This document shows, in pieces, positions 1-31,422 of a DNA stretch of 31,422 nucleotides. The notes under the pieces are model-generated. The model saw nothing but the letters and a program-made list of their open reading frames with translations, had not been told where the DNA came from and searched no databases. The stretch lies in IMG/VR virus record IMGVR_UViG_3300005918_000081, positions 1 through 31,422 of that record, one strand, 5' to 3'. Each line of letters opens with the position of its first letter. The stretch's first letter is position 1. The stretch is from a virus. The translations under genes and the position numbers were made by a program.

Positions 1-1443
1 AATATCACTATCACTATAATCTACATCATGATCTGGAGATGCAAAAACAGAGTTAAAATTTAACCACTTTTCCGTGTCAACTATTCTATATTGAGCAAAC
101 AATCTACAATGGTCGCTAACTATATCCTCACCCCTTGAGATTCCATACAGTCCATTGGGGAATTCAAATATTATTTGTACGTTATGTTTAGCCACTATAG
201 ATACTGCAGGATAATACCAATCGTCACCAGTTGGAAGAAGAGACGTGTTAGGCCAGTCTCTATCACCAAATGGTTGAGTGGTGGTAACTTTAAACGATAA
301 CACTACATATTGAGTATCCGTTAGAATTGGATCATCATCTGAGAATGTTTTTTGATATTCTCTATCGTCTCTTGAATCCCATATAATATATACTCTGCGT
401 GTTTTGCCTATCATTGCTGGGCTAAGCTGGTAATGTCCCTCTTTTATGCTGTAATTAGTGCCACGATAAAGCAAATCATGGTCAACCCATTTGAGTTTAT
501 TATTAGAATCTACATCAAAACCGGCGGTATCTTTATTGATTTGAGGATAATCAGGATAAAGCCCTTGACTTAAAGAAATGCTGCTATATGTAACATCGAA
601 GCCAATTATTACCGCTTGATCTGGTAATCCGGGACGTGTTTCCCATTCAACATCTCGATTGTATTCGGTTATTGAGCGACCATTAACAATAATATCATTA
701 TTGAACGAAGCCGTTCCTCTCCATACTTCCCAATCATCAGACAGATAATCCGCACCAGAAGCCGCCTTCTTTTGTCTGTATGTTTTACCCGACTCGACAT
801 TAACAGGTGGTCGTACAACTTGACCTTCGTTGCCATATAAGGTTGTATAATCAAATATAGGGGCGGCTGATTCACTTATTTCGTCAACTTTATGTGCTGC
901 TATTGAATAAAGCGCATACAGTGTTTGCTTGTCTCCGTCTACCGTTACATATCTATTTTTAAGCGTAGGTCTTACTCGTGCTTTGCCATAAATGATAGGC
1001 ATTGCTGTGCCATGAGACGCCAACGGGCTGCCAGCATATTCCCATTGATATGATCGAGAAGAATCTATTCCTTTGCTTTTGTCCCGTGTTAATAAAGATA
1101 TTGCTACGCCTCCTACTAATGCAGTTACGCGCCCATATTTCTGAAGCAATAGCGGTGCTGCTGGTAATCCAGATGCAATAGCCAAGCCTCCCATAACTGC
1201 TGTTCCCAATACAGATAGTGTTTGTTTGTCGCCACCTTCAGGGATAGGCATTATAATATATTCTTCTTTGTCCGTAGGATATATTTCGCTTAAGGGAAGC
1301 TTTATTACCCCGCCATCAATAGATACTATACACTCACCACTATAACCCATATAATCAGACAGAGCATGTCCACTCACTCTTTTATGCTCTGTGGTTGTAG
1401 ATCCACCTGTTAATGGATTTAATATGTTGGTAATTTTAAACAT
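1..1443 (-). CDS. TipJ-like central tail hub / host-specificity protein, N-terminal part (partial)
   Basis: The frame is open from an ATG at 1443 to the window edge, giving the first 481 residues; the C-terminus is missing. Residues about 30-75 look like a small beta-grasp domain. They are followed by a hydrophobic Gly/Ala-rich segment (about 75-118, with VMGGLAIASGLPAAPLLL) and then the motif SPLASHGTAMPIIYGKARV. This order, beta-grasp, hydrophobic stretch, then a 'G-x-P-I-x-Y-G-x-x-R-V' motif, is typical of TipJ/lambda J-type hub proteins that close the tail tip and carry receptor-binding domains. The start overlaps the end of the NlpC/P60 gene by 8 nt, matching the lambda order M-L-K-J. 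No receptor-binding part lies inside the window, so nothing can be said about host range. The family call rests on layout and motifs read by eye. Confidence 0.8.
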   Translation of the reverse strand, partial: MFKITNILNPLTGGSTTTEHKRVSGHALSDYMGYSGECIVSIDGGVIKLPLSEIYPTDKEEYIIMPIPEGGDKQTLSVLGTAVMGGLAIASGLPAAPLLLQKYGRVTALVGGVAISLLTRDKSKGIDSSRSYQWEYAGSPLASHGTAMPIIYGKARVRPTLKNRYVTVDGDKQTLYALYSIAAHKVDEISESAAPIFDYTTLYGNEGQVVRPPVNVESGKTYRQKKAASGADYLSDDWEVWRGTASFNNDIIVNGRSITEYNRDVEWETRPGLPDQAVIIGFDVTYSSISLSQGLYPDYPQINKDTAGFDVDSNNKLKWVDHDLLYRGTNYSIKEGHYQLSPAMIGKTRRVYIIWDSRDDREYQKTFSDDDPILTDTQYVVLSFKVTTTQPFGDRDWPNTSLLPTGDDWYYPAVSIVAKHNVQIIFEFPNGLYGISRGEDIVSDHCRLFAQYRIVDTEKWLNFNSVFASPDHDVDYSDSDI

Positions 1444-1840
1444 GCTTATAATATCCCACTATCCTGCTTTTTATAGAAGTGATAGGAGTTGTTATTGCTC
1501 CCACTGGCTCCATGGTATGAATCATTTTGTTGCGTCCAATATAGACCCCAACGTGAGTTATAAGATTGGGATGCATTCTCATTAATACAATCAAAGGAGC
1601 GTCTTCTTCGGTTGGTTCTTCTAACTCAGACCATAACGCAAAGCTCTCTGTCTTTCTTGCAAGATCGTTAATATCTTCAAACGAGAAGGCGTCTACTTTG
1701 TAATCTCTTATATATATGTTGTATCTTTTAAAGACCTCTCTTGCCAATCCCCAGCAATCCAATCCCCTCTCTTTGTCTCTTCCTCCATTTACAAACTTTA
1801 CTCCGATTAAATCAGTGATATCTGGATGATACTTAGCCAT
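1436..1840 (-). CDS. NlpC/P60-type tail tip peptidase (lambda K C-terminal domain homologue)
   Basis: A 134-residue protein that is essentially one NlpC/P60 cysteine-peptidase domain. The catalytic Cys is C29 in LDCWGLAREVF, the His is H96 in THVGVYIG, and H108 (MIHT) is the probable third polar residue. In siphophages this enzyme sits in the tail tip and cuts peptide stems of peptidoglycan during DNA entry or tip maturation. Lambda K has an extra N-terminal JAB/MPN domain that is absent here. The ATG at 1840 has a strong SD (GGAGGG). The gene lies between the gpL-like and TipJ-like genes, exactly where K is expected. Confidence 0.88.
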   Translation of the reverse strand: MAKYHPDITDLIGVKFVNGGRDKERGLDCWGLAREVFKRYNIYIRDYKVDAFSFEDINDLARKTESFALWSELEEPTEEDAPLIVLMRMHPNLITHVGVYIGRNKMIHTMEPVGAITTPITSIKSRIVGYYKHV

Positions 1841-2753
1841 ATTTCCCTCCAGCTACTCCCGGGCTGCCACCGTAATTTGAATTATTGTTTCTTAAGCTAC
1901 ACGCCTCTGGTGTGTGATCGCAACCGCTATAGCCTAATTGAATAGTTATTGATTGCCCAGCCGATTCGTTAGTGAACGGCTGGGCGCCGTCAACTTCCTG
2001 ATAAACCCTTACATATGTATCATCAACTGCATGAAATTTATTTGCCAAGAAAAATCCATCATTACTTGTAGAACCAGATACCGTGAAGCCCGTATCTTCA
2101 TCAAGCGATGCCGCGCCAAATATGCTCGTAATAAGACCTCCACCGACAACCTGTATTGTATTATACCTTTGGTTTTCTATGCCAGCAGAACCGCTTATGA
2201 ATGATATCTGTGTGCTTGTCAGTGAATTGCTTGGTTGGACATACTTACACATAGCACCTTTAAATTTGTGCCTGCAAAACGTGGGTACATATCTATTTCG
2301 TGGGAATCTTCTGCTTAAGAAGCTTGGTATGCCAATAGTGAAGATTATATTATTCTCTGTTACTTCGCAGCCAAGTATCTCTGCTGATTCGTCTATGGCA
2401 GCAGTTGTTATGTCAAGGTGATCGGAATGCACCAAGAGCAACCTTATGACGCTACCGGATAATCCTGAATAAGATTTAATACGGCTACGTAACGTGCTAT
2501 TTAAAGCAACATCTCCAATTTGTAACTTATATTCTGGGAACGATCCATCGGTTGAAATCTTGACATCCTCTATAAACAGAGGCATTCTTGAATATACATT
2601 CCCTGCTATATCGGGCCACTCTACATTGGAGTTATTGTTTGTGTATCTGAGGGTTGATAATCCCGGAGTTGATATCTCAATTAACCATAGCCATGCACCA
2701 GCAGAAGCTATTTTGCTTTTCTCTGTTATATATGCAGCATTTAAGGCATCCAT
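1833..2753 (-). CDS. Minor tail protein, lambda gpL / phage BR0599-like, Fe-S cluster type
   Basis: 306 residues from the ATG at 2753, which forms a TAATG junction with the preceding gene and has GGAACAGG upstream; an upstream TTG at 2786 is much weaker. The N-terminus (MDALNAAYITEKSKIASAG, then WLWLIEIST) resembles lambda gpL's beginning. The C-terminal half has four cysteines in a CX8C pair (CRHKFKGAMC) and a CX6C pair (CDHTPEAC followed by SLRNNNSNYGG), the spacing of the [4Fe-4S] ligands known in lambda gpL. Between the pairs lies about 108 residues, against about 22 in gpL, so an extra domain seems inserted (see findings). The role is tail-tip assembly between the tape measure/gpM-like proteins and the hub. 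Confidence 0.85.
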   Translation of the reverse strand: MDALNAAYITEKSKIASAGAWLWLIEISTPGLSTLRYTNNNSNVEWPDIAGNVYSRMPLFIEDVKISTDGSFPEYKLQIGDVALNSTLRSRIKSYSGLSGSVIRLLLVHSDHLDITTAAIDESAEILGCEVTENNIIFTIGIPSFLSRRFPRNRYVPTFCRHKFKGAMCKYVQPSNSLTSTQISFISGSAGIENQRYNTIQVVGGGLITSIFGAASLDEDTGFTVSGSTSNDGFFLANKFHAVDDTYVRVYQEVDGAQPFTNESAGQSITIQLGYSGCDHTPEACSLRNNNSNYGGSPGVAGGKYG

Positions 2754-3127
2754 TATACCTGTTCCAAGATGAATCGTATATTCCAAAATAGCCAGTTAGT
2801 ATCTTCTACTCCATCATAATCAACAAAATCAAGAAATCTTACCGTATAATTAGTGGCGTTTTCGGGATTAAGCCAAGTAAAGCTATCCGAGCCAACATTT
2901 ACCGTGTCTTCAAATGCTTCTATTATGTTTTTATTGGTTTTCTTTACCCATGTATACTCCAGTGGCCATACTCTTGATTTCCGCGTAAACTTTGCCCTTG
3001 AAGTAACGTAGCCTCCAGAAGATAGACTCCTTATTGCAGGGTCATGAGCTCTTTTATATTTAAACTTGCCGACCACCGGATTGTGTATTTCTGTGCCGCG
3101 TCTATATATAGTTGGAAAAGTAGCCAT
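2753..3127 (-). CDS. Minor tail protein, lambda gpM-like
   Basis: 124 residues, starting MATFPTIYRR from an ATG one base after the tape measure stop. It has the short layout of gpM-like tail-tip proteins: an N-terminal strand with a symmetric Gly/Tyr/Arg turn (SSGGYVTSRAKFTRKSRVW), a central helix (KTNKNIIEAFEDTVN), then a beta-rich end with SFTWLNPENATNYTVRFLD. In lambda, gpM binds the tape measure C-terminus and gpL; here it lies between the two corresponding genes. The identification comes mainly from position, size and overall pattern, as no catalytic motif is expected. Confidence 0.7.
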   Translation of the reverse strand: MATFPTIYRRGTEIHNPVVGKFKYKRAHDPAIRSLSSGGYVTSRAKFTRKSRVWPLEYTWVKKTNKNIIEAFEDTVNVGSDSFTWLNPENATNYTVRFLDFVDYDGVEDTNWLFWNIRFILEQV

Positions 3128-3128
3128 A

Positions 3129-6100
3129 TCATTCCTTAATTGCGTTTCTGAAATTAGGATTGGTGTTGTATTCGTCCATCACAGTGCTTATAATAAGTTC
3201 CCTGCCATTAAATGTTCTGCCTGTTTCCCTCATAGATACCGGGGCGCCCTTGTTATCTACATTGATTGATACAGCTATCTTTCCCCGGCTCATGTCCATC
3301 GCTGGCATTCCTAATCCTCCAGTATAGCTTCCAGATGGAGCAGGGCTTGGAGATAATAAATCTAATATAGAAGGCGTTCCCGGAAGACGAGGTTTGCCTT
3401 CCCCAAACATTGCATATAATAAATCAGCAGCAGCTACATCTGCTATAAACCGCTTGAAACTATTTAATATACCATCAAATAAGTCTTTAAAGAAGCTTTT
3501 AAACGTTCCACCCGTATCCATGATATTATAAATAGAATCAGACCAAGCAGATTCAATAGATTTTAGCGTACTTACAAACGTATCCTTCCATGTAACACCA
3601 GTTCCGGCTGGAGGTGCAAACACTGTTCGTAAAGCGTTGCTCCATTCTAATGCAAGTTTCCCCATTTTTTTTGAAGAGTTTTCTGTGGCGCCAGAAACGT
3701 CTTTCATGTTATTTATATATTTCCCCATTTCTCCATTAAGCTCTTCTATTCTTTTTGTTATCAGAGAAAATCTTGCGTCTGGCTCTGTCATAAAAGCTTT
3801 AAACATTTTGTTCAAATTAGCTCCATAGCCTTTCATTCCCAATAAAAGCCGCCCTAATAAGCTATCCGTATTTTCTACTTTGATATCAACTAAATCCAAT
3901 GCCCCTGCAAAATCTACCTTAATCTGTTTTGCTACTGATTCTGTCGTGGTTTCCCATAATTTACGAAACGCAAATGCTCCCTCTGCCGCAGGCTTACCAA
4001 ACGAACCCGACACTCCATATGTTTTTTTATTCTTTGAGGCAAACATGCCAAGCTTAGCATCATATTCATCTAACGCCTTGCCAGCTTGATACCATCCATA
4101 TCCGAATCCTACTGCTCCTAAAATTAACCCGCCCGGTACCCCCGCTAGGGCGCTTCCTGTCGCTCCCCCTGCAAACGCTGAACTCAACACAATACCTGCC
4201 GTGCCAACCGCTTCTAAAGCTGTTTCTCTGACTGATTTGGCTAATTCGTCTCTTATTTCTTTGTTTGTTTGCTTCCATATTGATCGGAACACATATAGTG
4301 CCGCTATTAATGCGATGAATGGATTAGTTATTACGCCAGCCAGTACCACCAATTTTGTAGCAAGACTTGTAATAACAAGCAACAGCGGCCCACCGACAAG
4401 AAGGAGGGTAGCAATCGCGGCTGTCCACTTTAATGTGGTAGCTACGGCATTGCTATTAGCAGTGACATATGCCCTGTATTGACTAATCCTTGCCTTTAAT
4501 GATTCACCTACTCTCATAATTGCAGGAGCAAGCGTACCGCCCATAGTTATTGCAAGGCGGCTTACCTCCTTCCATAGCTGACCCATTTGCTCAGTAAAGG
4601 CTTTCATTTGTTTGCCAGCAACCCTTTCAGCCGTTCCACCTGCATTTTTTATTTCCGTTGCATATTTTCTGAGACCTACGGAACCTTCGTTGAACAATAC
4701 AATCTGTCCGGCAATGGCTCTACGTCCAAATAATACTTCAAATACCATGTTCTTGTATTCTTCGGAAGTTCCTTTAAGCTTATCGCTTATCTCTCCCATA
4801 ATATTGATGAAGGGTTTCATCTTACCTGAAGCATCATAGATATGTAAACCCAGCTTATATATGAGTCCTGCCATGTCACCTGTAGGCGACATAAGATTGG
4901 TCATTGCTCTGCGAAGGACTGTACCGGCCATGCTGTTTCCAGACACAACAGGCTTCCCATTACGCCTCACGATGAGCAGATGGTTTGGCACTTCAGCACA
5001 GAATACCTCACCATCATAGTCTATCCATTCGTTACAGGCAGGGAACTTGGAGCCATCCAGCCGGTCACCATGCACTCCTTTGTACTCCGTTGGATAATAG
5101 GCTGGTTCAAGCTGTTCACGCTTGATGCTTACTTTCCACTGGTCATACCGTGCTCGTATCTCACGTCCCTCTTTGTCATAATTTGAGAGGCTTCCTGCTT
5201 TTGATTTTATTACTGCTGTTGCAGACACACCGAGTTTCAAGGCTACTTCCATTGCCTGATCTGCCAACTGTTTTGATGAGGTATAATAACATTCATTGCA
5301 ATCCCCGTCACCTTCCATAAGGGCAGTGAGGAGCAGAGACAACAATCGCGGCGACCAGTCAAGGGCATACTTGGGTATGTGTTTCTCAGGCGTTTTTCCC
5401 AATGGCTTAACTGCGCGCCATATTTGTTCATTGGCAAGCGTAAACCCGTCTTTGCATTCATTCACCGTTACTGGCAATTTGGCGAGTACTTCCCGCATTC
5501 TATCCCTGACTTTACCCCTATTCTGAGTAATCCTAATTCTATAATTTCCTTTCCTGAAATCACAGGAGCCCTCCGAGATATACCAGCCGAGGAATGTAGC
5601 CCAGACATCGGCGTTTATCTCCATAGGTGCTATATTTTTTACCCAGCTACTTCTATTCTGTTTGAATCCCAATAGTTGAACATTTTGCATGTCCCAGCCA
5701 TCCCAAGTCAATCCACCAGCTTGATACTTGACCTCTTTCCCGTCCACCTCGTGAGCATATTTCACCTCAAACTCGTCATGTCCGCGCCGTTTAACCCACA
5801 TGCGGTGATCCGGGGTTACACATAAGTCTATTCCCCGATTGGCTACATGATACATTTTGCCTTTATGGTGATAACGAATAAGTTTGGTTGATTTCTGGTA
5901 TTCAAGTCCGCCGGTATCAGGATTACATGTAGCGAATTCATCGCTTGCGACAACTTCATCCCACTTTATCCATCCACGTTTCACCAATACCTCAGTTTGG
6001 TCGTCATAACAACCTTTTATACCAGCGTTTGCCATAACTCCAAGCATAGCAGTAGTTTCAGCCAATGTGTTATTTGTAAGTCTTGCAGTTGAAGCACCAT

Positions 6101-6635
6101 ATGTAAGGGCTTGATCGAGATCCCGGAAGTTCTGATTGGAACTAATAACTGTTTTTGCTAATTGGTCAACTATTATTCGTGTGTTTGCAAACTCAAGACC
6201 GAACGCACGAGTAATATCTACTAAGCCCTCTACCGTGGAAGAAAGCTCAGAACCCATTGCACGAGACAGCATGATAGTGTCATTAAACGCCTGCATCTGT
6301 TCGGTGACTGTTAAACCCGCTGATCCGAGGTAGTAAAATGCTTGGGCGGTTTGCGTGGCGGCTTTGTTCCACTTTACCGAGGCGTCTAATGCCATTTCTG
6401 ACATTTGAACAAATTGTTCTGCAGATGTTTCACTAACCGAAGTAGCGTGACGGATGGCTTTATCAAACTTACCAAATTCACGCTCTATAAGAAGCAAAGA
6501 GCCAGCGCCTACAACCCCTAATTTTATAAATGAGGAGCTAAGCTTGTTAATGGATGTGTTGATGCCGACCATCGGCCCACGCCATCCTGCTGTATTTAAC
6601 TTTAAATATCCGGTTACTGAACCAATGTTAAACAC
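3129..6635 (-). CDS. Phage tail tape measure protein (TP901 type), interrupted by an intein
   Basis: 1168 residues as translated; removing the intein (residues 209-567) leaves an 809-residue tape measure protein. The N-terminal part (about 55-210 and on from 568) is the TP901-like core: FDKAIRHATSVSETS, the LTVTEQMQAFNDT stretch, and the highly conserved region ANAGIKG/SMAGTVLRRAMTN, which the intein splits. Two hydrophobic stretches follow (IATLLLVGGPLLLVITSLA and a Gly/Ala-rich one near residue 840), possible membrane-channel segments. The C-terminus is typical of the region that binds tail tip proteins. The start is GTG at 6635 with AAGAGG upstream, overlapping the chaperone frame by 8 nt. 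At about 0.15 nm per residue the spliced protein would set a tail near 120 nm (inference). Unspliced product should be non-functional. Confidence 0.93.
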   Translation of the reverse strand: MFNIGSVTGYLKLNTAGWRGPMVGINTSINKLSSSFIKLGVVGAGSLLLIEREFGKFDKAIRHATSVSETSAEQFVQMSEMALDASVKWNKAATQTAQAFYYLGSAGLTVTEQMQAFNDTIMLSRAMGSELSSTVEGLVDITRAFGLEFANTRIIVDQLAKTVISSNQNFRDLDQALTYGASTARLTNNTLAETTAMLGVMANAGIKGCYDDQTEVLVKRGWIKWDEVVASDEFATCNPDTGGLEYQKSTKLIRYHHKGKMYHVANRGIDLCVTPDHRMWVKRRGHDEFEVKYAHEVDGKEVKYQAGGLTWDGWDMQNVQLLGFKQNRSSWVKNIAPMEINADVWATFLGWYISEGSCDFRKGNYRIRITQNRGKVRDRMREVLAKLPVTVNECKDGFTLANEQIWRAVKPLGKTPEKHIPKYALDWSPRLLSLLLTALMEGDGDCNECYYTSSKQLADQAMEVALKLGVSATAVIKSKAGSLSNYDKEGREIRARYDQWKVSIKREQLEPAYYPTEYKGVHGDRLDGSKFPACNEWIDYDGEVFCAEVPNHLLIVRRNGKPVVSGNSMAGTVLRRAMTNLMSPTGDMAGLIYKLGLHIYDASGKMKPFINIMGEISDKLKGTSEEYKNMVFEVLFGRRAIAGQIVLFNEGSVGLRKYATEIKNAGGTAERVAGKQMKAFTEQMGQLWKEVSRLAITMGGTLAPAIMRVGESLKARISQYRAYVTANSNAVATTLKWTAAIATLLLVGGPLLLVITSLATKLVVLAGVITNPFIALIAALYVFRSIWKQTNKEIRDELAKSVRETALEAVGTAGIVLSSAFAGGATGSALAGVPGGLILGAVGFGYGWYQAGKALDEYDAKLGMFASKNKKTYGVSGSFGKPAAEGAFAFRKLWETTTESVAKQIKVDFAGALDLVDIKVENTDSLLGRLLLGMKGYGANLNKMFKAFMTEPDARFSLITKRIEELNGEMGKYINNMKDVSGATENSSKKMGKLALEWSNALRTVFAPPAGTGVTWKDTFVSTLKSIESAWSDSIYNIMDTGGTFKSFFKDLFDGILNSFKRFIADVAAADLLYAMFGEGKPRLPGTPSILDLLSPSPAPSGSYTGGLGMPAMDMSRGKIAVSINVDNKGAPVSMRETGRTFNGRELIISTVMDEYNTNPNFRNAIKE
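4935..6011 (-). other. Class 1 intein with LAGLIDADG homing endonuclease, inside the tape measure gene
   Basis: An in-frame 359-residue insert (protein residues 209-567). Block A starts at Cys1 (CYDDQTEVLVKRGWIKWDEV). Block B holds T274-x-x-H277 (TPDHRMW). The two LAGLIDADG motifs are LGWYISEGS (acid E355) and LLTALMEGDGD (acid D443). Block F reads VFCAEVPNHLLIV, and block G ends VVSG-Asn567, followed by Ser568 as the +1 nucleophile. All splicing nucleophiles are present. The penultimate residue is Gly rather than the usual His, which a minority of active inteins tolerate. The flanks rejoin to GIKGSMAGT, the uninterrupted family motif. Sampled rows inside the insert (5041, 5341) have 32 and 31 G+C of 60, against 19 and 28 in tape measure rows 3841 and 6181, consistent with separate origin. 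Confidence 0.94.
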
Positions 6636-6858
6636 TATGACCTCTTGGCTTAAACACCTTCATAATATTCATAATATGATCCGTGCGCCATGCTCTGCTT
6701 TCTGCTGCTGTTTGATATAGCTCAAGGTCTTCCATTGCCTTTTCTCGATTTATTCCGTCTGTGTTGCCTATCCCGATCCCATGTGCAAGAGTTGCAATGC
6801 TGCGCCTTCTTATTGCTTCGGCTTGCTTGAGCCAGTAGTTTTTTTCTCTTATTCCCAT
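6628..6858 (-). CDS. Tail assembly chaperone, downstream 'T' frame (expressed by -1 frameshift)
   Basis: The frame is 76 residues if read from its first ATG, but it stays open upstream without a stop as far as the slippery run at 6939-6945. I therefore read it as the T part of a lambda G/GT-type chaperone pair: frameshifted ribosomes would make a fusion of about 219 residues, from 7286 through the slip to 6631. The ATG at 6858 has no convincing SD, which argues against independent initiation. The protein is basic and helical (EKNYWLKQAEAIRRRS). Its end overlaps the tape measure start by 8 nt, the usual position for the T frame, which recruits tail tube subunits to the tape measure during assembly. 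Confidence 0.75.
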   Translation of the reverse strand: MGIREKNYWLKQAEAIRRRSIATLAHGIGIGNTDGINREKAMEDLELYQTAAESRAWRTDHIMNIMKVFKPRGHSV

Positions 6859-6911
6859 TTCTAAGAGTTCATGGATGTTGAATAAACCCGGGAAGGTCGA
6901 ACTTATTATTG

Positions 6912-7286
6912 CTATTTCACCTGCTCGACCTTTGGGTCTTTTTTTCCTTCGATCTCCTCGTTAATCGACCCCATGACTTCCTGTACGAGCCTATTGAGTT
7001 TACGCATACCAAGAGATATGAATTCATCTTTATCTCCACCCATGACTTCAGACATTATAGCTGCCATTTCCTCATTGCTTTTCATTGACGCTTTCATTAT
7101 TTCTTCGTCAATTACATCGCTATCGGTAGAGGCTTCCTTTATAGCCTCTTCTGCGGCTTTGGCTTTCCTCGCTACTTTGTCGATTTTTGTCATTAATTCA
7201 CGAGAGATGTCTTCCAATACATATTTTTTCTCTCTAATAGTGATCTCGATAGGTTCGCACAATTCATCAATGTTAATTGTCTTCAC
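6912..7286 (-). CDS. Tail assembly chaperone, upstream 'G' frame
   Basis: 124 residues, starting with GTG at 7286 (AAGGAG seven bases upstream). It is acidic and strongly helical (DKVARKAKAAEEAIKEAST, MRKLNRLVQEVMGSINEEI), with N-terminal MKTINIDELCEPIEI resembling other tail chaperones. It lies between the tail tube and tape measure genes, the conserved place for lambda gpG. It ends shortly after an A7 slippery run at GGA-AAA-AAA-GAC; most ribosomes should terminate at TAG (6914-6912), and a fraction slip back one base into the T frame. The call combines position, size and the frameshift signal. Confidence 0.82.
   Translation of the reverse strand: MKTINIDELCEPIEITIREKKYVLEDISRELMTKIDKVARKAKAAEEAIKEASTDSDVIDEEIMKASMKSNEEMAAIMSEVMGGDKDEFISLGMRKLNRLVQEVMGSINEEIEGKKDPKVEQVK
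6939..6945 (-). promoter_or_regulatory. Programmed -1 ribosomal frameshift site (A AAA AAA)
   Basis: In the zero frame the mRNA reads GGA AAA AAA GAC. The heptamer A-AAA-AAA fits X-XXY-YYZ exactly, with the first A as third base of the Gly codon. After a -1 slip the reading continues AGA CCC AAA GGT and remains open through the region to the 76-residue frame; I checked each codon between 6939 and 6856 and found no stop. The zero-frame stop is only 25 nt beyond the run. I did not identify a clear stimulatory hairpin. Confidence 0.85.
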
Positions 7287-7303
7287 GATTTTCTCCTTTT
7301 AAA

Positions 7304-7849
7304 TTAATAAGATGCCCCTGTGGCAACTGTGCCAGCAGAGTAGAGTTGTTTGCTTGTGTCGTCTGGATGAGCTTTAAACTCTATTCCATACACCCTCTGC
7401 GAACCTTCTGTGGCTGCAAATGTCACGTCAAAATTAGGACAAGGATAGGTTCGCTCAAGTCTCAGCCATTTTCCATTTGCTACAGCAATTCCATCAACAA
7501 TAGGCTTAACAAACAATGGCAATCCATTGTCATATTCAGACAGCCCAACCATTCCACCCGTTCCTGCGGCTTTTATTTCCACCGCACCACTCGCTCCACC
7601 TGAATTAGTTCCTCCGGGAGTGAGTGTAGCAAACAAAGCAAGAGTGAGTCTTGTTGCTGGTATAATAACCTTGCACTCAGAATAACCCAAAAATACATGG
7701 TCAACCGGAGTGCTTCCATAAAGAGCCTCTTTTACTGCTGCGGCATCCCCTACGAGCGTCCATCTTACTTCCTCAAAGATTTCGTCTATAGAGTCTGCTC
7801 CCCACACAGCAATTGCTGGCCCTAAGTCTTGTAAAGGCCCAAAAGCCAT
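7304..7849 (-). CDS. Major tail tube protein (putative)
   Basis: 181 residues, starting MAFGPLQDLGPAI from an ATG with AGGAG SD at good spacing. It is beta-rich, with a Gly/Ser-rich loop (TPGGTNSGGASGAVEI). The sequence VGDAAAVKEALYGSTPVD near the start and a final section VYGIEFKAHPDDTSKQLYSAG resemble tube-forming structural proteins that describe a value as a 'difference from baseline' fold. Position decides the call: directly upstream of the chaperone pair and tape measure and downstream of the tail terminator. This is the standard place of the tail tube gene in siphophages. No other tube candidate exists in the window. Confidence 0.72.
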   Translation of the reverse strand: MAFGPLQDLGPAIAVWGADSIDEIFEEVRWTLVGDAAAVKEALYGSTPVDHVFLGYSECKVIIPATRLTLALFATLTPGGTNSGGASGAVEIKAAGTGGMVGLSEYDNGLPLFVKPIVDGIAVANGKWLRLERTYPCPNFDVTFAATEGSQRVYGIEFKAHPDDTSKQLYSAGTVATGASY

Positions 7850-7860
7850 AATATTCTCCT

Positions 7861-8259
7861 TTATAACATATTTGTCACATTAACGTTAATTGGAACTGAA
7901 TATACATATCTTCTACCCTTTCTATCCAGACCGATGTAATTGGGCGTATTGCATCTAAAGTTGCATACATAAACCGGCCCACTGCCTATTGCAGTTAAGC
8001 TAATTTGCATTTTACGATGCAGCAAATCAAACACGATCCATGCGTTATCTCGTGCCGTGAATTGTGTATCGCCTCTCGAATATGCAAGAAGAGGCACTTG
8101 GCGTAATCCATCAATAGAAGCATCTGCCAGACCAGCAGACGGTTCTGCGATGATTATGCAAGTAGCTGTTACGGTAACAACATCGCTTATTGCAAATAAT
8201 GTCGTTCCCACAACAAAGCTCGTATTGTCTTCTATATAATTGACTATTTCTTTTATCAT
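7861..8259 (-). CDS. Tail terminator / tail completion protein (putative)
   Basis: 132 residues, MIKEIVNYIEDNTSFVVGTTLF at the start, which is the usual N-terminal helix plus strand of tail terminator proteins (the 'I-x-x-Y-I-x-x' helix). The middle section contains RQVPLLAYSRGDTQFTARDNAW, then a beta-rich end. ATG overlaps the preceding stop as ATGA, so translation is probably coupled. By position it lies between the HK97 gp10-like gene and the tail tube, where lambda U/gp15-like proteins that cap the finished tail tube are encoded. There is no catalytic motif, and the assignment is mostly contextual. Confidence 0.6.
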   Translation of the reverse strand: MIKEIVNYIEDNTSFVVGTTLFAISDVVTVTATCIIIAEPSAGLADASIDGLRQVPLLAYSRGDTQFTARDNAWIVFDLLHRKMQISLTAIGSGPVYVCNFRCNTPNYIGLDRKGRRYVYSVPINVNVTNML

Positions 8260-8786
8260 AACTTTATAGCCTTGGCTATAATACCATAATATGTCACAGC
8301 GTTTCCATACAACTTAGACGATAGGTAATATCTTCCTGCAAGAGCTTCTGTTTTCTCTATAAATTGCTCATGTTGTATATTCGCATACGGAGCATTAAAC
8401 ACCACTGCTGCTTGATGAGTAAGTGGCATGATAGGTTCGCCTCCATATACTTTCGGCTGGTATTTACCAGTAGCAAACTCACCATAATGCTGAGAAGAGC
8501 GTGTTTTTTTACGATCAACAAATACGGCACCAGAAGCTCTAAGCTCACCAGCTTTACGATCAGATGCAGTATATGAGTCGCCATGGCTTCCGGGCGTCCA
8601 TTTACCGCCATATCCGGGTCTTTTAATAGGTACTGTGTCTTGTTGCACAACAGCATCGATCATGAGCCTGTTGCCTGCCGCACCCAATCCTGCCATTATT
8701 TTTGCAGGCATTATCACGGTGTTAAGCAGATTAAGCCTTCTCATCGCTTTCGTACAGTCTAAATACATGTGTCTGCTTTTAAGCAA
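8256..8786 (-). CDS. HK97 gp10-like / minor head-tail completion protein
   Basis: 176 residues. The C-terminal half has the familiar pattern GELRASGAVFVDRKKT, VVFNAPYANIQHEQF and a late GRYYLSSKL segment, as in gp10-like proteins that finish the tail end that joins the head. The N-terminus is helical and positively charged. The preferred start is TTG at 8786, since GAGG lies upstream and the start overlaps the preceding stop; the first ATG at 8768 has no SD. It is flanked by head closure and tail terminator genes, as expected for the neck module. Confidence 0.75.
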   Translation of the reverse strand: MLKSRHMYLDCTKAMRRLNLLNTVIMPAKIMAGLGAAGNRLMIDAVVQQDTVPIKRPGYGGKWTPGSHGDSYTASDRKAGELRASGAVFVDRKKTRSSQHYGEFATGKYQPKVYGGEPIMPLTHQAAVVFNAPYANIQHEQFIEKTEALAGRYYLSSKLYGNAVTYYGIIAKAIKL

Positions 8787-9114
8787 CGTAAACCTCAGTA
8801 CACCTTATGCTAAAATCTCTTGGGTTAGTTATTTTAATTATAGAGCGCGTTGAGCCACCAAATATAATTTTATCTTTATATGAAATAGTGTTTGATGCAC
8901 GAGTAGCAAAGCCGGATATAATAATAGTGCGAGGTCGTAGTCTTACTTTTGCCGTGCTTGTAATAATCTGACCTTGAGCATTCTCTATTCTGCGTTCGCC
9001 GTAATCAATAAAACCCTTTACAGATACGTCTTCAGGCGTAAGAGGTTCTTGCCATTTATCTGCACCTTTATCCATGCGGAGTGTTATGCTGTCTTTACAA
9101 TAAGAACCTATCAT
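8779..9114 (-). CDS. Head closure / head-tail stopper protein (putative)
   Basis: 111 residues from the ATG at 9114, which has AGAGGT upstream and forms an ATGA overlap with the small cysteine-rich gene before it; a GTG at 9168 in the same frame lacks an SD. MIGSYCKDSITLRMDKGAD at the start, the central VKGFIDYGERRIENAQGQ and the beta-rich end with a positively charged SGFATRASNTISYKDK match the small beta-barrel 'head closure' proteins that seal the portal after DNA packaging. It sits between the connector and the gp10-like gene. The family call is by pattern and context. Confidence 0.68.
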   Translation of the reverse strand: MIGSYCKDSITLRMDKGADKWQEPLTPEDVSVKGFIDYGERRIENAQGQIITSTAKVRLRPRTIIISGFATRASNTISYKDKIIFGGSTRSIIKITNPRDFSIRCTEVYVA

Positions 9115-9284
9115 GGACTGACCTCTATATCTACTATAAAACAAGCCATTCTGTTGCAACGAGAACACTCACAAGGAAACTTCATTGGTACTAGATAAAC
9201 TGCAATATGCTCGTGTCCGCAATGACTACATGCTACCTTATTCGTTCCGTAACGGTTGAGAGGGCTTTTAGTTAAATCAGGCAT
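9111..9284 (-). CDS. 57-aa cysteine-rich (zinc-ribbon-like) protein
   Basis: A short gene starting ATG at 9284 with AAGG six bases upstream; the start overlaps the previous stop (TAATG) and its own stop overlaps the next start (ATGA), so it is embedded in a translationally coupled chain. The product reads MPDLTKSPLNRYGTNK then VACSHCGHEHIAVY, with six cysteines: C19, C22, C38, C40, C43 and C48. The CSHC and CECSRC pairs suggest one Zn ribbon. I do not recognise a named family. Position among neck genes suggests a structural accessory or a small regulator made with the virion proteins. The coupled junctions make it a likely real gene despite its size. Confidence 0.72.
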   Translation of the reverse strand: MPDLTKSPLNRYGTNKVACSHCGHEHIAVYLVPMKFPCECSRCNRMACFIVDIEVSP

Positions 9285-9412
9285 TACTTACCTTGTCCGG
9301 GGCATTTTTCACCCCGCTGAATGCGTTTACCCGTGTTACCATATTGTGTTTTTTGGGCAGAGTCTTTGTAGGGCCCGGTTCCATCTCGCTTGCCTCTTCG
9401 TGTTGCGCTCAT
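9284..9412 (-). CDS. 42-aa basic Gly-rich phage protein
   Basis: The ATG at 9412 has a near-perfect SD (AAGGAG). The product starts MSATRRGKRDGTGPYKDSAQ and ends with GKRIQRGEKCPGQGK. Small proteins with 'DGTGPY...GKR...GEKCP' recur near head genes of many phages, but I know no function for them. Its stop overlaps the next ATG as TAATG. It is highly basic and probably disordered, so nucleic-acid or capsid contact is possible (inference). Confidence 0.68.
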   Translation of the reverse strand: MSATRRGKRDGTGPYKDSAQKTQYGNTGKRIQRGEKCPGQGK

Positions 9413-9422
9413 CGTATTCTCC

Positions 9423-9512
9423 TTATTTGCTTTCTGCTGTTAGACTAGTTGTGTTGAGAGCAGTGGACTTGATGGCCGTACTGCCTGCTGCGTACTTGGG
9501 CTTGAGAAACAT
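9423..9512 (-). CDS. Possible 29-aa peptide (low confidence)
   Basis: ATG at 9512; the product (MFLKPKYAAGSTAIKSTALN and nine more residues) is Ala/Ser/Thr-rich, and the stop lies immediately before the SD of the 42-aa gene. The upstream GGA is a weak SD. It overlaps the 9445-9576 frame in a +1 relation. One possibility is that both are pieces of one gene of about 50 residues joined by a frameshift; nothing in the sequence settles this. Confidence 0.3.
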   Translation of the reverse strand: MFLKPKYAAGSTAIKSTALNTTSLTAESK

Positions 9513-9576
9513 CGTTTAATCCATCGAGCCCTTCATCCAACTCTGTCTGTGTTAATGCTGATTTTAAATTTATCAC
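9445..9576 (-). CDS. Possible 43-aa protein (low confidence)
   Basis: GTG at 9576 overlaps the TGA of the preceding gene (GTGA) and has GGAG about eight bases upstream, so it could be translationally coupled. The N-terminal half (MINLKSALTQTELDEGLDGL) looks like normal protein, while the C-terminal half, rich in Gln and His, does not. See the overlapping frame at 9423-9512. Confidence 0.35.
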   Translation of the reverse strand: MINLKSALTQTELDEGLDGLNDVSQAQVRSRQYGHQVHCSQHN

Positions 9577-9917
9577 GACACTACTCCAAGTGATGCCTGA
9601 ACTGTGTAACTTGCGATTGAATCCGGGTCTAATACAGCCACGGAAGATACCTGCACATAATTAGGCAAGTGACCGTCAAACGATAACATTAAATCACCAT
9701 CTTCAGTTACAGTATGTGTTGCGCCTGTAGCGCTCATATTTGACCATCCCACGGTATCATTGAAGCGACCTTCCAGAGTAAACACATAAGATTCCCCAGC
9801 CGCCATGTTTGCTGTATTGATTGTTAATAGCAAATCTCTACACGCTGGACAGTTAAGCGTATCTGTGTTAAGAGTTATTACGTCGCCTTTAGCGCTATAA
9901 TCTTTTGCATATAACAT
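9573..9917 (-). CDS. Unknown small structural protein of the neck region
   Basis: 114 residues, starting MLYAKDYSAKGDVITLNTDT at an ATG with an AAGGAG SD. It is beta-rich and acidic, with two cysteines (CPAC near residue 23) and stretches typical of immunoglobulin-like or capsid-fibre folds (ESYVFTLEGRFNDTVGW, THTVTEDGDLMLSFDG, then ASYTVQASLG). I do not recognise the family. Location between the head-tail connector and the neck genes suggests a minor virion protein or a decoration/fibre protein. No enzyme motif is visible. Confidence 0.6.
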   Translation of the reverse strand: MLYAKDYSAKGDVITLNTDTLNCPACRDLLLTINTANMAAGESYVFTLEGRFNDTVGWSNMSATGATHTVTEDGDLMLSFDGHLPNYVQVSSVAVLDPDSIASYTVQASLGVVS

Positions 9918-9931
9918 GATTGCTCCTTGTT

Positions 9932-10414
9932 TTAATAGTCATTGTTTGTATCGGTTAATCTATTGCCAAAGGCATCGTAATCGACGCTTTCTTCTGGATT
10001 ACGTGCTATATCTACAAAATAAGCTGGTTTCACGTTACTATAAGATGCCAACAATTTTTTCACAATAACAGGTGTTGGTAACTGAATATTGTCTTGATCT
10101 TTATATTTTTCTTTTACCACTCCAGCATACAACACATTCTGCACCTGTAGCCCCATGCGCAGATCAATATCGGGCTGTTGCTGTAATAGAAAGAATGCCT
10201 CTTCGCACTGAGCATCTTTCATGTTTTGGGTTGCTGTTGTTGGGAAGTCATATTCGCCGCTATTAAGCCATTTATATGCAGTAATCAGTGCGGGGATGTT
10301 GTCGTCAGCATCGTCAGTCCAATAATCGCTTGACCTGAGACGCGCGTCAAAAAAAGTATTTGCCTCTGCTTCTGTAACCCAACTATTTGTTCCGACTGTT
10401 ATAGTAGCAGCCAT
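9932..10414 (-). CDS. Head-tail connector (DnaT-like / adaptor family)
   Basis: 160 residues with strong SD (AAGGGG) before the ATG. The pattern NSWVTEAEANTFFDARLRSS, then ALITAYKWLNSGEYDF and DAQCEEAFFLLQ, matches the phage 'DnaT-like' head-tail connector family (typical 'Y-V-T-x-x-E-A-D-x-Y-F' start, then a helical bundle). These adaptors dock under the portal. It is the first virion gene after the cargo island and has its own candidate promoter immediately upstream. Confidence 0.75.
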   Translation of the reverse strand: MAATITVGTNSWVTEAEANTFFDARLRSSDYWTDDADDNIPALITAYKWLNSGEYDFPTTATQNMKDAQCEEAFFLLQQQPDIDLRMGLQVQNVLYAGVVKEKYKDQDNIQLPTPVIVKKLLASYSNVKPAYFVDIARNPEESVDYDAFGNRLTDTNNDY

Positions 10415-10439
10415 AGTATACCCCTTTTATCATATACAC

Positions 10440-10467
10440 AATATATGGTGTTTATTGCATTTGTAAA
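10440..10467 (-). promoter_or_regulatory. Candidate sigma-70-type promoter for the neck/tail module
   Basis: On the minus strand: TTTACA (10467-10462), 16-base spacer, TATATT (10445-10440). Five of six bases match each consensus hexamer. It lies across the 3' end of rmlA, about 26 bases before the connector ATG, so the transcript would carry just the leader with the AAGGGG SD. It would let the neck and tail genes be expressed independently of the cargo island. Confidence 0.5.
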
Positions 10468-11348
10468 GCATTTTTTTCATCTTTATATAGTTTTCGCAAA
10501 TATTCACCATAAGAACCACTGTTTATTTCTTCTGATAATAAGCGGAATTTGTCTAAATCAATATACCTCATTCTGTACGCAGTTTCCTCTGGACTGGCTA
10601 TAATAATGCCTTGACGCTCTTCTATTGCTTGAACAAAGTTGGATGCCTGCATAAGAGACTGACAAGTTCCTGCATCAAGCCACGCGATTCCACGCCCCAT
10701 AATATTAACAGATAATTTACCTTCAGTTATATATGCCAAATTAATATCTGTTATTTCCAGTTCGCCACGGGCTGATGGCTTTAAATTCTTTGCAAGCTCT
10801 ACAACATGATTGTCATAGAAATAAATCCCCGGTACCGCATAATTAGAACGTGGATATGGTGGTTTCTCTTCAATAGATATTACTTTATTCTCTTTATCAA
10901 ACTCTACCACGCCATAACGCTCTGGGTTTGTTACATAATATGCAAATATCGTTGCTCCTTCTTTGTTCAGATATGTTGCAGATTGCAACATCTTAGATAA
11001 TCCCTGACCATAACATATATTATCTCCGAGCATTAAACATACGCCATCTTCTCCGATAAACTCCTCTCCAAGAATAAAGGCATCTGCTAATCCACGAGGC
11101 TTTAATTGTATGCAATAATCAAAGTTTAATCCCCATTGCGATCCATCTCTCAATAACCTTCGCATTTGATCGATTGCGTTTGGTGTGCTTATAATAAGAA
11201 TATCCCTTATTCCGGCAAGCATCATCATGGAAAGAGGATAATAGATCATGGGCTTGTCGTATATGGGTAGTAACTGCTTGTTTACACTTCTTGTTATTGG
11301 ATATAATCGGGTATTATTCCCGCCGGCGAGTAGAATTCCTTTTGTCAT
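10452..11348 (-). CDS. rmlA: Glucose-1-phosphate thymidylyltransferase (RmlA)
   Basis: 298 residues from the ATG at 11348 (GGGAGG SD, ATGA overlap with the RmlD-like stop); normal family length is about 290. It forms dTDP-glucose from dTTP and glucose 1-phosphate, the entry step to dTDP-L-rhamnose and related deoxysugars. Signature blocks are clear: GILLAGGNNTRLYPIT (nucleotide-binding loop), KQLLPIYDKPMIYYPLS, LGDNICYG, NPERYGVVEFD, EEKPPYPRSNYAV and LKPSARGELEITDIN. All key motifs are intact, so the enzyme should be active. It is the last gene of the cargo island. A sampled row (10921) has 21 G+C of 60, close to the phage backbone, unlike its immediate upstream neighbours. In-window rmlB is only a remnant and rmlC is absent, so later steps need host or distant phage genes. 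Confidence 0.96.
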   Translation of the reverse strand: MTKGILLAGGNNTRLYPITRSVNKQLLPIYDKPMIYYPLSMMMLAGIRDILIISTPNAIDQMRRLLRDGSQWGLNFDYCIQLKPRGLADAFILGEEFIGEDGVCLMLGDNICYGQGLSKMLQSATYLNKEGATIFAYYVTNPERYGVVEFDKENKVISIEEKPPYPRSNYAVPGIYFYDNHVVELAKNLKPSARGELEITDINLAYITEGKLSVNIMGRGIAWLDAGTCQSLMQASNFVQAIEERQGIIIASPEETAYRMRYIDLDKFRLLSEEINSGSYGEYLRKLYKDEKNALQMQ

Positions 11349-12136
11349 TGCAATGCCTCCCAACATCTCTTTACTTCGGTCATTAGGCTCGGTGGTTGGT
11401 AAAACTGCTTCAGCTTATCAAGATTCATTATGTTATTCACCAGATACAACTGCTCTCTCTCATGCAACTCCTCTTCCGTAATCCCTATCCCCTTCAACCT
11501 GACCGTATTCGCCAGAGTCATGACCGTAGATATTCCATCACACGCAACATTGAACGCACCCGATTGTCTACGATTGAGCAGTGCCGCGATCGCTTCAACA
11601 AGCACACTTACGCTAATATAACTATTAAACGCGTTGAGGTAGTGAGTGAACTTAGGCAGCTTGCACAGCAAATTACCCTTATCCTCGAAGTCACCAAATA
11701 GCAACCGAGGTCTTAATACCAAATCCCCCTCATTAAGCCCTTTCTCCCCCACCCACTTCGTAATAGTATAATTACAATGGGCTGTCATGAAGTCATCCTC
11801 GGAGTACGGGTATGAACCGCTATCATACAAACATCCGGTGGATATATGCACGAACTTCTTGCCTTGAGCCTTACAGAACGCGCTGAGTAGATGAGGAATA
11901 TCACCGTTGACCCACAGCGCTTCACGGAAGTTCTCCTCTTTCTCACACCACCTTGTGTTTGCTTTAGCCATGCAGTTGATAACAACGTCATAGTTCATCA
12001 ACTTAGCCAACTGATGTGCCAACATCAAGCGTGTCGAGTTTGGTAAGAAGTAAAGCTTATCCTTTCCCCATACCTCATATCCCTTTTCCTCAAACTTCTT
12101 ACCCAGAAACCCTTTTCCCAATACTATTGTTTTCAT
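11345..12136 (-). CDS. RmlD-like NAD(P)-dependent sugar reductase/epimerase
   Basis: 263 residues from the ATG at 12136 (AAAGGG SD). An extended short-chain dehydrogenase: the dinucleotide loop is G7-K-G9-F-L-G12 at the start, an RmlD-like HISTGCLYD strand-turn follows at 97-105, and the catalytic Tyr-x-x-x-Lys is Y123-TIT-K127. The closest familiar role is dTDP-4-dehydrorhamnose reductase or a related nucleotide-sugar reductase; substrate cannot be read from the sequence. The alternative is an NAD-dependent epimerase. It is coupled to rmlA by ATGA overlap, supporting one dTDP-sugar pathway. Row 11461 has 31 G+C of 60, distinctly higher than rmlA. Confidence 0.82.
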   Translation of the reverse strand: MKTIVLGKGFLGKKFEEKGYEVWGKDKLYFLPNSTRLMLAHQLAKLMNYDVVINCMAKANTRWCEKEENFREALWVNGDIPHLLSAFCKAQGKKFVHISTGCLYDSGSYPYSEDDFMTAHCNYTITKWVGEKGLNEGDLVLRPRLLFGDFEDKGNLLCKLPKFTHYLNAFNSYISVSVLVEAIAALLNRRQSGAFNVACDGISTVMTLANTVRLKGIGITEEELHEREQLYLVNNIMNLDKLKQFYQPPSLMTEVKRCWEALQ

Positions 12137-12140
12137 TTCT

Positions 12141-12338
12141 TTACCCTTTCTCATATATACATTTTTGCCTGAAGACGTGTCTCTCTGGGCCCGGAAGACC
12201 CATAAGATTAGCAGTGTCTCCGGCATACGTTAACTTGTCAATATTTATTATTCTAACATCTTTATCAGCTTCAAGCATATAATGAATGAAATTTGAACCG
12301 ATGAATCCTGCGCCACCTGTTACAAGAATATTCTTCAT
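12141..12338 (-). pseudogene. rmlB: RmlB (dTDP-glucose 4,6-dehydratase) N-terminal remnant
   Basis: Only 65 residues remain, against about 340-360 in the family. The N-terminus is a perfect RmlB start: MKNILVTGGAGFIGSNFIHY, followed by INIDKLTYAGDTANL. After residue about 50 the sequence diverges (LPGPERHVFRQKCIYEKG) and stops. The catalytic Thr/Asp/Glu and YxxxK that lie further on are missing, so the product cannot be a dehydratase. The ATG at 12338 has AGGTG upstream. Either a deletion joined the N-terminus to the next gene, or the short piece is a retained Rossmann peptide. I favour decay by deletion. Confidence 0.85.
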
Positions 12339-12346
12339 TTCACACC

Positions 12347-12829
12347 TCAATCGTAAAATATTACACCGACTCTATAGAAATACCCTTTGGCCGGAACCTT
12401 AATCTCAATACCCTGTTTAGCCAAGGTAGCTATTACATTCAGTCCTGCCGCCTCAATAGGTATTAACGATTCATCCGGCTTTGGGCAAGGAAATGAGCAC
12501 TTTTTACATAGCTTACATGAACCTGCCCCAAAACCTATACTGAAGTAATGCCCTTTCTCAAATAACGCTTTTCTCTCGGAGAGAATCTTTCTATGTATAC
12601 TCAGGCTGCTCTTTTTTCCCTGTGTGAGATAATCGCCCGCCACGACAAACTTCTCAACATAGAGGATGCCGTGCTCGTATTGAGGCAACAACTGACTATA
12701 ATACCCAAAAGATTCAATGTGCGGTGGGCATGTTGCCTTCTTACCGTACCGCTCACATGACTTACACATCTCGACGACCTTGGGGTCAAATATCAAGTCC
12801 TCTTTGGGATTTATGCTCACTTCTCTCAT
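12347..12829 (-). CDS. DUF2284-type Fe-S (ferredoxin-like) protein
   Basis: 160 residues. Two metal-binding parts: C22-x2-C25 then C34 in CKSCERYGKKATCPPH, and a ferredoxin-type C105-x2-C108-x2-C111-x3-C115 run (CKLCKKCSFPCPKP). This is the layout of DUF2284 'predicted metal-binding' proteins, which are frequent in anaerobes. The function of the family is not known to me; an electron carrier for a nearby oxidoreductase or for the radical SAM enzyme is an inference. The start overlaps the SDR stop (ATGA), so it is co-translated with that reductase. It is unusual in a phage structural operon. Confidence 0.82.
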   Translation of the reverse strand: MREVSINPKEDLIFDPKVVEMCKSCERYGKKATCPPHIESFGYYSQLLPQYEHGILYVEKFVVAGDYLTQGKKSSLSIHRKILSERKALFEKGHYFSIGFGAGSCKLCKKCSFPCPKPDESLIPIEAAGLNVIATLAKQGIEIKVPAKGYFYRVGVIFYD

Positions 12830-13497
12830 AGCGCACCATCAACAAAAATTGAATCAACCACGGTATGCTCAGAAAGGGACAATAGGAATATAATTGTTTT
12901 CAATATATCCCGTTCCTGAACGAAATTAACATGGTCGAGTTTCCCCTTGTAGCGCTCGTGACTTGAGTCGGTATCAACCGCCGCGGGGTGTAATGATGTA
13001 GCCTTTATCCCGTATTGCCTATTCTCAACCCTCACAGAATCAGTCATAGATATTGCGGCACGTTTCATTGCTGAATAAGCACTTTTACCCGGTACAGCAG
13101 AAAGCCCACGGATAGACGATATGCTTATAATATGACCGCTTCTCTGTTTCCTCATTACCGGGATGACTTCTTGGCAGATAAACAGATACCCTTTAACCGT
13201 AACTCCATACAACTCATCAATAACATCTTCCTTTACATCCAACATATCATCATACAGTATTAAGCCAGCATTATAGATCATTACATCTATACGCCCGAAT
13301 TTTCGTATCGTAGCGTCGGTAAAGCGCACCACATCGTTGTGCTTTCTCAAATCGCATTTCATGGAGAGCAGATCATCCGTTTCTGATTCAGCAATTTTCC
13401 TGCTGCATGTACTTATTAGATAATCTGGGGATAAGGAGTCAACCAAGTATTTGCCAATTCCCCGCGAACCGCCCGTAATCAGAATAACCTTTTTCAT
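12826..13497 (-). CDS. Classical short-chain dehydrogenase/reductase
   Basis: 223 residues, slightly shorter than the usual 240-250. Cofactor loop TGGSRGIGK (8-16), N76-A-G motif, SISS at 125-128, and catalytic Y141-SAM-K145. An NAD(P)-dependent reductase of a small carbonyl substrate. Adjacent to a TagD-like cytidylyltransferase, an attractive role is reducing a sugar phosphate or keto-sugar to an alditol phosphate before cytidylyl activation (inference). Its start overlaps the preceding stop as ATGA, and its stop overlaps the DUF2284 start, so all three are translated together. Sampled row 13321 has 28 G+C of 60. Confidence 0.9.
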   Translation of the reverse strand: MKKVILITGGSRGIGKYLVDSLSPDYLISTCSRKIAESETDDLLSMKCDLRKHNDVVRFTDATIRKFGRIDVMIYNAGLILYDDMLDVKEDVIDELYGVTVKGYLFICQEVIPVMRKQRSGHIISISSIRGLSAVPGKSAYSAMKRAAISMTDSVRVENRQYGIKATSLHPAAVDTDSSHERYKGKLDHVNFVQERDILKTIIFLLSLSEHTVVDSIFVDGAL

Positions 13498-13910
13498 TTA
13501 ATCCCCCGGATGCCATCACATATACCTGTGGTTGAGATATGGGAATTTCTTGGTAAAAACCTAATAACTACTCCACAGTCTTTCAATTTATACTCCCATT
13601 CTGACCATTCCTTATCCCCATACCAATCATCTCCTATAAACACCACATCAAACTTCATCCTACACCATTCTTCCCATACATTGCGGGTATACGCTTCCAC
13701 TACCGCATCCACGCAACCCATCGCCCCTACTATTTCAACCCTTTGTTGGAGCGGTATATAAGGTTTACTCCCTTTATACTCCTCCACTAAGTCATCCGCC
13801 AGCACACCAACTATCAGCTTATCACAAAGTGCTTTAGCAGTTATCAGAGAACGTAAATGCCCTATATGGAACAAGTCAAATGTTCCGGGCTTGTATCCTA
13901 TACTATCCAA
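13494..13910 (-). CDS. TagD-like cytidylyltransferase (nucleotidyl transferase fold)
   Basis: 138 residues, close to glycerol-3-phosphate cytidylyltransferase (about 130). The nucleotide site is GTFDLFHIGH (9-18, HxGH at 15-18), there is a QQRVEIV helix at 55-61, and the C-terminal motif R121-NSHISTT aligns with RTEGISTT of TagD. It should transfer CMP from CTP to a phosphorylated alcohol such as glycerol-3-P, an alditol-P or phosphocholine-like group. LicD-type transferases flanking it would use such a CDP-activated group. The start is TTG at 13910 with GGGG seven bases upstream; no ATG is available in frame. Confidence 0.87.
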   Translation of the reverse strand: MDSIGYKPGTFDLFHIGHLRSLITAKALCDKLIVGVLADDLVEEYKGSKPYIPLQQRVEIVGAMGCVDAVVEAYTRNVWEEWCRMKFDVVFIGDDWYGDKEWSEWEYKLKDCGVVIRFLPRNSHISTTGICDGIRGIK

Positions 13911-13926
13911 AGTAATGCCCCATTTC

Positions 13927-14403
13927 TTACACGCCAGCTTTTCCAGCTTCGTCGGTCTTTATTCTCCAGTTGGTATAACAAGCCTTTAAATAGTCCTCAA
14001 CCGGGTGCGGAACAGCATACTCTTTACCTTTATACGTTACCGTATCAAATTTAGCATAATATTCGCCCGGTTTTCTAAAGAAGATGTCCAGCAGAATATT
14101 GTCTCTGTAAAAGTGAATGTTTTTGGTAGCCGCAAAGGCGTAACCTCTCTTAAAGCCAGAACCTACAAGTGCCTCTTCTAAGTCGGGGGTAAGCCAGTTC
14201 GTCTCGGTAATGGCGACCACATCCAAATCATTATCTCCGGGTATATGCCCTCCATCTCTAACGAATCCCAAGCATAAACCATACGCCAGACATGCAGGTA
14301 TCTTTAACTTCTTAGTAATCTGAATAAAGTCATCAAGAGCCTTCTCTGCGACCTCTGGTATTTCAGAAGGCTCTTTTATCCCATATAGGAATTCCTTTGC
14401 CAT
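13927..14403 (-). CDS. LicD-like phospho-group transferase (short form)
   Basis: 158 residues with a nucleotidyltransferase-like fold typical of LicD: LAYGLCLGFVRDGGHIPGDN followed by D59-L-D61, so the metal-binding acids are D57, D59 and D61. LicD-family enzymes transfer phosphocholine or alditol phosphate from CDP carriers to glycans. ATG at 14403 with AAGGGG SD. Located 16 nt from the cytidylyltransferase. It is shorter than classical LicD (about 260), so it may be a minimal domain or have a different acceptor. A second LicD-like gene lies at 16690. Confidence 0.82.
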   Translation of the reverse strand: MAKEFLYGIKEPSEIPEVAEKALDDFIQITKKLKIPACLAYGLCLGFVRDGGHIPGDNDLDVVAITETNWLTPDLEEALVGSGFKRGYAFAATKNIHFYRDNILLDIFFRKPGEYYAKFDTVTYKGKEYAVPHPVEDYLKACYTNWRIKTDEAGKAGV

Positions 14404-14406
14404 TTC

Positions 14407-15135
14407 TTACCCCTTTTTAATTTTACTCCAACTAACTATTTTTTTAGACGCATTTTTCATATAATATTCTTGGTCAGCGGTTAGATTGTTTGGATCGACA
14501 TACCAATCTAAATGTCGTGCCGCAAACGGTTCTTTTACTCTAATCCCGGGTTGCAATCGTGACCATTGTGTGCCTGATCTACGCATCCCAAATGTTGTGT
14601 CTATCGGAGCATGTATATAATCAATGCGAAAATATTCTGATGCACTATTTTCATATCCAACGCAACAATTCTTTTGTGAATGAAAATGCCTATGATGCCC
14701 AAGACAACCGCTAAGAATATGTTGCTTTAACGGGTAATAATCCGGGATATCGTTTATTCTTAGCATTGGCCCCACAACTTTTATAGCAGGAAACCTTTTT
14801 AATAAATAGCTATAAACATCCAACGCATAACTTCTAACATTATCCAACGCTATGTCTGCATCGGTTACAACATAATTGCTTTTTTCGTGACTTTTGAAAT
14901 AATCCTGAATGCTTGTGTTTGCGTTATTTAGATGATTGGGATGGGTTATTGCCGACTTCCAATATACTTTTGTTCCATTCGCCTCTAATTGCTTTAGATG
15001 TTCAACGGTTGGCTTGTATGTTGAATTGAAATCTATTATTACTATCTCATAAGGAGTGTCTAATATTTTATAAGACTCAATGCTCTCCTTTAAAGATACC
15101 AACCTATCGCAAGTTAGAATAAATATAGGGATCAA
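14407..15135 (-). CDS. GT-A (family 2-like) glycosyltransferase
   Basis: 242 residues. N-terminus MIPIFILTCDRLVSLKESIE is the nucleotide-sugar-binding start of GT-A glycosyltransferases; the metal-binding DxD is D92-A-D94 (VVTDADIAL). Later GHHRHFHSQKNCCVGYE and a GTQWSRLQPG region are variable acceptor parts. The start is TTG at 15135, overlapping the radical SAM stop (TTGA), with AGGGG upstream; the N-terminal sequence supports this codon. It is AT-rich (row 14881 has 20 G+C of 60), unlike both flanking genes, a sign of separate origin. Donor and acceptor sugars are unknown. Confidence 0.83.
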   Translation of the reverse strand: MIPIFILTCDRLVSLKESIESYKILDTPYEIVIIDFNSTYKPTVEHLKQLEANGTKVYWKSAITHPNHLNNANTSIQDYFKSHEKSNYVVTDADIALDNVRSYALDVYSYLLKRFPAIKVVGPMLRINDIPDYYPLKQHILSGCLGHHRHFHSQKNCCVGYENSASEYFRIDYIHAPIDTTFGMRRSGTQWSRLQPGIRVKEPFAARHLDWYVDPNNLTADQEYYMKNASKKIVSWSKIKKG

Positions 15136-16148
15136 AAGGCTACCCCTTCCTTACTATTGGATGGGTTGAGGTCAAACAGCCCGCCACGCTTGCTGACAGC
15201 CTCTTTCAGGTTGCCGGGAACTTCTTTAATTGCGTGTAGTCCTTCAAGGTTAAATACCGCTGCATACACCCTATTCCATCCTCCGCAGTGGTCAAACAGC
15301 AGGCAGTCTTTACAGGGTGCCCCTTGTATGCCACTCGCATTACCCATGTCCACGGCAGCTTTCCATGCATCAGCATGGTTCCCTGAATTATACTCCCATG
15401 GGTCATAAAGGACGTGCCGCGCGTTGGTAATATACCCCCAATACTTCGGATTCAACAAACACATAGGAAAATACCTGAGTGTAAAGAGGGTCTTACCCTT
15501 CATATAATCCATGGCCTCCTCAAGCGTGTCAACCATATCAACTGGATTATTCGCTACTGCCCTTATCCCTGCGAAGGACTTATAATGCGGTAGGAAATTC
15601 AATAGTGAGACATGGAATGCTCCAAGCTCAACAGCCTTCTTAGCAATCTCTGGTATCTGGTGGAGGTTTAGCTGCTGCATGGTTATATTTACACGGAATG
15701 GGTGGCTATTTTTGTGTAAATATTGCAGGAGCCTCATTTGTTTCTTCCCAGCGCCCTTCCGTTCGGCAACCTTGTCCACAATTTCCCCTAAACCATGCAC
15801 GGACACCTGCAAATGATCTAATCCGAGTTCATATAGCCTCTGGTACGTCTTGATACCCACGGCGCCATTAGTTATCACTACCGGGTGCATTCCTGCCTTG
15901 GCTATGTAGCCAATAATGTCATCAATATTGGTGTGCAGTGTCGGCTCACCCTTCCCATAAAGAACGACGACACCACAACCTCGCGCTCTCCCTGCTTCTA
16001 CCTCTTGTATTAAGCTCTCCAGAGGGGTATCAATATTAGTACGCATCTGCGGCATCCCCCTGAAATAGCAGTGTGTACAATTCCAGTTACATTTCCATGT
16101 AACATTCTCTAACCCGGCTATGTTTGATGGTTTCACTTTTAACTCCAT
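15132..16148 (-). CDS. Radical SAM enzyme with SPASM-like C-terminus
   Basis: 338 residues. C20-x3-C24-x2-C27 (CNWNCTHCYF) binds the radical SAM [4Fe-4S]; YGKGEPT (64-70) is the GGEP-like motif that contacts SAM. The C-terminal C279-x2-C282-x5-C288 followed by GG is SPASM-like, suggesting an extra Fe-S cluster as in peptide- or sugar-modifying enzymes. It would act by 5'-deoxyadenosyl radical on an unknown substrate. Such enzymes may dehydrogenate sugars or epimerise peptides; context among glycosyltransferases favours a sugar or small precursor (inference). ATG at 16148 is within the end of the preceding GT gene. No clear SD, so translation is probably coupled. Confidence 0.9.
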   Translation of the reverse strand: MELKVKPSNIAGLENVTWKCNWNCTHCYFRGMPQMRTNIDTPLESLIQEVEAGRARGCGVVVLYGKGEPTLHTNIDDIIGYIAKAGMHPVVITNGAVGIKTYQRLYELGLDHLQVSVHGLGEIVDKVAERKGAGKKQMRLLQYLHKNSHPFRVNITMQQLNLHQIPEIAKKAVELGAFHVSLLNFLPHYKSFAGIRAVANNPVDMVDTLEEAMDYMKGKTLFTLRYFPMCLLNPKYWGYITNARHVLYDPWEYNSGNHADAWKAAVDMGNASGIQGAPCKDCLLFDHCGGWNRVYAAVFNLEGLHAIKEVPGNLKEAVSKRGGLFDLNPSNSKEGVAF

Positions 16149-16699
16149 TTTTTGTTATAGTAATCTCTGTTCTGTGGGATGGTGGTATACCTGCCCTCTT
16201 GTCGATGTATTACTCTTACTGTATTCGCTATGAAGTATGGCCCACCCATTCGCCTAAAGAAATCCGTATCCTCAAATCCACCACCTGCAAACCCTTCATC
16301 AAACCTGAGTGGTGTTTTGCGGAACGCACAACAAGATGCTGGCATGGTAGGAATGCCAACAAAGTCCTTAGACACATCATAATTACCATGGTTGCAAGCG
16401 TGTATAGACCAATCCTGATTCATTAACCGTGCACTGACCACTGATGCCCCTGTCTGCTCCAAAGCATCTATTAAACCCTTATCCCAGCCATCCGTATACC
16501 CTCCAGTATCATCGTCACACATGATAATGAAATCACCCTTAGCCTTATCCAATCCTGTATTCCTGTTGGCTGCCGAAGAGCTTGGGCTTGCTACCACAAC
16601 CACTTCTAAATCGTAATACGCGGTAGCCTTTATCTCGTTGACTAACTTTGAAAGCTCTTCCTCAGTCTTCAGCGTGGGGATTATTACACTTACTTCCAT
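16139..16699 (-). CDS. GT2 family glycosyltransferase (short)
   Basis: 186 residues: MEVSVIIPTLKTEEELSKLV start, a NRNTGLDKAKGDF segment and metal-binding D62-D63-D64 (MCDDDTGG). FAGGGFEDTDFFRRM at 140-155 matches the 'ED' motif common to family 2 enzymes. Single GT-A domain without a transmembrane segment, so cytosolic. Overlaps both neighbours: the LicD-like stop upstream and the radical SAM start downstream. Donor and acceptor unknown. Confidence 0.87.
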   Translation of the reverse strand: MEVSVIIPTLKTEEELSKLVNEIKATAYYDLEVVVVASPSSSAANRNTGLDKAKGDFIIMCDDDTGGYTDGWDKGLIDALEQTGASVVSARLMNQDWSIHACNHGNYDVSKDFVGIPTMPASCCAFRKTPLRFDEGFAGGGFEDTDFFRRMGGPYFIANTVRVIHRQEGRYTTIPQNRDYYNKKWS

Positions 16700-17325
16700 G
16701 CCTGTCCACTCCCTAATTGATTTAGTTTCGGGTGTGTGTGAAAATACTCTATATACTTTACCATTGAGATACGTTTATAGACACCCACATACCACTTGGC
16801 CGTAGTGAAATGGGATTTATCCGGTATTCTCCAATCCTTACCATAAAGAAACTCAAGGAACTCTTCCGCGGGATATGGAATCCTAACACTACTATCTATG
16901 AAATCAATAAAGTGGTCGCCTCTGTAGAAATCAGCAGACAATACACAACGGTTCTGCGGTATATGTGACAAGGAACATACCAAATTCTCTGGAGGATAGT
17001 AGTAGAGAAGATCAAAGTCTATTCTAAGCCCATGCTTGAAAGCCACAGCCCCAGAGTACAAATCCCCGTAGATTCGTGGCTCTATTGAATCAACATAGCG
17101 AAATCCAGCACCTTCGAGGTCTTTCTTCATGGCTACACGATCCCATTCTGTAGGTAGTACGCGTATATCAATGTCATGGTCATATGGAATAATACTACCA
17201 TCCCTATATGCTCCAAGTGCCGTACCACCAGTCAGCCAACACGTCAACTCGTGCTTATCCACTATCCCCTTCACCTCAGTATAGATTGCTTCCATTAATT
17301 TAATATCCATCACTTTATTACCCAT
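16690..17325 (-). CDS. LicD-family phosphotransferase
   Basis: 211 residues with the clear LicD signature WLTGGTALGAYRDGSIIPYD then HDIDI (D49, D51, D53 as the metal-binding acids), then DFDLLYYYPP and a helical end with a late IPYPAEEFLEFLYGKDW. LicD proteins attach phosphocholine or related CDP-activated groups to surface glycans. The ATG at 17325 has AAGGAG immediately upstream (rather close), and an alternative ATG at 17310 makes a TGATG junction with the preceding gene; which is used cannot be decided. Together with the second LicD-like gene and the cytidylyltransferase it suggests a phospho-substituent on a glycan. Confidence 0.87.
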   Translation of the reverse strand: MGNKVMDIKLMEAIYTEVKGIVDKHELTCWLTGGTALGAYRDGSIIPYDHDIDIRVLPTEWDRVAMKKDLEGAGFRYVDSIEPRIYGDLYSGAVAFKHGLRIDFDLLYYYPPENLVCSLSHIPQNRCVLSADFYRGDHFIDFIDSSVRIPYPAEEFLEFLYGKDWRIPDKSHFTTAKWYVGVYKRISMVKYIEYFHTHPKLNQLGSGQAWK

Positions 17326-19730
17326 TCTCCTTCTGTTTCCCCAAGACCCATTTTCACTCTTAACGAACGTGTTCCGGCTGGATCGTGTCTTATGTATTCC
17401 CTCGGCTTACCTTCCCACACCCAGCCCTTACCAGATGAATGTCCTAATCCGGGGAATTCTTTAATAATTTTATTAGATAGTCCGCGCAAATGTATATCTC
17501 TGGCTGCTAAATAACAAGGGGCGCCATGGTGGACATATGGATGGTATTTATTATAATTATACTTGTTTATAAGTTGGAAATAAGGGTGTAACATTTTCAT
17601 GCTTTCTTCAGCTTTGTGCTCTTTCTGGGCACCATATTCATATCCATCAAGTCCTGCTTTTTCAGTATACCCAACTCCGTATGTGTCAGGCTTCATCATG
17701 TCAAACATAGCATTAACGGGAGATTTTAGCATTTCTATGTCAGAGTCAAATATTAACAAATATGGCGTATTGGCTTTGTTTATTCCCATATGCATTCCAT
17801 TGCCGTGCCCTATGTTGTATCCCGGCTGTATCACAGTAGTTATGTCCGATGCTATGCTTTTTACATATTCAGCGCAAGGATCTCTCTTATCCGAACCGTC
17901 AATTATTATAATTGGCATGTCTGGGTGGAATTTACGAACAGATTCATATGCTCTTTGCATTAATGCTTTCGTGTTATAACACACAGTTATTCCGGTTATT
18001 TTAGGAAAATATTGCTCAACATTGTCTTTTGTTAATTTACCATCCAATATATCTACATATACTTGGCTATTGTGTCCTATCCATTTATTTAGCAGAGGTC
18101 TATCTTCTATATCGCGCCATTTCCCCATATACATTTTTTCTTGATGCCCAGCCCCTATACCTTTTCTTCCAGGCAATCCCTTAATCCCGACATATAACGC
18201 TTCTGGCTTGTCAAGAAACAAATAGCCTCTTGATTCTGCCATTGCATTATGCCACAGACTTATATCGAGATAATGCTTTAATGGTTGTCTTGTTAATAAT
18301 TCTACTTCTCTAAGATATGAGCTTCTAAAGCTCGTTTGCGCAAGAGAGGCATGGATAGTATTCCCGTGGATCGCTTCGGCGCCAGATGGCAGATGATAAT
18401 ATCTGCTGTGGCTGATACCAACTACTTCGTAATCGTCAAGTTTCTTTGATATTGTTTCTATATATTTAGGGGCATAATACTCATCGTCTTCAATGATTAT
18501 TATTTTTTCACCTCTAACGTAAGGGAAGGCAGCGTTTAAGTTAATATTTAATGTATGCTTGGGATCGTTTTTATTTGGCGTTCTTCTGATATATTCAGCA
18601 CTTTCAGGTGCTTTTGATGGTATCTTGCCGTCATCAACTACAATCCACTGATCCGGTCTTACTGTCTGAGCATCCATCCACTGCTGGCACAATGCTAAAG
18701 CCAAAGGACGATCTCCTGTAGGTGTTATTGCTGTTATTATTCCGGGTTTTGTCATTACAGATATTGCATTGGTTGGTATGCGAGGTTTCTTTGTTGCGAT
18801 TTTAGCGTAACTTCCAAATGGGAAGCATTTTAATTCAGATTTTGGGTTTAAATTAAAAACCTTTCTTCCTCCTGCTTTCAATGTTGGCGCAAATTTAGTG
18901 ATTTGCTTAATATACTGAGGATAAACGGCTTCTCCGTAATCTAACGGATAGCCATCATGCCACCACTTCTGCTTCCCTTGTTTATCACCGTGCATATCAA
19001 AACCAATTAAATATATTGGGTTCGCGCCAAGAGCGGCTGCCAAATTGATAGCACCATACCCGGAATTACCATTAAATTCTAATCGTTTCGTGCTGCCTAT
19101 TTTGTAACTTTCTGATTTGTCAACATCTATTAAATAAAAGTCTGGAGGATATGCTTCTGTCAACGCCATCCAAACTTTGTATCCTTCATATTCGCTAAAT
19201 TTTCGTTTTGATTCTTCTCCAAGCTTTCCAAGCTCTGCCCATCCCCATAGCTGGGGATCTACTCCGTACAATATGCTCGGTGTTATTTTTTCATATGCCC
19301 GGTTTATTCCTATTACTAATTCGCCTTGTAACAAGGATAAATCTAATTTATCCACACTTGGGCCGCCACCTATGATAAAACATCGCCTTCCCTTCCACGC
19401 TCCATCTTTTACATAGTCACAAAATCTTTTGGGGCCTAAAGGCGTTCTCTTGAATATGTTTTTATCATGACTTACATAAGCTGCTTTTGCGACTGCCGTT
19501 CGGTTTCTTTTGTTTCGTCTTGGTAAATCTGATATGGTAAGTATTTTCTTTTCTTGAGGGGAGTCTTTTACTGGGGCATTTGCTTTAGCTATACCACGTT
19601 CCCTTCCTCGTGGTAAATTTGAGGTAGACAACGCTATTTTATTTTCTTCTGGCTTTGTGTCTGGGGTTTGATCTTTATTAAGTTTATTTGCTTCAATAGT
19701 TTTCTTGCGAACGTGTCCCATTCTCAGCAT
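17310..19730 (-). CDS. Three-domain DUF115-like plus two GT-A glycosyltransferase fusion
   Basis: 806 residues from the ATG at 19730 (AAAAGGATAA SD); an upstream GTG at 19793 would run through a hairpin and is less likely. Order: a basic, probably disordered tail (1-105); a DUF115/Maf-like domain with CFIIGGGPSVDKLDL (117-131) and NGNSGYGAINLAAALGANPI then YLIGFDMHG (220-248); a GT-A domain beginning GIITAITPTGDRPLALALCQ with E414-DDE acidic site; and a second GT-A domain beginning GITVCYNTKALMQRAYESVR with D662-S-D664. DUF115 domains occur in flagellin glycosyltransferases (Maf) and related sialyltransferase-like folds. It is the largest cargo gene and the first after the capsid gene. Row 18541 has 18 G+C of 60, AT-rich like the phage. 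Donors and acceptors unknown. Confidence 0.85.
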   Translation of the reverse strand: MLRMGHVRKKTIEANKLNKDQTPDTKPEENKIALSTSNLPRGRERGIAKANAPVKDSPQEKKILTISDLPRRNKRNRTAVAKAAYVSHDKNIFKRTPLGPKRFCDYVKDGAWKGRRCFIIGGGPSVDKLDLSLLQGELVIGINRAYEKITPSILYGVDPQLWGWAELGKLGEESKRKFSEYEGYKVWMALTEAYPPDFYLIDVDKSESYKIGSTKRLEFNGNSGYGAINLAAALGANPIYLIGFDMHGDKQGKQKWWHDGYPLDYGEAVYPQYIKQITKFAPTLKAGGRKVFNLNPKSELKCFPFGSYAKIATKKPRIPTNAISVMTKPGIITAITPTGDRPLALALCQQWMDAQTVRPDQWIVVDDGKIPSKAPESAEYIRRTPNKNDPKHTLNINLNAAFPYVRGEKIIIIEDDEYYAPKYIETISKKLDDYEVVGISHSRYYHLPSGAEAIHGNTIHASLAQTSFRSSYLREVELLTRQPLKHYLDISLWHNAMAESRGYLFLDKPEALYVGIKGLPGRKGIGAGHQEKMYMGKWRDIEDRPLLNKWIGHNSQVYVDILDGKLTKDNVEQYFPKITGITVCYNTKALMQRAYESVRKFHPDMPIIIIDGSDKRDPCAEYVKSIASDITTVIQPGYNIGHGNGMHMGINKANTPYLLIFDSDIEMLKSPVNAMFDMMKPDTYGVGYTEKAGLDGYEYGAQKEHKAEESMKMLHPYFQLINKYNYNKYHPYVHHGAPCYLAARDIHLRGLSNKIIKEFPGLGHSSGKGWVWEGKPREYIRHDPAGTRSLRVKMGLGETEGEWVIK

Positions 19731-19745
19731 TACACTTATCCTTTT

Positions 19746-19775
19746 AAAACAAGGGAGACGGTGGCGACGCCTCCC
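19746..19775 (-). terminator. Rho-independent terminator/attenuator after the capsid gene
   Basis: On the minus strand GGGAGGCG - TCGCCAC loop - CGTCTCCC, followed by TTGTTTT. The stem is eight pairs with one G-U. The same hairpin on the plus strand would have an A-C mismatch, so the structure is better in the transcribed direction. It lies between the major capsid stop and the first cargo gene, and should reduce transcription into the island while leaving high capsid expression. Confidence 0.55.
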
Positions 19776-19799
19776 CTGCCCGGCACTGCCCACGGCTGA

Positions 19800-20852
19800 T
19801 TAGGACGTGGAGCAACGAACGATTTGTTTCTCTTCACCAATGGCACCACCGTACCACTGCCATCCTACGGCGATATCGGCAAATGCTTCAATATCAAAAT
19901 CACTATAGACAGTCAAATCCATACGTGTTGCGTTTTGGATTTTCCTTCCCGGTAATATGATATAATATTTGTCGGTATCGGTGAACATATCGGTAAAGAT
20001 AGGTCTTACATTGTAATTCGCCAGATTTGTACTCCCAGCGAACGGTTGCTGCACAAGACCAAGTGCTCGTGGAATTCTACCCTTAAGCTGAATAGGAGCC
20101 AAACATATAAACTCCGTGGCAGGGGTAATTCCCATCCCAAGGTCTTGACAGTTTGTGAAGATGTCTTCACACGCCTGATTGATGGTGTTGATGTCTCTGA
20201 TAGGAATATAATCTTTATCGGTATTTGGTACATTACCAGTGACAGCTACCCAAGCTCGATCATATGTGGCTGACACAGCTTCTATCAAATCATAATGATT
20301 TTGGGCTTTTGATTCAAACGCTTTGTTTCTGAATTCGATAGCATTATCCTCAATAGTCCAATACTCTTTATTCATGAATAGACGCCTTGACCAACCAAGA
20401 CCTGCACCATACATATCCAGCGTGACGGTTGCTTTTGCTCCAGACATTTTGTAAAGCTTGGCCTTCATGCCTTCAGGTACTAATGAAAACGTTAGACCAG
20501 AGATAACATCAAGAATCTGGAAACTATCACGATTGGAATTTCTCAGGTCTATATGCTTAAAGACCGATTCATATCCAGTGTCATAATAAAGCACTTGATG
20601 ATATTTGTCGAGAACTTCCAATACAGACGCCGGGAAATCTCCTGACGTTGCAAATGCCTGTATTGCAGCCCTCGCTTTTAAGGGATCACCGCTCTCAGCA
20701 AACGCTTGTGAAGCGGCTTTAAAAGGAGCAGTGTTGGGTTGATTCAAATAATTATTTAAAGCTCCTCTTAACATGTTTCTGGCGCTGGGGTTTTCTACCC
20801 CACCTGCTTTCTCGAATAGACGCCAATCGGAGACAAATTTTCCTGCTTCCAT
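19800..20852 (-). CDS. Major capsid protein (HK97 fold, putative)
   Basis: 350 residues, strong SD (GGGAG). Positioned after portal, scaffold and decoration genes, as the main capsid gene normally is. It has an N-terminal helical region (to about residue 90, with FPASVLEVLDKYHQVLYYDT) followed by a mixed alpha/beta body with long strands (GMKAKLYKMSGAKATVTLDM, RAWVAVTGN) and an acidic C-terminal part (YSDFDIEAFADIAVGW). This is the usual pattern of HK97-fold shells, though no single motif proves it. The stop lies just before the candidate terminator. If the cargo island decorates the particle, this is the most abundant candidate acceptor. Confidence 0.82.
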   Translation of the reverse strand: MEAGKFVSDWRLFEKAGGVENPSARNMLRGALNNYLNQPNTAPFKAASQAFAESGDPLKARAAIQAFATSGDFPASVLEVLDKYHQVLYYDTGYESVFKHIDLRNSNRDSFQILDVISGLTFSLVPEGMKAKLYKMSGAKATVTLDMYGAGLGWSRRLFMNKEYWTIEDNAIEFRNKAFESKAQNHYDLIEAVSATYDRAWVAVTGNVPNTDKDYIPIRDINTINQACEDIFTNCQDLGMGITPATEFICLAPIQLKGRIPRALGLVQQPFAGSTNLANYNVRPIFTDMFTDTDKYYIILPGRKIQNATRMDLTVYSDFDIEAFADIAVGWQWYGGAIGEEKQIVRCSTS

Positions 20853-20866
20853 ATCATTCTCCCGCG

Positions 20867-21259
20867 TTAGGCTACTATTCCAAGAGCACCCATAAGATGA
20901 ATTTCAATCGTTTCGTCACCTACTGACGGAGCGACAAGAACAATACCACAAAGAGTATTACCTGCTGATTCGTTGGTAACTTCTTTATTTGTGGCGTCAA
21001 AATATACTTTGCTAAACGCCGCTAAATCCGCTAAATTGCCAGATGTGACCGCGACACAAGCCACAACTATCTTTGCTGCCTGATAGTTGAGTACAGCAGT
21101 GTCACCGCTTGAAGTTGCGTTAATAATAACACCAACGGTATCTTCAATCTTGGTCATTTCCCCGGCGGTATAATCGGCGGCGGCGGTAAACTCATTAGAC
21201 GCCCACGGGTCGAGACTCGTCGAGCTTCTGAGTTTATAATTTGTTCCACCAAGAGCCAT
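20867..21259 (-). CDS. Capsid decoration / cement protein (DUF2190-like)
   Basis: 130 residues, AAGGAT SD. Pattern of DUF2190: a short Ala/Gly/Thr-rich protein with repeated beta strands, KIEDTVGVIINATSSGDTAV in the middle and AGNTLCGIVLVAPSVGDETI near the end. These proteins bind the outside of the capsid and stabilise it. It directly precedes the major capsid gene. As a surface-exposed Ser/Thr-rich protein it is a second candidate acceptor for glycan transfer (inference). Confidence 0.78.
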   Translation of the reverse strand: MALGGTNYKLRSSTSLDPWASNEFTAAADYTAGEMTKIEDTVGVIINATSSGDTAVLNYQAAKIVVACVAVTSGNLADLAAFSKVYFDATNKEVTNESAGNTLCGIVLVAPSVGDETIEIHLMGALGIVA

Positions 21260-21276
21260 AATATTATCCTTTTAGA

Positions 21277-21924
21277 TTACGTCTTCAGTGCTTCTTGTGC
21301 GGCTTTACCGCCTATAATAAGCGGGTTTGAATCAGGATTCATTTCCTCTGTTAATTTTTCATCCACTGGTTTCAATACGTCATTCTTAACAGTGGTATTC
21401 TTTGGGTCTTGTAATATCAAACTTTGTGGAAGTTTGTATTTTGACACATTGGCGGGATCTTCATCATTGTCAGAAGTTACATCAAAAACATCTTTAGCAA
21501 TTTCATTATATTCGCTATTTTTGCTTTCAATGAACTTGATAACATCTGCTTGAAGTCCGGCTTCATCTTCCGCTTCTGAGCTAAAAGTTTTATGTTGAAG
21601 TTGAATATATTTCTTTGCTCGATCATCAACCTTAACCTCTGGGCTTGCCAATATGGTTTCGAGAACGGATACACTCTTAGATTGCGTTTTAGTCTTTTGC
21701 AGTTGTTTTACTGCTTCGGCTTTATCATTTTCCAACCCGGTGTTCTTTTCTCGTAATACATCAACTTCACCCTTGAAGCGATCTGCAGCACTTGTTAAGG
21801 TGCTTTTCGCTTCTTTCACTTTTTTAACTACTGCGGGATCTTCCATAAGATTGTCAATACCAAATACCTGAACTGGAGTTAATTTTAACTCTTTTACTGC
21901 CGCTAACACATCAGACTGGTTCAT
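21277..21924 (-). CDS. Nested in-frame scaffold protein (internal start)
   Basis: Within the protease/scaffold gene an in-frame ATG (residue 196, MNQSDVLAAVKELKL) has a strong AGGAG eight bases upstream, with an A-run between. The product would be 215 residues, exactly the coiled-coil scaffold part. This is the arrangement of lambda C/Nu3, where the scaffold is made from an internal start in the protease gene. Direct evidence is only the SD and the domain boundary. Confidence 0.6.
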   Translation of the reverse strand: MNQSDVLAAVKELKLTPVQVFGIDNLMEDPAVVKKVKEAKSTLTSAADRFKGEVDVLREKNTGLENDKAEAVKQLQKTKTQSKSVSVLETILASPEVKVDDRAKKYIQLQHKTFSSEAEDEAGLQADVIKFIESKNSEYNEIAKDVFDVTSDNDEDPANVSKYKLPQSLILQDPKNTTVKNDVLKPVDEKLTEEMNPDSNPLIIGGKAAQEALKT

Positions 21925-22509
21925 TTTTTTTTCTCCTATGTCTTCTCCAAACGCTTGCACAAACGCCTGTACCGCGCCCAGAAAGGTTGCTCCGGGAAAC
22001 CCGGGACTGTCTATGCCTGAATTGCTCAATGCAATACCCGACACGTCAAATATTTGAGTAGGCCACGCTTGTTTATCATCATGGTCATACTCTATTTCTG
22101 CCTCAATACTTGCAACATCAAGCGGTCTGGACTTGAAATTTGGAAAAATGTGAATTGCCGCAAGCGCACTGAGACGATCTCCTATTTTCTTCGTTGTCTT
22201 TCCTACTACTTCTCCTATTTGCTGACGCCCTTCATGTGAATTGCTTTCAGGGTTGTGTCTATTAAAAACTGCCGTGCCTATTTTTACTTTATCCGATAAC
22301 CACTGAACTGCTGCCTGTATCCATGTTATTGTTTTTTTGCCGATACCGGGAAGATTCATGTTAGATTCGCCTTCGTGTCCAATTGAGTAAACGCGGATAT
22401 CAGGCTTAGGGTCTGTTCCTTTGATACGACTCATTATTGCAGGATCAACTATGCCATCAAGCTCTGATTCACTCAGGGCTTGTATTTGTGCCTTTAGATA
22501 CTGGCGCAT
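21277..22509 (-). CDS. Prohead protease/scaffold fusion (putative)
   Basis: 410 residues. The N-terminal part (1-190) is a compact domain with GTAVFNRHNPESNSHEGRQQ, then a LSALAAIHIFPNF helix and ASIEAEIEYDHDD; the His/Ser-containing layout recalls phage capsid-maturation proteases, but I cannot assign catalytic residues with certainty. The remainder (196-410) is charged, helical coiled coil (KKVKEAKSTLTSAADRF, GLENDKAEAVKQLQKTK) ending in a Pro/Asp-rich tail, as in scaffolds. Overlaps the portal stop by 41 nt; SD GGAG. An internal start may give the scaffold alone (see nested feature). Confidence 0.68.
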   Translation of the reverse strand: MRQYLKAQIQALSESELDGIVDPAIMSRIKGTDPKPDIRVYSIGHEGESNMNLPGIGKKTITWIQAAVQWLSDKVKIGTAVFNRHNPESNSHEGRQQIGEVVGKTTKKIGDRLSALAAIHIFPNFKSRPLDVASIEAEIEYDHDDKQAWPTQIFDVSGIALSNSGIDSPGFPGATFLGAVQAFVQAFGEDIGEKKMNQSDVLAAVKELKLTPVQVFGIDNLMEDPAVVKKVKEAKSTLTSAADRFKGEVDVLREKNTGLENDKAEAVKQLQKTKTQSKSVSVLETILASPEVKVDDRAKKYIQLQHKTFSSEAEDEAGLQADVIKFIESKNSEYNEIAKDVFDVTSDNDEDPANVSKYKLPQSLILQDPKNTTVKNDVLKPVDEKLTEEMNPDSNPLIIGGKAAQEALKT

Positions 22510-23722
22510 TTTTCGGCTCCTCTAACGTTGCAAGAGACACTTCTTCGAGTTCTGCGTCTATCGCCATCGGGTTTAAAAACGTATCAAAATATGTATTATA
22601 TATAACCATGGCTTTCTGGAATATTTCCTCATAGCCACCTATCCACGTATTTCGTTCTTTACTTGTCGAAAGCTCTATAGTTGCAATTAAACTTTCCGCA
22701 GTATCTCGGTTAGAAAGCAATTCTGGATATCCGAGAAAATGAACAGGAATACCCGTAGTGCCTGATATTGTTTTAATTAATGCCTGTGTTTCTTCTTTAA
22801 CCGTAGTATATCCATCGCCTTCCCAGCCGATTAGATTAAATTTAATATTGGCGCCACCCAGCACAAGCAGCTTTCCTATTGTCCAGTTATTTTCTTCAAA
22901 CCACGTATTTAGAATTTTTGCTGTTGCCGGGTCTTCACACGTCACTGTCGGTGTAGGAGCGGCAAACAATTGATTTATGTGTCTCCAATCCCAGAAAGCC
23001 TTATCAATATCTCCCATTTCACGAAGCACATATGCCGTTTTAGGAGGACTTATATTTATTGCAGATGCATTCCCACCAAATCTTTTATATACAAATAGCT
23101 CACTCGCTAAATTAAAATCGATAGACTTATCTCCACTACCATCATAAACAGCATTGTTGTAGTTATAATAATCATATGGAGGCGTTGATATTGTGTAACC
23201 ATAGCTTCTCCATGGAACATGAACAAGCCTTATTTGTTTTTTCTCTTCATCTACCAAGAACCGGAACAATACTTTGCCTTCTATTTCTGCTTCTTTTGCA
23301 TATTCCTGTGGCATTTCTTCGTCGAGATTATTAAACCTCATGAACTCCTTAACCCACGATATTTCTTTTTCTGCGTTTCCTTTAAATGTTTCTCTTTTTA
23401 TAACTTTTATGCCACTGCCCATTGTAAACGCCGTTCGCATATCAATTACATTCTTTGCTATCATGCAACCCCACGGAGCGGTATTGTCATAGAGCAGGCT
23501 TAACTGTTTAACTTGTTTTGCATAGGTATTATAAGGGGTAGGAGTGCCGGTGTAATATTGATCGGTAGCAGTTGATGTGTTGGTAGTGATATCGGTTGCG
23601 CCCTGAATTTTAGTAACTGCCTTCTTTAGTTGGCGCCTTAATCTATCATTATCTGCAATTATTGTGCTTATTGGCGTTCTGTTAAATAATTTATTTACGA
23701 ATTCGGGCATATATACTTGCAT
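22469..23722 (-). CDS. Portal protein
   Basis: 417 residues from the ATG at 23722 (GGAG SD); an earlier in-frame ATG at 23755 lies inside the promoter and lacks an SD. Typical portal pattern: a helical start, YDNTAPWGCMIAKNVIDMRT, RLVHVPWRSYGYTIS, then the stem/crown helices FWDWRHINQLFAA and the GTTGIPVHFLGYPELLSNRD loop, characteristic of phage portals of the SPP1/HK97 type. Forms the dodecameric DNA channel at the capsid vertex. It is the first gene after the candidate promoter. Confidence 0.88.
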   Translation of the reverse strand: MQVYMPEFVNKLFNRTPISTIIADNDRLRRQLKKAVTKIQGATDITTNTSTATDQYYTGTPTPYNTYAKQVKQLSLLYDNTAPWGCMIAKNVIDMRTAFTMGSGIKVIKRETFKGNAEKEISWVKEFMRFNNLDEEMPQEYAKEAEIEGKVLFRFLVDEEKKQIRLVHVPWRSYGYTISTPPYDYYNYNNAVYDGSGDKSIDFNLASELFVYKRFGGNASAINISPPKTAYVLREMGDIDKAFWDWRHINQLFAAPTPTVTCEDPATAKILNTWFEENNWTIGKLLVLGGANIKFNLIGWEGDGYTTVKEETQALIKTISGTTGIPVHFLGYPELLSNRDTAESLIATIELSTSKERNTWIGGYEEIFQKAMVIYNTYFDTFLNPMAIDAELEEVSLATLEEPKNAPVSKGTNTSPE

Positions 23723-23742
23723 TGGGTTTCTCCGTTTTGCAC

Positions 23743-23771
23743 AATGTATGCCCATATCTTGTATTTGTCAA
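23743..23771 (-). promoter_or_regulatory. Candidate sigma-70 promoter for the head module
   Basis: Minus strand TTGACA (23771-23766), 17-base spacer, TACATT (23748-23743), matching six and four of six consensus bases. Upstream DNA is A/T-rich (an UP-like AAATATAGTAAAAATTTTC). The predicted transcript begins about 14 bases before the portal ATG and includes its SD. It sits in the only sizeable gap (86 bases) between terminase and portal. Confidence 0.55.
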
Positions 23772-23808
23772 GAAAATTTTTACTATATTTTGTGTGTGCT
23801 ATACAAAT

Positions 23809-25299
23809 TTAGTGTTGAGGCATTATGTTTCTTGAGGTAGTTCCTATAAAACAATCGTTCCCTTTTCCAATTTTTGCCAAAGCAAAATAACCCGTATCAT
23901 CAAGACAATGATTATAGGCATCTATTGGTTTTCCGTTCTTTATGGCATACATCAAGATTTCTTGCCGGAAATGGAGGCATCTGCGATTAACGTATATTTT
24001 AGGGGCGCCCAGAACAGGGGATAGAGCACTCTTAACACGATCTATCATACCGTCAATGTCTTTAGTTACTCTTGTTATTTTTGCGTTAGGGAACGCTTCT
24101 TGCCACTCCTGAATGCTATCTGGACGGGATATATCGGGGACTATTTCTCTAACGAGGTTTGACCATGGAAAGCTTTTTACTCTGGCTATTACTTTAGCAT
24201 TAGTTGTCGATTCTTTATCGGATTGCATATAAACTTCTGTTACTCTTACCCACGAACCTTCTCCACCATAATCTTTTGGCGCTTCTTGCCACACGCCTAC
24301 TGAGAATGGCGCTACGCCTCCAAAGTCAATAGACAGTACGATTGGTTTTTGCATTACCCCAACCGGAACTAAATGTATTTTATCATCCCATTCTTGTTCG
24401 TATACGGTGTCACCAAGACCAACTTTGATACATAGCCATTCTCGCGATAATTCAGACATAGAAAGCGACTGTAGTTTACGAATAAAATCTTCAACCTGAT
24501 AATACCCATCGGCATTCTTCATTTGTTTCCCGGGACATATCGGGTCAAGCGGACAAGTAGAACACGAATAATCTCTGCAAGATGCCAGACATTCCCAAAT
24601 GCAATATTTATATATGTTTTGACCGTTTACTTTCGCATTTTCAAGCGCATGATCCATCTGACCCATAATGTTATGATTTGTAGAAAACATGCCTAAAGAA
24701 GAAGGGTGTCCAAATTTTGACAAAGGCTGCGAAAGCGCGGCGTTATAAACCGCTTGCTCTATTTCATCTACCTCGTCAAGTTTTAGCACTTGCGGGTGCG
24801 GGCCCCGAACTGATTTTATTGATGCGGCAAGAATCGATACCTTTGATTTATTAAGAAATTCTGCTTTTGATTGTAATATATCGCCTTTTATTCTTAAATT
24901 ATCAGGATCGGTTTCGTCACGGAATAGTTTCATGGCTTCGTATGACAAAATAGACTGATCTAAACTCCCACCCAATATTCGTGTCTCTAAACGGGCTCTG
25001 CTGCAACTTTTAACCCATGAGTCTAATCCACCATATAAAAACGTTTTACTGCCTGCCCTACACGCCCAGATGACATAATAAAGAGCCTTGTTCGTCAATA
25101 CATCCGATACCGCTCTAAATTGAGGCACATGCTCTTTGTTCTCACAATTATGTTTTGTTCCAACAACAGCCACCTGCAGTGCTGCTAAAAATTCAGTGAC
25201 ATCGAGATCAGTCTTCAGTCCCTCGTTCAGGTACTTCTGTATAATCTGCTTCCGAAACTCCTCGCTCAGCGACGCTATCTCTTCCTTTGACATTACCAT
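23809..25299 (-). CDS. terL: Terminase large subunit (ATPase/nuclease)
   Basis: 496 residues. Walker A-like WACRAGSKTF (78-87; R81-AGS-K85-T86), Walker B VLKLDEVDEIE (171-181, D175/E176), and nuclease domain beginning at VLSIDFGG (D325). Cleaves and translocates phage DNA into the prohead. A cysteine cluster at 233-255 (CIWECLASC and CSTCPLDPIC, six Cys) between ATPase and nuclease domains is not part of the core fold and looks metal-binding. ATG at 25299 has GGGAG. It overlaps the small-subunit gene by 92 nt, unusually long. Confidence 0.95.
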   Translation of the reverse strand: MVMSKEEIASLSEEFRKQIIQKYLNEGLKTDLDVTEFLAALQVAVVGTKHNCENKEHVPQFRAVSDVLTNKALYYVIWACRAGSKTFLYGGLDSWVKSCSRARLETRILGGSLDQSILSYEAMKLFRDETDPDNLRIKGDILQSKAEFLNKSKVSILAASIKSVRGPHPQVLKLDEVDEIEQAVYNAALSQPLSKFGHPSSLGMFSTNHNIMGQMDHALENAKVNGQNIYKYCIWECLASCRDYSCSTCPLDPICPGKQMKNADGYYQVEDFIRKLQSLSMSELSREWLCIKVGLGDTVYEQEWDDKIHLVPVGVMQKPIVLSIDFGGVAPFSVGVWQEAPKDYGGEGSWVRVTEVYMQSDKESTTNAKVIARVKSFPWSNLVREIVPDISRPDSIQEWQEAFPNAKITRVTKDIDGMIDRVKSALSPVLGAPKIYVNRRCLHFRQEILMYAIKNGKPIDAYNHCLDDTGYFALAKIGKGNDCFIGTTSRNIMPQH

Positions 25300-25834
25300 T
25301 AAATGCTCCCTTTAGCAACCCTATGCGTTCTTCCTGCGATAGTTCACCCATGTTTAAATTTAACTCTTTTATGTTTGTTTGCCTTTTCCCTTCTTTATCT
25401 TTTGGAAGGTATGGCTGAATAAATTTGTGATATGTTTCAAGATATTTTCTCTGAGCTTCCAACAGTTTTGTTAGGTCTTCTGCGGTTTTTACTTTAACAA
25501 TTGCAACTGTTTTACCTGTATTGGGGTCTTTCTTAAAAGCACTACCTATCAGCGCCTCCATATGATCCATCGCCTTTACAAGCCTGTGCGCCATCGGATC
25601 ATCTGGCTTTAGTAAATCCGCTGCGCTTTCTTGCTTTTTTATTGTTGTGTTAAAAGCGTTTAAGCGTTCATCCCAATCAAACTTCTTGTGCCAATCGCTT
25701 ACTGATTGTGGAGAACATTTAAGTTCTATTGCAACTTTATTGAAAGATCGACCATAGCCCAAATCTCTCCAGTATTGAAACGCCTGAAAATGCCTTTTAT
25801 TTTCTCTCTGAGGAGTTAATTTATGTTGCGACAT
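25208..25834 (-). CDS. terS: Terminase small subunit
   Basis: 208 residues. N-terminal helix-turn-helix (SFNKVAIELKCSPQSVSDWH, about 30-50) for recognition of the packaging site, then a helical oligomerisation core (TAEDLTKLLEAQRKYLETYH) and an acidic tail that reads into the large-subunit gene (92-nt overlap). ATG overlaps the preceding stop as TAATG. It is directly upstream of terL as usual. Confidence 0.86.
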   Translation of the reverse strand: MSQHKLTPQRENKRHFQAFQYWRDLGYGRSFNKVAIELKCSPQSVSDWHKKFDWDERLNAFNTTIKKQESAADLLKPDDPMAHRLVKAMDHMEALIGSAFKKDPNTGKTVAIVKVKTAEDLTKLLEAQRKYLETYHKFIQPYLPKDKEGKRQTNIKELNLNMGELSQEERIGLLKGAFNGNVKGRDSVAERGVSEADYTEVPERGTED

Positions 25835-26211
25835 TATTTACACCCCAAGTCTTCAGGTTTGATTTCTATAATTCTCGGATTCCATCTCATTGCTTTACCG
25901 CCACGTTTAAACTTAGTTTTTCTCCATCCCCAAATTTGAAGAACGGTACCCGGAGTTTCTAACCATGCTATGCTACTTTCTACATTTTCAATTGTTAGCT
26001 TTTTAATATGACTTGACACGTCGGTACCGCAACATTGAACTCCTATAACCCCTCTTGTGGTATCTAAGGCTATAATATCAATTATACCGAATAAATCTCT
26101 ACGAAAAGCAAAGTCTTTTCCGTTAGAAATATATTTTTCTACTATGCCACAGATCACGCCTTGCTTCTTGAGTTCTCGAATTGTGCGCTGTGTAGGGGAA
26201 AGACTGCTCAT
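25834..26211 (-). CDS. PD-(D/E)xK nuclease-like protein
   Basis: 125 residues. RRDLFGIIDIIALDTTRGVI followed by GVQCCGTDVSSHIKKL resembles a phage family of small PD-(D/E)xK/VRR-NUC-like proteins, with D45 and Q59 at the expected positions. The last position of the usual (E/Q)xK reads Q-x-C (Q59-C-C), so catalysis may be altered or lost. WLETPGTVLQIWGWRKTKF near the end is typical of this family. Its place directly before the terminase suggests a role in DNA processing or junction cleavage before packaging. The call is by pattern. Confidence 0.62.
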   Translation of the reverse strand: MSSLSPTQRTIRELKKQGVICGIVEKYISNGKDFAFRRDLFGIIDIIALDTTRGVIGVQCCGTDVSSHIKKLTIENVESSIAWLETPGTVLQIWGWRKTKFKRGGKAMRWNPRIIEIKPEDLGCK

Positions 26212-26357
26212 TACTCGACCCCCTTACAGTAATATTGTCCTTCTTTGTTTACACCAAGATTGATGCAACCAAGTATTTTTGCCCACTTAGTATTTTCACA
26301 AATACTATAACTGCCTTTATCTGGGCAAATGGCTGACTTACGCAGTAATGGTTTCAT
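26211..26357 (-). CDS. 48-aa small cysteine-containing protein
   Basis: ATG at 26357 with AGAGGTG upstream; overlaps the stop before it (ATGA) and its own TAA overlaps the next ATG (TAATG). MKPLLRKSAICPDKGSYSIC then ENTKWAKILGCINLGVNKE and YYCKGVE; cysteines C11, C20, C31 and C44 could bind one metal ion. No family recognised. The doubly coupled position makes it a credible gene. Confidence 0.65.
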   Translation of the reverse strand: MKPLLRKSAICPDKGSYSICENTKWAKILGCINLGVNKEGQYYCKGVE

Positions 26358-26605
26358 TCATTCACCTCTTTATGATTATACCATTTATTTGCTTCTTCAG
26401 TAATTGGTACAGAATCTTGTAATTCCATTTGTAGCATCATATTTAATGATTTAAAATTAATTGCAGCAGATACGAATATTCTTTCCATGTCATTAAATTG
26501 AGTAATAGTACAATCCTTCATTTCTGCTATTCGAGTTCTTAATGTAGCAGCAGTTTTTTCAAATTCAGTAAGTGCATTTAAAGCAATTAGTTTATCAACA
26601 TTCAT
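26354..26605 (-). CDS. 83-aa helical protein of unknown function
   Basis: ATG at 26605 (AAGGAG six bases upstream; TGATG junction with the gene before). Almost wholly helical: MNVDKLIALNALTEFEKTAA, TLRTRIAEMKDCTITQFNDM, then RIFVSAAINFKSLNMMLQME. A small coiled coil. I do not recognise it. It lies in the early/late transition block among other short genes. Confidence 0.6.
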   Translation of the reverse strand: MNVDKLIALNALTEFEKTAATLRTRIAEMKDCTITQFNDMERIFVSAAINFKSLNMMLQMELQDSVPITEEANKWYNHKEVNE

Positions 26606-27270
26606 CACTCACTCCTTAGTTCAATAGCCATCAGCCACGGGTTCGGGTGGATGGTCAGGGGTTTGCGTTTGTGAGTTGGTTCAGTAAAATCCCTATCTCC
26701 GATATGTTTAATACGCAAATATTTATCGCCGTATATACGCTCGAACGAGTCCCAATCATACGGATAGCAGACATACCCATCGTCTTGCTTGACAGGTTTG
26801 GCGTGAAGGGCGTTCCAGTGGTCGATAATATCTTGGTAGCCCCCATTGGCAAATTCCTCTCGGCTCTCAAGCCATTCTATATCGGTTACATCTTGCACAC
26901 GCTTGACAGTCGTGGTCGCCTTGATGTCCTTCCATCGGGGGACTGGCATGGTAACAGGGGAATACCACCAACGCCCAGCAAATCCCGTGTAATATTTTCT
27001 TACATAATCGGCTTTATATAATAATCTTCCCAATAAATCAGTTCCCCACGTCTCGGTCAGGTCATACACGCCGGAAGGATAAGGCACATACGCATCCCAC
27101 ATCCATTCATTCCCAGAGGATATACCTTTGAATAACGCATCATTCCCTTCTATAAATTTAAGCTCAAGCCCTTCAGGTGGTTGTGGCTTCAGTAAGCGCA
27201 GTGCCACTATCTCCTTTTGTTTTGCGAACTGTTCGGCTTCATTATTTGTCAGTGGTAGTCTCTGCATCAT
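26605..27270 (-). CDS. ASCH-domain-like protein
   Basis: 221 residues. The pattern 'LRLLKPQPPEGL', the start of the core with WDAYVPYPSGVYDLTETWGT, DYVRKYYTGFAGRWWYSPVT then MPVPRWKDIKATTTVKRVQD, and a final NPWLMAIELRSE match phage ASCH-like proteins, which typically have 'V-R-E-x-W', '-MPRW-' and 'NPWV' landmarks. ASCH is a PUA-like RNA-binding fold; the phage members have no established job that I know. ATG overlaps the preceding stop. Confidence 0.72.
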   Translation of the reverse strand: MMQRLPLTNNEAEQFAKQKEIVALRLLKPQPPEGLELKFIEGNDALFKGISSGNEWMWDAYVPYPSGVYDLTETWGTDLLGRLLYKADYVRKYYTGFAGRWWYSPVTMPVPRWKDIKATTTVKRVQDVTDIEWLESREEFANGGYQDIIDHWNALHAKPVKQDDGYVCYPYDWDSFERIYGDKYLRIKHIGDRDFTEPTHKRKPLTIHPNPWLMAIELRSE

Positions 27271-27533
27271 TTCACCTCGCTTGTTATCTCGATGGTTATT
27301 ATATCTTCTCCATCAAGACCTTTGTTTATTGCATCTTTTATTTTCTTGCCGTAGTGCCTTAATAACCAATGATCGGCATTTATATTAAACAGCGTAAGCA
27401 TATTATTATCACACTGTATAATCCGAAGAGGTTTAATAAAGTATGTCCATCCCTGAAGGCTCATTTCTTCCTTTAGATCAGCCTTTGCCTGCTCTAATCT
27501 TTCAGATGCGTCCCGTAAAGTGTTTTCTTTCAA
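27267..27533 (-). CDS. Orphan DnaA domain-I-like protein
   Basis: 88 residues, TTG start at 27533 with a very strong AGGAGG SD. The C-terminal two thirds resembles the N-terminal domain I of bacterial DnaA: GWTYFIKPLRIIQCDNNMLT followed by LFNINADHWLLRHYGKKI and IITIEI. Domain I binds the DnaB helicase and DiaA-like factors. No ATPase or DNA-binding domain is attached. Following the replication initiator gene, it probably helps loading of the host helicase or blocks host DnaA (inference). Confidence 0.65.
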   Translation of the reverse strand: MKENTLRDASERLEQAKADLKEEMSLQGWTYFIKPLRIIQCDNNMLTLFNINADHWLLRHYGKKIKDAINKGLDGEDIITIEITSEVK

Positions 27534-28353
27534 CTTTTACCTCCTTTTGTTCGGTGTCTTGAAATACATACTTACTTGCTTTCATGCGCATAGTAAGCTG
27601 GTCGTACTGTTTCCGTAGTTTTTTCATGGATAAAATATTCTGACACCAAAGATGATCCTGTTGAGAAAATTCAATCCTACTTTCAATCTGCTTATGTGTT
27701 CTTTTGTCAATTTCGCGCATCAATCTGACATCATTTGCCCATGATTTAAGAATTGCCGGTGATGGTACTTTTCTGGTAGGATTATTCTTCTCCATCAACT
27801 CATCTAATTTCTTTGCTATTTTCATATCATCTTCAGTAAATTTTACCATTGTTCGTTCTGTATTTTCTTTGACAGAACAAGAGGTAGTTATATCTTTAGA
27901 AGATGAAGAAGAAGATGAAGAAGAAGGGGTTGTCTTTTGCTTGTCCTTTTGCTTGTCCTCTTGCTTAACCTCTTGCTTAACCTCTTGCTTAACCAAATTG
28001 AGTGCTGGGTTGCCGCCCCTTTTCCCAGATTCTCTTCTAACGTTACGTATATACTCATCTTTAACCATTCGCTTACAATATATGACTCCTTCTTCGTCCT
28101 CTTTTAAAACACCACATGAAAGCAATTCATTTAGAGCCTTATTGAACGTTTTATAATTCATTCGTAACAGTTTCATAACCATTTTGTGATCGGGTTGTGA
28201 ACCATTTATAAGCAAATAACCGTACTTTTCTGATTGGTGCATAAGACAGATTAGATTAATTAAAAGTCCTTGGGCGGTCATTGAACATAGTTGTAATTTT
28301 ATATTACTTAACCAATCTTCCGGGTAAAATTGAAATGCCGGTGATTCCATCAT
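27502..28353 (-). CDS. Phage replication initiator (lambda O-like layout)
   Basis: 283 residues. N-terminus SPAFQFYPEDWLSNIKLQLC and onwards is the winged-helix start of phage replisome organisers (YPEDW motif, then SMTAQGLLINLI). A middle linker, KQE/KQK repeats then SSSSSSSSS (113-152), is low complexity and encoded by five 12-base repeats. The C-terminus (QQDHLWCQNILSMKKLRKQY) matches the end of lambda O-type proteins that bind helicase or DnaC-like loaders. In lambda the origin lies inside the O gene at the linker; the repeats here may be the equivalent. Confidence 0.76.
   Translation of the reverse strand: MMESPAFQFYPEDWLSNIKLQLCSMTAQGLLINLICLMHQSEKYGYLLINGSQPDHKMVMKLLRMNYKTFNKALNELLSCGVLKEDEEGVIYCKRMVKDEYIRNVRRESGKRGGNPALNLVKQEVKQEVKQEDKQKDKQKTTPSSSSSSSSSKDITTSCSVKENTERTMVKFTEDDMKIAKKLDELMEKNNPTRKVPSPAILKSWANDVRLMREIDKRTHKQIESRIEFSQQDHLWCQNILSMKKLRKQYDQLTMRMKASKYVFQDTEQKEVKVERKHFTGRI
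27935..27994 (-). repeat. Five tandem 12-mers, candidate origin iterons
   Basis: Exact 12-base units in two versions: TTTTGCTTGTCC twice (27935-27946, 27947-27958) and TCTTGCTTAACC three times (27959-27994), read on the plus strand. On the minus strand they encode VKQE x3 and DKQK x2 within the initiator's linker. A GA-rich stretch (27901-27927) adjoins. The position inside the initiator gene parallels iterons of lambdoid origins. Confidence 0.8.
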
Positions 28354-28359
28354 TTATTT

Positions 28360-28695
28360 TTACTCTCTCTCTATTCTGTTAAACCAATGCCACGGTAGCC
28401 TATTGATCTCTTGTAAGAGTGTGTAACTATTACCTAGTGTGTATAATTCATTATTGCTTGTCATATACTTGTTATCCATGCTAAGAGCAACCGAGTGCTT
28501 GATCCCTGTGTTGTCATTGTATAGGATCACTTCACGGGCATCTATACCGATGCATTTGAACGCCCATAAGGCAAGAACTGTACTATCTTCACAGTCTCCC
28601 CAGAAATCATAGTGGAACAGGGTGATAAGAGTTGATTTCCAGTGCCAACCATGTTCGTTCGTACTCCCATCTGAACGCTCTTTAAAATGCGACAT
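28360..28695 (-). CDS. Transglutaminase-like cysteine protease-fold protein
   Basis: 111 residues. GDCEDSTVLALWAF (33-46) with catalytic Cys C35, GIKHSVALS with H67, then YMTSNNELY giving a third polar residue near 81; this is the bacterial transglutaminase-like cysteine peptidase pattern. It may cut or cross-link proteins, or be inactive. ATG at 28695 lacks a good SD, and the frame is open further upstream without a standard start, so the N-terminus is uncertain. The AGGAGG at 28749-28754 sits upstream of a different frame. Lies between the 25-aa lipoprotein and the initiator. Confidence 0.65.
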   Translation of the reverse strand: MSHFKERSDGSTNEHGWHWKSTLITLFHYDFWGDCEDSTVLALWAFKCIGIDAREVILYNDNTGIKHSVALSMDNKYMTSNNELYTLGNSYTLLQEINRLPWHWFNRIERE

Positions 28696-28742
28696 GAGTG
28701 TGCCAATGTCTGCGATTTTGTGAAGTTTATCTCTTTCATAAC

Positions 28743-28820
28743 TTATTGCCTCCTGAGCTTCTCGTAGTCGAATACGTTTGAGCAGGATATAAGGAGTAGG
28801 ATGAACAGGAGCTTTTTCAT
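28743..28820 (-). CDS. 25-aa candidate lipoprotein
   Basis: ATG at 28820 overlaps the recT stop (TAATG) and has GAGGAG five bases upstream. The product begins MKKLLFILLLISCSNVF: a basic n-region, a leucine-rich h-region and a lipobox (L-I-S-C), giving a predicted 13-residue mature lipopeptide after cleavage before C13. The signals are unusually complete for a peptide this small. Similar tiny lipoproteins serve as superinfection-exclusion factors or Rz1-like spanins, but here the position is early. Confidence 0.6.
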   Translation of the reverse strand: MKKLLFILLLISCSNVFDYEKLRRQ

Positions 28821-29857
28821 TAGATCTCCTCTGGCTTACTCATTTCTTTTATGTATAATTTAATGGAATCAGGCTCTTCGTCTAGCCCGGTAATGAAAGT
28901 TGATGCCTCTTTAGTAGTCAAGTCTTTCATGCTTTGCAATTTTCTGTTAAACATTGTTTCTGCAAGCTTTATAGCATCGTCTTTATTGAGGTTATAGTCA
29001 TATTTTGTGGTTCCATAAATACGGGCGGTTTGTTTTCCTGACGCAAGAGGTGGGTTTGTATTTGTTTCCGGTCCTTTTGCTGGAGGCATCGGAGTATCAG
29101 GGGCTTGAGGTTGTTCAATTATTATTTCTTTAGACTTCACGAGATCGGCTAATTTCTCAGTTCGTGTCCTGCCGTCCGATTCATTGTTTTCATCAATACC
29201 AACGGCTCGGTTGTCTAATTCCATAGCTTTTTCAATATCAGGAGAGGATGGCAGATACTTAAACAATCTCCTTATTGTTGTTTTTCTCGCCATTTCAGCA
29301 TAATCAGTAGCCCATATATTGTCGGTTTTTGCCCTTTTCCTGATGTTGTCTATTTGTAATTTAGACATGAACTCATATATGGGTTCTTCATCCTTCAACC
29401 ATGCGATAGAATAAGCTCCTATAACTTGACCAGCACGACCATCTATACATGGTTTATGGACAAGCTTTGGATTCAGCCCATATTCGATAGAAAATATGTC
29501 TTTTTCGTAAACGACATGCGATTCAATCTTTGATACGATATTCGATCTTTTTGCTAAATCTATCATACCCCTATAGCCCGGCATGAATGTCGCAACGTTT
29601 TTATAGGCTATCATATAGGCATGTCCTTTTGCCGGGGTAAAATCAAGACCGAGTTCTGCCGCGTTTAAGATAGAAGTAAAAACGCTTTCAAGAGTACACT
29701 GTTGTAGTTTTTGATCTCTTCCGACTGCCAATAGTGCTGATTTACAAAAACGGATTGGCTCAACATGAGCGGGTAATGCTTTGATTATTTCAGCTTGACT
29801 CGATGTGATTTTGGTTTCTAAGTTGTTGATAATTGCCAATGAATTATTCGTGTTCAT
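28820..29857 (-). CDS. recT: RecT-family single-strand annealing protein
   Basis: 345 residues. Conserved RecT features: CTLESVFTSILNAAELGLDF then TPAKGHAYMIAYKN, AYSIAWLKDEEPIYEFMS, and TDYAEMARKTTIRRLFKYLP. Binds ssDNA and promotes annealing/strand exchange. The tail after residue about 225 is Pro/Thr-rich with a short final domain, probably a partner-binding end. SD is AAGGAG, ATG at 29857. Paired with the YqaJ-type exonuclease upstream, as in RecE/RecT-like systems, for phage recombination and replication. Confidence 0.93.
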   Translation of the reverse strand: MNTNNSLAIINNLETKITSSQAEIIKALPAHVEPIRFCKSALLAVGRDQKLQQCTLESVFTSILNAAELGLDFTPAKGHAYMIAYKNVATFMPGYRGMIDLAKRSNIVSKIESHVVYEKDIFSIEYGLNPKLVHKPCIDGRAGQVIGAYSIAWLKDEEPIYEFMSKLQIDNIRKRAKTDNIWATDYAEMARKTTIRRLFKYLPSSPDIEKAMELDNRAVGIDENNESDGRTRTEKLADLVKSKEIIIEQPQAPDTPMPPAKGPETNTNPPLASGKQTARIYGTTKYDYNLNKDDAIKLAETMFNRKLQSMKDLTTKEASTFITGLDEEPDSIKLYIKEMSKPEEI

Positions 29858-29882
29858 AAGGTACTCCTTAGTTATTATTTAA

Positions 29883-29938
29883 GGGGCGGTATAGGCTCCG
29901 GCACCTAACGGTCAACAGTGTGGACTGCTGACCGCCCC
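29883..29938 (-). ncRNA. Structured three-way-junction leader between wHTH gene and recT
   Basis: On the minus strand an outer stem GGGGCGGT (29938-29931) pairs with ACCGCCCC (29890-29883). Inside it, CAGCAGT-CCAC-ACTGTTG forms a second hairpin and TAGGT-GCCGGA-GCCTA a third. A competing longer hairpin (CGGTCAGCAGT/ACTGTTGACCG, 29934-29909) excludes part of the outer stem, giving two alternative folds. The G-U pair falls on the minus strand only. It lies 26 bases before the recT ATG, with no U-run, so it is more likely a regulatory RNA or stability element than a terminator. Confidence 0.5.
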
Positions 29939-29942
29939 ATGT

Positions 29943-30236
29943 TCATCTGACTAGCCTATATTCATACAGACCTTTGCCGTAAGAACCAGACCTCTTCGGT
30001 TTAATTATATGACTACCAAATCTTACTTTCCGTAAGTTTCTTAATTGAGCGCTTACACTTGCTTCCGGTGCGCCAGTTCCTTTTGATATATCAGACAACT
30101 TATGCCACTTGCCGTCACTCATGAAATAGTGTATTTTCCCAAGTTGAGTCGTGAGCCTTGCATAATCCTTCTTAGGTTGATAATCGGCTCCATCAAAATG
30201 AACTTTTTTCTTCTTAAAGTAATTTAAAAAAGCCAC
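29943..30236 (-). CDS. Winged-helix DNA-binding protein
   Basis: 97 residues, GTG start at 30236 with GGAGGG SD. KIHYFMSDGKWHKLSDISKG then APEASVSAQLRNLRKVRFGS and a GLYEYRL end is the winged-helix pattern of small phage regulators (a helix, recognition helix SVSAQLRNLRK, then wing). Probably a transcriptional regulator of the early region or a replication accessory. The product is basic. Sits between a small membrane peptide and recT. Confidence 0.72.
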   Translation of the reverse strand: MAFLNYFKKKKVHFDGADYQPKKDYARLTTQLGKIHYFMSDGKWHKLSDISKGTGAPEASVSAQLRNLRKVRFGSHIIKPKRSGSYGKGLYEYRLVR

Positions 30237-30251
30237 TTTACCCTCCTTCCT

Positions 30252-30389
30252 TTACCTCGCAAAAAAGGATGAAATTACTGCGAATAGTCCAACTACAAAA
30301 AGATAGAATCGAGTAAGTTTGTTTTTAACAATGTCTAAGCCCATTATACACATTAACACCATAATCATATATCCTTGCCATTCAGTCAT
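30252..30389 (-). CDS. 45-aa two-helix membrane peptide
   Basis: ATG at 30389 with AAGGAGG SD. MTEWQGYMIMVLMCIMGLDI has a hydrophobic helix, followed by VKNKLTR and a second hydrophobic stretch YLFVVGLFAVISSFF. It should span the membrane twice. No family recognised. The strong SD and compact placement between the exonuclease and wHTH genes support translation. A small inhibitor or anchoring role is possible. Confidence 0.68.
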   Translation of the reverse strand: MTEWQGYMIMVLMCIMGLDIVKNKLTRFYLFVVGLFAVISSFFAR

Positions 30390-30405
30390 AATTTACCCTC
30401 CTTCC

Positions 30406-31338
30406 TTATTTAACCTTTCTTGTCCGAGCAACCCTATAAGAGCTTGTAGTAGATACTGCATCAAATGCATCAGGGTACTCTTTAGCCAGCATTTTCTTAT
30501 CAATACCCTTTCTTGATTGTTCAAAATAGGTAAGTTCCCGTCCGTCGTTGAGGTTGATGCCTTCAGCATCGCCTAAATGTTGTAATATTTCCAAGAAGGA
30601 TGCATCTACCTTCTTTATCATCTCACTTAGTTCTTTTTTTGACTGCTCCCAATTAACGATAAGGGTATTGTCAATATCCTCAGCATACTTTTCCGGGACA
30701 CGTATTATGCGTTTAAAGGTGTCGATCTTGCCGGGTTCGGCAATAGGTGGAGGAGTTTTTGTTAAAACATAATCATTCCAGAACTGTTCACCTCTGTTAA
30801 TAATGGCTTTGATTATCTCTTCGTTGCGCTCAACGACATACATCTCTTCTGTTAAGCCCCATTTGCCTATCAGTACGGCGATATAAGCCTTATCTAAGCC
30901 AGTGCATAGCATTTGCTGTTGAACCTGTAAATTGACCCTTAATGGCACATCGTCAGTTCCCGGTTCTCCCCATTCGTCAGATAGCCCGGTGGTTTTACAC
31001 TCGACTATTATTAGTTTAAGTTTCTCATAGCCAAGACCGTCGGTATTGCAGGCAAACACAGGATGTTCTTTACAGACAAAGTTCATGTGATCTGGATCGG
31101 TATCGATTGCTATACCAAGATATTCCTCGGCATATTCAATCAGACCTGATTCATAGCGATTGCCACGCTTTAATGCATCGCCTTCCAAAGGCTTCAATTC
31201 AAACACCTTTGAAGCCCAGATATCTTTTGCAGTAGCAAATGGGTTAAGGCTACATCCGTCTTCATCTGTAAACAATGCCGATATGTCGCTGGCGCCGATA
31301 TGGAGCTTACGTTCTTTTAATTGTTCTTTTGTAATCAT
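30406..31338 (-). CDS. YqaJ-like (RecE/lambda-exonuclease superfamily) exonuclease
   Basis: 310 residues. Motifs: KLHIGASDISALF (11-23), RGNRYESGLIEY (58-69, E63), FACNTDGLG (D100) and IVECKTTG (111-118; E113, K115), the PD-(D/E)xK active site of YqaJ viral recombinases. Resects dsDNA ends, giving ssDNA for RecT. A C-terminal helical half follows. SD GAGGAT upstream of the ATG. Paired with recT, as expected for a phage recombination module. Confidence 0.93.
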   Translation of the reverse strand: MITKEQLKERKLHIGASDISALFTDEDGCSLNPFATAKDIWASKVFELKPLEGDALKRGNRYESGLIEYAEEYLGIAIDTDPDHMNFVCKEHPVFACNTDGLGYEKLKLIIVECKTTGLSDEWGEPGTDDVPLRVNLQVQQQMLCTGLDKAYIAVLIGKWGLTEEMYVVERNEEIIKAIINRGEQFWNDYVLTKTPPPIAEPGKIDTFKRIIRVPEKYAEDIDNTLIVNWEQSKKELSEMIKKVDASFLEILQHLGDAEGINLNDGRELTYFEQSRKGIDKKMLAKEYPDAFDAVSTTSSYRVARTRKVK

Positions 31339-31357
31339 GTTATTTTATCCTCTTATT

Positions 31358-31422
31358 TTAAGCTACTATTTGCCCTTCTGGTATAAACTTATTATGGCAA
31401 TGAGGGCATTCTATTTCTCTTG
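31358..31422 (-). CDS. C-terminal end of a zinc-ribbon protein (partial)
   Basis: The frame enters at the window edge and ends with TAA (31360-31358) after EIECPHCHNKFIPEGQIVA. CPHCHNKF is a knuckle typical of small zinc-ribbon proteins. The N-terminus is outside, so nothing more can be said. It lies 20 bases before the exonuclease gene. Confidence 0.55.
   Translation of the reverse strand, partial: REIECPHCHNKFIPEGQIVA

Follow-up and report, generated by a model that had tools for sequence, protein, structure and literature searches.

A predicted LAGLIDADG homing intein at a conserved site in a viral tape-measure protein

Most descriptions of phage inteins concern enzymes of replication, packaging and nucleotide metabolism, and the length of a phage tail is set by the length of its tape-measure protein (TMP). 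The stretch of viral DNA analysed here (IMG/VR record IMGVR_UViG_3300005918_000081, 31,422 nucleotides, hereafter the window) contains a TMP gene with a long in-frame insert. Is this insert a working intein, how did it come to occupy a tail ruler, and would it control when that ruler is completed? A preliminary description made from the letters of the window had placed a homing-type intein in the TMP at a GIKG/S site, positions 4935-6011. We found this placement correct to the base, and alignment bore out the residues it had named (Cys1, TxxH, E355, D443, Asn567 and Ser568) together with the length of 359 aa.

The insert and its host gene

The TMP open reading frame (3129-6635, minus strand) begins with GTG and has no internal stops. 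The encoded protein belongs to the TP901-type tape-measure family, because it matched TIGR01760 (E 6e-42) in two stretches, one on each side of the insert. It also matched PF10145 (1.4e-29) and the PHROG tape measure proteins (best 1.5e-62). When the insert is removed from the window, GIKG joins SMAGT. The features of the gene are as follows.

3129..6635, minus strand: TMP gene; precursor of 1168 aa, 809 aa after predicted splicing
6012..6635, minus strand: N-extein, residues 1-208, ending ...NAGIKG; joined to the C-extein in intein-less orthologs
3129..4934, minus strand: C-extein, residues 568-1168 plus stop; begins SMAGTVLRRA
4935..6011, minus strand: predicted intein, 359 aa, Cys1 to Asn359; protein residues 209-567, between Gly208 and Ser568
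6009..6011, minus strand: Cys1, predicted N-terminal splicing nucleophile; invariant in 30 aligned relatives
5805..5816, minus strand: block B TxxH (T66-P-D-H69); T66 and H69 invariant
5712..6011, minus strand: Hint splicing domain, N-terminal part, intein residues 1-100 (edge approximate), from the model and PDB matches
5106..5621, minus strand: LAGLIDADG endonuclease domain (PF14528), taken as intein residues 131-302, which aligned to I-DmoI
5571..5573, minus strand: first LAGLIDADG acid E147 (protein E355); more than 90% conserved, invariant in TMP set A4
5307..5309, minus strand: second LAGLIDADG acid D235 (protein D443); invariant
4935..5036, minus strand: Hint domain, C-terminal part, intein residues 326-359, with blocks F and G
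4998..5000, minus strand: block F Cys338, at the class 3 nucleophile position; invariant in alignments A3 and A5
4935..4940, minus strand: penultimate Gly358 and terminal Asn359, from the alignment
4932..4934, minus strand: Ser+1 (Ser568), predicted C-extein nucleophile, from the sequence and intein-less orthologs

The insert has the residues of a class 1 intein, namely Cys1, the block B TxxH, and Asn359 followed by Ser568. Its exteins also fit this class, as the intein-less proteins are homologous and contiguous, with GIKGSMAGT in ten contigs. The penultimate His that is common in class 1 but does not define it is absent, and Gly358 stands in its place. Class 3 inteins have no nucleophile at position 1 and carry a Trp-Cys-Thr triplet in blocks B, F and G (PMC5050341). 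We rejected this class, because Cys1 is present and two members of the triplet, Trp and Thr, are missing; counted from TxxH and from the terminal Asn, B:12 is Met (with a Trp next after it) and G:5 is Ser357. A block F Cys beside Cys1 is common to the relatives of the window intein; this Cys was part of the seed of the viral-contig scan described below, but not of the seed used for bacterial and archaeal genomes.

The two LAGLIDADG motifs read FLGWYISEG (E147) and LLTALMEGDGD (D235), and LAGLIDADG_3 (PF14528) matched the insert with a score over its gathering cut-off. An AlphaFold2 model of the intein, built from 30 aligned sequences, had a pLDDT of 93.2 and a pTM of 0.91. In VIA-align comparisons it matched PDB inteins at Z 20-26, the closest being PI-PkoII (2cw7; Z 26.4, 316 residues, 4.5 A) and TliVMA (7qsu; Z 26.2, 300 residues, 4.1 A), and residues 131-302 matched I-DmoI at Z 14.7. 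Many Hint structures were matched at Z 15-26, in agreement with a Hint fold. We conclude that the insert is very probably a class 1 intein with a predicted LAGLIDADG homing endonuclease, allelic to a family specific for one TMP site. All the tests that sequence and structure allow agree that, by mechanism, it is an ordinary homing intein.

A second contig (L002) carries the identical intein in exteins that are 99.5-99.8% identical to those of the window. Chance resemblance is far too improbable to account for these matches. The GC3 of the window intein was 0.45 versus 0.35 in its own exteins; in seven others, intein GC3 was lower than extein GC3. No second intein was found within the window. 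Elsewhere in the window, an 827-aa protein (17310-19793, minus strand) combines an MptE-like region, scoring under the Pfam cut-off, with a family 2 glycosyltransferase, and it has a PHROG sialyltransferase match, here in a virus genome. Genes for a RecT-like annealing protein and a RecE-like exonuclease lie near each other at 28820-31338 (minus strand).

Empty and occupied sites in related proteins

Searches with intein-less TMPs gathered intein-less orthologs from ten contigs (L003, L004 (= L094), L090-L093 and L095-L098), two of them near-identical, giving nine distinct TMPs. The preliminary description had named a lack of related TMPs continuous at this point as evidence against an intein; all ten contigs read ANAGIKGSMAGT, with no residue gained or lost at the junction, and the joined extein GIKGSMAGT that it had predicted is the same in the nine distinct proteins. 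To judge from these alignments, the empty site is exact at GIKGSMAGT. The intein-less open frames encode 801-886 aa, as compared with 809 aa for the spliced and 1168 aa for the unspliced window protein. The GIKG and AGT residues around the junction were invariant in 12 TMPs, including some that are only 24-30% identical, and by this measure few parts of the TMP are as conserved as the insertion site. For L003, one of the intein-less TMPs, AlphaFold2 gave a poor model (pLDDT 46). The 52-kb virus contig of L004 (G002), in which the TMP site is empty, has a related intein in another gene (L011, 73-2619); this intein is 28% identical, ends ...WCGQ/T, and lies in a gene that, to judge by its sequence alone, probably encodes a large terminase.

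When viral contigs were scanned with the intein alignment, matches occurred in many host proteins, and the best ones were all in TMPs at the GIKG/S site. Intein identity to the window was 76% in L006, 74% in L030 (partial), 66-67% in L012, 63% in L013, 59% in L014/L017, 44-45% in L015 and 43% in L016. L109, with an intein 70% identical, came from a scan of the genomes of bacteria and archaea. The site is filled in ten distinct TMPs, namely those of the window, L006, L109, L012, L013, L014/L017, L015, L016, L021/L023 and L024. When the joined flanks were aligned, the insert fell in one homologous column in the window, L012, L013, L014, L015, L021 and L024, and in L006, L109 and L016 the junction motif itself is the same as in the window. 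Two other TMP inteins lie at different positions, 4 residues downstream of the main site in L018 and 44 alignment columns upstream in L043, and they group together on the tree (96/99). According to these alignments, TMPs have at least three intein sites, one of which is used repeatedly. Among 224 intein loci examined, at least 13 lay in a TMP, and two of these were duplicates; because the scans were seeded on conserved peptides, such counts of relatives are lower bounds and not rates.

Several of these loci have features of their own. L109 (1-6738; JAOZHP010000094.1) is a 13-kb contig in a metagenome-assembled genome (MAG) named Bathyarchaeota, with the same intein in its TMP and a gene order downstream of the TMP that resembles that of the window; this placement could mean either that the host is an archaeon or that the contig was binned wrongly. 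L034 and L062 have ORFs of 2456 and 2467 aa, respectively, which look RNA-polymerase-like by eye and have an apparent second intein-like insert besides the matched one. In Prevotella phage Lak-A1 (L007, 3194-5320), a related intein lies in a 708-aa ORF with one internal TAG codon, TAG being read as Gln.

Homing and vertical descent

Comparison of intein and extein identities distinguished two kinds of relatives. In the closest TMPs, the two had diverged equally from the window (intein/extein identity of 76/76 for L006 and 70/70 for L109), so recent homing is unsupported among these proteins; long vertical residence with losses could explain the pattern. In L012 the values were 67/53, and in more distant TMPs they were 63/26 (L013), 59/27 (L014) and 45/28 (L015), although extein values as low as 26% approach the point below which identity ceases to be informative. 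Under equal descent, L013 and L014 should look like L015. The simplest reading of these values is therefore that the intein moved horizontally between distant TMPs at the same codon.

The distribution of the intein was also sporadic, as close TMP orthologs either have or lack it. On the extein tree, whose resolution is low (good support for 5 of 17 inner branches), intein presence costs five changes, at least three of which are forced by well-supported branches, and the empty L096 is a well-supported sister of the intein-bearing L006. The inteins of the window, L006, L109, L012, L013 and L014 formed one group (94/97), separate from those in other host proteins.

Between the window and L006, pS was 0.86, that is, synonymous sites were saturated, while pN was 0.16 across the entire intein, 0.14 within the endonuclease part and 0.04 over the last 34 residues. 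These values point to purifying selection acting on the splicing part as well as on the endonuclease part, and both functions look maintained. Selection on splicing alone could be a partial cause of the low pN, yet the endonuclease part is equally constrained.

In the proposed mechanism, Cys1, Ser+1 and Asn359 would excise the insert after translation and join GIKG to SMAGT, yielding the 809-aa TMP. The freed endonuclease would then cleave TMP genes that lack the intein, at their conserved GIKGS codons, and repair would copy the intein gene into the cut TMP gene. We infer excision, cutting and copying from the known biochemistry of the intein family. The intein may persist because its target is in a highly conserved stretch of an essential gene and because splicing hides its cost. 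Since TMP length sets tail length, virions would give a physical read-out of splicing: at 0.15-0.159 nm per residue (the latter ratio from PMC6132909), the predicted tail is ~120-130 nm for the 809-aa TMP, and much longer if the protein is unspliced.

The equal divergence in close TMPs (L006 and L109) also accords with a different account, in which the insert splices but its endonuclease is dead and the element is now inherited only vertically in this lineage. We consider this unlikely, as both catalytic acids are kept and pN in the endonuclease part stayed at 0.14 while synonymous sites reached saturation. Inactive inteins exist, and splicing in the window is itself predicted from sequence, so splicing might have been lost or reduced to cleavage, with the TMP working as two pieces or with the insert retained. 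Such a loss is highly improbable given that none of Cys1, TxxH, Asn359 and Ser+1 is missing, that each is conserved and that the Hint regions are under purifying selection; bacterial intein-like domains are without the +1 nucleophile (PMC7664689). Interruptions of an intron-like kind with endonuclease genes are known in TMP genes, as in Vibrio phage ICP1 (PMC10448857), which might suggest an RNA intron, or else an assembly chimera, in place of an intein. There is hardly any room for either, because the insert consists of 359 in-frame codons without stops and has the fold and residues of an intein. A chimera was rejected because the same structure occurs in several independent contigs, and a group I intron or other structured RNA because Rfam had no matches in the window.

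A homing intein remains our preferred reading. The preliminary description had suggested that the penultimate Gly makes slow or conditional splicing possible. The suggestion was not supported. Gly was the penultimate residue in 46 of 51 relatives (the subset with parsable ends) and in nearly all genome matches, whose search seeds were without that end of the intein. Kelley et al. 2016 (PMC5050341) report complete splicing for the Bethlehem RDF intein, which also has a penultimate Gly, and slow splicing once that Gly is changed to His. Together, these observations indicate that a penultimate Gly is normal in this subfamily. One could still propose that the window intein splices slowly or conditionally and in this way acts as a checkpoint, with tail length left undetermined until some signal arrives: conditional inteins exist, with examples in PMC7156551, and the conserved Cys338 and Cys1 could pair as a disulphide. 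We regard this as improbable, since neither the penultimate Gly nor the block F Cys is unusual in the subfamily, whatever the host protein, a phage intein with a penultimate Gly splices fully (PMC5050341), and close relatives are intein-less, so that no switch is required. The broader proposal that inteins of the TMP family gate or time tail assembly, holding the precursor until a signal arrives, such as a redox change at Cys1 and the block F Cys, seems to us equally doubtful.

Comparison with known inteins

The preliminary description had called the TMP an uncommon host. This was upheld by the literature searched and not by the uncultivated viruses, in which the allele recurs. In the open-access literature searched, no TMP intein was found. 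Mycobacteriophage inteins have been reported in terminases, portal, nucleotidyltransferase, methylases and others, and the word "tail" is absent from the main text of that report (PMC5050341). No named phage covered 80% of a TMP-plus-intein query, and there was no tape-measure annotation among the named-phage intein matches listed; in three unannotated INPHARED intein matches (SRB7757, LR756508 and BF766P4), no TMP exteins were found.

Among known inteins, that of the corynephage P1201 thymidylate synthase (YP_001468924.1, annotated as a hypothetical intein) aligned with the window intein over its full length by tblastn (E 4e-21) at ~27-29% identity. As points of likeness, the P1201 intein has Cys1, VTPNH, the block F Cys and an end of the form ...RRNGKPVWSGN, but its host is a nucleotide-metabolism enzyme. 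The nucleotidyltransferase intein of mycobacteriophage ET08 (cluster C1) also aligned over its full length (~26-30% identity) and has Cys1, VTPNH, the block F Cys and an HGN end, but it occupies another host protein and another site. PI-PkoII and TliVMA have the same Hint plus LAGLIDADG architecture; in contrast, their hosts are archaeal cells and their identity is 18%. The portal inteins of cluster C1 mycobacteriophages (PMC5050341) and a minor-head-protein intein in a cryoconite phage (PMC7468147) are likewise in phage structural proteins, although the host proteins differ. ICP1 resembles the window in having a TMP gene interrupted by a homing endonuclease; however, splicing there is at the RNA level, with an HNH gene between two TMP fragments and no intein (PMC10448857).

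Within the scope searched, which gives no proof of first discovery, the TMP is thus apparently an intein host undescribed before, and the host range of inteins now extends to the tail ruler. Movement between TMPs that are less than 30% identical suggests that the target is a few conserved codons, not close kinship. Compared with the known systems, what is new is the TMP as host, together with the repeated filling of a single TMP codon in viruses that differ greatly from each other.
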